A DNA stretch of 64,000 nucleotides from Gilliamella sp. B3022. Its GTDB lineage: Bacteria > Pseudomonadota > Gammaproteobacteria > Enterobacterales > Orbaceae. A program made the position numbers and the translations under genes. The notes beneath the pieces are model-generated. The model searched no databases and was not told the DNA's origin. It was given only the letters and a program-made list of their open reading frames with translations. Every line of letters starts with the position of its first letter. Position 1 is the stretch's first letter. The DNA is taken from positions 682,001-746,000 of the forward strand of contig NZ_CP071867.1 in the NCBI RefSeq assembly GCF_028751545.1, read 5' to 3'. This document shows, one piece after another, positions 1-64,000 of the stretch.

Positions 1-268
1 ACTCTGAATTTAGTGAACTATTAAATAAAGTAAATAACATAAAAAAGTAGATACTATATCACATTGATTTATTAATAATTATTGATCGCTATGCCCACCT
101 CCAACATGGGCATAGATAGAATGGCTAAGAAAACAGGATTGAAAATTTTAAAACTTAATTAAAATCATTTAATTGAACCTAAGTATTCCACTTACAACCC
201 ATAAAGATCTCTTTTAATAAGTTAAATGAATATCAATAAAAACTGTTATTTATCTTTTATAGTTGAAT
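1..268. other. Left-edge non-coding stretch with a hairpin
   Basis: No gene is supported here. A short open frame entering from the left edge ends at a TAG at 48-50 and could be the last codons of a plus-strand gene, but it is too short to judge. A perfect 9-bp inverted repeat (CTATGCCCA at 89-97, TGGGCATAG at 107-115, 9-nt loop) follows it. Neither strand has a strong T tract after the stem, so it is only a possible terminator. Confidence 0.4.
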
Positions 269-949
269 TTAATTCTTTATTTCTATGGTATTAAAAACGG
301 GTGGAATCGTTAATTTAATTGAATAACATTCAGCACTGTTTTTTTTGATATAAACAATATCGTTACGTTTCTTACCACAGTCAGAAATATGAAAAGCATC
401 AGCGATAATATAATAATCCCTCAATTCATCGGCAACATAAGATAATGGAAAAATTATACTAAACATTCCTATTATCACAAATGGTGCAAAGCAAAACTCA
501 ATTGATTGTGTCTTTTTTCTATGCCTTGTAGTGTAAAAATTAAGAAATCCCCACCATGAAGATTTTATTTGATAAGGAATAAAATAGAATAGAAAAATTA
601 AGATGACACCAATGCACAATGCAACTAACGTAGCATATATACTAACAGAGTAATTTAAATACTCAGGGTTGATGTCATAAATATAACTTAATGACTTCTC
701 GGCATAAATGCGAGCAAAAAAATATAAAACACCAAAACTAAGCAAAAGTTTCCACCATTTATTTATACGAGATAATAATTGTTGATAATGAGTAACAACA
801 TAAATAATAGTGGGAATATAAAAGATAATTCCAGCAATAATATAATATTGATTTGCTATTAGATAAAGTACTACAAAACACCAAAATAAGTTTAGTGATA
901 TGCTCAAGAACCTATTTCTATTTAAATAATCACTTATTTTGTTCCACAT
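269..949 (-). CDS. Hypothetical multi-pass membrane protein
   Basis: A 226-residue protein that I do not recognise. It has about five hydrophobic segments (roughly residues 16-33, 35-52, 66-82, 102-125 and 152-172). A basic loop at about 141-147 suggests a cytoplasmic stretch, and the last 50 residues are polar with two cysteines (C191 and C208) that could form a disulfide if this tail is extracytoplasmic. It starts 34 bp after the stop of the DUF5655 gene on the same strand, so the two may be co-transcribed. Composition is AT-rich and lysine/isoleucine-heavy, like other accessory genes. It could be a small inner-membrane partner or immunity-type protein, but no motif shows a function. Confidence 0.7.
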   Translation of the reverse strand: MWNKISDYLNRNRFLSISLNLFWCFVVLYLIANQYYIIAGIIFYIPTIIYVVTHYQQLLSRINKWWKLLLSFGVLYFFARIYAEKSLSYIYDINPEYLNYSVSIYATLVALCIGVILIFLFYFIPYQIKSSWWGFLNFYTTRHRKKTQSIEFCFAPFVIIGMFSIIFPLSYVADELRDYYIIADAFHISDCGKKRNDIVYIKKNSAECYSIKLTIPPVFNTIEIKN

Positions 950-983
950 ACTATTTATTATTCCTCATATAGAGCGTAGTTTC

Positions 984-1895
984 TTACAACACCTGCTTTA
1001 CCAAACTCATAATATATTCTAAATTCTTAGTATCAGTTACCGTCAACTCATAATCCCCATTTCCCCAATGACCAACATTCGAAACGTCTTTAGTGAGTTT
1101 TTTGGGATCATCAAGTTCATCTTTTTTGGCGTTAATCCATATCTTTAACGATTTACTTTGAATATGAATATCAACAATATTATTTTTACCCTGTTTAAAA
1201 GCAATATAAAATTTTTTAGGTGAGATTTCTAGATCTGTCGATAATGCTAAAATAGCATTCTTAAAGCTTTCATAAAGCTCTAGAACGTCATCTGATTTAT
1301 CCTCTAAATGGTAGTCTTCATCATATACAACTAACTCTTTGGTTACTTTATCTAATGCCGAATCTTTAGTATGTTGTACTTGTTTAATACTTGGTGCCGA
1401 CTTAGAACGTTTGATAGGGTTAATCGAAATTAAGTCATTATCAAACCGTTTAATTTCCCATAGTTCTATGGCTAAATCTTTGAAGTTAGTCGATTGTTTT
1501 TGATAATCAGTAAATGCAGGGGAAACAAAAATAATTTTACTTTGCGACCAATCAATTTGATGACGTTTTAAATTCGCTTGGCAAGATTCATTATACTCGA
1601 CAATAAAATCAGCCTGATAATCCAGCATAAGATTTAAGTAGGTCACGCCCTGATCAATAACACTAAAATTACGTTCACGTTTATATTCAATAATGACAAA
1701 CGCATTTGCTTCGGTATCATAAGCTAGGGTATCAATGCGGTAATCTTTAATTTTGAATTCAGATTTTACAAAAGTTAAATTACCAATAATATCTAAATTA
1801 TGTTCAAATAATGACTGGATCTCTTTTTCTAGTTTGAATGGTTTTTCTTTTAAGATAGTCAATTTTTGACTTTTATTTGTAAAAATTTGCATCAT
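984..1895 (-). CDS. DUF5655 / COG3586-type protein with a PD-(D/E)xK nuclease-like N-terminus
   Basis: A 303-residue protein of the DUF5655 (COG3586, 'predicted transport protein') type. The N-terminal half carries a PD-(D/E)xK-like core: D55 in the RIDTLAYD strand, then E70-Y-K72 in FVIIEYKR, followed by Q82 in a VIDQGVTYL helix. The C-terminal part (about 205-303) fits the DUF5655 domain, including the motif HWGNGDYE near residue 275. The old 'transport' name is not supported by any membrane segment, and I infer a nucleic-acid-directed protein. Two methionines open the frame, so the start may be one codon later. It lies upstream of the five-helix membrane protein, and both are flanked by non-coding DNA on a gene-poor edge. 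Confidence 0.75.
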   Translation of the reverse strand: MMQIFTNKSQKLTILKEKPFKLEKEIQSLFEHNLDIIGNLTFVKSEFKIKDYRIDTLAYDTEANAFVIIEYKRERNFSVIDQGVTYLNLMLDYQADFIVEYNESCQANLKRHQIDWSQSKIIFVSPAFTDYQKQSTNFKDLAIELWEIKRFDNDLISINPIKRSKSAPSIKQVQHTKDSALDKVTKELVVYDEDYHLEDKSDDVLELYESFKNAILALSTDLEISPKKFYIAFKQGKNNIVDIHIQSKSLKIWINAKKDELDDPKKLTKDVSNVGHWGNGDYELTVTDTKNLEYIMSLVKQVL

Positions 1896-2162
1896 TATTT
1901 CCTAATCAATCTCATCATTTTTTATAGAATAAACGATTTCGTGTTTTTTTTCATTGTGTATAAAAATAAAGATATTACGAATATTAACCTAATCAGCACT
2001 TAAATTGGTCTACAAAAAATTAAACTATTTTTATTCAATTAATCAATTTATTATAAAAGGATTCAACTCCCGTCTGGGTCGAAGTCTCAATTAATTTCAG
2101 TGATTCATTAAAATTAGTAGATAAATTATATTGTTCGTAGACTAATTGTTAATCATGCCAAA

Positions 2163-2342
2163 ACTAAATTTACTTATGGCATGACGAATATTGATAATGC
2201 TAGGGTATATTTCAATTTCGCATTTGAATTATCAGGTAACACATGGTCTAAAGCGTTTTCAACTAAGCAAAATGATAGCGGCGTAAAAAATGCAAATAGG
2301 ACTGATGTGGTAGAATGTGATTCGACTTTAGATGTTGCGTGA
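2163..2342 (+). pseudogene. Possible remnant of an unidentified gene
   Basis: The open frame has protein-like composition (W, C, balanced charge) and ends at TGA 2340-2342. It has no start with a plausible ribosome binding site. The frame upstream is closed by a TAG at 2118-2120. I cannot place it in a family. It could also be a chance open frame. Confidence 0.25.
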
Positions 2343-2381
2343 TAAGTTGCAAAGCATTTATAAGTAATTTCTTATTTCAAA

Positions 2382-2422
2382 TTTCAATTATAAAAAAATT
2401 AAAAATTTTTTTATAATTGAAA
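2382..2422 (-). terminator. Perfect 19-bp A/T-rich inverted repeat downstream of the carbonic anhydrase gene
   Basis: The arms at 2382-2400 and 2404-2422 are exact reverse complements with a 3-nt AAA loop. The stem holds runs of A and T, so transcripts from either direction would form a hairpin ending in U-rich sequence. It lies 55 bp beyond the stop of the minus-strand carbonic anhydrase gene, which fits a terminator. The low GC makes it weak, and it could instead be a cruciform or protein-binding site. Confidence 0.5.
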
Positions 2423-2477
2423 CACAATTTGTTAGAATAGGCTCTATCTAAATACATTCGATATAGCCATTTGGACA

Positions 2478-3215
2478 TTAATCAACAATTACCCTTCCAT
2501 TCAATGGTTGAACTGGTCGGTTGTTGTCATGATGCATGATTGAATGGAATTTTTGAATTTGTTCATCTGAAGCAGTAACTGATTTTTCAAATACAATCCA
2601 TCTTACACCTTCTGTACAAGGTGGAGTGGTAAGTGATCCACTAAAGCGATAATAATCCAATTTTTTAGGAAATAATTTTTTAATATCAATTGTTCTATCT
2701 AAAATAGTTTTATTGCCTGATTCTGTTGGCATTTGTTGCCATGCTTTTGCTATTTCTTGATTCTCCTTACCATAATCAAACATTAATGCCACTACGGTAA
2801 GCTCTCCATCTTTATTTTTGTAAACAAAGTGGGCTTCCATTGGATAATGTTTACCTTTAATGGTATTTTCACTTATTGTATGAAAATGGAATTGCTGTAA
2901 TTTAAAAATTTGATCGTCCAACGTTAATTGATTATCTCCAGAAACACTAATCTCAATAGTATGTCCATTATTAATAATTTCTTGTTTACCAGCCTCAAAA
3001 GAAAACTTTAAATTTTCATGATGAGTTTTTAAAACATGGTCAATGTTAATAGGTGACTGATTTTTTCCGTTTTCACATGTAGAATATTCAATGGATAATT
3101 TACCCCAGTTTTCTGGTTTTTCTTGACCTTCATATCCCCAATGTGAAGTATCCTCTGCTGCCGTACAAGATAGACTAATTAACATTAGTGCTACAATTAT
3201 TATGTTTTGTTTCAT
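2478..3215 (-). CDS. cah: Periplasmic alpha-class carbonic anhydrase
   Basis: Reversible hydration of CO2 to bicarbonate, here predicted in the periplasm. The 245-residue protein begins with a signal peptide (hydrophobic 4-16, likely cleavage after about A20). The alpha-CA fold is clear: HWGYEG near 25, the QSPINI motif near 53-58, zinc ligands H110 and H112 in QFHFHTISEN, and H129 in MEAHFV. The proton-relay region and the C-terminal SGSLTTPPCTEGV motif are intact. C47 and the PPC cysteine near 200 can form the usual disulfide. The gene stands alone, followed by an inverted-repeat terminator candidate. Length and motifs match functional bacterial enzymes such as Klebsiella or Neisseria Cah. 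Confidence 0.93.
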   Translation of the reverse strand: MKQNIIIVALMLISLSCTAAEDTSHWGYEGQEKPENWGKLSIEYSTCENGKNQSPINIDHVLKTHHENLKFSFEAGKQEIINNGHTIEISVSGDNQLTLDDQIFKLQQFHFHTISENTIKGKHYPMEAHFVYKNKDGELTVVALMFDYGKENQEIAKAWQQMPTESGNKTILDRTIDIKKLFPKKLDYYRFSGSLTTPPCTEGVRWIVFEKSVTASDEQIQKFHSIMHHDNNRPVQPLNGRVIVD

Positions 3216-3589
3216 TTTAGATTTACATTAATAAATTAAAGGAAAACAAATTATACGTCACAAAAAATAACCTTACTACACGAGATTAACATTATTTTTT
3301 CTTTTTTTTATTATTTTTTTAATTGTAAGACGAAATAATTTTAATCAAAAAATTATCAATCTAGTCAGTCTGTTTTATAGTTTATGCTATAGATAACCTA
3401 TCAATAATTAGGGGGTCTATAATGATGAAGATAGGATTATAAATCGAAAATTAAGAAGTAAAACTCTTCTAGGTTTGTTTGAAATAACACCCTATGATTA
3501 AAGATATAAATATTGAGTTGTTGTAGTCTAATTTGCATTTAGTGAGAAAATAAAAAAGGGCAAATGCCCTTTACCGTTAAAATATAATA
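3216..3589. other. 374-bp spacer, promoter region of the carbonic anhydrase gene
   Basis: Very AT-rich with long T and A runs. It must hold the promoter of the minus-strand carbonic anhydrase gene at its left end. At its right end it holds the terminator of the outer-membrane protein gene. I see no additional gene, RNA or clear operator in between. Confidence 0.5.
3545..3573 (-). terminator. Rho-independent terminator of the outer-membrane protein gene
   Basis: An inverted repeat AAAGGGCA / TGCCCTTT (3555-3562 and 3565-3572) lies 18 bp past the stop codon. Read on the minus strand it is followed by a T-rich tract (TTTTTTATTTT). Stem GC content and the U tract fit an intrinsic terminator. Confidence 0.85.
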
Positions 3590-4318
3590 TTAGAAGGTGT
3601 AACGAATACCTGCTAAGAAATCCATCGAACTTAATTTAGCGCTCGCTTTTACATTAACACCCTCAATATTGGTTTTTATAGAAGTTTTACCAGCATTAAC
3701 ATAACGTGCGGTAAAATCAATATCGACATTTTCGTCAATGTTATATGTTACGCCAGCAGCTACATTCCAAGCAAATTTTGTTTTAGTATCTGATATGCCA
3801 ACTGAAGCTGATTCTTCAGTAAATTCACTTTTATAATATCCTGAGTATTTCTGATCCAACTTAGTGAAAGCAATACCTAGTCCAGCTCCAACAAAAGGAG
3901 TAATGGAATAATTAGTTTCAATATCATAGTATGCATTTACCATCAAAGTATTCATGCGAACTTTGTGTTTATCGCTAGTTTGAAGATAATCGTCTTCCAA
4001 ATCTACATCACTATAAGCGTGACGGTATTTTTTATCTGAATTACCGCGTATTGTAAAAGATAGCTCAGTACGAAGGGGAAGTTCATAATCATATTTGAAG
4101 TTATAACCAATATTTAACGCCCCTGCGATTTTACCGTTTTTGAAAGATCCAATTTTAACCGTTTCGGACTCATCGAAATAAGACAATGTATCTTTAATGC
4201 TGTTAGCCTTCAAAATACTCGCACCTAATTGACCCCCTAGATATATTCCTATCGTTTCAGTTTGAGCAAACGCTGGGAAACAGGCGATAGTTGCCAGAGT
4301 AATAAGTGTTTTTTTCAT
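3590..4318 (-). CDS. Outer-membrane beta-barrel protein (Opa/OmpA-like barrel family)
   Basis: A 242-residue protein with a signal peptide ending AFA-Q near residue 19, alternating amphipathic beta strands and a C-terminal phenylalanine (GIRYTF), the outer-membrane insertion signal recognised by BamA. The pattern (GIYLGGQLGAS at the start, PFVGAGLGIAF, WNVAAGVTYNI, MDFLAGIRYTF at the end) fits the 8-stranded OMP_b-brl/Opa-like porin family. Loops at about 85-110 and 155-175 are charged and likely surface-exposed. There is no OmpA-type peptidoglycan domain. It is monocistronic with its own terminator. The ligand is unknown; adhesion or membrane stabilisation is the usual family guess. Confidence 0.8.
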   Translation of the reverse strand: MKKTLITLATIACFPAFAQTETIGIYLGGQLGASILKANSIKDTLSYFDESETVKIGSFKNGKIAGALNIGYNFKYDYELPLRTELSFTIRGNSDKKYRHAYSDVDLEDDYLQTSDKHKVRMNTLMVNAYYDIETNYSITPFVGAGLGIAFTKLDQKYSGYYKSEFTEESASVGISDTKTKFAWNVAAGVTYNIDENVDIDFTARYVNAGKTSIKTNIEGVNVKASAKLSSMDFLAGIRYTF

Positions 4319-4500
4319 ATTTTATTTTCCTTTCCTTTTAAATTACTTTTTTGTCATTTAATTAACGTGGCAAGTTTAAACGAGCAAATAAGATAAAGCA
4401 ATAAAAAATAAGAAATTTATAAAAGCTGAAGGTAACAACTAATTATTTATATAAGATATACGATAGAGGAATGATAAAAATAAAGGGAGTGGGTTAAAAT

Positions 4501-4576
4501 TGGCTCCTCCAACAGGACTTGAACCTGTGACATACGGATTAACAGTCCGCCGTTCTACCGACTGAACTATGGAGGA
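4501..4576 (-). tRNA. asnT: tRNA-Asn (GTT)
   Basis: On the minus strand a 76-nt cloverleaf is visible. The acceptor stem pairs TCCTCCA with TGGAGGA, the D-loop contains AGTCGGTAGA, and the anticodon loop is CTGTTAA with anticodon GTT. The T-arm contains GGTTCAAGTCC, and an encoded CCA lies at 4501-4503. All expected conserved positions are present. The gene stands alone between the outer-membrane protein and the LOG gene. Which Asn tRNA locus it corresponds to is not determinable. Confidence 0.97.
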
Positions 4577-4721
4577 ACACTCGGGGTAAGATAGTAACGA
4601 TCTATAATGATTATGTCAATGTGAAAAACAATATTTAAATTTAATTGCTCAGCTTGTAATCAAATCTCTTAATGGCATGCTAAAATAGATAAAATTATAT
4701 GGTCAAGGTAAATAAATAGTT

Positions 4722-5297
4722 ATGAAAAAAAATATTTGTGTGTTTTGTGGTGCAAGTGAAGGTAATCGCGCAGAATATCGTGTAGCGGCAGAACAATTAG
4801 GGGTATTAATTGCAAACCAAAATAGACGATTAATTTATGGTGGTGGAAATAAAGGTTTAATGGCTGTTATCGCCAATTCAGTTTTAGCTCATGGAGGCGA
4901 AGTTATTGGAATTATTCCAGAGCGACTAGTCAAAGCAGAAACAGCACACCATAACATTACTCGTTTAGAAGTTGTTGAAAATATGCATCAACGTAAAGCA
5001 CGTCTTTGTGAATTAGCCGATGGATTTATCGCTATGCCAGGAGGAACTGGTACTTTAGAAGAGGTTTTTGAAGTTTGGACTGGTATGCAAATTGGTTATC
5101 ATGAAAAACCAGTTTCATTGTATAATCCAGCCAAATTTTGGGAGCCTATGATGAATTTTTTACAGCATGCTGTCGATGAAGGTTTTATTAGAGAAAGTTT
5201 TTATAAAACTTTAATTGTGTCTAATGATCCACAATCTATTCTACAAAAAATGGACGATTTTACTGCTAAAGATTTACAACGTTGGGTAAAAAAATAA
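4722..5297 (+). CDS. LOG-family nucleotide 5'-monophosphate phosphoribohydrolase
   Basis: A 191-residue cytoplasmic protein of the LOG family (TIGR00730 type), which releases the base from nucleoside 5'-monophosphates (cytokinin-type or AMP in characterised members). The Rossmann-like fold begins with ICVFCGASEGN. The signature PGGTGTLEEVFEVWT, which carries the catalytic glutamate and phosphate-binding loop, lies at about residues 107-121, with the supporting R-K-A motif at QRKARL. The length is that of short LOG proteins rather than the larger PpnN. It is a single gene ending just before a bidirectional terminator shared with fruA. Substrate specificity cannot be read from sequence. Confidence 0.88.
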   Translation: MKKNICVFCGASEGNRAEYRVAAEQLGVLIANQNRRLIYGGGNKGLMAVIANSVLAHGGEVIGIIPERLVKAETAHHNITRLEVVENMHQRKARLCELADGFIAMPGGTGTLEEVFEVWTGMQIGYHEKPVSLYNPAKFWEPMMNFLQHAVDEGFIRESFYKTLIVSNDPQSILQKMDDFTAKDLQRWVKK

Positions 5298-5310
5298 TTC
5301 AAAAAATAAA

Positions 5311-5334
5311 AAATGCCATCAATTGATGGCATTT
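5311..5334. terminator. Bidirectional terminator between the LOG gene and fruA
   Basis: A perfect inverted repeat AAATGCCATC / GATGGCATTT with a 4-nt AATT loop lies between two convergent genes. On the plus strand it runs into TTTT. On the minus strand the A run at 5301-5313 becomes a T tract, so it can serve both genes. Confidence 0.88.
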
Positions 5335-5351
5335 TAGTATAAATAAATAAT

Positions 5352-7049
5352 TTAAGCAGAAGCCGTTTCTGTGCTTGATTCAGGTTGTTTAAATACCGCA
5401 TAGGCAACACCAGAAACAAGAGAACCAATTAAAATTGATAGTAAATAACCGCCAACAGGCTTCACTACTCCAGGGATAGCTAAAGCGAATAATCCACCAT
5501 GTGGTGTCATAAGCTGTGAACCAAATGCTAACGCTAAACCGCCTGTAATTGCCCCACCAATAATACAGCAAGGAATCACTCGTAATGGATCACGTGCCGC
5601 AAATGGAATCGCTCCTTCAGAAATAAAGCATAAACCAAGTACTAATGAAGCTTTACCACTTTCTTGTTCAGCTTTAGCAAATTTTTTACGAGCAATTAAT
5701 GTAGCAATACCCATAGCCAAAGGAGGAACCATGCCACCTGCCATAACCGCCGCCATTGGTGCGTATACTTGAGCTGAAATTAAACCTGTACCAAACGCAT
5801 AAGCAACTTTATTAATTGGTCCACCCATATCAGTACACATCATACCGCCTAAAAGTGCACCTAACAAAACAGCATTGGCGGTTCCCATTGATTTCAACCA
5901 CCCAGTTAAGGCTTCCATTAACCATGCGATCGGCGTACCAACTATAAACTGCATGACTAAACCTGTAGCTAATGTAGCAAGTAAAGGTACAATAAGAATT
6001 GGTTTTAATGCTTCAAGTGTTTTCGGTAATGGTAAATACTTTGAGATTAACATTGCTAAGTAACCAGCAAAATAACCTATGATAATACCACCTAAGAATC
6101 CAGCACCCGTAGAGACAGCCAGCAAACCACCTACAAGTCCAGGAGCTAAGCCAGGTCTATCAGCAATAGAATAAGCAATATAACCAGCAAGTAAAGGTAC
6201 CATAAGTGAGAATGCAAGCCCACCAATTTGTGCTAAATGAGATTCACCAACCAGTTTTTGTACACCATCAACCATTTCAAATGAACCAAAAGCAAACGAT
6301 AAAGCGATGATTAATCCACCCGCAACAACCATTGGTAACATATAAGAGACGCCTGTTAATAGATGCTGATAGATGCCTTTCTTCTCATTACTCGATTTTG
6401 TTGTTGAAGCAGAACGTGTTGGTTGATAGATTGTCGCTTCTTCAAATGCTCTATCTAATTCTTGTGCAGTTTTTTTCAGTGCAGGACCGGTTTTAGTTCG
6501 ATACATCTTTTTACCTGCAAACTTGCTTAAATCGACTTCTATATCACATGCTACAATCACAACATCAGCTGAAGCCACCTCTTCTGGTGTTAATTCATTG
6601 CCAACACCAACTGAGCCACGTGTTTCAACTTTACACCACCAACCACGTTTTTTTGCTTCTTCTTCAATCGCTTCGGCTGCCATGAAAGTATGCGCAACAC
6701 CTGTTGGACAAGCAGTTACCGCAACAATACGTTTTACACCACTTCCCGATACTGAACTTGTGTCACTATGTTTAGATTGTGCGAAAATAGCAGCTTTACT
6801 TTGTGCATCTTTGAGTATTTGTTTAGGATTGGCAAAAATATCATTGAGATCACTAACTACATAAACTTTTTTTCCGATCACGGTTTTATCACTGACATCA
6901 CCTGATCCGATAGCAACAGTTACCTCTGCTGATGCCACACTATCGACGATATTAAAATTTAATGAATTAGCAGCTAAAACCAATTCAGCTTTAGCTAAAC
7001 GTCCATTAACAGGGCCTGCATTATTCCCCTCTATTATGTAAATATTCAT
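5352..7049 (-). CDS. fruA: PTS fructose-specific EIIBC component
   Basis: Imports fructose through the inner membrane and phosphorylates it to fructose 1-phosphate. The 565 residues comprise an inactive IIB-like domain (1-90), an active IIB domain with phosphocysteine C114 in VTACPTGVAHTFMAAEA, a linker (about 205-225), and a IIC domain with some 8-10 membrane segments (about 230-550). The IIC domain includes the conserved GGPINKVAYAFG and the EGAIPFAARDP substrate region. Domain order and length match enterobacterial FruA. It is the last gene of fruB-fruK-fruA, 8 bp after fruK. Expression should follow the Cra operator upstream of fruB. Confidence 0.97.
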   Translation of the reverse strand: MNIYIIEGNNAGPVNGRLAKAELVLAANSLNFNIVDSVASAEVTVAIGSGDVSDKTVIGKKVYVVSDLNDIFANPKQILKDAQSKAAIFAQSKHSDTSSVSGSGVKRIVAVTACPTGVAHTFMAAEAIEEEAKKRGWWCKVETRGSVGVGNELTPEEVASADVVIVACDIEVDLSKFAGKKMYRTKTGPALKKTAQELDRAFEEATIYQPTRSASTTKSSNEKKGIYQHLLTGVSYMLPMVVAGGLIIALSFAFGSFEMVDGVQKLVGESHLAQIGGLAFSLMVPLLAGYIAYSIADRPGLAPGLVGGLLAVSTGAGFLGGIIIGYFAGYLAMLISKYLPLPKTLEALKPILIVPLLATLATGLVMQFIVGTPIAWLMEALTGWLKSMGTANAVLLGALLGGMMCTDMGGPINKVAYAFGTGLISAQVYAPMAAVMAGGMVPPLAMGIATLIARKKFAKAEQESGKASLVLGLCFISEGAIPFAARDPLRVIPCCIIGGAITGGLALAFGSQLMTPHGGLFALAIPGVVKPVGGYLLSILIGSLVSGVAYAVFKQPESSTETASA

Positions 7050-7057
7050 GAATACTC

Positions 7058-7993
7058 CTATCCAGCAATTATTTCAATTTTATCCAACATATTGGTTACA
7101 GCCTGACGATCAGCAATACCAACTCCGGCTTGTCCAACAGATAACGCAGCAACACTTGAGGCGAAAACTAAGGTGTCTTTAATTGATTGACTGGTCATAA
7201 GTCCATACATTAATCCACCAACCATTGAATCACCAGCACCAACGGTACTTACTACCTGACATTTTGGTGGTTTTGCTAACCATGCTTCATGTTTAGTTAC
7301 CCACAAAGCACCTTTGCTACCAAGTGAAATGACAACGTTTTCTATGCCATCATTGATAAGTTCCATAGCAGCAGCTTTTATTTCAGCTAACGTCGACAAC
7401 TTGCGTCCTACAAACATTTCAAGCTCTTTGTCATTAGGTTTTATTAACCACGGTTTAGCTTTCAATCCTGCAACTAACGCATCACGGCTACTATCAAAGA
7501 CCACTTTAGGACAAATTGCTTTCACTTGTTTCATCCATTCTGTGAACTTTTCCAGAGACACTCCGGCAGGCAAACTACCACTAATTGCAATCATATCAAA
7601 ATTTTTTAACCATTCGAGAGAATCGGTAACAAAACTTTGCCAATCTTGCTCTGTTATAGTAAAACCAGAAAAGTTTAAATCAGTAACTTCACTATTTTCC
7701 TCAGTCAATTTAACATTAATGCGGGTACGACCCGCTATAGATTGAAATTTATCCTCAACATTAAGTGAATTAAATAGTAAATTAAAACCATCACGATTTT
7801 CTTTACCTAAAAATCCACCCAAAGTTAATTTAATACCAAGATCAGATAATACTTTAGCAACATTGATGCCTTTGCCAGCAGCAAGTAATGCATTAGTTTG
7901 AACTAAATTAACATCGCCAAGTTCTACTTTTGGACAAAAACCTAATAGATCATAAGCAGGATTTAAAGTGATAGTTGCAACACGATAAGTCAT
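7058..7993 (-). CDS. fruK: 1-Phosphofructokinase
   Basis: Phosphorylates fructose 1-phosphate to fructose 1,6-bisphosphate in the cytoplasm. The 311-residue protein belongs to the PfkB/ribokinase family. It opens with the substrate-binding NPAYD of TITLNPAYDL, has AAGKGINVAKVL at about 37-48, and has the catalytic/anion-hole motif VGAGDSMVGG near 250. Length equals E. coli FruK. It lies between fruB (2-bp gap) and fruA (8-bp gap), so translation is probably coupled. Because it consumes fructose 1-phosphate, the inducer of Cra, its activity also feeds back on operon expression. Confidence 0.97.
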   Translation of the reverse strand: MTYRVATITLNPAYDLLGFCPKVELGDVNLVQTNALLAAGKGINVAKVLSDLGIKLTLGGFLGKENRDGFNLLFNSLNVEDKFQSIAGRTRINVKLTEENSEVTDLNFSGFTITEQDWQSFVTDSLEWLKNFDMIAISGSLPAGVSLEKFTEWMKQVKAICPKVVFDSSRDALVAGLKAKPWLIKPNDKELEMFVGRKLSTLAEIKAAAMELINDGIENVVISLGSKGALWVTKHEAWLAKPPKCQVVSTVGAGDSMVGGLMYGLMTSQSIKDTLVFASSVAALSVGQAGVGIADRQAVTNMLDKIEIIAG

Positions 7994-7995
7994 GA

Positions 7996-9192
7996 TTAAA
8001 TACCCTCACCTAAACCACTCTCAATAGCTTTTCCAATCGCATCTAGTGCTTGAACAGCATCATCACCTACTGCTGTGAATAGTAATCGACTGCCTTTTTT
8101 AGCGCCAAGAGCAACAATTTTCATTAAGCTTGTCGCACTAACAGGTTCAGCTTTACCATCAAGGTTTGCAACAGTAACTTTACTTTTAAATTCTTTCACT
8201 AATTTAACTAATACCGATGATGGGCGAGTGTGCAAGCCATTTTCATTTGGAACAATAAATTCACGAGTTAATATTGGATTATTTGTATCTGAAGTTTGTT
8301 TTGCATTGGACGATTGAGTCTCAAGTTGATTTGATACCGCAGATTGATCATTAGATACAAGCAAATCAATAATTTTATCAATATCAGCTGACAGTAAAAG
8401 ATCCAATTTTTGATTAAAGGCTAAAGAAGCTAAATTATTTACTACGTTATCAATAGCATCATTCATCATCGACATGGTAATCAACAATTTAACTGGTTTA
8501 CCGTCTTCATTTAGATCGCTTATTGTACGACTAATTGCAATCGCATTTTTTAGGTTACCTTCTTTGCTATCATTGAACCAAACGCCGCTACCCAAATAGT
8601 TAGGTTTATTATCCAGTACATTAGTAATAAAATTAGCATTTACTGCACTTTGTTGTTTTAAACGTGAAGCGTTTAATGCTTGTAAAGTTCCTAAACTATC
8701 CGCAGGAATATCCAATAATAAAGAAGATTCAGTTATACTAAATTGGCTATCTTCTATGCTCGATTTTCCCGTTAAAATCGCAATTGCCTCATCTGCTGAT
8801 TGAATATTTTTAATGCGTTCTTCAACACCATCAGCGCTAAGTACATGTGTTAATTGACGAAGTAATTCTAAATGCTCATCAGAACTTGCTGCAATACCAA
8901 TGGCTAGATAAGCTTTTTCGCCATCATCACCCCATTCAACTCCGTTAGGAAAGCAAAAAACTTGCACACCGGTTTTTTTTACTAAATGACGAGTTTTAGT
9001 TGTACCATGTGGAATAGCAAGACCAATACCCAGATAAGTTGCTGCTTGAGCTTCGCGTTCGAGCATTCCATCTACGTATCCTTCCTCAACAAATCCTGCA
9101 CTTGTTAAAGCAGCAGCTACTTTTTTTATCGCCTCAGTTTTGTTAGGGGCTTGTTCATTTAAATGGATATTTTCTTTAACTAAATGAAACAT
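7996..9192 (-). CDS. fruB: PTS fructose EIIA / HPr fusion (diphosphoryl transfer protein)
   Basis: Carries phosphate from enzyme I to FruA. The 398 residues have three parts: an EIIA-Fru domain with phospho-histidine H62 (GIGLAIPHGTT), a central M-like domain (about 155-290), and a C-terminal HPr-like FPr domain with H321 (NENGLHTRPSSVLV). A Gln/Ser-rich linker (about 281-305) precedes the HPr domain. Architecture matches enterobacterial FruB. It is the first gene of the fru operon. The ribosome binding site AGAGG precedes the ATG, and a Cra operator lies 73-86 bp upstream of the start. Confidence 0.96.
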   Translation of the reverse strand: MFHLVKENIHLNEQAPNKTEAIKKVAAALTSAGFVEEGYVDGMLEREAQAATYLGIGLAIPHGTTKTRHLVKKTGVQVFCFPNGVEWGDDGEKAYLAIGIAASSDEHLELLRQLTHVLSADGVEERIKNIQSADEAIAILTGKSSIEDSQFSITESSLLLDIPADSLGTLQALNASRLKQQSAVNANFITNVLDNKPNYLGSGVWFNDSKEGNLKNAIAISRTISDLNEDGKPVKLLITMSMMNDAIDNVVNNLASLAFNQKLDLLLSADIDKIIDLLVSNDQSAVSNQLETQSSNAKQTSDTNNPILTREFIVPNENGLHTRPSSVLVKLVKEFKSKVTVANLDGKAEPVSATSLMKIVALGAKKGSRLLFTAVGDDAVQALDAIGKAIESGLGEGI

Positions 9193-9264
9193 ATAATAAA
9201 TACCTCTGGGTTGCTATGTTAAATCATCTAACATAATTCATATTATTTACTTAAATAACTTAAT

Positions 9265-9278
9265 TGAATCGTTTCAGC
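9265..9278 (-). promoter_or_regulatory. Cra (FruR) operator of fruBKA
   Basis: On the minus strand the sequence is GCTGAAACGATTCA, one base from the Cra consensus GCTGAAACGTTTCA. It lies between cra and fruB, 73 bp upstream of the fruB start. Cra binding here would repress the operon until fructose 1-phosphate accumulates. The match is seen directly; the regulation follows from known Cra behaviour. Confidence 0.88.
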
Positions 9279-9360
9279 AATAATGACGAGAATTATATTA
9301 ATTATCAAATAAATTATCTCTATTAATAGAAAATATGTGATCTGGATCTTCTTTTTGTAT

Positions 9361-9386
9361 AAAATTTAACAAAAAATTTTGTTAAA
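9361..9386 (-). terminator. A/T hairpin overlapping the cra stop codon
   Basis: The arms TTTAACAAAA (9365-9374) and TTTTGTTAAA (9377-9386) are perfectly complementary with a 2-nt spacer. On the minus strand they are followed by TTTTA. The hairpin includes the last codons of cra. The stem has only two G-C pairs, so termination before fruB is probably partial. Confidence 0.5.
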
Positions 9387-10430
9387 ATGATCCTTTTTCA
9401 TTAAAGTTCGATCCCGACTTAAACTGCCACGGTAAATTAGTCGTCTAGGAATAACTGTGGTTCCTGGCTGATAATTCTCATTTTTCAAACAGTTTAATAA
9501 CATTTTTATCGTCATTTTAGCAACTTCTTTATGATCTTGACAAAGTGATATAACTTTACAAGGTAAGAAATCCAATAATTCATTATCACCAAAAGTAGCA
9601 ATAGTTAATGTTTCAGGTAAATGACCGAACTTTCTTAAGATTGCGTCAATAGTCCCTTGAAGCAAGGAAAAAGAGGTCGTAAAAATGCCATCAGGCAAAT
9701 CATGATCTTCTAACCATTGACTAAAAGCGATATCAGCGTCGTGACGACTATAATTAGTTGCATATAAGAAATCAATTTTATTCTCATTATCATGATTACA
9801 ATGATTAAGTCTAATATCATTAAATCCATCTAAACGAAGTTGACTAACCGATAGATTAGGTAAGGCTCCTAGATAAACCATAGAACCATGAACAACATCA
9901 TTAAACGCTTGTGCTAAGGTTTTGGAGTCTTGTTTATCCGCACCAACTATATTTCTAAATTTAGTACTGGATAGAATTCTATCAAGAGCAAATAATGGAA
10001 TTTTTGTATTTTGCCAATCGTCATAAAAAACATAATCTTTGGCGGAAACAAATGATGAGGAAATTACTAACGCATCAACTTGTCGTTGTTGAAGATGCTT
10101 AACGCACTCTTTTTCAATTTTGGGATCATCTTCTGAACATGAAAGTAATACTTGATAACCTTCTTTTCTTATTAACTGTTCTAAGTAATTAGCAATACGA
10201 GTATAACTGATGTTTTCTAAATCGGGAATAATAATGCCAATAGTATGAGTTTTACCCGCTCTAAGTCCGGCTGCAACCGCATTTGGCTGATAATCATGCT
10301 CTTTTACAACTGACATTACTTTTTCTATTGTCTGATCACTAACGCGATATTTCTTTGCTTTTCCATTAATAACGTAACTAGCCGTTGTTTTTGAAACGCC
10401 AGCTATTAGTGCAATTTCCTCTAATTTCAT
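9366..10430 (-). CDS. cra: Catabolite repressor/activator Cra (FruR), LacI family
   Basis: DNA-binding regulator that responds to fructose 1-phosphate and controls central carbon flow. The 354-residue protein starts with an almost canonical Cra helix-turn-helix (MKLEEIALIAGVSKTTASYV) and hinge region NAVAAGLRAG near 52-61. A periplasmic-binding-protein-like effector domain follows, with GIIIPDLEN, VGADKQD, LGALPNLSVS and ATFGDNELLDFL in the same order as E. coli Cra. About 20 residues at the C-terminus are extra relative to the enterobacterial protein. Unlike in E. coli it sits immediately upstream of fruBKA on the same strand. A possible LacI-type site lies about 57-71 bp upstream of its start. 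Confidence 0.95.
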   Translation of the reverse strand: MKLEEIALIAGVSKTTASYVINGKAKKYRVSDQTIEKVMSVVKEHDYQPNAVAAGLRAGKTHTIGIIIPDLENISYTRIANYLEQLIRKEGYQVLLSCSEDDPKIEKECVKHLQQRQVDALVISSSFVSAKDYVFYDDWQNTKIPLFALDRILSSTKFRNIVGADKQDSKTLAQAFNDVVHGSMVYLGALPNLSVSQLRLDGFNDIRLNHCNHDNENKIDFLYATNYSRHDADIAFSQWLEDHDLPDGIFTTSFSLLQGTIDAILRKFGHLPETLTIATFGDNELLDFLPCKVISLCQDHKEVAKMTIKMLLNCLKNENYQPGTTVIPRRLIYRGSLSRDRTLMKKDHFNKIFC

Positions 10431-10486
10431 TATTATTATCTCGGCAAAAATATTGTCATTTATTTAACATGAATCAGAGAGAATAG

Positions 10487-10501
10487 TAAACAATCGTTTC
10501 T
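10487..10501 (-). promoter_or_regulatory. Possible Cra/LacI-type site upstream of cra
   Basis: Minus-strand AGAAACGATTGTTTA has one good Cra half (GAAACGAT) and an imperfect second half. Its position upstream of cra would fit autoregulation. The match is weaker than that at fruB and may be chance in AT-rich DNA. Confidence 0.3.
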
Positions 10502-10551
10502 TTATTTACTTATACATATGTAATGTCTTTATTATTAGAATTAATTATCTA

Positions 10552-11307
10552 TCAATAATAGATTGCGATATTTTGATTATGTATTTTTTCTATTTTAACG
10601 GGAGTATCAAAAATATCCTCTAAAATAGTTGAATCCATTACCTGATTTGGATTTCCCTGATAAATTAATTCTCCATTTTTCATTGCAAGAATATAGTTAG
10701 AATAGACCGAAGCAAAATTAATATCGTGAATGACAATAACAATAGTTTTCCCCAACTCATCTGCTGCACGACGTAACTGTTTCATCATTGCAACCGCATG
10801 CTTCATATCAAGATTATTTAGAGGTTCATCAAGTAATACATATTCTGTGTCTTGACAAAGAACCATTGCAACATAAGCACGTTGTCGTTGTCCTCCTGAA
10901 AGTTCATCTAAAAATCGATCTTTATATTCTGTTAAATTTAAAAATTCAAGAGCGCGATTAATATGTGCTAAATCATCTTTAGTTAATCGCCCTTTGCTAT
11001 AAGGATATCGACCAAAACCTACTAACTCAGAAACAGTAAGTCTACTAGTAAAACGATTTTCTTGTCTTAATACTGAAAGATAGGTTGCAAGTTTATCACT
11101 TGGCGTATTAACCACATCCATGTTTTGAATCTTTACTAGGCCCTCATCAGCTAGTAATAATCGACTAATAATTGATAATAATGTCGATTTACCTGCACCA
11201 TTTGGACCAATAATCGCTGTAATACCACCTTGTGATATTGTTGCACTCACATTTTTTAATACCGGTAAAGTTTGATATTTTTTACTAATATTATCAATTT
11301 CTATCAC
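10552..11307 (-). CDS. Ferric-siderophore ABC transporter, ATP-binding protein
   Basis: Powers import of an iron-siderophore complex. The 251 residues show Walker A GPNGAGKST at 34-42, a Q-loop near 82, the signature LSGGQRQRAYVAM near 135, Walker B YVLLDEP followed by the D-loop, and the switch histidine in VIVIHDINFA. It resembles the ATPases of catecholate or petrobactin systems (CeuD, YclP, VctC, FatE types). It is the last gene of the operon and overlaps the preceding permease by 4 bp. No TonB-dependent receptor or siderophore synthesis gene is nearby, so the outer-membrane receptor must be elsewhere. Confidence 0.9.
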   Translation of the reverse strand: MIEIDNISKKYQTLPVLKNVSATISQGGITAIIGPNGAGKSTLLSIISRLLLADEGLVKIQNMDVVNTPSDKLATYLSVLRQENRFTSRLTVSELVGFGRYPYSKGRLTKDDLAHINRALEFLNLTEYKDRFLDELSGGQRQRAYVAMVLCQDTEYVLLDEPLNNLDMKHAVAMMKQLRRAADELGKTIVIVIHDINFASVYSNYILAMKNGELIYQGNPNQVMDSTILEDIFDTPVKIEKIHNQNIAIYY

Positions 11308-12275
11308 ATTGGAACCTTTTTCAATAATAAGAAGATAAACAATGAACCACCAATAAATTCAATTACAATAGATAATGCACCTACCATATTTAAAACATGT
11401 TCTAAAAACATCTGTCCACCAACAAGAAAAATCACACCTAATAAAAAAGCTGTTGGTAATAAAAAGCGATGTTGACCGGAACCACTGATGCTATACGCTA
11501 AATTGGCAATAAGCAGACCAAGAAAAGTAAAAGGACCAACAAGTGCTGTTGATATTGAAACTAAAACCGAAACGAGTAATAAAATAATGGTGACACTTCT
11601 TTGATAATCGACACCTAGATTAATCGCATTATCACGTCCTAGAGCCAGTACATCAAACTTGAATCGCATTCGCCATAAAAAAAGACCAATTATACTGGAA
11701 ATAACTAACGAAAAGACAATTAATACGGGTTCAGCTCGAGTAAATGTTGCAAAAATTCGGCTTTGCAATACTGCAAATTCACTCGGAGCCATTAAACGTT
11801 GTAGTAAATTGGAAAAGCTACGAAACAGTGTCCCTAAAATAATCCCAATTAATAAAACTAAATGCAGATTTTGTTTAAGTTTGGTAAATAAACCTCGATA
11901 CAAAAATAGAGAAAATAAAATTAACAGTAATGATTCAAAGACAAATTTACCAACAATGCCAATATAAGGAATACCTTGCGCATCAATAAAAAAGATTATC
12001 ATCGTTTGAATTAACACAAACAAAGATTCAAATCCCATTATAGAAGGGGTCAAAATTCGATTATTCGTAACAGTTTGGAAAAGCAGAGTCGAAGTTGCAG
12101 CAGAAAAAGCCACTAAAATCATTGTTAAGACAATCCAAGCCCGATGGCGTAGAATGTAACTAATATTACCTTTTAAATTAAATGCCATAAATAAAACAAC
12201 ACAAAAAACGGCAATAATTAGTAAAAATACTATGGTTTTTCGAGTTGAAATGAGGCGTTTTTGATTAACTAGCAT
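11304..12275 (-). CDS. Ferric-siderophore ABC transporter permease (second)
   Basis: A 323-residue FecCD/BtuC-family permease with about nine hydrophobic segments. It includes the conserved DVLALGRDNAINLGVDY coupling region (about 211-227) and the GPFTFLGLLIANLAY motif (about 247-261). It is more divergent at the N-terminus than the first permease, as is typical of CeuC/YclO-type second subunits. It overlaps the first permease gene by 11 bp and the ATPase gene by 4 bp, indicating translational coupling. It forms the heterodimeric inner-membrane channel with the upstream permease. Confidence 0.9.
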   Translation of the reverse strand: MLVNQKRLISTRKTIVFLLIIAVFCVVLFMAFNLKGNISYILRHRAWIVLTMILVAFSAATSTLLFQTVTNNRILTPSIMGFESLFVLIQTMIIFFIDAQGIPYIGIVGKFVFESLLLILFSLFLYRGLFTKLKQNLHLVLLIGIILGTLFRSFSNLLQRLMAPSEFAVLQSRIFATFTRAEPVLIVFSLVISSIIGLFLWRMRFKFDVLALGRDNAINLGVDYQRSVTIILLLVSVLVSISTALVGPFTFLGLLIANLAYSISGSGQHRFLLPTAFLLGVIFLVGGQMFLEHVLNMVGALSIVIEFIGGSLFIFLLLKKVPM

Positions 12276-13224
12276 GACGTTTAGTACTCAACAACACTAA
12301 AAAAATAATTGCCCCCACCACACCAAGAATTACACTAACAGGTATTTCAAACGGATAGCGGATAACTCGTCCAATAATATCACAAAGTAACACTAACCCA
12401 CTTCCGAACAAACATATCCAAGGGATGGTTTTACGAACGTTATCACCAAACATTAAACTGACTATGTTAGGAACAATCAAACCTAAAAATGGCAATACAC
12501 CAACAACGACAACAACAATCCCACCAATAAGAGCTACCACAATAAGTCCGGTTAACATCACTTGATTATAATTAAGCCCAACATTAACAGAAAAGTCACG
12601 TCCCAGTCCCGCAACCGTAAAACGATCTGCACTCCAGCAAGCAAACAAGGTGATGCCCCCTACTAACCATAATAATTCATAACGACCTTGTAAAATACCT
12701 GAAAAATCACCGGATTCCCAACCTACAAGAGATTGCAATAAATCAAAATACATAGCAAAAAAAGTACAAATGGCACTAATTACTGCACCAAGCATCATTC
12801 CAATAAGTGGTACCATAAGGGCTGTTTTAAAAATAATTTTGCGAGAAATAAACATAAATAACACGGTACCAGCCATAGCAAACAAACTCGCTACCAACAT
12901 TTTCATCATAACACTTGCGCCTGGAGCGAGTACCATCATCACTAATAAACCCAAACTAGCTGATTGAGTAGTTCCGACTAGAGATGGTTCGACAAATCGA
13001 TTTTGGGTAAGGAGTTGCATTATTAAACCGGCAATGCTCATGGCACTACCCGCTAAAAGTAAAGCCACCGTTCTGGAAACGCGACTAACAAAAAAAATTT
13101 GTTGCATATTACTGTCAGACCAAAGATCGACTAACTTTACATGCCCTGCACCAATAAATAAGCTCAATGCAGTCATTGTTAATAAAAAAACAATGCCTGC
13201 AATAAAATAAACTCTTTTAGTCAT
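12265..13224 (-). CDS. Ferric-siderophore ABC transporter permease (first)
   Basis: A 319-residue FecCD-family inner-membrane permease of the CeuB/YclN/VctD type. Features include a first membrane segment at 5-25, the RVSRTVALLLAGSAMSIAGLIMQ entry region, the FTVAGLGRDFSVNVGLNY coupling helix (about 200-217), and VGVLPFLGLIVPNIV near 240-255. Together with the second permease it forms the translocation path. It begins 7 bp after the binding-protein gene, in operon order binding protein, permease, permease, ATPase. The whole operon should be iron-regulated through the Fur-like box upstream of the binding protein. Confidence 0.9.
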   Translation of the reverse strand: MTKRVYFIAGIVFLLTMTALSLFIGAGHVKLVDLWSDSNMQQIFFVSRVSRTVALLLAGSAMSIAGLIMQLLTQNRFVEPSLVGTTQSASLGLLVMMVLAPGASVMMKMLVASLFAMAGTVLFMFISRKIIFKTALMVPLIGMMLGAVISAICTFFAMYFDLLQSLVGWESGDFSGILQGRYELLWLVGGITLFACWSADRFTVAGLGRDFSVNVGLNYNQVMLTGLIVVALIGGIVVVVVGVLPFLGLIVPNIVSLMFGDNVRKTIPWICLFGSGLVLLCDIIGRVIRYPFEIPVSVILGVVGAIIFLVLLSTKRHAS

Positions 13225-13231
13225 GGTTTAT

Positions 13232-14188
13232 TCAGTTAGCTGATGTTTTGTTTAAAACATCACTTATTTGGTCCATTAAACGACTATAAGTTTGAATACC
13301 ACCTGAAATATACATTGATGTTGAATCTAAATAAACAATGTGATTTTGTTGCCATGCATCCGTTTTAGAAATTAATTCATTATTTAAAACTTGCTGTGCT
13401 GATTGAGCTTCTTTATTACCAATTGCATTGTCTCTATCTAGAACAAATAACCATTGAGGATTAACGCTTAGTACAAACTCAGAAGTAATCGCATTACCAT
13501 GGAGCCCTGCTTCCTGAAATATGGTTGCAGGTTTAAAACCAAGTACATCAAAAATGAAGCCAAAACGTGATTTTGGTCCATAAGCAGACATTTTGCCACC
13601 ATTAATCATAATAACTAAGGCTGTTCCTGCTGTGCTTGCTTTTGGACTTAACTGTTCAATTTTTTGATTAAAATCAGCAAGTAATTTTTTAGCTTCTTGT
13701 TGTTTACCAAAAATATGACCTAACTGTTCTGTACGTTGCGTTAAGCTAGCTAAGAAATTATTTGGATCGAGATCAAGCGAGATTGTCGGTGCAATGTCAC
13801 TTAATTTTTTATACGCATCATTTGCACGTCCACCAGCAATAATCACATCGGGTTGGAGTGTACTTAGTACTTCGTAATTTGGTTCAAATAAAGTACCGAC
13901 ATTAGTATAAGCTTTGTCTGCATATTTTGATAAAAACTCTGGAAAATGTACATCTGATTGAGGAACCGCTGTAACAGGAATATTTAATGCATCGATAATA
14001 TCTAATGTTGCAGTATTAAATACCACTACTTTTTTCGGATTTTCAGGAACGTCTGTTTTACCTTGGGCGTGTTCAATAACGATTGATGTTTTATTATCGG
14101 TAGGTGTATCTTTTTTATTGTCACAACCAACCAACGCAAATAAAGCGGCCAGTAATACTAAAAATTTAATTTTGATAGATGAATACAT
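13232..14188 (-). CDS. Ferric-siderophore substrate-binding lipoprotein
   Basis: A 318-residue lipoprotein of the FatB/CeuE/YclQ cluster-8 binding proteins. The N-terminus has a lipobox ending LVGC at C22, then a charged linker, so the mature protein is probably tethered in the periplasm to the inner membrane. The PF01497 fold is visible: KKVVVFNTATLDIIDAL, LQPDVIIAGGRAND, a central helix and the SRFGFIFDVLGFKPA region. It captures the ferric complex for the two permeases encoded downstream. The family binds catecholates (enterobactin fragments, petrobactin), but the actual ligand here cannot be deduced. First gene of the operon. Confidence 0.9.
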   Translation of the reverse strand: MYSSIKIKFLVLLAALFALVGCDNKKDTPTDNKTSIVIEHAQGKTDVPENPKKVVVFNTATLDIIDALNIPVTAVPQSDVHFPEFLSKYADKAYTNVGTLFEPNYEVLSTLQPDVIIAGGRANDAYKKLSDIAPTISLDLDPNNFLASLTQRTEQLGHIFGKQQEAKKLLADFNQKIEQLSPKASTAGTALVIMINGGKMSAYGPKSRFGFIFDVLGFKPATIFQEAGLHGNAITSEFVLSVNPQWLFVLDRDNAIGNKEAQSAQQVLNNELISKTDAWQQNHIVYLDSTSMYISGGIQTYSRLMDQISDVLNKTSAN

Positions 14189-14225
14189 TGTAACTCCTAA
14201 TTATTAGCTTAGTTCAAAAGCGCAT

Positions 14226-14252
14226 AAATGATAAATATAATAATTATCATTT
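14226..14252 (-). promoter_or_regulatory. Fur-box-like inverted repeat upstream of the siderophore importer
   Basis: AAATGATAA (14226-14234) and TTATCATTT (14244-14252) form a perfect inverted repeat 38-64 bp upstream of the binding-protein start. It fits the GATAAT-type hexamers of Fur boxes and the expected iron repression. No other operator is evident there. Confidence 0.7.
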
Positions 14253-14355
14253 ACGCCAAATTGTAACTAAAAATAAATAAGTGTTCAATGAACTTTAAAC
14301 AAACAGCAAAATAATACTAAAGAATTTGATAAAAACAGCATTAGAGCATGATAAA

Positions 14356-15795
14356 TTATTTATCATCAGATAACTCTTTAAGCTTTCTAGTCAATGTATT
14401 ACGCCCCCAACCTAATAGATGGGCGGCATCTTGTTTATGCCCACGAGTAAAATTCAAGGCACAATTTAATAAAATACGCTCAACATCAGCAACGACCTTG
14501 GTTAAAATGCCAACTTTCCCTGCAAGTAATGCTTCTTTAGCCCACTGTTCGAGCTGATATTGCCATTCAATATTTATTTGTTCTTGATTACTCTGTTTAA
14601 TGCTAACATCCCGACTTAAAATGTTTTTAGGCACATTTAATTGCAATAACTCTGGTGGTAAATCTTGCACAAGTATTTCTTTACTAGAAGACATAACTGT
14701 GACCCAACGGCAAGCATTCTCAAGCTGACGAACATTACCTGACCAATTAAACTTACATAAAACATCTAAGGCTTCAAGACTCAATACTTTACTTTCTACC
14801 CCCAACTCTTTTGCCGTAGTGTGTAAAAAATGTGCTGCCAGTTTTGGAATATCTTGAGCTCGCTCACGTAGTGGAGGTAATAAAATACGAATAACATTTA
14901 AACGATGAAACAGATCATCTCTAAATTTTCCTTCTCTCACTCTCGCTTCTAAATCTTGGTGAGTTGCCGCAATAATACGTACATCGACTTTGACTGGCGA
15001 ATAACCACCAATACGATAAAACTGTCCATCAGCCAACACTCTTAATAATCTTGTTTGTACATCAAGTGGCATATCCCCAATTTCATCTAAAAATAATGTA
15101 CCGCCATTAGCTTGTTCAAATCGTCCATGACGAATTTGAGCTGCTCCTGTAAAGGCACCTTTTTCATGCCCAAACAGTTCAGATTCAATAAGGTCTCTAG
15201 GAATTGCAGCCATATTAAGCGCGATAAATGGTGATTGCGAGCGAGGACTATGAGTATGCAGTGCTTTAGCAACAAGTTCTTTACCCGTTCCAGACTCTCC
15301 ATTAATTAAAACACTTATTGAAGATTTAGATAAACGCCCAATAATACGAAACACTTCTTGCATTGCAGGTGCTTCACCAATAATACCTGTTGACGCTTTA
15401 GAGGTTGTATTATTACTATTTTTACTACTTTGAGTTTGAATTATTGCTCGCTCTACGAGTTGAATTACTTCATCAACATCAAATGGCTTAGGAATATAAT
15501 CATAAGCTCCTCTTTGATATGCATTCACTGCAGCATCAAGATCTGAATGGGCTGTCATAATAATAACAGGTAAATCAGGATATTGTTCTTTAACATAATG
15601 AAGTAATGTAAAACCATCCAGCCCAGGCATTTTTATATCTGAGATTAACACTGCGGGCTTTTGTGGATTATTAACTAGAGCATCTATTGCTTCTTGACCA
15701 CTTGAAAAACTAATACAGTTAAAATGAGCATTGGTTAACGCCTTTTCTAATACCCAACGAATAGAGCTATCATCATCAACAATCCAAACATTCAT
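14356..15795 (-). CDS. glnG: Nitrogen regulator NtrC
   Basis: Sigma-54-dependent response regulator of nitrogen limitation. In order across 479 residues: a receiver domain with phospho-acceptor D53 (ISDIKMPG), a linker, an AAA+ domain with Walker A GESGTGKE, the sigma-54 contact loop GAFTGA and Walker [12 protein letters not shown], and a Fis-type helix-turn-helix at the C-terminus ([24 protein letters not shown]). All catalytic residues are present. It lies 14 bp downstream of glnL. It should act on the sigma-54 promoter and paired sites upstream of glnA, closing an autoregulatory loop on its own operon. Confidence 0.97.
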
Positions 15796-15809
15796 TTTAA
15801 TTTACCTCA

Positions 15810-16856
15810 CTACTTAATTGGCAGATAAACAGAAAACTCTGTATGCCCAGGCCAACTATTAAATTCAATTTTACCGTGATGTTGATCGACAATATTATGT
15901 GCAATTGAAAGCCCAATACCCGTACCGCCTTCATAACCACTTACCATTGGATAAAACAGTGTATCTTGTATCTGAACAGGAACACCTGGTCCATTGTCTT
16001 CAATATCTATGCGCGCACATAGACGATAACGCTGGCCATGTAAAGTAACTTGAAACGCTGTTCTTGTTCTAATTGTTATAGTTCCACTTTTAGAACCAAT
16101 AGCTTGTAAAGCGTTACGAACAATATTTAAAATCACCTGCTCAATCTGCTCTGAATCATGAATGAATTCAGGCAAACTGGGATCATAATCACGTAAAATA
16201 ACAACATTGAAAGGTTTTTCTAAACAAAGCAGTGCATATATTCGCTCAATTGCTTTGTGAATATTCTGTTCCTTTTGCTGCAATCGCTGTTGGGGACCAA
16301 GTAACCTATCTACAAGATTTCTTAATCTATCTGCTTGTTCAATAATTATTTGTGTATAATCTTGCAATTCATTTTTAGGTAGTTCACGTGATAATAATTG
16401 AGCGGCACCTCTAAGACCACCAAGTGGATTTTTTATTTCATGAGCAAGCCCTCTAACTAATTCTCGTGCTGCACTTTGTTGGGCTTGTTGCAATTGTTCC
16501 TGGCTCAAGCGCTTATGATTATTTAATGGAGCCATTTCTATCAATACATGACCATTTGTTAATAATTGTGCCGTTAACGATAAGATATGCAATTCATTGT
16601 TAACAACTAAATTAACTTCATTATCCGTAAAACCTTGATTTTTTTCTAATGCATTAAGCATTAATTCAATATCTAAGGAAAAATAACTCAATAAATCTGG
16701 AAAATAACTTTCTAATAATTTTTTGGAACTTTGCGCTAGTAATTGTTGTGCGGCAGTATTAGCATAAAAAATATTGAGTTTCTTATCTAATAACAAAATA
16801 CTTGTGATCATCGAATCGAGAACAAGATTAGCATCAGATTCATTATCAAATGTCAT
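15810..16856 (-). CDS. glnL: Nitrogen sensor kinase/phosphatase NtrB
   Basis: Sensor that phosphorylates or dephosphorylates NtrC under control of PII. The 348-residue protein has a PAS domain (about 5-110), a dimerisation/phospho-acceptor helix with H139 in [20 protein letters not shown], and an ATPase domain with N box ([12 protein letters not shown]), G1 (DNGPGVP) and G2 ([10 protein letters not shown]). There are no membrane segments, so it is cytosolic as in E. coli. It sits between glnA and glnG. A strong hairpin in the 67-bp gap after glnA probably lowers read-through into glnLG. Confidence 0.96.
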
Positions 16857-16883
16857 CGTTGGATTTCCGTCCTCTTAAAGAAG

Positions 16884-16903
16884 CCACCACTAAATAGTGG
16901 TGG
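16884..16903 (-). terminator. Attenuating hairpin between glnA and glnL
   Basis: CCACCACTA / TAGTGGTGG (16884-16892 and 16895-16903) pair perfectly. On the minus strand the stem is followed by CTTCTTTAAG rather than a full T tract. It lies 20 bp after the glnA stop. Partial termination here would give more glnA than glnLG message, as is known for enteric glnALG. Confidence 0.6.
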
Positions 16904-16923
16904 TTAAGATATAAAGTTTTTAC

Positions 16924-18333
16924 TTATAGACTATAATACAATTCAAATTCAACTGGATGTGGTGTCATACGAACACGATCCACATCTTGACGTTTTAAAT
17001 CGATATAAGCATCTATAGTGTCATTAGTAAATACGTTACCACGAGTTAAAAATTCACGATCTAAATTTAATGCTTCTAGTGCCTCTTCCAATGAGCCAGC
17101 CACTTGCGGAATTAATTTAGATTCTTCTGGTGGTAAATCATATAAGTTTTTATCCATCGCATCACCTGGATGAATTTTATTGATAATGCCATCTAAACCA
17201 GCCATTAACTGTGCTGCAAACGCTAAATATGGATTCGCTGATGGATCGGGAAAACGAACTTCAATACGGCGAGCTTTAGGGCTTGTAACAACAGGAATAC
17301 GAATAGATGCAGAACGGTTACGAGCTGAATAAGCAAGCATAACTGGTGCTTCATAACCTGGTACTAAACGTTTATAAGAGTTAGTGGCTGGGTTAGTAAA
17401 TGCATTGATTGCTTTAGCATGTTTAATAATTCCACCAATATAAAATAATGCCATTTCAGATAGACCGGCATATTTATCACCCGCAAAAAGGTTTACTCCA
17501 TCTTTAGCAAGTGATTGGTGGCAATGCATACCTGAACCGTTATCACCAAATATTGGTTTTGGCATAAACGTTGCAGTTTTACCATAGGCGTGAGCAACAT
17601 TTTGAACAACATATTTATAAATTTGAACTTCATCAGCTTTTTTAGTTAATGTGTTAAAACGACAAGCAATCTCGTTTTGACCTGCTGTAGCAACTTCATG
17701 GTGATGAGCTTCAACGATTAAACCAAGTTGTTCCATAATCAAGCACATTTCAGAGCGAATATCTTGTGATGAATCAACCGGTGGAAGTGGAAAATACCCC
17801 CCTTTTACACCAGGACGATGCCCTTTGTTACCTTCTTCATATTTAGTGCCTGAATTCCAAGCCGCTTCGATATCATCAATATGAACAAAACTGCCTGACA
17901 TCGGCGAACCAAAACGTACATCATCAAATAAAAAGAACTCAGGTTCTGGTCCAAAAATAACAGTGTCAGCAATACCTGATGATTTTAAGAAGTCTTCTGC
18001 ACGTTTAGCTATCGAACGAGGATCACGATCATAACCTTGCAATGTAGCTGGTTCTAAAACATCACAACGTATATTTAATGTCACACTTTCAAAAAATGGG
18101 TCAATAACCGCGCTTGATGAATCTGGCATTAATACCATATCTGATTCGTTAATACCTTTCCAACCTGCAATTGATGAGCCATCAAACATTTTACCATCTT
18201 CAAAAAAATCAGTATCAATTTGGCTAACCGGAATAGTAACATGTTGCTCTTTACCCTTAGTATCAGTAAAACGTAAATCAACAAATTTCACATCATTTTC
18301 TTTAATTAGCGTTAAAACTCTTTGTATAGACAT
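16924..18333 (-). CDS. glnA: Glutamine synthetase, type I
   Basis: Condenses glutamate, ammonia and ATP to glutamine; cytoplasmic dodecamer. The 469-residue length and sequence match the adenylylated GSI-beta class. It shows the beta-grasp start [18 protein letters not shown], the DGSSIAGW loop, the metal-binding [11 protein letters not shown], the [11 protein letters not shown] histidine motif, and the adenylylation site NLYDLPPEE near residue 397. It is the first gene of glnA-glnL-glnG. The upstream region carries a -24/-12 promoter and NtrC-type sites, so it should respond to nitrogen limitation. GltBD, encoded about 29 kb away in this window, completes the GS/GOGAT cycle. Confidence 0.98.
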
Positions 18334-18402
18334 GTATCTTCTCCATTGAGGACAAATAATTGTTCAGTTTAAAAGGCATTCTTGCCGAATTGTTTATAAT
18401 TA

Positions 18403-18418
18403 TGCAAATATGATGCCA
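18403..18418 (-). promoter_or_regulatory. Sigma-54 (-24/-12) promoter of glnA
   Basis: Minus-strand TGGCATCATATTTGCA fits the consensus TGGCACGNNNNTTGCA, with the invariant GG and GC at correct spacing. It lies 70-85 bp upstream of the glnA start. The predicted transcription start is near 18392. Confidence 0.88.
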
Positions 18419-18470
18419 TTCTTTAATCATATTGTTTTAGTGGATTTATCTTTGATGATAGTAACATAAA

Positions 18471-18516
18471 TGCACAAATTGCACCAAATTAAAGCAATAA
18501 GCACCAAATCAACGCA
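18471..18516 (-). promoter_or_regulatory. NtrC enhancer sites upstream of glnA
   Basis: Two 17-bp matches (18480-18496 and 18500-18516) begin with TGCACCA or AGCACCA and end in GCA. They approximate the dyad TGCACCANNNTGGTGCA with one strong half each. A further TGCAC half lies at 18471. Their centres are about 96 and 116 bp upstream of the predicted start, 20 bp apart, as expected for cooperating NtrC dimers. Confidence 0.72.
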
Positions 18517-18888
18517 CCAAAATTACTCATCATTCAAAAAATTATCGTTTTAATGCCCTAAAATAGAGAAATTTTACCATATAAGTCATTATGCAAGATC
18601 CATTTCGTTTTTTAAATTGACATTTTTCTTAAGCGAATCATCTAATCACCAAACAAAAAACATGAATAATAAAGAATAATGCATAATTGGATTTTAAATA
18701 ACAGCACATAACTAAAATAGGCTTATAAAAAACATAAAATTAAGATAACTTATTAAAGTTATCTAAAATCCAACCTTAAATTAATACGGTTCCATGTAAA
18801 TTAAGTTTTCTCCTTTAGCTCTGTATTTCAATGCATAATACCGTTATAATCTTGCCTTATTATTAAAAAATTAGGTAATTATATAAGT

Positions 18889-19329
18889 ATGGACTTTATA
18901 ACACTCGAAATTCTACCTTTTGTAAAAAATCATCTTTTGCTTTCATTAGGTTGGATTGCACTATTTATCACAATTATTGTATTAACTATTAAAAGTAAAC
19001 TATCAAAAGTTAGAGTTGTTGATAATGCTCAAGCAATCCATATGATTAACAAAGAAAATGCAGTTATTATTGATATTCGATCGGCTGATAGCTTTAAAAA
19101 AGGTCATATCACCGACGCTCATAATGTTTTGCCTATCGATATTAAAAATTCCAGTTCAAAATTAATTGAGAAATTTAAAGAAAACACCATAATTTTGATT
19201 GACGAAAATGGTTTATCATCAGCGAGTATTGGTGAAACACTTGTCAAACAAGGCTTTTTAAATGTGTCTGTATTGAAAGATGGCATTGCAGGCTGGAATG
19301 GCGAAAATTTACCACTAGTTAAAAAATAA
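18889..19329 (+). CDS. yibN: Rhodanese-like membrane protein YibN, catalytic cysteine absent
   Basis: A 146-residue protein with one N-terminal membrane anchor (about 15-33) and a rhodanese domain facing, most likely, the cytoplasm. AVIIDIRSADSFKKGHI (58-74) and AGWNGENLPLV at the end match E. coli YibN closely. The loop that should carry the catalytic cysteine reads ENGLSSAS (106-113), with no cysteine anywhere in the protein, so sulfurtransferase activity is unlikely. It precedes secB by 25 bp and gpsA beyond. In E. coli the order is yibN-grxC-secB-gpsA, so the glutaredoxin gene is missing here. The role may be structural or linked to membrane-protein biogenesis. Confidence 0.9.
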   Translation: MDFITLEILPFVKNHLLLSLGWIALFITIIVLTIKSKLSKVRVVDNAQAIHMINKENAVIIDIRSADSFKKGHITDAHNVLPIDIKNSSSKLIEKFKENTIILIDENGLSSASIGETLVKQGFLNVSVLKDGIAGWNGENLPLVKK

Positions 19330-19354
19330 TATTATTCAAAAATAAGGTTTTATC

Positions 19355-19828
19355 ATGACAGAACAAAATAATACACAACAACCTGAAACACAATTTGCAA
19401 TTCAGCGTATTTATACTAAAGATGTTTCATTTGAAACTAATAATGTACCTGAAATTTTTACTAAACAATGGCAACCCGATATGAATTTAGAGTTAAATTC
19501 ATCCTCGCAAATCTTAAATGAAGGGGTTTATGAAGTTGCATTACGTGTGACGGTCACGGTAAAACAGCAAGATGAGATTGTGTATATTTGTGAAGTGACC
19601 CAAGCCGGTATTTTTTCACTTATTGGATTTGATGAAAACCAAGTTCAACATTGTGTTGGTTCTTATTGCCCAAATATTTTGTTCCCTTACGTACGTGAAG
19701 TGATTTCTAACTTAGTAAATAAAGGATCATTCCCACAAGTAAATTTAGAACCAGTAAATTTTGAAGCACTATATATGAACTATATTCAGCAACAAGCTGA
19801 AGCTGAGTCAACCGAAACATTGCAATAG
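19355..19828 (+). CDS. secB: Protein-export chaperone SecB
   Basis: Cytosolic tetrameric chaperone that keeps preproteins unfolded and delivers them to SecA. The 157 residues match the enterobacterial length. Typical segments include [16 protein letters not shown] near the start, the [14 protein letters not shown] strand, and the C-terminal [15 protein letters not shown] helix that contacts SecA. The acidic tail follows. It lies between the rhodanese gene and gpsA and is probably co-transcribed with both. The presence of SecB agrees with the exported proteins encoded in this window (carbonic anhydrase, outer-membrane barrel, esterase). Confidence 0.97.
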
Positions 19829-19867
19829 TTGTAGTGTTTAAATCAATAGAAAGTTTTTTGGATTATT

Positions 19868-20881
19868 ATGAAAAAAAATGCTGCCGTGACAGTTATTGGA
19901 GCGGGTTCTTATGGAACGTCTTTAGCTATCTTGCTAGCTCGAAATGGCCACCCTACATTATTGTGGGGACATAACCCTGATAAAATGACTGTTTTGCAGC
20001 ATGACAGGCAAAATAGGCAGTTTTTACCGGATATTCCTTTTCCTGACCAGCTTCAAATTGAAGCCGATCTAAAAACCGCAGTTGCGGCTTCACCTGTTTT
20101 ATTAATTGTTGTACCAAGCCACGCTTTTGGTAGTATTTTGAAAAAAATTAAGCCGTTTTTAAGAAAAGACAACAAAATTGTTTGGGCAACAAAAGGGCTT
20201 GAAGTTGATACAGGCAGATTGTTACAAGATGTAGCTCGAGAAATTTTGGGTGATCACATTCCATTAGCGGTTATCTCTGGACCAACATTTGCCAAAGAAG
20301 TGGCTTCAGGTTCTCCAACAGCAGTAACCGTCGCATCAACTAATGAGCAATTTTTATCTGAATTGCAAAGTCTATTTCACTGTAGTAAAAGTTTTCGTGT
20401 TTATAGTAGCAAAGACTTTATAGGAGTACAGCTCGGTGGCGCAATAAAAAATGTTATTGCTATCGGCGCAGGTCTTTCAGACGGTTTAGGGTTTGGTGCT
20501 AATGCTAGAACGGCGTTAATCACCCGAGGACTCGCCGAAATGATGCGTTTAGGTGAAGTATTGGGAGCTGATCCTGCAACTTTTATGGGAATGGCAGGAC
20601 TTGGCGATCTAGTTTTAACATGCACAGACAATCAATCCCGTAACCGTCGCTTTGGAATATTACTTGGTCAGAATAAATCTATTCAAGAGGCCCAAAATAT
20701 CATTGCTCAAGTTGTCGAAGGTTGTAAAAACACAAAAGAGGTTTGGTCACTCGCTCAAAAGTACCATGTTGATATGCCTATTACTGAACAAATATATCAA
20801 ATTTTATATGAGCATAAAGATCCCAAACAAGCTGCCATGGCATTACTTGGACGCTCTAAAAAAGAAGAGTTAAAAAGCTAA
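19868..20881 (+). CDS. gpsA: Glycerol-3-phosphate dehydrogenase [NAD(P)+]
   Basis: Makes sn-glycerol 3-phosphate from dihydroxyacetone phosphate for phospholipid synthesis. The 337-residue cytosolic enzyme has the nucleotide-binding motif [10 protein letters not shown] at 12-21. It also has the WATKGLE segment, the substrate region [13 protein letters not shown], the catalytic lysine in [14 protein letters not shown], and the [11 protein letters not shown] motif. The length equals E. coli GpsA. It ends the yibN-secB-gpsA run and is followed by a strong terminator. A ribosome binding site is weak, but the start agrees with the family. Confidence 0.97.
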
Positions 20882-20903
20882 TCTTTTACTTAAATGTATA
20901 GTT

Positions 20904-20939
20904 AACCTGAAACTTTTTTACAAATTTCAGGTTTTTTTT
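20904..20939 (+). terminator. Rho-independent terminator of gpsA
   Basis: AACCTGAAA (20904-20912) pairs with TTTCAGGTT (20925-20933) and is followed on the plus strand by a run of T to 20939. It starts 22 bp after the gpsA stop. The tract also overlaps the last codon of the convergent ornithine cyclodeaminase-family gene. Confidence 0.9.
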
Positions 20940-21912
20940 AGATGTTTAAGCCAATACCATTTTCTTTTGCTTTAAGGTAAATGTCATAACCAACATAGAC
21001 ATCAAGTACTGCTGTTCCAACCGATTTAAATAAAGTAATTTGCTGCTCATTTTGACGACAAAGTTGCGGATTTAAAATTAAATCACCTAATTCTAAAAAA
21101 TCATCTTTTGATACTATTTTTTGGTGAAGCGGATCAATAATATCCCCCGCTTCAGCAAACACACCTCCTTTCGTATCAAGTACTCGAATTTCGGCTTTTT
21201 CTACAATATTACTTGGGATCTCATGCATGTCTGGCATGTATGCCCCTACACCATTGATATGAGTGCCTGGCTTAACTAAATCTCCATTAAAAGTTACCTC
21301 TTTTGACGTGGTGACAGAGGTAATGATATCCGCTTGATGAATATCTTCATCAATATTGTAAGAAAAATAAAGATTAACAGAAAAATGTTCAAATCTTTTC
21401 TTCATTGCTTCGGTAAATTGTTGCCCTTTATTAGCATCAAGTCCAAAGATTGCCACATCTGTTAATGGACGAACGGTTAACATTGCTTCCAATTGTGAAG
21501 CAGCTTGTCCACCTGTACCTATCAACACTGCCCGCTTAGAATCTTTACGGGCTAAAAGATCGGTTGCAGCACCTTGCACAGCGCCCGTTCTAAGTTGGGT
21601 CACAAAAGTACCATCTAACATGGCACAGACTTCACCAGTTTGTGGATCGATCATCATGACTTGAGCCGGTACAGAGGGTTTACCTAATTTGGGATTATCT
21701 GGAAATACCGAAACTATTTTAATACCGACAATATCTTGACCTTTTATATAGGCCGGCATAAACAAGCATTGTCCTTTTTGCATATCGAAATTGATACGTA
21801 ATGGTACATCACTTTTTCCTTGAGTATAAATTTTTAAAGCTTGTTTATCAGCGGCTATTGCTTCTGACATAGTGTAGAATTTTTCAATATCTTTAGCTGT
21901 TAAAATGAGCAT
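20938..21912 (-). CDS. Ornithine cyclodeaminase / mu-crystallin family protein
   Basis: A 324-residue cytosolic NAD(P)-dependent enzyme of the OCD/mu-crystallin family. Members convert ornithine to proline, act as alanine dehydrogenases, or reduce cyclic ketimines. An N-terminal dimerisation/substrate domain contains VPLRINFD and GIKIVSVFPDN. The Rossmann domain has the GTGGQAASQL motif near 132 and the conserved D in VGAYMPDMHE. The gene is monocistronic and convergent with gpsA. No arginine or proline genes adjoin it, but an ornithine racemase/decarboxylase cluster lies about 14 kb away. The exact substrate cannot be chosen from sequence alone. Confidence 0.85.
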   Translation of the reverse strand: MLILTAKDIEKFYTMSEAIAADKQALKIYTQGKSDVPLRINFDMQKGQCLFMPAYIKGQDIVGIKIVSVFPDNPKLGKPSVPAQVMMIDPQTGEVCAMLDGTFVTQLRTGAVQGAATDLLARKDSKRAVLIGTGGQAASQLEAMLTVRPLTDVAIFGLDANKGQQFTEAMKKRFEHFSVNLYFSYNIDEDIHQADIITSVTTSKEVTFNGDLVKPGTHINGVGAYMPDMHEIPSNIVEKAEIRVLDTKGGVFAEAGDIIDPLHQKIVSKDDFLELGDLILNPQLCRQNEQQITLFKSVGTAVLDVYVGYDIYLKAKENGIGLNI

Positions 21913-22110
21913 TTTGATCCCTTATTGTTCTTTACTATTTATTTACGTATTTTATGTATTTATCATCTATTTTTAGATTGAACATCACCATCTTAATACA
22001 TAACAATATGTTTTATATTGTTTATTTAATAATATTTACATTTCTTGTATATTTTAATTATTTTCACTATTATTACATGGTGCAATTTTACACGATAATT
22101 GAGAATTCAG

Positions 22111-24252
22111 ATGTTATTTAAAACATTAAAAATCTTATTAAAGATGCTATTCCATGTCAAAGTTCATGGTAATTTTAAAAATTTAGAACAAGACAGATTG
22201 CTTATCACACCCAATCACGTTTCTTTCCTTGATGGTATTCTAATCGGCGTTTTTTTACCAGTAAGACCAGTATTTGCTATCTACGCAGGTTATATCAATC
22301 ATTGGTTAGTACGCTTAGCTAAACATTATGTAGACTTTGTGCCAATGGATCCCGTTAACCCAATGGCTATTAAACGCTTAGTTCGTGAAATTGAAAAAGG
22401 CCGACCTATTGTAATTTTTCCTGAAGGAAGAATTACAGTTACAGGCTCACTAATGAAAGTTTATGATGGTGCTGCTTTTGTTGCTGCCCGATCTCAAGCA
22501 ACCATTGTACCTGTCTGGATTGAAGGTGCTGAATTTACCATCACCAGCCGCTTAAAAGGATTATTTAAACGCCACTTATTCCCCAAAATAGTGATTCATG
22601 TGCTTGAACCAACATCCATTCCTATGCCTAATGCACCTAAAGCTAGCGAAAGACGCTATATTGCCGGTGAAAGACTTCATCAAATAATGATGAATGCTCG
22701 AATGGGAAGTCGTCCAAAATTAACCCTTTTTGAAGCATTGCTTGAAGCTCAAGTGCGCTATGGCGTGAAATCACGAATGGTACAAGATCCTACAACTAAT
22801 GAAGCATCTTATCGCAATCTCATCAAACAAATTATTGGCATTAGTTGCATCGTTTCTAAATTCACTAATAAAAAAGAACGTGTTGGAGTTCTATTACCCA
22901 ATTCAACTATTACCGTTGCTACCATTTTTGGTTTATCGGTAAAAAACCGCATTCCAGCAATGCTCAATTATACTGCAGGAACAAAAGGTTTAACCTGCGC
23001 TATCACTGCAACTGAAATCAAAACTATTATCACTTCACGTAAATTCATCCAAAAAGGAAAACTCGACTATTTACTTGAAGAAATCAAAAATGTTAAATGG
23101 TATTTTTTAGAAGATTTACGTAACAGTTTAACATTTACCGATAAGCTTTATGTTACCGTTCACCAATTTATTCCGCGTTTGGTTAAACAAGATCAATCCT
23201 GTGATGACGAAGCTTTAATACTATTTACATCAGGCTCTGAAGGTAATCCCAAAGGTGTTGTGCATAGTCATGGTAGTTTACTTGCCAATGTTGAGCAAAT
23301 TCGAACCGTGATTGACCCAACGCCTGCCGACCGATTTATGTCTGCATTACCTTTATTCCATGCTTTTGGTATCACCGCTGGACTATTTTTACCAATATTT
23401 TCTGGTAGCCGTACTTTCTTATATCCCAATCCTTTACATTATCGTATGGTGCCTGAAATAATTTATGACCAAGATTGTACTGTTCTATTTGGTACACCCA
23501 CTTTCTTGGCTAACTATGCCCGTTATGCGCACCCGTATGATTTTATGCGACTACGTTATGTGATCGCTGGTGCGGAAAAACTATCTGACGCAGTTCGTGA
23601 ACAATGGAAAGATAAATATGGCATTCGTATTCTAGAAGGTTATGGTGTTACTGAATGCGGACCGGTTGTATCACTGAATGTTCCAATGGCATTTAAAACT
23701 GGTACTGTAGGCCGTTTATTACCGGGTATGACAGCTAAATTAATCTCAATTCCAGGTATTTCTGATGGCGGAGAATTGCTCGTTAAGGGGCCTAATGTTA
23801 TGAAAGGGTACTTACGAGTAGAAAACCCAGGTAAACTGGAAAAACCAATTGTGACCAATGAACAAGGACAATCGGAAAAAGATTGGTATGATACCGGTGA
23901 CATTGTTTATATTGATAATCAAGGTTTTATGACAATCAAAGGACGAGTGAAACGATTTGCTAAAATTGCAGGTGAAATGATCTCATTAGAAAGTGTTGAA
24001 GCTCTTGCTAAAAAAGTCGATCCTCAAGCGATGCACGGTGCAACAGTAAAAAGTGATGCTGCTAAAGGAGAAGCGATTGTATTATTTACCACATCATCTG
24101 AGTTAAATCGAGAACAACTCAATCTAAAAGCTCAAGAACTGGGTATTCCTGCATTAGCTATACCGCGTGATATTCGTATTATTAAAGAGTTACCGCTTCT
24201 TGGTACAGGTAAAGTTGATTTTATGACCTTACGAAAAATGGCTGACCAATAA
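22111..24252 (+). CDS. aas: Bifunctional acyl-ACP synthetase / 2-acylglycerophosphoethanolamine acyltransferase
   Basis: Re-acylates lysophosphatidylethanolamine at the inner membrane. The N-terminal acyltransferase domain has NHVSFLDG (H-x4-D motif) and [11 protein letters not shown]. The AMP-forming synthetase domain has the P-loop [23 protein letters not shown] and [11 protein letters not shown] chose the ATG at 22111 (start MLFKTLK, like E. coli MLFSFFR) over an in-frame TTG 12 bases upstream. The predicted protein has 713 residues, close to the E. coli Aas length. lplT follows 14 bp downstream and supplies the lysophospholipid, so the two genes work as a pair. Confidence 0.95.
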
Positions 24253-24266
24253 TTTAAGGATATCTT

Positions 24267-25454
24267 ATGAACCAACGCCCATTATTAAATAAAGGCATGG
24301 TTGCAACCATGCTAGCGCAATTTTTTTCAGCCTTTTCCGATAATGCGATCTTTTTTGCCATATTGGCGTTCATTAAAAATTTACATTATCCCGAATGGAG
24401 TCAGTCAGCATTACAGATAGGTTTTGTTGTGCCTTTCATTTTACTTTCCCCTTTTGTTGGTCAATTTGCTGATAGTATGCCCAAAGGAAAAGTGATGATG
24501 ATTTCAAACGGTATAAAATTATTGGGTGCCGGTTGCGTCTGTTTAAACTTAAGTCCATTTGTAGGCTATTTCTTAGTTGGTATGGGTGCAGCCGCATACT
24601 CTCCTGCAAAATATGGAATTTTAGGAGAACTTACCAGCGGCGATAATTTAGTAAAAGCCAACGGGTTAATTGAAGCATCAACAATTGCTGCTATTTTGCT
24701 TGGGTCATTAGCTGGTGGACATATTGCCGATCTCAATGTAAGCGTGGCATTGTTTGCTTGTGTATTGATGTATGGACTTGCTGTTATCGCTAACTTTTTT
24801 ATTCCTAAATTACCCGCTGCAAGAGAAAAAATTCAATGGCATTTTTTAAGTATGGTCAAAGATTTTGCTAACACGATTAACATAATATTTACTAATAAGC
24901 AAGTACTGTTTACATTATTAGGCACAAGTCTATTTTGGGGCGCGGGTATTACTTTACGCTTTTTATTGATTAGTTGGGTTCCTGTCGTTTTAGATATTTA
25001 TGATAATGCAACACCGACTAATCTTAATGCTGTTGTTGCCATTGGCATTGTAATTGGTGCAGGACTGGCCAGTACATTTATTTCTATAAATAACATATTG
25101 CGATGTATTCCAGCAGGAATTATGATGGGGATTATGGTTATTACTTTTACTTTGCAAGGCAATATCATTTCATCTTATATTTTATTAGTTATCATTGGGG
25201 CTTTAGGTGGCTTCTTTTTAGTACCCCTAAATGCTTTTATCCAAAAAATAGGTAAAGAACTTGTTGGCGCAGGAAGTGTGATTTCGGTACAAAACTTAAG
25301 TGAGTATACTGCCATGATGGTAATGTTAGGGCTTTACACTTTGGCTGTTGCTCTGGATTTACCCATTATAGCAATTGGTGTTGGTTTTGGTGGTTTATTT
25401 GCCATAATAATTTTATTATTATGGTTAGGATTAAAAAAACATGCAAAAAATTAA
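24267..25454 (+). CDS. lplT: Lysophospholipid transporter LplT
   Basis: An inner-membrane flippase of the major facilitator superfamily that moves lysophospholipids inward for re-acylation by Aas. The 395 residues contain about 12 hydrophobic segments. The start ([26 protein letters not shown]) is the characteristic LplT N-terminus. The [15 protein letters not shown] motif lies near 110-125. It follows aas by 14 bp. Its last 14 bases overlap the start of murQ, so three envelope-maintenance genes form one unit. Length and order match enterobacterial aas-lplT. Confidence 0.95.
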
Positions 25455-26352
25455 TCTTTCAGAGATGATAACCGAAAGTCGCAATCCTAATAGCGAACAC
25501 ATAGATAACTGTTCAACAGTAGAGATACTCAAAATTATCAATAATGAAGATAAACAAGTCGCGATAGCTGTTGAAAAAGAACTTTATAATATAGCCCAAG
25601 CTGTTGACGTTATCAGCCAAACTTTTTTAAAACAAGGTCGATTAATTTATCTTGGTGCTGGCACTTCAGGGCGATTGGGTATTTTAGATGCCAGTGAGTG
25701 TCCTCCTACTTATGGTTCGCCACCACAGCAGGTCATAGGCTTAATTGCTGGCGGCTCATCAGCTATTTTTAAAGCAGTTGAAAACGCGGAAGATGATCCT
25801 ACTCAAGCTATCAGCGATTTAGCCAATATTAATTTTAGCGTTAACGATGTTTTAGTAGGTATTGCTGCAAGTGGGCGTACGCCTTATGTAATAGGAGGTA
25901 TGCAATATGCAAAATCAATGGGGGCAACCGTTATTAGTTTATGTTGTAATCCTCAAGCACCAATAATTAAACTGGCGGATATCTCTATTACCCCAATTGT
26001 TGGAGCCGAAGTGATCACCGGTTCATCAAGAATGAAAGCCGGTACTGCACAAAAGTTAGTACTCAATATGCTCACTACCGCAAGCATGATCAAAATCGGC
26101 AAAGTTTACGGTAATTTAATGGTTGATGTTGAAGCAACTAATGCCAAACTCATGGAACGACAAATATCGATCGTTATGCAATCCACCGATTGTACTCGTG
26201 AAATAGCAATGGCTGCATTAAATAAATGCGATAAACATTGTAAAACAGCAATATTAATGATTCTTGCTAATATTGATGAGTTACAAGCAAAAAAAATATT
26301 GTTACAAAATAATGATTCTATTCGCAAAGCAATAAACAATCACACCGCATAA
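25441..26352 (+). CDS. murQ: N-acetylmuramic acid 6-phosphate etherase
   Basis: Cleaves the lactyl ether of MurNAc 6-phosphate to GlcNAc 6-phosphate in cell-wall recycling. The 303-residue protein has a SIS sugar-phosphate isomerase fold. It shows [10 protein letters not shown] near the start, the [22 protein letters not shown] signature (about 71-92) and the [16 protein letters not shown] motif with the catalytic glutamate region. It overlaps lplT by 14 bp, which implies translational coupling. No murP, anmK or other recycling gene is adjacent, so the MurNAc 6-phosphate source is elsewhere. The hairpin just after the stop probably ends the aas-lplT-murQ transcript. Confidence 0.95.
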
Positions 26353-26364
26353 ATGACTACAAAA

Positions 26365-26389
26365 CACAAATTGGTTCACCCAATTTGTG
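26365..26389 (+). terminator. Hairpin after murQ
   Basis: CACAAATTGG (26365-26374) pairs perfectly with CCAATTTGTG (26380-26389) around a 5-nt loop, 12 bp past the murQ stop. A modest T run (ATTTTT) appears only about 10 bases later, so termination may be incomplete. Confidence 0.6.
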
Positions 26390-26552
26390 ACTCAAGTCTA
26401 ATTTTTCATTCTTAATGTTTGAAATAAATATTCATAAAAATAATAATTTTGCTCTAATTTCAAAGGTTACTATGTTCATTAATTAATGGATTTTTTTGAA
26501 AAAAACTAATTAAACTTTGATTGTAAGTTTAATCTTATAAAAAGGAAAATCT

Positions 26553-28304
26553 ATGAAAAAATCATTATTACAACTTAATATAGCCACAATTTTGCTTGGT
26601 ATATTAGCGCTATCCCTCCCAACTTTTGCGAGTAATGAAAAAAATTTACCTATTGTTGATAATCATCAATCCAATATCAACCAAATTGCTGATGCCTCTT
26701 TAGTTCAAACTCAATATGGTATGATAAAAGGTCAATTCGATAAAATAAATAACGTTATTGTTTGGACTGGTATACCTTATGCAAAATCACCAGTAGGTCA
26801 ACTTAGATGGAAAAAACCTGTTGATCCTGAATCTTGGAAAGGAGTATTAGATGCAACCCAAGCAAGCAAAATTGCATTCCAACTGAAAGATAATAAAGTT
26901 ATCGGATCAGATGATAGTTTAAATCTCAATATATACCGACCAAATAATAAATCGAATAATTTACCAGTACTGGTTTATATTCACGGGGGAAATAATCAAA
27001 ATGGCAAAGCGGAGGAAATGACAGGGAATACTCTGGTAAATGACATTGAAGGAATTTTTGTCTCAATTAATTACCGTTTAGGACCGTTGGGATTTAATCC
27101 GCTTCCAGCCTTACAAACTGGCGATAAACTCGAAGATTCTGGAAATTATGCACTACTTGACATTGCAAAATCCTTAGATTGGATAAAAGAAAATATAACC
27201 CATTTTGGTGGAGACGCTAATAATATAACTGTATCTGGATTTTCTGCTGGCGGGCGAGATGTAATGGCAATGTTAATCTCACCTATTTTTAAAGGTAAAT
27301 TTCAAAAGGCTATATCTTTTAGTGGTGGCATGACTATCGCAGATAAACAAGATAGCGTAAAAGTATTTGCTAAAGCTATCGCTCCCCTTGTTGTTGAAGA
27401 TAAAATTAAACCAACCCAAGATGAAGCTTATCATTGGTTATTAACCAATAATTCTAATGTAAGAACTTATCTTTATAGTGTATCTTCACAACGACTGGTA
27501 TCACTTATGGGAAATGCTGGAATAAGAATGAGTGTATTTCCACATTTATACAATGATGGATATGTCATTCCTAAAGATGGTTTCAACACTCATGAATATA
27601 ATTCTGTACCACTGATTATGCTCACAGGTACCGGCGAATTTTCATTGTTTGCCCAAACATCACCCTATTTTAGTGATACTTTCAATAATGATTTGCCAAC
27701 AGGAAAAAAGCTTAAAGAATTTAATTTTGCCAATAAATATGGGGGACATTTATATGACCTATTTAATGTAGCAGATTCTGCGCAAAAAATGGCACCCTTT
27801 TATAAGGCCAAAATTTATGGACTAGAAATAGAATTTGGTCAAGACAGCAATAGTGTTGGTTCACACATGGCATTATTTGGAGCTTTTCATGGAGTGTTCC
27901 TACCACTATTGGATGCTGATTCTCAAAATTATGATCGGTTAATTGGTAATGCATATAAAACTCAAGGCGCCAAACAATTAAGCATGACATTAAAAAAATA
28001 CCTTAATAATTTTATTCATTCAGGTGATCCTAATGGAACTGATTTAGTTTATTGGAATAACTGGACTACTGAACATAATAAAGCTAATAATGCTTATTTA
28101 TATATGAATGCAGATAAAGTAAAAGCCATTGCTTATATGGGAGGCAAAAAATTGACTTACAGCGATGTACTTAATGAAATGGATGATGATCAATCAATTA
28201 ATCAAAAAACGAAAAAAGTCATCATATCTGAAGTTTTAAACGGTCGATGGTTTAGTAGTGAGCTTGATCAACGGTATAACAATAAATCATTATGGATTAA
28301 ATAA
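26553..28304 (+). CDS. Exported type-B carboxylesterase
   Basis: A 583-residue alpha/beta-hydrolase of the carboxylesterase/para-nitrobenzyl esterase family with a signal peptide (hydrophobic 8-25, likely cleavage after FAS). The triad can be read as S231 in GFSAGG, E362 in GTGEFS and H446 in GAFHGV. The oxyanion-hole motif YIHGGN lies at 142-147. The family SEDCLxLN signature is present as SDDSLNLN, so the usual cysteine is serine, and I see no cysteine in the whole protein. The ribosome binding site AAAAGGAAAA precedes the ATG. It is a single gene between murQ and the mannose-family PTS. Natural substrates are unknown; plant or dietary esters are possible in a gut bacterium. Confidence 0.88.
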   Translation: MKKSLLQLNIATILLGILALSLPTFASNEKNLPIVDNHQSNINQIADASLVQTQYGMIKGQFDKINNVIVWTGIPYAKSPVGQLRWKKPVDPESWKGVLDATQASKIAFQLKDNKVIGSDDSLNLNIYRPNNKSNNLPVLVYIHGGNNQNGKAEEMTGNTLVNDIEGIFVSINYRLGPLGFNPLPALQTGDKLEDSGNYALLDIAKSLDWIKENITHFGGDANNITVSGFSAGGRDVMAMLISPIFKGKFQKAISFSGGMTIADKQDSVKVFAKAIAPLVVEDKIKPTQDEAYHWLLTNNSNVRTYLYSVSSQRLVSLMGNAGIRMSVFPHLYNDGYVIPKDGFNTHEYNSVPLIMLTGTGEFSLFAQTSPYFSDTFNNDLPTGKKLKEFNFANKYGGHLYDLFNVADSAQKMAPFYKAKIYGLEIEFGQDSNSVGSHMALFGAFHGVFLPLLDADSQNYDRLIGNAYKTQGAKQLSMTLKKYLNNFIHSGDPNGTDLVYWNNWTTEHNKANNAYLYMNADKVKAIAYMGGKKLTYSDVLNEMDDDQSINQKTKKVIISEVLNGRWFSSELDQRYNNKSLWIK

Positions 28305-28319
28305 GTTAAGTAATGCTAT

Positions 28320-28381
28320 GCACAATATGTTCTGTATTATCATTTGATGATCATATATTGTGCTTAATAATGATCATCAAA
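28320..28381 (+). repeat. Two overlapping, mutually exclusive inverted repeats
   Basis: GCACAATAT (28320-28328) pairs with ATATTGTGC (28355-28363). TTTGATGATCA (28343-28353) pairs with TGATCATCAAA (28371-28381). The loop of the first hairpin contains an arm of the second, so both cannot form fully together. The esterase stop lies 16 bp upstream. It may be a terminator region or a conformational switch. Confidence 0.5.
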
Positions 28382-28661
28382 AGTTTACAAATGGATAAAA
28401 TAAAGTTGAGTGACCAACCAATCTGAATGTCCTATGAAAAGCTTTAAGAAATTATCCTAACGTCTAGAAATGCATAATTCTAGGGAATAAAAAATAAAAT
28501 TTTTTATTTTTGACTATTCTATTTTTTTATTTTAACAATATGTTTTTTAGAAATATTATCCATTATCCCTGTCACAGATTTTAACAAATGCTATCATTTA
28601 ATAATAAAATTTATAATATAATAACTATATTCGTTGATGAGATAAATAGGTAATCAGATTG

Positions 28662-28715
28662 ACACTAAAAACTTTTTGCTTTGTTTGCGTAATAAAAAGT
28701 AACATTTTTTAGTGT
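28662..28715 (+). promoter_or_regulatory. Long nested inverted repeat upstream of the mannose-family PTS
   Basis: ACACTAAAAA (28662-28671) pairs with TTTTTAGTGT (28706-28715). Inside it, ACTTTTT (28671-28677) pairs with AAAAAGT (28694-28700). As DNA this could be a dyad operator for a dimeric regulator. As RNA it could be a leader hairpin. It lies 89-142 bp upstream of the first PTS gene. Confidence 0.45.
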
Positions 28716-28803
28716 AGAAAATAACTGAGTTAGTCATAATTTTTAAAAATATTTTATAACACATTTATATTATTCAATAATATAAAAATCCGGAGGAAAT
28801 TAT

Positions 28804-29778
28804 ATGGTAGGAATTATCCTAGCTACTCATGGGGAGTTTGCTGAAGGTATTCTACAATCAGGATCGATGATCTTTGGAGAGCAGGAAAATGTGAAAGCCA
28901 TTACCTTGCATCCTAGTGATAGTCCAGAAAGTTTAAAAGAACGAATGCAGGAAGCAATCGCAACATTTGACAATCAAGATGAAGTATTATTCCTGGTAGA
29001 TTTATGGGGAGGTACACCTTTTAATCAGGCTAATAATTTATGTGGTGAACACAGTAATTGGGCGATCGTCGCAGGTTTAAATCTTCCAATGCTTATCGAA
29101 GCTTATTCTTCACGTTTTTCAATAGAGAGCGCCAAAGAAATTGCTGCAGCAATTATTGATCCTGCAAGAGAAGGTGTCAAAGCAACTGTTGAGGCACCAA
29201 ATCAAAGCAAATCAGCAACGCAAGTATCTAACACAATACCTGAAGGAACGGTACTTGGTGATGGTAAAATGAAAATTGTCTTAGCGAGAGTTGATTCACG
29301 ATTATTACATGGACAAGTTGCCACTGCTTGGACTAAATCAACCAATCCTAATCGTATAATTGTGGTTTCAGATTCCGTAGCGAAAGATGAACTAAGAAAA
29401 AAACTTATTCAAGAAGCTGCACCTCCTGGCGTTAAAGCCAATGTTGTGCCAATTAAAAAAATTATTGAAGTATCGCACGATCCTCGATTTGGCAATACTA
29501 AAGCCTTACTCTTATTTGAAAATCCTCAAGATGTTTTACGTGCGATAGAAGGTGGCGTCGATATTAATGTTGTTAATATTGGTTCAATGGCACATTCTGT
29601 AGGTAAAGTCATGGTTAATAAAGTACTTTCTATGAATGCTGATGATGTTGATGCTTTTGAAAAATTGAAAGCTAAAAACGTTAAATTTGATGTTCGCAAA
29701 GTACCAAATGATTCCAATAGTAATATGGATGATTTATTGAAAAAAGCAAAAGAAGAGTTGGCTGAACAAAAAGATTAG
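28804..29778 (+). CDS. manX: PTS mannose-family EIIAB component
   Basis: Phosphoryl carrier of a mannose-family permease, in the cytoplasm. The EIIA domain (1-125) has phospho-histidine H9 in ILATHGEF, and the EIIB domain (about 156-320) has H169 in DSRLLHGQVATAW. A 25-residue Ala/Ser/Gln-rich linker joins them, as in E. coli ManX. It is the first gene of a IIAB-IIC-IID-DUF956 operon, preceded by a strong ribosome binding site and a repeat-rich leader. The family transports mannose, glucose, glucosamine or related hexoses; specificity is not visible here. Confidence 0.93.
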   Translation: MVGIILATHGEFAEGILQSGSMIFGEQENVKAITLHPSDSPESLKERMQEAIATFDNQDEVLFLVDLWGGTPFNQANNLCGEHSNWAIVAGLNLPMLIEAYSSRFSIESAKEIAAAIIDPAREGVKATVEAPNQSKSATQVSNTIPEGTVLGDGKMKIVLARVDSRLLHGQVATAWTKSTNPNRIIVVSDSVAKDELRKKLIQEAAPPGVKANVVPIKKIIEVSHDPRFGNTKALLLFENPQDVLRAIEGGVDINVVNIGSMAHSVGKVMVNKVLSMNADDVDAFEKLKAKNVKFDVRKVPNDSNSNMDDLLKKAKEELAEQKD

Positions 29779-29801
29779 TTTTATTTACGAGGTTATACAT
29801 T

Positions 29802-30602
29802 ATGACATTATCAATCATTGCTATCATATTAGTGATAGCTGTTGCCTTTCTAGCCGGTATAGAAGGTATTTTAGATCAATTCCAATTCCACCAGCCGCTT
29901 GTTGCATGTTCTTTAATTGGACTTGTGACCGGAAATTTAGAAGCGGGCGTAGTATTAGGTGGATCACTACAAATGATTGCGTTAGGTTGGGCAAATATTG
30001 GGGCAGCAGTAGCGCCTGATGCCGCACTAGCCGCCGTTGCATCATCGATTATTTTAGTTTTAGGTGGACAAGGTATTGCTGGTGTATCAACAGCAATTGC
30101 GGTAGCGATTCCACTTGCGGTTGCTGGATTATTTTTAACCATGATTGTACGAACTATCGCTGTTCCATTAGTTCATATGATGGATGCCGCAGCAGAAGAA
30201 GGCAATATTCGTAAAATCGAATGGTTGCAAGTTTTAGGCATCTGCTTACAAGGTCTACGAATTGCCATTCCAGCAGCAGCGTTACTATTCATTCCAGCAG
30301 AAACGGTAAAAGAAGCGTTAAATGCAATGCCTGAATGGTTAACAACTGGTATGGCTATTGGTGGTGGTATGGTTGTTGCAGTAGGTTATGCAATGGTAAT
30401 AAACATGATGGCAAACCGTGAAGTATGGCCGTTTTTCATTATTGGCTTTGTGGTTGCCGCTCTATCCCAATTAACATTAATTGCCCTTGGTGCGTTAGGA
30501 ATCGCATTAGCACTGATATATCTCAGTCTTTCAGAACGTGGCAATTCATCGAATGGCGGTAGTAAAGGTGATCCGCTTGATGATATTTTGAATGATTACT
30601 AG
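29802..30602 (+). CDS. manY: PTS mannose-family EIIC component
   Basis: A 266-residue integral membrane protein that forms the sugar channel with EIID. It has about eight hydrophobic segments. The family signature GGSLQMIALGWANIGAAVAPDAALA (about 52-76) is present, as is IDQ-type FLAGIEGILDQFQFHQPLV near the start. The C-terminal tail is short and charged (GSKGDPLDDILNDY). It lies 23 bp after the EIIAB gene and 16 bp before EIID. Length equals E. coli ManY, so the component appears intact. Confidence 0.94.
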   Translation: MTLSIIAIILVIAVAFLAGIEGILDQFQFHQPLVACSLIGLVTGNLEAGVVLGGSLQMIALGWANIGAAVAPDAALAAVASSIILVLGGQGIAGVSTAIAVAIPLAVAGLFLTMIVRTIAVPLVHMMDAAAEEGNIRKIEWLQVLGICLQGLRIAIPAAALLFIPAETVKEALNAMPEWLTTGMAIGGGMVVAVGYAMVINMMANREVWPFFIIGFVVAALSQLTLIALGALGIALALIYLSLSERGNSSNGGSKGDPLDDILNDY

Positions 30603-30618
30603 AAACTTGGAGAAGAAA

Positions 30619-31530
30619 ATGACAGATAGAATTCAATTAAGTAAAAAAGATCGTTTAGCAGTCGCTTGGCGTTCAACTTTCCTTCAAGGTTCTTGGAACT
30701 ATGAACGTATGCAAAATGGTGGTTGGGTTTATTCTATGATTCCTGCCATCAAAAAATTATATACCACAAAAGAAGACCGTTCAGCAGCGTTAAAACGTCA
30801 TTTAGAGTTTTTCAATACACATCCATATTTAGCATCACCCGTTTTAGGTGTAACACTTGCTTTAGAAGAAGAGCGCGCTAACGGTGCCGCAGTTGATGAT
30901 GTTGCAATTCAAGGGGTAAAAGTTGGGATGATGGGTCCTTTAGCGGGGGTGGGTGATCCAGTGTTTTGGTTTACCGTACGACCAATGCTAGGTGCTCTTG
31001 GTGCTTCATTAGCGCTTAGTGGTAATATTATGGGCCCTATTTTATTCTTTTTACTATGGAATATTATACGTTGGGGTTTTATGTGGTATACGCAAGAATT
31101 TGGTTATCGTACTGGATCGAAAATCACAGATAACCTATCAGGTGGTTTACTACAAAAAATTACTAAAGGTGCATCTATACTAGGAATGTTTGTGCTTGCT
31201 GCTTTGGTACAAAGGTGGGTATCAATAAAATTTCAACCCGTTGTATCAACAGTTAAACTAGACAATGGGGCATTCATTGACTGGGATTCGCTTCCAGCTG
31301 GCGCTCAAGGTATCCAACAAGCATTACAACAAATGCAAAGTGGATTATCACTAACCCAAGAAAAAGTCACCACATTACAAAATAACTTAGATCAATTAAT
31401 ACCAGGGCTTGTTCCGCTACTTTTAACGTTTTTCTGTATGTGGTTATTACGTAAAAAAGTATCGCCAATCATTATCATTGTTGGATTATTTTTAGTAGGT
31501 ATTGCTGGTCATTTAGTTGGTCTTTTATAA
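30619..31530 (+). CDS. manZ: PTS mannose-family EIID component
   Basis: A 303-residue membrane protein, partner of EIIC in sugar transport. The start at 30619 (MTDRIQLSKKDR) is preceded by a GGAGA ribosome binding site and removes nine residues from a longer frame opening within the EIIC gene. Family features are the QGSWNYERMQNGGWVYSMIPAIKKLY segment, the NTHPYLASPVLGVTLALEEE region, VGMMGPLAGVGDPVFWFTVRP and C-terminal membrane helices. About 120 bp later comes a strong hairpin, then the DUF956 gene. Confidence 0.94.
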   Translation: MTDRIQLSKKDRLAVAWRSTFLQGSWNYERMQNGGWVYSMIPAIKKLYTTKEDRSAALKRHLEFFNTHPYLASPVLGVTLALEEERANGAAVDDVAIQGVKVGMMGPLAGVGDPVFWFTVRPMLGALGASLALSGNIMGPILFFLLWNIIRWGFMWYTQEFGYRTGSKITDNLSGGLLQKITKGASILGMFVLAALVQRWVSIKFQPVVSTVKLDNGAFIDWDSLPAGAQGIQQALQQMQSGLSLTQEKVTTLQNNLDQLIPGLVPLLLTFFCMWLLRKKVSPIIIIVGLFLVGIAGHLVGLL

Positions 31531-31607
31531 ACCAGTATTTTTGTAAAGAGGTTTTAGGAAAGCATAATGTTACAGTATGAAATTTTGCTTTCTGTCAAAC
31601 AATAATT

Positions 31608-31658
31608 ATCCTTTTCATTACACAATGTGACAAACAACACGATGTGTATGAAAAGGAT
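31608..31658 (+). terminator. Intercistronic hairpin between manZ and the DUF956 gene
   Basis: ATCCTTTTCAT plus ACACA (31608-31624, one bulged T) pairs with TGTGTATGAAAAGGAT (31643-31658) around an 18-nt loop. No T tract follows, so it is more likely a processing or mRNA-stability element than a full terminator. It lies 39-90 bp before the DUF956 start. Confidence 0.55.
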
Positions 31659-31697
31659 AGCATTATCAATTCAACCTTAACTATGGATAGGTAATAG

Positions 31698-32072
31698 ATG
31701 GTTCAATCTTTGAATACAAAAATTGATTTGACTGTAAAAGCAACCGCTTTTACTGGTTTATCTGAATATGGCAATATTATGATTGGTGATAAAGCATTTG
31801 AATTTTATCATCGGCATGACCCTCGCAAATATATCCAAATTCCTTGGGATGAAGTGGACTATGTCATTGCATCAGTATTATTTGGTGGCAGATGGATTCC
31901 ACGTTATTCAATTCAAACAAAAAAAAATGGTACTTTCACTTTTGCCTCTGAAAATCCTAAAAAAACATTAAAAGCGATTCGCGTTTATATAGATGGTCAA
32001 AAAATGGTGAGATCTTTAGGCTTTTTTGATGTTTTAAAACGAGCTTTTATTTGTAAAAAAAATAAAAAATAG
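31698..32072 (+). CDS. manO: DUF956 family protein, ManO-like
   Basis: A 124-residue cytosolic protein matching the DUF956 family, encoded as the fourth gene of mannose-type PTS operons (manLMNO of Firmicutes), where it is thought to modulate operon expression. The recognisable core is AFTGLSEYGNIMIGDKAFEFYH, then IPWDEVDYVIASVLFGGRWIPRY and the basic C-terminus. It has no helix-turn-helix or membrane segment. It follows manZ after 167 bp that contain a hairpin. E. coli manXYZ lacks this gene, so the operon layout resembles Gram-positive systems, although the fused EIIAB is shared. Confidence 0.82.
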   Translation: MVQSLNTKIDLTVKATAFTGLSEYGNIMIGDKAFEFYHRHDPRKYIQIPWDEVDYVIASVLFGGRWIPRYSIQTKKNGTFTFASENPKKTLKAIRVYIDGQKMVRSLGFFDVLKRAFICKKNKK

Positions 32073-32200
32073 CAGCGATATCTAAATATAAGAACGTAAT
32101 AGATTCTAAAAAATAAAATATCGTCAGTATTATTTTTATTCATTCATGACTAAATAAGTTTAAAGCAAGCAATATCACGCCAAGCATCAACAAACAGCCA

Positions 32201-32228
32201 TTGCACTTTTTTCCAGAAAGAGTATAAT
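32201..32228 (+). promoter_or_regulatory. Sigma-70 promoter of the rpsP operon
   Basis: TTGCAC (32201-32206) and a perfect TATAAT (32223-32228) are separated by 16 bp. They lie 66 bp upstream of the rpsP start and point toward it. The leader between them and rpsP ends in a good AAGAGGA ribosome binding site. Confidence 0.75.
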
Positions 32229-32293
32229 TTCGGGGCTTTGATTTTGTCCATGTTGGGCAAAAGAAAGATTATTTTTTAATTTAAGAGGATGTT

Positions 32294-32542
32294 ATGGTAA
32301 CTATTCGTTTAGCTCGTGGTGGCTCTAAAAAGCGCCCTTTTTATCAAGTAGTTGTCACTGATAGCCGTAACCCACGTGATGGTCGTTTTATTGAACGCGT
32401 TGGCTTTTTTAATCCAATTGCACAAGGTAAAGCAGAAGAATTACGTTTAGATCTTGATCGCGTAAATCATTGGGTTGGTTTAGGTGCAACAGTTTCTGAT
32501 CGTGTGAATGCATTGATCAAACAAGCACAAAAAGCTGCTTAA
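32294..32542 (+). CDS. rpsP: 30S ribosomal protein S16
   Basis: Small-subunit assembly protein of 82 residues. The start [21 protein letters not shown] and the [14 protein letters not shown]-like segment are diagnostic of S16. It opens the conserved rpsP-rimM-trmD-rplS operon with rimM 23 bp downstream. The length equals E. coli S16. Transcription probably starts at the TTGCAC/TATAAT promoter upstream. Confidence 0.98.
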
Positions 32543-32565
32543 TTAAGTAATAAATAGTAACTGTA

Positions 32566-33096
32566 ATGATGAATACTGAGAATCTGATCGTTGTAGGTAA
32601 ACTTGGTTCTAGCTACGGCATTCGTGGTTGGCTCAGAATTTTTTCGTTTACAGAATTTCCAGATAGTATTTTCGATTACACACCTTGGTATATCCAGCGT
32701 GCTGGTAAATGGCAAGAGGTAATCGTAGAAAGCTTCAAACCCCATAATCAGGATATGATTGTAAAACTCAAAGGCGTTGACGATCGTGATCAAGCCAATG
32801 CATTAACTAATTTTGAAGTATTTGTTGATGCTGAAAAATTTCCAGAGCTTAACAATGGTGATTTTTATTGGAAGGATTTGATTGGCTGTCGAGTAAAAAC
32901 AGTTAACGGTTATGATTTGGGTCAGGTGACTGACTTAATGGAAACTGGTTCGAATGATGTGTTGGTTGTTAAAGCAAATCTAAAAGATGCATTTGGAGCA
33001 ACAGAACGTTTAATTCCATTTGTGGATGATCAATTTATAAAACAAGTTGATTTAACAGCAAAAGTGATTGTGGTCGATTGGGATCCTGCTTTTTAA
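32566..33096 (+). CDS. rimM: Ribosome maturation factor RimM
   Basis: Binds S19 and helps assemble the 30S head. The 176 residues contain the N-terminal RimM beta-barrel ([22 protein letters not shown]) and the C-terminal PRC barrel (about 95-175), including [11 protein letters not shown] and the [15 protein letters not shown] motif. Two adjacent ATG codons open the frame, so the start may be one codon later. It is second in the rpsP operon, 16 bp before trmD. Length fits enterobacterial RimM. Confidence 0.97.
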
Positions 33097-33112
33097 TTGG
33101 TAAGGTAAGAAT

Positions 33113-33865
33113 ATGTGGATTGGCGTTATTAGCCTTTTTCCTGAAATGTTCCAAGCAATTACCTGTTATGGTGTGACTGGTCGAGCCGTAAAAAACGGAC
33201 TGTTAACAGTAGAATATTGGAACCCGCGCGATTTTGCGTATGATAAGCATAAGACTGTCGATGATAGACCTTATGGCGGTGGTCCCGGCATGTTAATGAT
33301 GGTACAACCACTTCGCGATGCAATTCATGCTGCAAAAACAGTAGCTGGTAACGATACAAAAGTAATCTATCTCTCCCCACAAGGGCGCAAATTAAACCAA
33401 CAAGGTGTTGGCGAGTTATCGCAATATCAAAAAATGATTTTGATTTGTGGTCGATATGAAGGTATAGATGAACGTGTTATCCAAACCGAAATTGATGAAG
33501 AATGGTCAATTGGAGATTACGTGTTAAGTGGCGGTGAATTACCAGCGATGACGATGATTGATGCATTAGCAAGATTTATTCCTGGTGTATTAAATCACGA
33601 ATCATCAGCAGAAGAAGACTCTTTTGCTAACGGGTTACTCGATTGTCCACACTATACCAGGCCTGAGGTGTTAGATGGAATGGCGGTGCCCGACGTGTTA
33701 ATGTCTGGTCACCATGAAGCGATTCGTCGCTGGCGATTAAAACAATCACTGGGACGAACTTGGTTGAGAAGAGAAGATCTTCTTAAAAATCTAGCTCTGA
33801 CTGATGAAGAGCAACGTTTACTCACTGAATTCCAACGTGAATATCGTGATGAACCGAGCCGTTGA
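33113..33865 (+). CDS. trmD: tRNA (guanine-N1)-methyltransferase TrmD
   Basis: Methylates G37 of tRNAs reading CUN, CCN and CGG codons, which prevents +1 frameshifting. The 250-residue SPOUT-class protein shows [11 protein letters not shown] at the start, [14 protein letters not shown], the knotted S-adenosylmethionine site ([13 protein letters not shown] and [14 protein letters not shown]), and the C-terminal [10 protein letters not shown] region. All match E. coli TrmD closely in order and length. It lies between rimM and rplS in the conserved operon. Confidence 0.98.
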
Positions 33866-33896
33866 TATTTCAGTATAACTAGTAAGAGACAAAATT

Positions 33897-34247
33897 ATGA
33901 AAAATGCAATTATTCAGCAATTAGAACAAGAACAAATGAAAAAAGACATCCCGTCTTTTCGTCCGGGTGATACGGTTGAAGTAAAAGTATGGGTTGTTGA
34001 AGGTAACAAAAAACGTCTTCAAGCTTATGAAGGTGTTGTTGTAGCAATTCGTAATCGTGGTTTACATTCTGCATTTACAGTACGTAAAATTTCGAATGGC
34101 GAAGGTGTTGAACGAGTATTCCAAACTCACTCACCAATTGTTGATTCAATTACTGTGAAACGTCGTGGTCAAGTACGTCAAGCTAAACTTTACTACTTAC
34201 GCGAACTTCGTGGTAAAGCAGCGCGTATCAAAGAACGCCTTAACTAA
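33897..34247 (+). CDS. rplS: 50S ribosomal protein L19
   Basis: Large-subunit protein at the 30S-50S interface, 116 residues. The [19 protein letters not shown] start and the [17 protein letters not shown] core are characteristic. The C-terminal [17 protein letters not shown] helix is complete. Last gene of rpsP-rimM-trmD-rplS, 31 bp after trmD, and followed by a rho-independent terminator. Confidence 0.98.
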
Positions 34248-34298
34248 TTCAAATTGGTTAATATTTGATAAACTAATTAAATATATCCAATTAAATAT

Positions 34299-34323
34299 GG
34301 TCACCTTTATGGTGACCGTTTTT
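34299..34323 (+). terminator. Rho-independent terminator of the rpsP operon
   Basis: GGTCACC (34299-34305) pairs with GGTGACC (34311-34317) over a 5-nt TTTAT loop and is followed by GTTTTT. It lies 52 bp after the rplS stop. Confidence 0.92.
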
Positions 34324-34403
34324 ATGTATATAGTAAAAGTTCATTCCCGCCAACAATCGTTGACAAAATTCAAGCAATATCTAGATTAAATAAAGGTAAC
34401 ATT

Positions 34404-35006
34404 ATGGATAACTATCTTGTTGCGATTCTTGCTACCACAACCAAGTTATTCGCATTAATGACACCACCAGCAGTGCTAAGTGCATTCTTAAGTGGTACTA
34501 AACAATATGATGAACCACAACGCCGAAAAACTGCACTTAAAACATCTTGTGCTGTATTTATAATTGGTATTGTATTGTTCTTTTTTGGAAATACTATGTT
34601 TAGTGTTTTCGGTTTTACTCTCGATGCATTTCGTATCGGTTCTGGCGCGTTACTGTTTATTACTGCTGTGACACTAATGAATGACTCTCCAGATAAAAAT
34701 AAAATTAACAGTAATGAAGATATTAGTGTTGTACCGCTTGCAATTCCTCTTTGCATGGGCCCTGCTTCTATCGGTACAATTATTGTTATGGGAACAAGCT
34801 CAGTGGGTTTTGCCGCCAATATGATAGGTGCGGTTTCATTGTTTATTGCTTCCTCGGGCATTTATGCCATGCTTTTATGTGCAAAAAGTATTGCAAAAGT
34901 ATTAAAAAATACAGGTATTGCCATTTTATCAAAATTAACCGGACTACTAATATCAGCAATTGCTGCACAAGTAGTTTTTTCTGGCATAACGGCTTTTATA
35001 AAATAG
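34404..35006 (+). CDS. MarC-family inner-membrane protein
   Basis: A 200-residue integral membrane protein of the MarC/YhgN/UPF0056 family with six hydrophobic segments. Family hallmarks are the TPPAVLSAFLSGTK loop near 20-33, the FRIGSGALLFITAVTLM segment with the central glycine motif, and the PLAIPLCMGPASIGTIIVMG motif (about 112-131). The biochemical role of the family is not established, and the old multiple-antibiotic-resistance link was not confirmed. The gene is monocistronic downstream of the rpsP operon terminator and convergent with the APC permease. Confidence 0.87.
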   Translation: MDNYLVAILATTTKLFALMTPPAVLSAFLSGTKQYDEPQRRKTALKTSCAVFIIGIVLFFFGNTMFSVFGFTLDAFRIGSGALLFITAVTLMNDSPDKNKINSNEDISVVPLAIPLCMGPASIGTIIVMGTSSVGFAANMIGAVSLFIASSGIYAMLLCAKSIAKVLKNTGIAILSKLTGLLISAIAAQVVFSGITAFIK

Positions 35007-35025
35007 CTAACCTATATTGATAAAT

Positions 35026-35057
35026 TTGTTACGTTATTACGTAAAATAACGTAACAA
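35026..35057. terminator. Hairpin between the MarC-like gene and the convergent permease gene
   Basis: TTGTTACGTTATT (35026-35038) pairs perfectly with AATAACGTAACAA (35045-35057) over a 6-nt loop. It lies 19 bp after the MarC-like stop. T tracts are short on both sides (TTAAATT on plus; AAATT read as AATTT on minus), so it is probably a weak bidirectional terminator. Confidence 0.6.
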
Positions 35058-35131
35058 TTAAATTCACTATTTCATCTAAGATTAAATTATGAGCATTTCT
35101 ATACTAATTGAGTATAAATAATCTTAATGAT

Positions 35132-36517
35132 TCATGATGAGATTGCGTTTTTATTATAGTAATACGAAGCTAAAATAATGATAATTAAAACAACTTCTGA
35201 TAATAAAATAAAATGCCCCGACTCACCAAACCACACACCAACAATGATCACAATATTAACAATGATTGAAATTGCTGCTAACCATGGAAATAATGGTGAT
35301 TTAAATTTAATCATCTCTTTAGGGTATTTACCACTATTCACCCCTTTACGAAATTGATACTGACACCAAGCGATAATAATCCACGCAAAACAACCTACTT
35401 GTCCAGTACCTGCAACCAAATAGAGATAAAGCTTTTCCGCGGCAATATATTTAGAAAATAATGAAACTAGAGCAATAATTGCAATAAATAAGATGCCTTT
35501 AGTAGGAACGCCCCGTTTATTGACTTCTGAAAAATATTTAGGCGCTAAATTATCCTGTGCCATAGACCATAACATACGCGAACTGGCATAAATAGCTGAG
35601 TTAGCCGCAGATATCGCAGCACAAAAAATAACGAACAACATCATATAAGAAGCAAAAGTGATACCGACTTTGTTAAATACCCACACAAAGGGACTAATTT
35701 CATCATGCACAGTTCCATAAGGGTAAACTAATGCTAAAATTGCAATAGCTAATACATAAAACAGAATAATTCTAAATGCTACACCTGTAATAATCTTGGG
35801 TAATACTGACTGAGGTGACTCAGCTTCACCAGCGGCACTACCAATTAGCTCAACACCTTGAAATGAATAAGTCACAATGGTCATGCATACAAAAATCGAT
35901 AAAAAACCATTTGGAAACCAGCCTTGTTCTGTTTTAAAAGTAGGTAATATGTGAGTTTGAGTATATTGCTGATAAAGAAGATAAATACCAACACCGATAA
36001 AAGCAATAATTGCCAACACTTTAATGGTTGAAAACCAATATTCACTTTCACCAAAAGCACGGACAGAAGTTAAATGAACTGAGGTAATAACAATTAAAAT
36101 CAATAAGCTAAAAAGATAAATAGGAACAGCAGGAAAAAATTGGTGAGCAATCATAGAAGCGGCAGTTAAATCTGCTGCCATAGACAGAACCCAACTAAGC
36201 CAGTATAACCAACCAATAGTATAACTCCAAATCGGATTTGGAATAAACATTAGTGCATAATGCTGAAAAGAACCCGCATGCGGGAATGCACAAGAAAGCT
36301 CACCTAAACATAACATTGTTGCTAACATTATGCTACCAGCCATTAAATAAGCAATAATAGTTCCTAATGGCCCTACCGTAGTTAATGGCGCAGCGATACC
36401 AATAAATAAACCGGTACCAATCGATCCCCCTAATGAAATCATTAGCAGATGACGATTTTTAAGATTCTTTTTTAAATTACTGAAATTTTGGCTTTGTTGT
36501 GATACTGATGTTGCCAT
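35132..36517 (-). CDS. APC-family amino acid permease (AAT subfamily)
   Basis: A 461-residue, 12-segment inner-membrane amino-acid permease of the amino-acid-transporter group that includes LysP, GabP and RocE. The start region LKNRHLLMISLGGSIGTGLFIG and the GAGSF-like FPHAGSFQHYA motif are diagnostic. The FQGVELIGSAAGEAESP motif (about 211-227) is typical of cation-symport amino-acid permeases. It is the last gene of the four-gene racemase/decarboxylase operon, 56 bp after the racemase gene. I infer that it takes up lysine or ornithine while the other permease exchanges the diamine, but the sequences do not prove which is which. Confidence 0.85.
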   Translation of the reverse strand: MATSVSQQSQNFSNLKKNLKNRHLLMISLGGSIGTGLFIGIAAPLTTVGPLGTIIAYLMAGSIMLATMLCLGELSCAFPHAGSFQHYALMFIPNPIWSYTIGWLYWLSWVLSMAADLTAASMIAHQFFPAVPIYLFSLLILIVITSVHLTSVRAFGESEYWFSTIKVLAIIAFIGVGIYLLYQQYTQTHILPTFKTEQGWFPNGFLSIFVCMTIVTYSFQGVELIGSAAGEAESPQSVLPKIITGVAFRIILFYVLAIAILALVYPYGTVHDEISPFVWVFNKVGITFASYMMLFVIFCAAISAANSAIYASSRMLWSMAQDNLAPKYFSEVNKRGVPTKGILFIAIIALVSLFSKYIAAEKLYLYLVAGTGQVGCFAWIIIAWCQYQFRKGVNSGKYPKEMIKFKSPLFPWLAAISIIVNIVIIVGVWFGESGHFILLSEVVLIIIILASYYYNKNAISS

Positions 36518-36573
36518 GTATAAACCGCCTAATCATTGATAAAAACTGCTGGTTAACCAGCAGTTAACACAAA

Positions 36574-37680
36574 TTAATAGATAAACCGTTTTTCTACACC
36601 ACTAGTTTGACAAGCCATTAGCAAGGCAGTGTAATCAAGCTCAAATCCAATCATATCACCGACTTTAAGATTTTGTGACACATCTTCGATATCGACTAAC
36701 GTATGATCACTGGTTTGACCAAGTACAGTAATATTATCATCGATTGGTACACAGCTTTCAGCCGGAACATCTTGACGTCCAAACGCAAGCAGCGCTCGTT
36801 TACGTATACCATGATCGACAAAAGTTTTACTGTTTAAAAAAGCATCAACACCTAGCTCGCCGACTGGAACGGTTGGTTTACTGTTAAGCTCGATGATTTG
36901 TGCATATAATTTATACATATCACTACAAGCTTTTTCGACAGGTTTATTGGAATGATGAAATTCATCAAGATATTTCATATCCACATACTCAATACCAAAC
37001 TCATGTAAACCACCAATCCGGATATGATTAAGACCTTCTGGCCAGATACCCTTGTCTAATAAGTGATAACTAGTACAATTACCGGCCGATAAATATTGTA
37101 TTTTAATATTGCAAGATTTTTCAACTTTACGCGCAATTTCTAAAAAGTCTACTCCATTTTTAACTGTTGGTAACACAGTACCATAACAGTTAAAATTAGT
37201 ACCTAGCCCATAAAGCTCAACACCCGGTAAAGATAAAATAAGTTTGACCGTATCAATAATTTCATCCAAATGTTCAAACCAAATACCTTCACGTAAATCA
37301 CCCATATCAATCATTAATAAAACTTGGTGAATTTTTTGTTGCTTAACGGCTTCGTCTGAAAGTGCTTGAATCACCACTTTTTCACTATTTAAGCTAATAT
37401 CTGCATATTTAACTATTTCACTAATTTCACTTAAACAAGGACTACGCAATAAGCAGGTTTTACACCCTAAAGCATCTTTAAGTTTCTTCAAATTGTAGGT
37501 TCTTGACTCAGCAATAACATCAATACCTCCATCTAGAACTGCTTTTGCTGTTTCAACACAACCATCAAACACTTTATTAACTGCCATTACTTCAATGCCG
37601 TGTTTAGCAAGCAGCTCTTTTTCAACACGTGCATTGTCTTTTAATTTTCCTAAATCAATTTCCAATACAGGTTTGTACAT
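36574..37680 (-). CDS. PLP-dependent ornithine/alanine-type racemase (Orr-like)
   Basis: A 368-residue cytosolic fold-III PLP enzyme related to ornithine racemase (Orr) and YhfX. The PLP lysine is K36 in VMAVNKVFDG. A second conserved block is YGLGTNFNCYG (about 197-207), and the phosphate-binding region is YLSAGNCTSYHLL. The C-terminal beta domain has GELGVDAFLN and VLGQTSDHTLVD. It sits between two APC permease genes and downstream of a decarboxylase resembling a D-amino-acid-specific enzyme. Conversion of L-ornithine or L-lysine to the D form is therefore the likely role. Alanine racemase proper (Alr) has a different sequence pattern. Its gaps to the flanking permease genes are 19 and 56 bp. 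Confidence 0.82.
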   Translation of the reverse strand: MYKPVLEIDLGKLKDNARVEKELLAKHGIEVMAVNKVFDGCVETAKAVLDGGIDVIAESRTYNLKKLKDALGCKTCLLRSPCLSEISEIVKYADISLNSEKVVIQALSDEAVKQQKIHQVLLMIDMGDLREGIWFEHLDEIIDTVKLILSLPGVELYGLGTNFNCYGTVLPTVKNGVDFLEIARKVEKSCNIKIQYLSAGNCTSYHLLDKGIWPEGLNHIRIGGLHEFGIEYVDMKYLDEFHHSNKPVEKACSDMYKLYAQIIELNSKPTVPVGELGVDAFLNSKTFVDHGIRKRALLAFGRQDVPAESCVPIDDNITVLGQTSDHTLVDIEDVSQNLKVGDMIGFELDYTALLMACQTSGVEKRFIY

Positions 37681-37699
37681 AAATTTACTCCTCTATCTC

Positions 37700-39112
37700 T
37701 TATTGTTGTTGCATGCGATTACGCTTTTGTGCTCTATGGTATATCCACTCCGCTAACACGATAGCAAGCACTGCACCACCAACAATTTTCGCGATATACT
37801 CAACATATCCCCCCATATCAATCTGTGCTGGTGGAATAAACACTAAGATCACCGCAAATAGTGTAGATAAGAATCCTAAACCTGGTAAAACAATCGGTAA
37901 TACTTTACCTGGGATCTTAAAGCTACGTGGTACATCTGGTTGAGTAATACGTAAACGATAGTATGCAATAAACATCACTAAATAAGGAATAAAGTAACAA
38001 ATGGTTGTTAATGCAGTTAACATCCAATATGCAGCAGCAATACTTGGCGATACAAACGTTGAGAAACAAAGTACTGTGACAATGATTGCTTGAATAACTA
38101 AAGCAAATGCTGGAGTTTGATAGACAGGATGTAAATGTCCAACACGTTCACCAAGTAAATTATCTTCTTTTGACGCCTCTTGTAACATATAGATAGGGCC
38201 AACTAACCATGAGTTAATTTGACCTAATGCACCAAAGAATAAACAAATTGCCATTACAGGTAATAACCAAGGCATATGTAACTCTTTAGCCGCTGCTTCC
38301 ATTGCTTGCATTACACCGGCAACAATATCAGTATCAACAGCAGGTAATAAGGTATTAATGGCCCAAGTACCAATCATATAGATACCAACGATAACAATTG
38401 CAGATACCGCCATCGCTTTAGGGAAGTCACGTTGTGGATCACGAGTACGACCAGCAATCATAGGGGCAACTTCAAGTCCAGCAAAAGCAAACATCATACT
38501 TGATAGAAAAACAATGGTATCCCAGCTACTTAAATCCGGAATCCAATCACTAATATGACTATAATCAGTGGCCATTGGGTGACCAGTCATTAGCCACACA
38601 ATGGCTAATAACACGATAATACCAGCAGGAATAAAGACCCCTAACCATGCACTAACACTGTTAATGATTTTAGTCCATTTCAAACCTTTGATATTCATTA
38701 ATGTTAAGATCCAAAATACTACCATGGAACCAACACCAATAAACACCTGATTTTGAGCTAGTTCAGGACTAAACATGTAGCCAATTGCAGTAAAACCAAA
38801 TTGCAACATCAGTGGGAAGAAAAGCACGCATGAGAATAAGAAACAAACAACTACTATCCAACCAACTCGTTTACCAAACGCTTCTTTTACCCAAACAAAA
38901 ATCCCACCATCTTTTGGCCAACCAGTAGAAAGTTCACCACAAACCATTGCTAAAGGAAAAAACAAACAAAATGCAGCAAGGAGCCAAAGCACCATTGCTG
39001 ACGCTCCATAAGGAGCAACATTAGGAATTTGACGTAAACTTAGTATTGCAATGACATTCATAAATACAATGTCTTTAATACCAAGTAAACTTGAATTTTT
39101 AGAATCACTCAT
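37700..39112 (-). CDS. APC-family amino acid/amine antiporter-like permease
   Basis: A 470-residue APC superfamily protein with 12 predicted membrane segments, of the group that includes GadC, AdiC-like and YjeM transporters. The start SLLGIKDIVFMNVIAILSLRQIP and the GGIFVWVKEAFGKRVGW motif (about 68-84) resemble glutamate/GABA-type antiporters. The central FAGLEVAPMIAGRTRDPQRDFPKA (about 209-232) is the conserved APC cytoplasmic loop. The C-terminus is basic and Gln-rich. It lies second in the operon, 53 bp after the decarboxylase. Its position next to a decarboxylase suggests amino-acid/amine exchange (inference). Confidence 0.83.
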   Translation of the reverse strand: MSDSKNSSLLGIKDIVFMNVIAILSLRQIPNVAPYGASAMVLWLLAAFCLFFPLAMVCGELSTGWPKDGGIFVWVKEAFGKRVGWIVVVCFLFSCVLFFPLMLQFGFTAIGYMFSPELAQNQVFIGVGSMVVFWILTLMNIKGLKWTKIINSVSAWLGVFIPAGIIVLLAIVWLMTGHPMATDYSHISDWIPDLSSWDTIVFLSSMMFAFAGLEVAPMIAGRTRDPQRDFPKAMAVSAIVIVGIYMIGTWAINTLLPAVDTDIVAGVMQAMEAAAKELHMPWLLPVMAICLFFGALGQINSWLVGPIYMLQEASKEDNLLGERVGHLHPVYQTPAFALVIQAIIVTVLCFSTFVSPSIAAAYWMLTALTTICYFIPYLVMFIAYYRLRITQPDVPRSFKIPGKVLPIVLPGLGFLSTLFAVILVFIPPAQIDMGGYVEYIAKIVGGAVLAIVLAEWIYHRAQKRNRMQQQ

Positions 39113-39165
39113 AATAACCTCACATTATAATATCTGGGACGATAAGCGCCCCAGATAACTCATGA

Positions 39166-40563
39166 TTAATACACGTCGTATCCAACCATATCCTCGTAAG
39201 TGTCCTCACGGCGAATCAATCGATCTTTACCTTTTTTATCAATCATAACAACAGCAGTACGTGGACGGTTGTTATAAACTGTTTGGCTCTCAATGGTATA
39301 AGCTCCAGCATCAAGGAATGCAATAATATCTCCAACCTGAGTATCTTTTGGTAGCAAGAACTCTTCCCCTTTTACACCAACATGGTAATAGTCACCACCA
39401 TCGCATAAAGGTCCAGCAAGTTTAATGTATTGATCATGCTCTTCGGTAATTTTTGATGCATCATAAACATAGAAGAACCAATCAAAATGCTGACTGTCAG
39501 ATAACACGCTATAGCCTGCGTCAACAAATTTCCACTCAACATGTTCTTCAATGTTTCCGTCTAAATCGTAATTAGTTTTACGTTTTTCACAAGCTACTTC
39601 TGTTAATAATACGGCAGCTGATCCTGTTACTTTACGACCTGGTTCAATACAAATCTCAACATCGGTACGCCATTTATGTACTTCTTTAATTACTGCATCA
39701 GCAAAATGTTGTGCGGTAATACCTGCGTACATATTATCCTGTAATGGATTGCCATTTTCTTCGTCATATTTATATGGAACAGGAATACCACCACCAACAT
39801 TAATTAAATCCAATTTAATACCAAGAACTTCTTCTAAACGGCGTGATTCATCAACTAATACTTTCGTTGCTTTAGCAAAAGGTTCTGCTTCTGGTACTTG
39901 ATCTCCTACGTGCATATGTAAACCACGTAAATGTACATAAGGCATTTCAAGAATACGGCGACAAGTTTCTTCCGCTTGTTCTAAATCGATACCCGATTTA
40001 GCATGATAAGCTGTCACGAGTTCCGCATGCGTCGCTGAAGGTACATTGGGTTCAACACGTACACAAACATTTGCCACTTTCTTCAAACGTCTTGAAATTT
40101 CATCAATTATATCAAGTTCAAATAAGCTATCTACGTTAATAATATAAAGCTCATTTTGGATAGCAAATTCTAAATCAACTGGTTTTTTAACCACACCATT
40201 GAAAACAATTTGACTGCCTGGAAAACCAATCTCTAAACATTTGCGCACTTCAAACATTGAGTTCGCTTCAGCATAAATACCCGCATCTTTAATTGCTTTT
40301 AGCACACCCATTACAGAACATGTTTTTGACGCATAAAAAATCTTAGTGTTTGGATGAGCTTTAAACGAATCTTTGATTTCCTGAATATTACGATCAATTT
40401 CTTTTTCAGAAAATACGTAAAAAGGTGTTGGGTATTTCTTTGCTAATTCTTCTAAATTTATGCCGTCAAAACATAATTTACCGTTTTGAGCACTGAAACG
40501 ACGATCTTTAGTTATTAGATCAGTACGTAATTTGTTATAATTTGACATAATTTTGTCGGACAT
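39166..40563 (-). CDS. Fold-III PLP decarboxylase, probable D-ornithine/D-lysine decarboxylase
   Basis: A 465-residue cytosolic enzyme of the alanine-racemase-fold decarboxylases (diaminopimelate, ornithine, arginine). The PLP lysine is K80 in IFYASKTCS. Further hallmarks are [13 protein letters not shown] (PLP phosphate loop), CIEPGRKV and the second-subunit CDGGDYY motif with the catalytic cysteine. The length and sequence context match the Salmonella STM2360-type D-ornithine/D-lysine decarboxylase rather than LysA, whose ligands and biosynthetic neighbours are absent. Products would be putrescine or cadaverine. First gene of a four-gene operon; a GGAGG site precedes the ATG and a -24/-12 promoter lies upstream. 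Confidence 0.85.
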
Positions 40564-40631
40564 AAGACCTCCAGTTAATTAGTACATAAAAAGTACATAA
40601 GAAAACAAGTAAAATGGCTTCTCACTTGCAA

Positions 40632-40647
40632 TGCAATCAGCATGCCA
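40632..40647 (-). promoter_or_regulatory. Sigma-54 (-24/-12) promoter of the decarboxylase operon
   Basis: Minus-strand TGGCATGCTGATTGCA matches TGGCACGNNNNTTGCA with correct GG/GC spacing. It lies 69-84 bp upstream of the decarboxylase start. The divergent gene encodes a sigma-54 activator. Confidence 0.88.
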
Positions 40648-40730
40648 ACTTATAAATCATAAAAAATCAATTTATTATGAAAATTATTGCAAAAACAATT
40701 TTGGTCATTTTGTTTAAAACCTGTTTTTAT

Positions 40731-40746
40731 GACAAAAATTTGTCAC
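40731..40746. promoter_or_regulatory. Palindromic enhancer candidate for the sigma-54 activator
   Basis: TGACAAAAATTTGTCA is a 7+7 bp palindrome with a 2-bp centre. It lies about 118 bp upstream of the predicted decarboxylase start point and about 83 bp upstream of the activator gene. A related but imperfect TGACCAAAATTG motif occurs about 25 bp nearer the promoter. Position and dyad symmetry fit an upstream activator site. Confidence 0.62.
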
Positions 40747-40828
40747 AAAATCATTAATGGTTGAAAGGTATTAAAATTAACGTAAGCTAAACTTAGCTAA
40801 TAAGCTAAATTAAAAAGGTACTAATATC

Positions 40829-42265
40829 ATGACAATCGATCCTGAATTATTACAATCATTAGAAATATTCAAACATTTTTTTGATTTAATCCATCAGCCA
40901 ATGGCTATTATCGATAAAGAAGGTAAATATATTTATTATAATCGGGAAAGTGCAGAACTTGATGGTTACCCTATGGAGCAAGCTATTGGTAAACCCATGC
41001 TTAAAGTTTATCCTAATTTAAGAAAAGAAGATAGTACCATGTTACAAGCTTTACAACAAGGTAAGGAATATCAGGATAATTACCAAAGCTACTATAATCA
41101 TGTAGGTAAACTGGTTGATTATATGCATACAACCGTACCACTTTATAACAAGCATAAAGATATTATTGGTGCGATCGAAATAGGACGAAATTTATCAACT
41201 GTTAGGCAGCTACACGATCAAGTATTCAAACTCAATAGTAAATTATACCAAAATAAAGATCAGCCATTGCCTGAAATAGTTTTTGTATCACAAAAAATGC
41301 AAAAGGTTATTGATCAAACAAATATTTTAGGAGCAAATGATGTCCCAGTATTAATTGTCGGTGAAACTGGAACTGGTAAAGAGCTTTTTGCTCATTTGAT
41401 TCATCAAACAAGTCATCGCCGTAATAAAGCGTTTATTTCGTTAAACTGTAGTGCTTTACCTACCACATTGATAGAAAGTACCTTATTTGGAACGATGAAA
41501 GGAGCCTTTACTGGAGCCGAAAACCATCCAGGTTATTTAGAACTGGCTAATGGCGGCACACTATTTCTTGATGAACTTAATGCTATGCCACTGGATATGC
41601 AAAGCAAATTACTGAGATTTTTACAAGAAAAGACTTACTGGCCATTAGGGGGCAATAAAGAGCTACACGCCGATGTTAGAATTGTTGCCGCCATGAATGA
41701 ATCACCAGCAGAGTTGTTAAAAACAGGGAAAATGCGAAGTGACCTATTTTATCGATTAAATGTCGGATTAATTAAACTTCCAGCCCTTCGTGAAAGAAAA
41801 GAAGATATTCCTGTATTGGCGCGATACTTTATTGATAAACATAAAGCGGATGTAAATGTTGTGATAACAGGCATTAGTGAGCACGCATTACAACAACTCA
41901 TGTCGGCACCTTGGCCGGGAAATGTGAGGATGCTGGAAAATGCAATCGTACGAAGTATAGTCTTACAAAATGAACCGGGAGAATTGCAACAAATTATCCT
42001 TGATGATGAACTGTTTGACATTCATAGCCCTTACCCACAAGATCAATTCGAAACGAAATTTGAAAAACAAAGTACGAGCATGACCGCTGGCAACATTAAC
42101 TTAACTGTACAAGTTGAAAATTATGAAAAACAACTTATTATTGATGCTTTAAATCAAACCAACGGCAAAATTATTGCTGCCGCAAAATTATTAAATATTT
42201 CACGGACGACATTACAATATAAAGTAAAAAAATATCATATTCAAATGGGGGTAATAGGTAACTAA
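40829..42265 (+). CDS. PAS-domain sigma-54-dependent transcriptional activator
   Basis: A 478-residue bacterial enhancer-binding protein. A PAS sensor (about 10-120, including YIYYNRESAELDGYP) precedes an AAA+ domain (about 150-385) with Walker A GETGTGKE at 178-185, the sigma-54 loop GAFTGA at 225-230 and Walker B GGTLFLDE at 242-249. The C-terminus is a Fis-like helix-turn-helix (GKIIAAAKLLNISRTTLQYKVKKY). There is no receiver domain, so it senses a ligand or redox state through PAS rather than phosphorylation. It is divergent from the decarboxylase operon and should activate the -24/-12 promoter between them. The arrangement resembles the Salmonella STM2361-STM2360 pair. Confidence 0.9.
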   Translation: MTIDPELLQSLEIFKHFFDLIHQPMAIIDKEGKYIYYNRESAELDGYPMEQAIGKPMLKVYPNLRKEDSTMLQALQQGKEYQDNYQSYYNHVGKLVDYMHTTVPLYNKHKDIIGAIEIGRNLSTVRQLHDQVFKLNSKLYQNKDQPLPEIVFVSQKMQKVIDQTNILGANDVPVLIVGETGTGKELFAHLIHQTSHRRNKAFISLNCSALPTTLIESTLFGTMKGAFTGAENHPGYLELANGGTLFLDELNAMPLDMQSKLLRFLQEKTYWPLGGNKELHADVRIVAAMNESPAELLKTGKMRSDLFYRLNVGLIKLPALRERKEDIPVLARYFIDKHKADVNVVITGISEHALQQLMSAPWPGNVRMLENAIVRSIVLQNEPGELQQIILDDELFDIHSPYPQDQFETKFEKQSTSMTAGNINLTVQVENYEKQLIIDALNQTNGKIIAAAKLLNISRTTLQYKVKKYHIQMGVIGN

Positions 42266-42271
42266 TCCCTC

Positions 42272-43453
42272 TTAACAAAAGGCTTGTGCGCAGGCAAATG
42301 CACTGCTCCAGGCCCATTGAAAATTATAACCACCGAGCCAACCAGCTACATCCACAACTTCACCAATAAAATAGAGATTTGGATGCGATTTAACTGCCAT
42401 CGTTTTTGAAGATAAAGCATCGGTACTTACTCCGCCTAACGTCACCTCAGCCGTTCGGTATCCTTCAGTACCATTTGGTGTTATATGCCAGTGTGTCAAT
42501 GTATTATATAGATCTTGTTGCTGCTTAGGATTAAGTTGTTTAACAGTTGTGTCGATTATCAAATTCAATTGTATCAGTACTTCAATCAACCTTTTCGGTA
42601 AAATCTGTGCTAAGCAATTTTTTATAGTTTGATTACGATTTTGTTCAAGTAACGGTTTAAAAGTTGATTCGAATAACCTATCTGGTAATAAGTTAATCAT
42701 GATTGACTCTCCTGCTTGCCAATAACTCGAAATTTGTAAAATCGCTGGTCCTGACAATCCACGATGGGTGAATAATAAATTCTCTTTAAAACAGATTCGT
42801 TCATTAGATACTTCAACTGGAACAGCCATTCCTGATAAAGTAGATAAAACTTCTAACAAAGGTCTATGTAACGTAAATGGCACTAGCCCCGCTTTTACTG
42901 GTACAACAGGAATCGAAAATTTTTCAGCTATTTTATATCCGATCGAGGTCATGCCTAGTGCTGGCATCGACTGTCCACCGGTTGCAATAATTAGTTTATC
43001 AGTATCAACAAAGCCTTGAGAAGTAGATAACTTAAATCCTTGCTGTTCAGCCTCCACATCTTCAAGTTGTGTTTTTAACATAAACTTAACTTGCCCTTTC
43101 TGGCACTCTTGAATAAGCATATCAACAATATCTTGAGCTGAATTATCACAAAATAACTGACCATGATCTTTTTCATGATAGGCAATATGATATTGATTAA
43201 CGAGTTGGATAAAATCCCATTGGGAAAATCGTTTTAATGCAGATTTACAAAAGTGGCGGTTTTGCGAAATATAATGTTTTGCCTCAACATCGAGATTAGT
43301 AAAATTACATTTACCGCCACCAGACATTAATATTTTACGTCCTAATTTTTTACCATTATCAATGACTGTTACATCAAAGCCTTTTTGACCAAGTAATCCC
43401 GCACAAAAAAGCCCAGCAGCACCAGCACCGACAATTGTTATTTTGGTTTGCAT
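42272..43453 (-). CDS. HI0933/BaiN-family FAD-dependent oxidoreductase
   Basis: A 393-residue flavoprotein of the HI0933/YhiN/BaiN family. The dinucleotide-binding motif GAGAAGLFCAGLLG opens the protein, followed by GKKLGRKILMSGGGKCNFTN, which is a family signature. Further blocks are IATGGQSMPALGMTSIGYKIAE and the C-terminal EVVDVAGWLGGYNFQWAWSSA that closes the FAD site. I start it at the ATG at 43451-43453; a longer upstream frame adds 18 non-family residues. BaiN members have been linked to bile-acid dehydroxylation, but most are of unknown function. Convergent with the sigma-54 activator, with only 6 bp between stops. Confidence 0.9.
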   Translation of the reverse strand: MQTKITIVGAGAAGLFCAGLLGQKGFDVTVIDNGKKLGRKILMSGGGKCNFTNLDVEAKHYISQNRHFCKSALKRFSQWDFIQLVNQYHIAYHEKDHGQLFCDNSAQDIVDMLIQECQKGQVKFMLKTQLEDVEAEQQGFKLSTSQGFVDTDKLIIATGGQSMPALGMTSIGYKIAEKFSIPVVPVKAGLVPFTLHRPLLEVLSTLSGMAVPVEVSNERICFKENLLFTHRGLSGPAILQISSYWQAGESIMINLLPDRLFESTFKPLLEQNRNQTIKNCLAQILPKRLIEVLIQLNLIIDTTVKQLNPKQQQDLYNTLTHWHITPNGTEGYRTAEVTLGGVSTDALSSKTMAVKSHPNLYFIGEVVDVAGWLGGYNFQWAWSSAFACAQAFC

Positions 43454-43636
43454 AACTAATATGTCCAAAAGAAAAGGTGCTAGATTATAACAGTATACAA
43501 TTGCCACTTATAGTCGTCATTTTATACTTGATTAAATGCATTAGCTGAAACTTATTTAAAACACCAATATAATGGTCTACAATCGTAAAAGACTAGTATT
43601 TTCATTAGCTATGTAATCGATACTTAACAAGGTTAG

Positions 43637-43762
43637 GATATTGTTAAATGCTTGGGGGTGTTCTACCAAGTCACAAATCCAATCACACTAAAAACTGAGT
43701 GTAATTTTTGTAAAAAATATTTAGGAGTCTATCCCTCTTGGGATTTGAATTATGCTCATTAA
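43637..43762 (+). pseudogene. Possible remnant of an unidentified small zinc-ribbon-like protein gene
   Basis: Forty-one sense codons end at TAA 43760-43762 and include CNFCKKYLGVYPSWDLNYAH. The same frame continues past the stop with readable residues (PERNSYQCLGGLGK). The CxxC spacing suggests a metal-binding knuckle. There is no good start codon and the frame is closed by a TAG at 43634-43636 upstream. Could be chance. Confidence 0.25.
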
Positions 43763-43840
43763 CCTGAAAGGAATAGCTATCAGTGTTTAGGTGGCTTAGG
43801 TAAGATTTTAATTAAGTCATTCCGATACCTAATGCTAAAG

Positions 43841-43887
43841 CATTAATTTTCTGTATATCCTTGTACCAAGATCTCAGAAAATTAATG
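43841..43887. repeat. 13-bp perfect inverted repeat in the gene-poor spacer
   Basis: Arms CATTAATTTTCTG (43841-43853) and CAGAAAATTAATG (43875-43887) are separated by 21 nt. No flanking gene uses it as an evident terminator, and no transposase gene is near. Confidence 0.5.
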
Positions 43888-44237
43888 TTATTCTAGGTGT
43901 AATCTGCCTACTTTGGAGCAGTGCTATGAATAATTCCTTGCTCGCAGGAAATCAATTCATTATGTTTAATGTCAGTAATTCACAACTACGACTTAATAGA
44001 TTAATTTAAATCCATGCAAAAGGATTTTTTGTATAAAAAATAGGCAATCTTGACGTGTTATGCTTCCTTGCTGATAATGTTTTATTAGAGCAGCAAATCT
44101 TCATACCTTTCCCTATTTAATCACTCAAATGTTGGCGGAGTATTAATTTCATGAAGAAAATACAAGTCTAAATAAAAGCGTCACTTTCGCCAGAAAATCA
44201 ATAAGATGGAACTATCAAATTTTTTGCATAATCGTTT

Positions 44238-45467
44238 TTAGGATTTATTAATATCACCAATGTATTTAAAAGACTTTTTGTTGTTTGAAAATATGAAACA
44301 AAATAGCGCTGCAAATGTTAAAATAGACACAGCCCCCCATACTGTTCTCCATCCATAACCATGTGCAACACGGGAAACTAAAATAGGTGTCAAAAACGAT
44401 GAAATGAACACGGTTGTACCGACCATACCTAATGCTGTTCCTGCACGTTCAACGCCAGCTTTTATTGCAGATTCTGTATAAGCAATACCATGCCATGCAT
44501 GGCCAAACAAACCAGTTAATACAAGAAATACAACGCCTATATACATATTATCAACCATAAAACAAAGCACGAGAGAAGCACTTCCACCAAGAATAGCATA
44601 GTACTTTAATAACGAAATACGATTCTTTTTTTTATCCGTATAGTAACCTGACCAAATCCTAAGGATTCCCCCACCAATCTGAACACCAATGAGAATGATA
44701 GAGATCAACGTCAAATTTATATTTAGCACATCTCGCATATAGACGCCTCCAAAAGTGAGTACGGCCATTTGTGGTACCGTTAGGAAACCAGCAGACAAAA
44801 CAACTCTCCAAACTTCAATATTTTTTAGGGGTGAAGGTAAGATAAAATTAGATTGGGATGCATTTTTTAATTCAGTATGTTTAGAGTTGATAAATAAAAC
44901 AGTAATAAGACCAACAGTAAACGCTGTGATAGCTAAAACAATAAAAGTAACTTTAAAACCGTATGAATAAGCTAGCCAAGGTAGCAAACCCGTGCCAATA
45001 GCACCACCAATAGGAATTGCAGTTTGACGAATACTCATGGCAAAGCCTCGTTCACTATCATCAAACCATGACATCACCGTTCTTCCTGATGATGAGTTAA
45101 TGCTTCCCCCAAAAGCTCCTGTTATTGCAAAAGCGGCTGCCAAGTGTAGATATTTAACGCCACCAGAAGAGGTCTCGGATGTAAACAATATAGCAATTAT
45201 CAAAAACATCACTGCTGATGACCATAGTCCTAAAATTAGAACGGTCTTATCGCCTAGTTTATCGGTAAGGATTCCCCAAATTATCTCTGAAGCGGCAACT
45301 CCTAGCCCCATTGAACCTAATACAAAACCAAGCTCATATAACGAAAAATGATACACATCACGCATCAAAATTCCCGTTATAGGAATTCCTGCAAACCCCA
45401 TGGCGAATGTTGCTTGTGCAAGTACACCTATTCCAAGCACAAACCAACGATAATTATTTTTTTTCAT
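44238..45467 (-). CDS. Major facilitator superfamily transporter
   Basis: A 409-residue inner-membrane transporter with 12 predicted segments. The inter-helix loop GILTDKLGDKTVLILG (about 64-79) is the MFS motif A. GRTVMSWFDDSERGFAMSIRQTAIPIGGAIG (about 127-157) resembles the corresponding region of oxalate/formate-antiporter-like and NarK-like carriers. The second half contains the repeat-related GYYTDKKKNRI. The substrate cannot be named. It is followed by a long spacer and preceded by a striking palindrome and, 860 bp away and divergent, a TetR regulator that may control it. Confidence 0.85.
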   Translation of the reverse strand: MKKNNYRWFVLGIGVLAQATFAMGFAGIPITGILMRDVYHFSLYELGFVLGSMGLGVAASEIIWGILTDKLGDKTVLILGLWSSAVMFLIIAILFTSETSSGGVKYLHLAAAFAITGAFGGSINSSSGRTVMSWFDDSERGFAMSIRQTAIPIGGAIGTGLLPWLAYSYGFKVTFIVLAITAFTVGLITVLFINSKHTELKNASQSNFILPSPLKNIEVWRVVLSAGFLTVPQMAVLTFGGVYMRDVLNINLTLISIILIGVQIGGGILRIWSGYYTDKKKNRISLLKYYAILGGSASLVLCFMVDNMYIGVVFLVLTGLFGHAWHGIAYTESAIKAGVERAGTALGMVGTTVFISSFLTPILVSRVAHGYGWRTVWGAVSILTFAALFCFIFSNNKKSFKYIGDINKS

Positions 45468-46329
45468 TCTTTCGTGATCCTTATTTTCAATTAAATACCT
45501 ACTAGTATGTATTTAAACATAACTTGAAATATTTGTATATAAAAATAAAATTAGATATATAAATGAATAATTGACATTAATTATTATCTGATGAAGTTAT
45601 TATTTATTTTATCAAAAATAGACTAATTGGTATTTTTTGGTATGAAAGTAATGGGCAATAATGATGACTAATGTAATGATTAATAGTTTTATCTTATTAA
45701 GTGATGTTTATACATATTCTGGAAATAAATCCATATAATATAAGATTACATTATAAAACAATCAGTTACATTAAGTTTAACAAACAATAATTAGCGAGTT
45801 ATAATACATGAGAAATGTAATACTGATAATCCTACATTATCTCATTACTAAATTGATGTCATACGAAAATCTGCAAATGCAGTTAATGATGAGAAAAAAT
45901 CAAATAATAATATGTATTATAATATGAAAATAAACATTTCATTATTTAAAACTTTCATACACAACGCATTTAGTTAGATGTACTACTTGTAAACGTTGAT
46001 ATTAAATAAGTATTATGATAGTTATTACTCAAGCCATGACAGAGTTTTAATTATTAATGTTATTTTAAAAATAGAGAAAGAAGTGACACATCAATAACTA
46101 ATTAATACTATTAAAAAGTAATTAATTCAAGAACGATGGATGGTATACTTGTTTATAGAAAAGTTGAAATTGTTTTAACAAAAGTTATTAATGACAACCT
46201 ATCTAAAGTTATTAGTTAGTAGGACAAAGAAAGCAACAAGAATTAAACCATTTAGTAGATATAATTTTACTGTTTAAATAATTATTCAATTAAACATGTC
46301 AATATTACTGATCGGTATAATGGTATTTT
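45468..46329. other. 862-bp gene-free AT-rich region between the MFS and TetR genes
   Basis: Very low GC and stop codons in every frame. Apart from the palindrome close to the MFS start I find no gene, RNA or repeat family. Short open frames here lack protein-like composition. The length is unusual for a divergent promoter region and may be the residue of lost genes. Confidence 0.5.
45491..45516. promoter_or_regulatory. 26-bp palindromic operator candidate upstream of the MFS gene
   Basis: TTAAATAC at 45491-45498 and GTATTTAA at 45509-45516 flank the perfect core TACTAGTA, with one mismatched pair (45499/45508). It lies 24-49 bp upstream of the MFS start codon, overlapping the expected promoter. 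Such a dyad suits a TetR-family dimer, and the nearest regulator gene is the divergent TetR. Confidence 0.6.
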
Positions 46330-46917
46330 GTGAAGAAAATGAATAATAACCAAAACACTAAACGAAATTCGAGAGAAAAGCTAATCAAAGCAATGGCCGA
46401 TCTTTTGTTGGAAAAAGGTCTAGCTAGTACTAGTCCAAATGACATTTTGACTCGAGCAGAAGTCGGTCAAGGTAGTCTCTACCACTATTTTACAGGTAAA
46501 GAGGATTTGTCCCTATACGCAATAAAATACAATGTAGAACAATTAATAAACTTTAATACTTCAATTCTAAATTCAGATAAAGATGCATACAATAAACTTT
46601 CAGATCTTCTTCTAAAATCTCGTAATATAGATAGAGGTTGTTTGATTGGTCAACTCGCTCGAGATAGAGCAATTATGGAAAATGAAGCTTTAGCAACAGA
46701 AGTGACTCGTGGATTTGAATTCATGCAACAAACATTCACTAGCATTATAAATAGCGGAATTTCTGATGGAAGCATTTCTAATAAACTTGCGCCTTTAGAG
46801 GCGGTAACACTGATAATATCAACTTTGCAAGGTGCCTACATTTCTGCAAAAGGGTTACAAGATGACTCATATTTTCGCATAACGATTAATACATTATTGA
46901 AAATATTTACTCCATAG
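46330..46917 (+). CDS. TetR-family transcriptional regulator
   Basis: A 195-residue regulator. The N-terminal helix-turn-helix (about 14-60) reads REKLIKAMADLLLEKGLASTS, then ILTRAEVGQGSLYHYFTGKEDL, which is the TetR pattern. The C-terminal ligand domain resembles the AcuR/YxaF-like group (FTSIINSGISDGSIS and a helical tail). The first codon is GTG at 46330, with ATG at 46339 as an alternative; no strong ribosome binding site is seen for either. It is divergent from the MFS gene and is its most likely repressor, by proximity only. Confidence 0.87.
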   Translation: MKKMNNNQNTKRNSREKLIKAMADLLLEKGLASTSPNDILTRAEVGQGSLYHYFTGKEDLSLYAIKYNVEQLINFNTSILNSDKDAYNKLSDLLLKSRNIDRGCLIGQLARDRAIMENEALATEVTRGFEFMQQTFTSIINSGISDGSISNKLAPLEAVTLIISTLQGAYISAKGLQDDSYFRITINTLLKIFTP

Positions 46918-47509
46918 CCGTAAATTTCACGAATAATTTAAATAACAAATGTCTTTTGGAGATCATTATTTATTTACCAATTTTATAGTTACTTTTTGTA
47001 AATTGCTGTTTAATTCATAAATGATTATCAACACCAATTTTGTGATTACAGCAAACACTTTAACTACTACATAAGAAACCCCTTAGCTACAACTATCCAA
47101 TCTAGCTGATAAAATACCTACATGTCGTTACAAAATATCACCAAATAGTAAGCAGATCTCCAACATAATTGGTTTCTTAACTTTTAAAGTAAGTCTTTTA
47201 GACATTCTAATTGATTGCTGGTTTTTACTGAAATGTATATACATCATCTGAATTTTTTTAACAAAAAAAGAGAAATTTATAGTTATTAAATTACATACCG
47301 TTATAAATAAATTAATTTTCCTCATGAAAATAATAAGGATAAATACAATTATAAGCTTCATTAATAACTCTGATAGACCTTATTAAAAGATTGACTTATA
47401 AGTAATATTTATTTGACCAAAATACCTTTTTTCTTTAATTTCTTAGCCATTATGGGATTAATGCCTATACCTTCACAAAATATAAAAGCGATGATTTAGA
47501 GGCAATGAT
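46918..47509. other. 592-bp spacer upstream of gltB
   Basis: No supported gene; open frames on the minus strand around 47128-47361 have biased, non-protein-like composition. The right end must contain the gltBD promoter, but I could not single out -35/-10 or -24/-12 elements. A GAGG-type ribosome binding site lies just before the gltB ATG. Confidence 0.45.
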
Positions 47510-53393
<5,884 letters not shown>

Positions 53394-53420
53394 TTGCGTT
53401 TTTAGATTAAATCCAAAGAT

Positions 53421-53459
53421 TAACCCCTACTTACGCAAGGTTAAGTGGGGTTATTTTTT
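53421..53459 (+). terminator. Rho-independent terminator of gltBD
   Basis: AACCCC-T-ACTTA (53422-53433) pairs with TAAGT-GGGGTT (53442-53452) with one bulge and is followed by ATTTTTT. It lies 28 bp after the gltD stop and before the convergent GST gene. Confidence 0.9.
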
Positions 53460-53473
53460 AGCAAAATCTTTAA

Positions 53474-54166
53474 TTATCGGTGTAATCGATAAGGTTCATC
53501 CATCGTGACAAAACTGTGTTCTTTTAACGCCTCATTTATCCAATCTTGAATACCTTTAGTATGACAAATCGTTTCAATGTAATTAGCTAAAGTTGAACTT
53601 GTTTGAATATGATAATTTTTTAATCTTAAGCATAAAGGTGCATAAAATCCATCTGCTATACTAAAGTCACCAAATAAGAAGCGATCATTTGATTTGTTAG
53701 AAGATAAAAAAGACGTTAATAAATCATCTAAAAACAAAAGCTCTTTTTTTACTTCGGGGTGATCACGTAAAATTATTTGCCCGACTTCTGGCAATTCGGC
53801 CTCGATATTCATGGGTAAATAATTTCGAATCGCTTGAAATCCCGAATGCATTTTTGCAACTAAGCTACGAGCCATTGCTCTACGTTTTATATCCGTTGGC
53901 CATAGTGCTAAATTTCGATGCTGTTCAGCTAAGTATTCACAAATCGCTAAAGAATCGTTAATGATAAGATCGTTATCAATAAGTATCGGAACAGTTCCAA
54001 ATTTTGAAATGGATGATATCGTAGTTTTAAATAGTGAATCTTCATCAAAACTATCAAATTTAACCAATTTTTCAGCAAAGGGAATATCAAAGTATTTCAT
54101 CACGACCCAAGGCCGCATAGACCACGTAGAGTAGTTTTTATTGCCGATATAAAGTGTGTAATTCAT
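53474..54166 (-). CDS. Glutathione S-transferase family protein
   Basis: A 230-residue cytosolic protein. The thioredoxin-like N-terminal domain begins MNYTLYIGNKNYSTWSMRPWVVMKY, in which the serine after NYSTW is in the position used by GSTs to activate glutathione. FGTVPILIDNDLIINDSLAICEYLAE follows with the glutathione-binding DSLAI. The C-terminal helical domain has the conserved D in FLFGDFSIADGFYAP. I start at the ATG that begins MNYTLY (54164-54166); an upstream in-frame Met adds six non-conserved residues. It is convergent with gltD. The substrate is unknown. Confidence 0.87.
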   Translation of the reverse strand: MNYTLYIGNKNYSTWSMRPWVVMKYFDIPFAEKLVKFDSFDEDSLFKTTISSISKFGTVPILIDNDLIINDSLAICEYLAEQHRNLALWPTDIKRRAMARSLVAKMHSGFQAIRNYLPMNIEAELPEVGQIILRDHPEVKKELLFLDDLLTSFLSSNKSNDRFLFGDFSIADGFYAPLCLRLKNYHIQTSSTLANYIETICHTKGIQDWINEALKEHSFVTMDEPYRLHR

Positions 54167-54262
54167 TTTCAACCATCCTTGCAATAAAGATTAAGTTTAG
54201 CTTTAGGCGCTAATCTTACTTAACCTTTTCATTAAGAATTTTAAATATTACACTTTATGAAG

Positions 54263-54703
54263 TTATAAATAAACCACATGTGTGCCTTTTTCTGGTTGAA
54301 AGGTCGCTTTACCAAATTCATCAAGGAAATAAGCAATATGATCAGTTTTATCACCCAATAAACGTCCTTTAACTTTATTCCACGTTAATAACGCTATAGT
54401 CGAGTCAGGCTCACAGCAGATTAACATAGGTTGTTCAAATTCTTGATTCCAATAAAACTGACCACCATATAATTTATATGCAGTTAATAACAAATAACAG
54501 CCATATTCTTGCGATATCATATTAAGTTGTTCTTCTGGAAGACCAAAGCTTTTATCAGCCATTTCGCCAATGATCATCTCAACAACTGTAATACTTTTTT
54601 CGGAATAGTCGAGTTGATTAATACTCCAAGTTGGACTATGTAAAATGGCATTTTGTGCCCATGCTTCGATTTCTTGATACAATTCATTTTTTTGTTCAGT
54701 CAT
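54263..54703 (-). CDS. Conserved hypothetical protein downstream of mazG
   Basis: A 146-residue acidic protein that I do not recognise. It has no signal peptide or membrane segment, two cysteines together (ICCEP, about 94-98), and aromatic-rich strands (KLYGGQFYWNQEFEQPMLI), and looks like a compact cytosolic alpha/beta domain. It starts 6 bp after the mazG stop on the same strand, so co-translation is likely. Composition and codon use look like neighbouring genes, so it is likely genuine. The function is unknown, possibly a family-specific accessory to MazG or a small immunity-like protein. Confidence 0.7.
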   Translation of the reverse strand: MTEQKNELYQEIEAWAQNAILHSPTWSINQLDYSEKSITVVEMIIGEMADKSFGLPEEQLNMISQEYGCYLLLTAYKLYGGQFYWNQEFEQPMLICCEPDSTIALLTWNKVKGRLLGDKTDHIAYFLDEFGKATFQPEKGTHVVYL

Positions 54704-54709
54704 TTTTAT

Positions 54710-55498
54710 TCACTTTAAACGTTTATTATCTTGTTCTAGTTGTTTAACACTTTGCCATGCCTCTTCCATTTCTTCAAGTGTTGCATCCAGTAAAGCACGA
54801 TCTTTTTGTTTGAGTATCGATTCTACCAGCTTAAAACGCCGTTCGAATTTTTTATTAGCTTGTTGTAAACAAAGTTCTGACCTTATTTTTAAATGTCTAG
54901 CTAAATTTACAGTAGCAAAAAACAGATCACCAAGCTCCTCTTCGATTTTTTGATGATCACGTTCATTTTGATTGAGCTCATGCTCTACTTCACCAATTTC
55001 TTCTTTTACTTTATCTAACACTGGTTGTAATTGATTCCAATCAAATCCGACCGAAGCACATCGTTTTTGGATTTTTTCGGCTTTCATTAAAGCTGGAATA
55101 GAATTGGGTATATCATCTAATATTGAATATTGCGCACGTTTATCACGTTCTTGTTGTTTTAGTTGTTCCCAATTGGGCTTTTCTTTTGTTTTATTGGTAA
55201 AAATATGGGGATGACGACTGACTAACTTATCGGCAACAGCATTACAAACATCATCAAAATTGAATTCTCCTTGATCACTAGCTAAATCAGCATAAAAAAT
55301 GATTTGGAATAATAAATCGCCCAATTCATTTTTCAGTTCTTGCATATCTTGATGATCAATTGCATCTAAAACTTCGTAGGTTTCTTCTAAAGTATAAAGT
55401 TTCAATGATGTGAAAGTTTGTACTTTATCCCATTCACAACCATCAATAGGATTACGAAGCCGCTTAGTAATAGCTTGTAAGCGTTTTAATCCGGTCAC
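54710..55498 (-). CDS. mazG: Nucleoside triphosphate pyrophosphohydrolase MazG
   Basis: Hydrolyses (d)NTPs to monophosphates plus pyrophosphate, removing damaged or excess nucleotides. The 262 residues have two MazG folds. The first has LYTLEETYEVLDAI and ELKNELGDLLFQIIFYADLA (EExxE...ExxD metal-binding). The second has KVKEEIGEVEHELNQ and EEELGDLFFATVNLARHL, with K-x-R-basic flanks. Length matches E. coli MazG. The E. coli gene lies by relA and mazEF, which are not here. It heads a two-gene unit with a small hypothetical protein. Confidence 0.95.
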   Translation of the reverse strand: MTGLKRLQAITKRLRNPIDGCEWDKVQTFTSLKLYTLEETYEVLDAIDHQDMQELKNELGDLLFQIIFYADLASDQGEFNFDDVCNAVADKLVSRHPHIFTNKTKEKPNWEQLKQQERDKRAQYSILDDIPNSIPALMKAEKIQKRCASVGFDWNQLQPVLDKVKEEIGEVEHELNQNERDHQKIEEELGDLFFATVNLARHLKIRSELCLQQANKKFERRFKLVESILKQKDRALLDATLEEMEEAWQSVKQLEQDNKRLK

Positions 55499-55729
55499 GT
55501 TAACAATACCTCCATGAATCTACCAATGATCACTTATTGTAAAGCTTTTAAGTTAAAATCGGTTATTATTTTACATTATAATTAACATGAATTTTTAGTA
55601 TAACGGGTAAAAATTCTACTGAAAAGAATGTTAAAAAGCTTAAATATTCTGTTATTTACAGAACCTCTAGTCGATAAAAGCGAATTAAGTATATAATACC
55701 CCCTTATCAAATTAACTTAATGACATAAT

Positions 55730-57733
55730 ATGAATAATTTACGAGAACTTACATTAAGAGGCACAATTTTAGGTGCTTTTATCACTGTCATTTTTACTGC
55801 ATCAAATGTCTATCTTGGCTTAAAAGTCGGATTAACATTTTCATCGGCTATACCTGCAGCAGTAATTTCAATGGCAATATTAAGAATGTTTTCAGGATCG
55901 ACTATCTTAGAAAACAATATGGTGCAAACCCAAGCTTCCGCTGCGGGCACATTATCTTCAATTATCTTTGTTTTACCGGGCTTATTGATGATTGGATATT
56001 GGCAAAGTTTTCCTGTTTGGTTAACACTTGCAATTTGTGCTGCGGGTGGAATGTTAGGGGTGCTATTTTCAATCCCATTGCGTCATGTTATGGTGGTCAA
56101 AAGTAATTTACCCTATCCAGAGGGGGTTGCTGCCGCTGAAATATTAAAAGCCGGCTCCAAAACAGAAGGTAACGAAGCGAATAACGGACTAAAAGATATT
56201 TTATTTGGTGGTGTGTTAGCTTCCATTGTGAGTTTATTAACGAATGGTTTTAGAGTGCTATCGGACAGCACGGCTTATTGGTTTACCGCTGGTAAATCCA
56301 TTTTTCAACTGCCAATGGGGTTTTCGTTAGCTCTTTTGAGTGCTGGTTACTTGATAGGCATTATGTCAGGTATCGCAGTATTAGTTGGGACAATTATTGC
56401 TTGGCTATTTGGCATTCCAATTTTAAGTCTAATGAGTGATTATGATACAAGTCAACCTTTATCACAAATTGCTATGGGGTTTTGGGCTAAAGATATTCGC
56501 TTTATTGGTGCCGGTACTATTGCTATCGCGGCTATTTGGACATTACTTACTTTAATTAAACCCGTAATTGAAGGCTTAAAAATTTCATTTAAAACCATGC
56601 GTGCTGACGTGTCAGCAAGTGATATTGCGCCAACAGATCAAGATTTATCACCTAAAACGATATTCTTAGTTATGGCAGGGATATTGATGGTTTTACTCGT
56701 TACCTTTTATGCATTTATTGCTGATAGTGGATTACCATTAGGCATAGCATGGTCTTTAGTCATATGTGCAGTGTTATTTGCATTTATTATGGGCTTTTTA
56801 GTAGCGGCTGCTTGTGGTTATATGGCAGGATTGGTTGGATCATCCGCTAGTCCAATATCAGGCATTGCGATTGTTGCTGCTATTGTTATTTCACTTATCT
56901 TACTTGGTTTAGGCGAAGTAAATGGTATGTTGAACTCTATAGAAGGTACTAATTTTGCAACCGCTCTCGCGCTATTTACCACCAGTGCTGTTTTAGCTGT
57001 GGCCTGTATTTCTAATGATAACCTGCAAGATTTAAAAACCGGTTATTTAGTCCAAGCCACACCATGGAAACAGCAAGTTGCATTATTAATCGGTTGTATT
57101 GTTGGCGCTATTGTCATTGCACCCATCTTAGAAATCTTATACAACGCTTATGGCTTCACAGGTGCGGTTCCTCGTCCTGATATGGATCAATCACAAGTAT
57201 TAGCAGCACCACAAGCAACCCTTATGACAACCATTGCTAAAGGTATTTTTTCACATAATCTTGACTGGACTATGATCATAATAGGCTTAGCTGTTGGTGC
57301 TGTTATTATCGCTATTGATTTAGTTTTAGCTGCCAATAACTCCAAATTTAGATTGCCTGCCCTTGCTGTTGGTTTAGGTATTTACCTGCCACCTAGCATT
57401 ACTATGCCTATTTTCGTCGGAACAGTATTATCGTGGATTATAAAACGTAATACTTATGTAAAAGCAAAAATGCATAAGTTGGATCCAGAAGAAGAATATA
57501 AAAAGGTCGATCGAAAAGCAGCATTAATTGCTTCAGGCCTGATTGTTGGTGAGAGCTTAGTCGGGGTAATTTTAGCGGTTGTGATTGTAATTAGCATTGC
57601 TAGTGGCGGCAGTAATACTCCACTTGCCATATCAGCTGATTTAGGGATATTACCTCAATATCTAGGATTATTTGTTTTTGCAGCTGTTTGTGTGTTATTT
57701 ATTCGCCGAGCGTTATCCGTTCTTAAACGATAA
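55730..57733 (+). CDS. OPT-family oligopeptide transporter
   Basis: A 667-residue inner-membrane transporter of the OPT (oligopeptide transporter) family with roughly 14-16 hydrophobic segments. The start LRELTLRGTILGAFITVIFTASNVYLGLKVGLTF is a family signature, and the NLPYPEGVAAAEILKAG motif (about 126-142) is characteristic. Characterised relatives carry small peptides or metal-siderophore complexes. It is a single gene, divergent from mazG and convergent with glycerate kinase, ending at a hairpin. Peptide uptake would suit a gut bacterium, but the substrate is unproven. Confidence 0.9.
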   Translation: MNNLRELTLRGTILGAFITVIFTASNVYLGLKVGLTFSSAIPAAVISMAILRMFSGSTILENNMVQTQASAAGTLSSIIFVLPGLLMIGYWQSFPVWLTLAICAAGGMLGVLFSIPLRHVMVVKSNLPYPEGVAAAEILKAGSKTEGNEANNGLKDILFGGVLASIVSLLTNGFRVLSDSTAYWFTAGKSIFQLPMGFSLALLSAGYLIGIMSGIAVLVGTIIAWLFGIPILSLMSDYDTSQPLSQIAMGFWAKDIRFIGAGTIAIAAIWTLLTLIKPVIEGLKISFKTMRADVSASDIAPTDQDLSPKTIFLVMAGILMVLLVTFYAFIADSGLPLGIAWSLVICAVLFAFIMGFLVAAACGYMAGLVGSSASPISGIAIVAAIVISLILLGLGEVNGMLNSIEGTNFATALALFTTSAVLAVACISNDNLQDLKTGYLVQATPWKQQVALLIGCIVGAIVIAPILEILYNAYGFTGAVPRPDMDQSQVLAAPQATLMTTIAKGIFSHNLDWTMIIIGLAVGAVIIAIDLVLAANNSKFRLPALAVGLGIYLPPSITMPIFVGTVLSWIIKRNTYVKAKMHKLDPEEEYKKVDRKAALIASGLIVGESLVGVILAVVIVISIASGGSNTPLAISADLGILPQYLGLFVFAAVCVLFIRRALSVLKR

Positions 57734-57744
57734 CTCCATTATAA

Positions 57745-57773
57745 TACCCTTTATCTTATTTTGATAAAGGGTA
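57745..57773. terminator. Bidirectional hairpin between the OPT and glycerate kinase genes
   Basis: TACCCTTTATC (57745-57755) pairs perfectly with GATAAAGGGTA (57763-57773) over a 7-nt loop. It lies 11 bp after the OPT stop and 9 bp before the convergent kinase stop. T tracts are short on both sides. Confidence 0.7.
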
Positions 57774-57781
57774 CTTATAAC

Positions 57782-58930
57782 TTATTTGAGAGTATTTCCT
57801 AATTTAAGTGTCAAAGCTACATTCGTTGATGTCTGAAGAAGATTAGCACTTGCTGCTGTTGGATCTAGAGCTTCGGATAAAGTAGTAACTTTACTTAAAA
57901 TGCTAAACATAGCATTAATCCCGTAAGGATAAATAGCTTCTGCCTGATCACCTAAACTTCCAACAATTGCGATAACAGGTTTTTGATATTTTTGAGCAAT
58001 ACGAGCAACACCTACAGGAACCTTACCATTGATACTTTGATAATCTAATTGCCCTTCACCAGTAATCACTAAATCAGCATTCGAAATAAATTTATCTAAA
58101 TTTAAAGTTTCAGTAATAAGTTCGATTCCAGGCCTTAATTTAGCATTCATAAATGCTAATAATGCCGCTCCCATTCCACCAGCTGCACCAGTTCCTGGGA
58201 TGAATTCAATATCGAGATTAAAACTTTTTTTTATTACTTGGGCATAATGTTTAAGATTTTTATCAAGCAAATGAACATCGGCTTGTGACGCTCCTTTTTG
58301 TGGTCCAAATATGAATGAAGCACCATTTTCACCAGTTAAAGGATTAGTCACATCACAAGCAACTTCAAAATCACAATCTTTAATTCGGTGATCAATTTCA
58401 TTAATGTCAATTGTATCAAGATCACTTAATGAAATACCACCATAACCGATTTGATGACCATATTCATCTAAAAGCTTAACACCTAATGCTTGCAACATTC
58501 CAGCACCGCCGTCATTTGTGGCACTACCGCCTATACCAATAATAAATTTTTTACAACCTTTATCCAAAGCATCTTTAATTAATTCTCCAGTACCATATGA
58601 GGTCGTGATTTTAGCATCTCGTTTATTAATGGGTACACGCTCAAGACCACTTGCTGAAGCCATCTCTATCACAGCTGTTTGTCCATCTCCTGAAATGCCA
58701 TAAAAAGCCAAACCTTTTTCACCTAATGGATCAGTAATCGTCACTGTGATTTTATTACCATTTAATGCATCAACCATTGCATCAACAGTTCCTTCTCCTC
58801 CATCAGCAACTGGAATTAAATAATATTCAGCCTGTGGATAAACGTTTAAAAATCCCTTTTTAATTATATTAGCAACTTCAATAGCACTTAGACTTTCTTT
58901 AAAAGAATCAGGAGCAATGACAATTTTCAT
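57782..58930 (-). CDS. Glycerate kinase (type I, GlxK/GarK)
   Basis: Phosphorylates D-glycerate, giving 2-phosphoglycerate in the GarK/GlxK class. The 382-residue protein starts MKIVIAPDSFKES, the family's usual beginning; an in-frame extension of 17 residues upstream is dropped. Further signatures are PVADGGEGTVDAMV, IGIGGSATNDGGAGMLQALG (about 131-150) and the TGAAGGMGAALLAF motif. It is intact. In E. coli glycerate kinases adjoin garR/glxR, and here a garR remnant lies 63 bp upstream on the same strand, followed by a cdaR remnant. The kinase is therefore the surviving part of a decayed glycerate/glucarate-type operon and may now be expressed by another promoter. Confidence 0.93.
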   Translation of the reverse strand: MKIVIAPDSFKESLSAIEVANIIKKGFLNVYPQAEYYLIPVADGGEGTVDAMVDALNGNKITVTITDPLGEKGLAFYGISGDGQTAVIEMASASGLERVPINKRDAKITTSYGTGELIKDALDKGCKKFIIGIGGSATNDGGAGMLQALGVKLLDEYGHQIGYGGISLSDLDTIDINEIDHRIKDCDFEVACDVTNPLTGENGASFIFGPQKGASQADVHLLDKNLKHYAQVIKKSFNLDIEFIPGTGAAGGMGAALLAFMNAKLRPGIELITETLNLDKFISNADLVITGEGQLDYQSINGKVPVGVARIAQKYQKPVIAIVGSLGDQAEAIYPYGINAMFSILSKVTTLSEALDPTAASANLLQTSTNVALTLKLGNTLK

Positions 58931-58993
58931 ATCTATCCTTATCAAATGACTCAAAGTTATTGAGTATGTCACCATACTCAATTTTAACCTTAA

Positions 58994-59330
58994 TTATTTC
59001 ATTTCTATTTTTGCTAAACGCTTATAGTAACGCGTTAATGCACTATGATTACATTCTCCCTTATCATCAGTTTTTAGGCTTACATCATTTCCATTAAAGC
59101 TACCGTTAATGGCAATGACGTACCAATACCATGAGAAGTATCTAACGCATTTTGTAAATCCTTAAAATGTAAATCAATTCTAAAACCTGTTTGAAATTAC
59201 GATTCAAAACCATTGGAGCTTTAGCATCTAATACAGTACATCCAGCTAATCCCCCGCGAATTGCTTGATAAACTAATTCAGGGTTTACACCAGCTTTAGT
59301 TGCTAAAACTTCTTGTAATAATTGGGTTTG
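58994..59330 (-). pseudogene. garR: 3' remnant of tartronate semialdehyde reductase gene (garR/glxR-like)
   Basis: The C-terminal third of a GarR-type NAD-binding reductase is readable on the minus strand. LATKAGVNPELVYQAIRGGLAG and VLDAKAPMVLNRNFK (down to about 59180) match GarR. A frameshift follows, and GFRIDLHFKDLQNALDTSHG continues in another frame. An in-frame TAA interrupts the next part, and a third frame gives NHSALTRYYKRLAKIEMK ending at TAA 58994-58996. The N-terminal NAD domain is absent. The upstream neighbour is a cdaR fragment fused at the deletion point near 59310-59335. No functional product is expected. Confidence 0.9.
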
Positions 59331-59605
59331 CCCCATCATCATTTTTTGCCGTCCTACAGACCAACTTATTAAATTGCCTAATATCTGATGGTTCACCGGT
59401 TAAACCAATGACACCCACTATGCGATCGTTGAGCGTTAATGATAAATTGATGCCAGACTTAATCCCTTTCAGACATTTAACCATTGTACCATCAATAGAA
59501 ACAATTCTTTTTTGAGATATAGATAGTATTGCCCCTTAATGTAATTCCCCAATACGTTCTAAATCACCACTCTACCAATGATACAACCATCGGCAGTTTA
59601 CCATA
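59331..59605 (-). pseudogene. cdaR: 5' remnant of carbohydrate-diacid regulator gene (cdaR-like)
   Basis: Part of the N-terminal sugar-diacid recognition domain of CdaR is readable. GDLERIGELH is followed by a stop where E. coli CdaR has glutamate, then GAILSISQKRIVSIDGTM, then GIKSGINLSLTLNDRIVGVIGLTGEP and KLVCRTAK. A frameshift then leads to MMMGQTQ (CdaR EMMLEQS). The first 20-30 residues are missing or frameshifted and the helix-turn-helix half is gone. The sequence then passes directly into garR. CdaR regulates glucarate, galactarate and glycerate genes in E. coli, which explains its place beside glycerate kinase. Confidence 0.88.
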
Positions 59606-59685
59606 ATAATTCCTATTCTAATTTTGCATATGCATTATTTTTGTTAGAATAACCCATTTTACATTGAATCATAGGTGACTTAATC

Positions 59686-61629
59686 ATGATAGTATTTGAT
59701 TCCATCCAAGTTCGCCGCGGAGTTAATGTACTCTTAGATAAAGCTTCTGCCACAATAAACCCTAAACAAAAGGTCGGATTAGTTGGTAAAAATGGTTGTG
59801 GCAAATCTACTTTATTTTCACTCATTAAAGGTGAAATTGAAGCGGATGCAGGTACGTTAACCTTTCCTAGCCTATGGCAACTGGCATGGGTAAATCAAGA
59901 AACCCCTGCATTAGATATACCAGCAATTGAGTATGTTATTGATGGTGATCGGGAATATCGCCAATTAGAAAAAAAGTTAGACCTAGCCAATCAACATAAT
60001 GATGGTCATCAAATTGCTCTTATTCATGAAAAATTGGATAATATTGATGCATGGACAATTCATCCAAGAGCAGCCACACTATTGCATGGTTTGGGATTTT
60101 CTAATGAGCAATTATTACTACCAGTAAAATCCTACTCTGGTGGTTGGCGCATGCGTTTAAACTTAGCGCAAGCCTTAATGTGCCGTTCGGATTTATTATT
60201 ACTTGATGAACCTACCAACCATCTTGATTTAGATGCCGTTATATGGCTTGAAAAGTGGTTAAGTAATTATCAAGGAACCTTAATATTAATATCTCATGAC
60301 CGTGATTTTTTAGATCCTCTGGTCAATAAAATCATTCATATTGAGCAACAAAGTTTATTTGAATATACTGGTAATTATTCTTCATTTGAAACTCAACGCT
60401 CAGCTAAACTGGCGCAACAACAAGCCCTCTATGAAAATCAACAAGCTAAAGTGGCACATTTGCAAAGTTACATTGATAGGTTTAGAGCTAAAGCAACCAA
60501 AGCTAAACAGGCTCAAAGCCGTATTAAAATGCTAGAAAGAATGGAACTCATTGCCCCTGCTCATGTTGATAATCCATTCCATTTCAATTTTAAAAAACCG
60601 GAATTTTTACCAAATCCATTATTAATGATGGAAAAAGTTGTTGCTGGTTATGATGACAAAATTGTGCTGGAACAAATTAAATTAAACTTAGTCCCGGGTT
60701 CTCGAATAGGTCTATTGGGCCGTAATGGTGCTGGAAAATCAACCTTAATTAAATTACTGGCTGGCGAGCTTGCACCTAAAGAGGGACATATAAACCTTGC
60801 TCAAGGTATTCAACTCGGATATTTTGCTCAACATCAATTAGAATATCTAAGGCCTGATGAATCTGCACTTTGGCATCTCTCTCGAATTGCTGATTCAAAT
60901 AAAACTGAACAATTATTACGTAATTATTTAGGGGGATTTGATTTTCATGGGGATAAAGTTAAAGATCCAGTAAAAACCTTCTCGGGTGGTGAAAAGGCTC
61001 GCCTTGTTTTGGCATTAATTGTATGGGAAAAACCTAATCTGCTTTTATTAGACGAACCAACAAACCATTTAGATTTGGATATGCGTCAAGCACTCACTGA
61101 AGCGCTTATTGGGTTTGAAGGAGCATTAGTGGTCGTGTCGCATGATCGTCATTTATTACGATCAACAACGGATGAATTTTACTTAGTTCATGATCATAAA
61201 GTGGAACCTTTTGATGGTGATCTAGAAGATTATCAAAAATGGTTATCTAACGAACAAAAAGCTGAAAATCAAACGATAGATCAAGAGAATAAAATTGAAA
61301 AGGAGATTATCAAAAAAACAGCTATTCAAAATGTTTCGGCTTTAGATCGTAAGGAACAAAAACGTAAAGATGCACAACGACGTGCGCAAATGCAGCCGCT
61401 GAAGAAACAGCTTGAAAAAGAAGAACACATGCTTACACGATTAACGAGCCAATTACACACACTCGAACAACAATTAGCCGATCCAACTGTGTATGAAGCC
61501 GATAAAAAAACAGAATTAACTGCGTTACTTTTGAAACAGAGCCAATTGAAAAATGAATTAGAAGATACTGAATTAAAATGGTTAGATATTCAGCAACAAC
61601 TTGAAGAGTTTGAAGTAAGAAATAATTAG
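59686..61629 (+). CDS. yheS: ABC-F ATPase YheS
   Basis: A soluble translation-associated ATPase of the ABC-F family. The 647 residues have two nucleotide-binding domains: Walker A GKNGCGKST near 33, signature YSGGWRMRLNLAQAL near 150, then Walker A GRNGAGKST near 346 and FSGGEKARLVLAL near 438. The P-site tRNA-interaction motif linker (about 235-310) is rich in Gln, Lys and Arg. The C-terminal coiled coil (about 545-640) contains repeated Lys/Glu/Gln heptads. Sequence agrees with E. coli YheS along its length. It starts 80 bp after the cdaR remnant and is followed by a bidirectional terminator shared with nusG. Confidence 0.95.
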   Translation: MIVFDSIQVRRGVNVLLDKASATINPKQKVGLVGKNGCGKSTLFSLIKGEIEADAGTLTFPSLWQLAWVNQETPALDIPAIEYVIDGDREYRQLEKKLDLANQHNDGHQIALIHEKLDNIDAWTIHPRAATLLHGLGFSNEQLLLPVKSYSGGWRMRLNLAQALMCRSDLLLLDEPTNHLDLDAVIWLEKWLSNYQGTLILISHDRDFLDPLVNKIIHIEQQSLFEYTGNYSSFETQRSAKLAQQQALYENQQAKVAHLQSYIDRFRAKATKAKQAQSRIKMLERMELIAPAHVDNPFHFNFKKPEFLPNPLLMMEKVVAGYDDKIVLEQIKLNLVPGSRIGLLGRNGAGKSTLIKLLAGELAPKEGHINLAQGIQLGYFAQHQLEYLRPDESALWHLSRIADSNKTEQLLRNYLGGFDFHGDKVKDPVKTFSGGEKARLVLALIVWEKPNLLLLDEPTNHLDLDMRQALTEALIGFEGALVVVSHDRHLLRSTTDEFYLVHDHKVEPFDGDLEDYQKWLSNEQKAENQTIDQENKIEKEIIKKTAIQNVSALDRKEQKRKDAQRRAQMQPLKKQLEKEEHMLTRLTSQLHTLEQQLADPTVYEADKKTELTALLLKQSQLKNELEDTELKWLDIQQQLEEFEVRNN

Positions 61630-61680
61630 TATTAATGTCTAAAATAAGATGTTTAAATTATTTCTCAGTTAATAAGCAAA

Positions 61681-61712
61681 AAAAATCACAGAATTAATTC
61701 TGTGATTTTTTT
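61681..61712. terminator. Bidirectional terminator between yheS and nusG
   Basis: AAAAATCACAGAATT and AATTCTGTGATTTTT form a perfect 30-bp palindrome at 61681-61710, followed by TT on plus and by the A run read as T on minus. It lies between the convergent yheS and nusG stops. Confidence 0.92.
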
Positions 61713-61747
61713 AACTTGTAACAGAATGAATAAATTCTAATAAAATT

Positions 61748-62293
61748 TTAGCTTTTTTCTACCTGGCTAAAATCAAGTTCAACAGGTGTAGAACGACCAA
61801 AAATTGAAACCGATACTTTTAAGCGACTTTTTTCATAATCAACTTCTTCAACAACACCATTAAAGTCTGCAAACGGTCCTTCATTAACACGAACAAGTTC
61901 ACCTGGTTCAAATAACGTTTTAGGACGTGGTTTATCACCAACTTGTTGTAAACGATTCATAATAGCATCAACTTCACGCTGACTGATAGGTGCTGGTCTA
62001 TCTGAGGTACCACCGATGAAACCCATAGTTCTTGGTACGCTTTTGACTAAATGCCAAGTTGCATCATTCATCATCATTTCAACTAAAACATAACCAGGGA
62101 AGAATTTACGTTCACTTTTACGACGTTGACCACTTTTCATTTCAACGACTTCTTCGGTTGGTACAAGTACTTCACCGAATGAATCTTCCATATTATGTAA
62201 CTTGATATATTCACGTAATGATTGTGCAACACGCGCTTCGTAACCAGAATAAGCTTGAATAACATACCATCGTTTTTGTTGTGTTTCACTCAT
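61748..62293 (-). CDS. nusG: Transcription termination/antitermination factor NusG
   Basis: Links RNA polymerase to Rho or the ribosome. The 181 residues have the NGN domain ([22 protein letters not shown] at the start, [31 protein letters not shown]) and a C-terminal KOW domain ([30 protein letters not shown]) ending in the [11 protein letters not shown] tail. Length equals E. coli NusG. It overlaps nearly directly with secE (1-bp gap) in tuf-secE-nusG order, so it is co-expressed with the translocase subunit. Confidence 0.98.
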
Positions 62294-62294
62294 A

Positions 62295-62696
62295 TCAACG
62301 CCCTATTGATGTTAAATAAAAGACTACTGAACGGAATAAAGAATCCATTCCCCAAAGCGCTAAACCAACAACCACTGTGATGGCGGCAACTAATAAGGTG
62401 GTTTGTACCGTTTCTTTACGACTTGGCCATACAACCTTTCTTAATTCTTTTCTTGATTCTTGTAAAAATAATATAAATGATTTGCCTTTACCTGTTGTAA
62501 ATGCAATAAATAAAGTTAATGCTGAAATCACCACAACGGCAATAATCCGAACGATCGTATTAGGTTGATATATATCATTAGGTTCAGAAAAATAAAAATT
62601 GCCCCAAACAATAAACGCAATCAATACTAAAACTAAACCCCATTTAAATTTGTCTAGAATAGCATTTGTATCTTGACTCTCGTTACTTACTAGCAT
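62295..62696 (-). CDS. secE: Preprotein translocase subunit SecE
   Basis: Small inner-membrane subunit of the SecYEG channel. The 133 residues have three hydrophobic segments (about 15-32, 48-63, 100-125), the enterobacterial type. The essential C-terminal region with [22 protein letters not shown] (about 82-103) is intact. It lies 1 bp upstream of nusG, with a terminator in the gap between tuf and secE. The length is close to the 127 residues of E. coli SecE. Confidence 0.97.
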
Positions 62697-62783
62697 ATAA
62701 AACCTACGATTATGTTATTTATAATATTATCTATTTTCCAAAATGCTCTTTTCTTAAAAACATTTTGCTAAACAGACCAGATA

Positions 62784-62811
62784 AGAAAGGGCATCAAAAG
62801 ACACCCTTTCT
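62784..62811 (-). terminator. Terminator of tuf
   Basis: AGAAAGGG (62784-62791) pairs with CCCTTTCT (62804-62811). Read on the minus strand the stem is followed by TATCTGG, so the T tract is poor. It lies 19 bp after the tuf stop and before secE. Confidence 0.7.
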
Positions 62812-62830
62812 ATGGTAGCGAATAACTTAA

Positions 62831-64000
<1,170 letters not shown>

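Follow-up and report, generated by a model that had tools for sequence, protein, structure and literature searches.

A sigma-54-linked operon with a predicted D-ornithine/D-lysine decarboxylase and an Orr-like racemase in the bee gut bacterium Gilliamella

The window analysed here is a stretch of 64,000 nucleotides from Gilliamella sp. B3022 (Orbaceae), a bee gut bacterium. Five open reading frames were found exactly where an earlier examination of the bare letters (the sequence-only reading) had placed them, and the gene identities given there agreed with the family profile matches (DokD, Orr-like racemase, GadC-like antiporter, AAT-type permease and activator; Table 1). The four minus-strand genes are separated by 56, 19 and 53 bases, which is consistent with a single operon. 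GC content was 36.1% in the operon vs. 35.8% in the flanks, and GC3 was 22.5-26.8% vs. 24.1% in gltB; a recent foreign origin was rejected, as the composition gave no hint of one.

Table 1. Genes and control elements of the Gilliamella locus (positions in the window).
Feature	Position	Strand	Remarks
AAT-type amino acid permease	35132..36517	-	PF00324 328 bits
Orr-like racemase (predicted fold-III PLP enzyme)	36574..37680	-	NF040742 367 bits, cut-off 480
GadC-like APC antiporter	37700..39112	-	PF13520
DokD, fold-III PLP decarboxylase (D-ornithine/D-lysine, predicted)	39166..40563	-	NF052544 884 bits
Sigma-54 -24/-12 promoter TGGCATGCTGATTGCA	40647-40632	-	68 bases upstream of DokD ATG
Candidate IHF-like site AATCAATTTATTA	40665..40677		between enhancer and promoter
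Putative second activator half-site TGACCAAAATT	40697..40707	-	GACNAA
Proposed activator-binding palindrome (UAS) TGACAAATTTTTGTCA	40730..40745		conserved spacing
Divergent sigma-54 activator, STM2361 counterpart	40829..42265	+	PAS, AAA+ GAFTGA, Fis-type HTH

The decarboxylase is DokD, with a predicted specificity for D-ornithine and D-lysine. In an NCBIfam profile search it scored 884.1 bits against NF052544 (cut-off 700), and its closest PDB sequence was the D-ornithine/D-lysine decarboxylase 6n2h, to which it aligned over 465 aa without gaps. K80, C387, D388 and Y430 are all in place and were kept in 13/13 aligned DokD-family rows. As marks of a diaminopimelate decarboxylase (LysA) we took the Glu of the CE motif and the Arg of the RPxLY motif, whose roles are in part our assumption; DokD has neither. 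It carries CDGGD where LysA has CESSD, the motif Glu being replaced by Asp388 in 13/13 DokD-family rows, and the same 13 rows have Asp opposite the RPALY Arg of the LysA encoded by this genome. According to the available part of PMC8277567, mutants and docking connect three residues of a DAP decarboxylase, a Glu and two Arg, with the distal group, and ODC/ADC carry Asp at that Glu position; the importance of C387 and Y430 is taken from an excerpt of PMC13294871 and the title of a reference. It is extremely improbable that the DokD assignment is mistaken and the enzyme acts on L-ornithine/L-lysine or is an additional diaminopimelate decarboxylase: it barely exceeds the cut-off of the lysA model TIGR01048 (298.4 vs. 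297.9), but its score against the DokD model is approximately three times as high, both LysA residues are absent and the genome encodes a separate LysA.

The racemase scored 367.4 bits against the Orr model NF040742 (nearly full-length match), which is under the curated cut-off, and it is therefore called Orr-like only. NF040742 was matched by 19/19 aligned relatives, and the aligned racemases have an invariant VNKVF with K36, which we take to be the PLP lysine. A PDB sequence search at 1e-3 gave no match for this protein. We propose ornithine (lysine) as its probable substrate. The Orr of Clostridia shares with it the NF040742 model and the proposed reaction from L-ornithine to D-ornithine (PMC8803604, in the portion available), although the Gilliamella protein falls under the curated cut-off. 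The following step also differs, as decarboxylation would come next in Gilliamella vs. the OraSE aminomutase in clostridial ornithine degradation.

The best NCBIfam match of the GadC-like protein was the Gln/GABA antiporter (322 bits vs. a cut-off of 650), and it reached no curated cut-off of the GadC, PotE or CadB antiporter subfamilies; the AAT-type permease reached none of the listed curated transporter cut-offs. We propose that the former is an amino acid/diamine exchanger and the latter an importer of an L or D amino acid. SpeF-PotE, CadA-CadB and GadB-GadC are decarboxylase/antiporter pairs and, as in these, the Gilliamella decarboxylase adjoins an APC antiporter; proton consumption coupled to exchange is likely common to all of them. 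The Gilliamella operon differs in its fold-III, predicted D-specific enzyme with a racemase, in its sigma-54 control, and in an antiporter that lies outside every curated subfamily.

Control by sigma-54, as suggested in the sequence-only reading, was borne out by the -24/-12 promoter, an activator with GAFTGA (seen in the alignment) and a single rpoN copy in the genome. The activator harbours PF00158 (209 bits), PAS_4 and HTH_8 domains. The promoter TGGCATGCTGATTGCA has one mismatch to the searched pattern and the full mark in a weighted scheme, a score equalled by 1/6800 random sequences of matched dinucleotide make-up. Scores were 12.5-14.5 (of 14.5) in 38/38 activator-bearing loci and 9.0-11.0 in ten scored loci without the activator; no good -24/-12 match was found in L021 (Gilliamella sp. 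Choc4-2), L031 and eight scored lone DokD loci. Expression of the L021 operon is predicted not to depend on RpoN.

Each of the 34 regions compared, from Gilliamella and enteric bacteria, had its best match to the palindrome 80-83 bases from the -24 element, with 12-16 of 16 letters in agreement. The offset of GACNAA from the palindrome was exactly +23 in 22/25 Gilliamella and 8/9 enteric regions. The IHF-like site, for which we used what we take to be the IHF consensus, lies 16-18 bases upstream of the -24 element in 24/25 Gilliamella regions and at 17 bases in 5/9 enteric regions (1.9% of random sequences). The 2.6 Mb genome has only one exact match to TGACRAAWTTTYGTCA, which is the palindrome itself. 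These data point to a sigma-54 control region of fixed spacing that appears to be common to Gilliamella and enteric bacteria, composed of a palindrome near TGACRAAWTTTYGTCA, the half-site, the IHF-like site and the -24/-12 promoter. The activator would bind at the palindrome. In one Gilliamella the activator, the -24/-12 promoter and the palindrome have decayed together, and the four operon genes are without stops. Covariation of the activator recognition helix with the changed Edwardsiella palindrome was not supported, SRTTLQYKV being identical in Edwardsiella and Gilliamella. The palindrome pattern with up to one mismatch gave four matches in the genome and the reversed control likewise four, so no regulon was inferred.

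The operon is the counterpart of Salmonella STM2360-2357/STM2361, which is reported to be sigma-54-dependent (PMC3844500) and whose STM2360 is a known D-ornithine/D-lysine decarboxylase. This likeness had been noted in the sequence-only reading and holds: Salmonella loci L028 and L030 share the Gilliamella order of DokD, GadC-like antiporter, Orr-like racemase, AAT permease and divergent activator, with identities of 83, 81, 76, 60-61 and 55% respectively. The promoter is of the same class and at a similar distance in both. Its Salmonella counterpart, TGGCATGCCTTTTGCT, is among the sigma-54-bound promoters, a result obtained with the promiscuous activator DctD250 and not with STM2361 itself; the LT2 operon is given there as STM2360-56, with ubiX as the last gene (PMC3844500). 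STM2361 is entered with unknown binding site and signal in the accessible text of a review that surveyed the enhancer-binding proteins of Salmonella in 2016 (PMC4987338). Salmonella has an additional inducible L-ornithine decarboxylase (PMC13294871), whereas no fold-I enzyme over the cut-off was found in Gilliamella.

Among 52 fetched DokD loci, 40 have a racemase and a GadC-like gene near DokD, a linkage spanning Salmonella, Edwardsiella, Mixta, Sutterella, Photobacterium, Syntrophomonas and Veillonellaceae. This indicates a gene set beyond chance and supports the earlier suggestion that the racemase is coupled to the D-specific decarboxylase. The GadC-like gene is present in 40/40 racemase-bearing loci and the AAT-type permease in 39/40. 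The racemase is absent from 11/52 loci, indicating that DokD can occur without it; a twelfth locus, L053, ends at a contig edge. In the Veillonellaceae version (L031), PotE comes directly after DokD (589.6 bits vs. the NF007938 cut-off of 409), and the lone DokD of L032 is preceded by an ArgT-like binding protein (lysine/arginine/ornithine) that stays under its cut-offs; both neighbours are pointers to the substrate. DokD is present in 32/35 Gilliamella genomes and was found in 0/9 genomes of other Orbaceae genera. In a tree of 26 chosen DokD rows, Gilliamella grouped with Photobacterium, Sutterella, Bacillota and Desulfobacterium rows in a clade whose support was 93/95, not full.

In the window genome no PF01276 (fold-I) decarboxylase was found over the cut-off, and PF02784 matched LysA and DokD only. 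Both results extend to the genus, with 0/35 Gilliamella genomes having a fold-I enzyme over the cut-off and 0/35 a PF02784 decarboxylase beyond LysA and DokD (five of the 35 are below 90% complete). Such a background, with DokD in most of the genomes, would fit an operon serving putrescine biosynthesis for the cell's own use where an L-specific decarboxylase is lacking. We nevertheless consider polyamine supply improbable, as the near-complete genomes G029 and G030 lack DokD as well as these decarboxylases, the operon encodes an antiporter, and no spermidine synthase (SpeE) was found in the window genome. In other Gilliamella, PF01564 matches were weak or came from long SpeE-like membrane proteins; eight genomes of the genus have such matches 4.0-4.8 kb from DokD. 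In the loci, the SpeE-like proteins (437-540 aa, with a partner of 204-217 aa) were observed in 6/24 Gilliamella loci, where the pair occupies the place that gltB has in the other 18; the L009 pair, the sole one scanned, reached 65 and 49 bits vs. cut-offs of 260 and 472. The window has no such pair, and a spermidine synthase was rejected as operon partner. The available part of PMC7857480 also regards a role of D-ODC in polyamine metabolism as unlikely. Arginine deiminase as the ornithine source was rejected too, the sole PF02274 (ADI family) match in the window genome being partial (256 aa, 28.9 bits, above the Pfam cut-off of 22.8). This genome thereby yielded no established ornithine source, which counts against the antiport reading given below.

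Of the three aims suggested earlier (acid resistance, polyamine supply and use of D-amino acids), acid/energy exchange fits best, while polyamine (spermidine) supply is weakened by the missing spermidine synthase. The operon is probably a sigma-54-switched module for ornithine (and lysine) decarboxylation and antiport via the D-enantiomer. An activating signal, probably sensed by the PAS domain, would switch on the divergent activator, which, at the upstream palindrome and half-site and aided by an IHF-type bend, would open the -24/-12 promoter. Import of ornithine or lysine would fall to the AAT-type permease and the GadC-like antiporter, the racemase would interconvert the L and D forms, and DokD would decarboxylate the D form with proton uptake. 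The resulting putrescine or cadaverine would leave via the GadC-like antiporter. Overall, much like SpeF-PotE or GadB-GadC, the module would consume protons and build up a charge gradient. We infer the physiological aim and a flux that leads from the L form through the D form to the diamine.

Flux could also run the other way if the permeases imported D-ornithine and D-lysine of the gut, DokD disposed of them and the racemase returned part from D to L. Racemases are reversible and work both ways, and the DokD loci without racemase fit the use of outside D-amino acids. Such scavenging is rather unlikely, however, because decarboxylation of a D substrate needs no racemase, and the constant presence of the GadC-like antiporter in racemase loci, together with the ornithine/putrescine PotE (curated model) beside DokD in L031, points to product export.

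Since the Salmonella operon has already been published, together with its promoter and enzyme, the cluster is less new than first thought. New here are the control-region layout, the joint decay case, the genus-wide DokD survey and the Veillonellaceae PotE version. We tentatively suggest that in Gilliamella, a core bee-gut genus, the sole diamine-forming decarboxylation may be stereo-inverting, with a D-amino acid as obligate antiport intermediate, and that the sigma-54 palindrome may be the operator of the STM2361 family. In the accessible section of a 2024 Orbaceae trait table, six Gilliamella columns are empty in the L-ornithine and L-lysine decarboxylase rows (PMC11434166). Gilliamella offers a clean background, in which, without a fold-I decarboxylase, L-ornithine/L-lysine decarboxylase tests would read the D-route directly. 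An orphan operon thereby becomes testable, the comparison yields a concrete operator and promoter layout for the STM2361 family, and a bee symbiont would be tied to gut diamine output.

The dokD operon is real and well conserved. All five open reading frames described in the sequence-only reading were found, with unchanged coordinates, and the four minus-strand genes are separated by 56, 19 and 53 bases. DokD exceeded its family cut-off and aligned with PDB 6n2h (a D-ornithine/D-lysine decarboxylase) over 465 residues with no gaps, bearing out the resemblance to the Salmonella enzyme claimed in that reading. The racemase showed the proposed Orr-like family resemblance, but its score was below the cut-off. 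The window occupies bases 682001-746000 of a single-contig genome of 2.6 Mb that carries one rpoN copy. The nearest loci by DokD are from Gilliamella (91-98% identity), which places the host in that genus. The MFS transporter and TetR-type regulator look inserted in the window, since only ~400 bases separate the flavoprotein gene from gltB in a close relative (L002).

Features of the dokD locus and of related loci, with family-scan results
Feature	Location	Strand	Family scan
DokD		minus	NF052544, 884.1 bits (cut-off 700)
GadC-like APC antiporter		minus	best 322 bits (cut-off 650)
Orr-like racemase		minus	367.4 bits (cut-off 480)
AAT-type permease		minus	under every cut-off listed
Activator		plus	PAS, sigma-54 AAA+ and Fis-type HTH domains
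Divergent gap, operon to plus-strand activator (265 bases)	window 40564-40828		
MFS transporter and TetR-type regulator, between flavoprotein gene and gltB	window 44238-46917	minus; plus	
SpeE-like cassette	L009:4469-6623		
SpeE-like cassette	L011:4700-6962		
Kluyvera genomosp. 3 operon genes	L034:10001-15436		
ADI-family protein, 256 aa	L058:1297-2067 (G000:C1 near 2339233)		28.9 bits, part of model

The sigma-54 control predicted in the sequence-only reading is supported by a -24/-12 element (TGGCATGCTGATTGCA) 68 bases upstream of the ATG and by the divergent sigma-54 AAA+ activator. Every one of the 38 activator-bearing loci had a best -24/-12 score of 12.5-14.5 (maximum 14.5), against 9.0-11.0 for the 10 activator-less loci scored (L047, L048, L051 and L052 were left out, and the upstream stretch of loci without a divergent activator was set by hand at approximately 200-260 bases). 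A set of 6800 random sequences, matched in dinucleotide composition to the 34 regions from Gilliamella and enteric bacteria, scored at least 12.5 in 2.4% of cases and 14.5 in 0.015%. PMC3844500 lists Salmonella STM2360-56 among the operons with sigma-54-dependent up-regulation (table value 100, taken as the fold change) and its promoter, TGGCATGCCTTTTGCT, among the sigma-54-bound sites; the promiscuous activator DctD250 was used in that work, which leaves STM2361's own control of the operon a prediction. Sigma-54 probably serves further genes, since rpoN was present in all 44 Orbaceae genomes examined and the window's genome has five PF00158 matches.

The candidate activator-binding site is palindromic and 16 bases long; it reads TGACAAATTTTTGTCA in the window and sits 80-83 bases from -24 in each of the 34 regions, Gilliamella and enteric alike. 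The enteric form, TGACGAATTTTCGTC(A/G), was found in 4 of 9 rows, and another 3 carry close variants. The pattern TGACRAAWTTTYGTCA was matched at 16 letters in 20/34 regions and at least 15 in 30/34 (lowest, 12 letters, in Edwardsiella), and 1 of the 6800 random sequences reached 15 letters; as the pattern was built from the same sequences it scores, these values are no independent test, and the fixed distance across genera and the retained symmetry are better evidence. In two Edwardsiella loci (L024 and L026) the outer arms are altered in step (CGCC...GGCG), retaining the symmetry. The recognition-helix stretch of their activator, SRTTLQYKV, is unchanged despite the altered arms. A half-site, GACNAA, lies exactly +23 from the palindrome in 22/25 Gilliamella and 8/9 enteric rows, and an IHF-like site, called with the IHF consensus, lies 16-18 bases before -24 in 24/25 and 5/9 respectively (1.9% in random sequences). 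The exact palindrome pattern occurs once in the window's genome, upstream of the dokD operon. A -24/-12 is retained at five other loci (two from Sutterella, two from Syntrophomonadaceae, one from Photobacterium), with palindrome matches of only 12-14 letters at other distances. The putative control region is newly delineated here; PMC4987338 lists neither a binding site nor a signal as known for STM2361.

Gilliamella sp. Choc4-2 (L021) shows a natural loss: its activator is a broken N-terminal remnant of ~200 bases. Its best -24/-12 match scores a reduced 10.5, and its palindrome is altered in the left arm; the DokD, GadC-like, racemase and permease genes are free of stops. Judged from these sequences, activator, promoter and palindrome have decayed jointly in this one genome, with the enzymes open. 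Compared to the window, its DokD has 34 replacement and 141 silent codons (26-31 and 137-159 in six other Gilliamella), and its racemase 45 and 124 (28-37 and 112-137 in other Gilliamella). These replacement counts are slightly the highest among the seven, and silent changes still predominate; selection after the activator loss is not proved by this, since most codon changes may be older than the loss.

To compare residues, 13 DokD-family rows were aligned with the host's own LysA, which is separately encoded in the window's genome. K80, R310, C387 and Y430 of DokD are also present in LysA, the Glu-Ser pair within the LysA motif is replaced by D388 and G389, and the Arg of the LysA RPALY motif lies opposite Asp in 13/13 rows. 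For the DAP decarboxylase of Thermotoga, mutants and docking are reported to show that Glu315 and a pair of Arg interact with the distal group, and ODC and ADC carry Asp at position 315 (PMC8277567). We infer that Glu315 is the Glu of the LysA motif aligned to D388, and that this pair of Arg includes the one in RPALY. The DokD residues fit a basic side chain rather than that of DAP. Pointing the other way, DokD also clears the TIGR01048 threshold for LysA, at 298.4 against 297.9, a margin of half a bit.

The genome collection, scanned once, yielded 52 DokD loci, with neighbouring genes called by tblastn at 1e-10. In 40/52, both the racemase and the GadC-like antiporter are encoded close to DokD, accompanied by the AAT permease in 39 of these 40, and the activator was found in 38/52. 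Neither racemase nor GadC-like gene was found in 11 loci (L032, L039, L040, L043-L045 and L048-L052, of which L051 is a 4.4 kb contig); L053, truncated by the contig end and from the same MAG as L047, was counted as the twelfth locus outside the 40. Synteny with Salmonella, proposed earlier as a check, was complete in gene order in two loci (L028 and L030). The Salmonella enzyme is already in print: STM2360 is a D-ornithine/D-lysine decarboxylase (Phillips and others 2017, 2019; cited in PMC7857480 and PMC9965611), and its activity on D-ornithine was put to use in PMC13294871. A Veillonellaceae locus (L031) has the order GadC-like gene, racemase, DokD and PotE-type ornithine/putrescine antiporter (NF007938, 589.6 bits vs cut-off 409; TIGR04299, 533.3 vs 560, slightly under), without the AAT permease, and in Brenneria (L032) an ArgT-like binding protein, under its cut-offs, precedes a lone DokD. 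These two neighbours are the best pointers to ornithine/putrescine.

In Kluyvera genomosp. 3 all four operon genes match as several overlapping pieces, perhaps due to sequencing frameshifts. A two-gene cassette encoding a SpeE-like membrane protein (437-540 aa) and a partner (204-217 aa) adjoins the flavoprotein gene in six loci (L009, L011, L013, L014, L016 and L036), in the position held by gltB in 18 other Gilliamella loci.

The survey covered 44 Orbaceae genomes, 35 of the window's genus and 9 from four other genera. DokD (at least 91% identity) was present in 32/35 genomes of the genus (28/30 near-complete ones), counting one in which it is split over two contigs (G032), and in 0/9 of the others; the genomes of the genus without it are G029, G030 and G033 (59% complete). 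The fold-I ornithine/lysine/arginine decarboxylase family PF01276 exceeded its cut-off in 0/35 genomes of the genus and 3/9 outside, a count leaving out 11 sub-cut-off matches (18.2-20.8 bits) spread over ten of the 35. PF02784 matched at two places, positioned as LysA and DokD, in 31 of the 35, at one in G029 and in G030, and at none in G033; in G032 (67% complete) both matches are pieces of DokD. A SpeA-sized second PF02784 match was found only in G042, from another genus. The near-complete G029 and G030 have neither DokD nor PF01276 over the cut-off, and their single PF02784 match is placed like LysA. The ADI-family protein of the window's genome, whose match of 28.9 bits spans part of the model, was not taken as a typical arginine deiminase.

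The literature search, judged mostly from its listings and with most subscription papers outside it, showed no account of this operon for Gilliamella and none of a site for the activator; the ornithine and lysine decarboxylase entries in PMC11434166 read 'no data' in all six Gilliamella columns. In the Gilliamella host, no decarboxylase of this type other than DokD seems to be present. In the probable route, proposed here in the L-to-D direction, ornithine or lysine would be taken into the cell and converted to the D form by the racemase; DokD would then remove CO2, consuming a proton, and the resulting diamine would exit by antiport. Since the antiporter is present in every racemase-bearing locus, PotE accompanies DokD in L031 and spermidine synthase had no match in the window's genome, exchange is favoured over polyamine supply.
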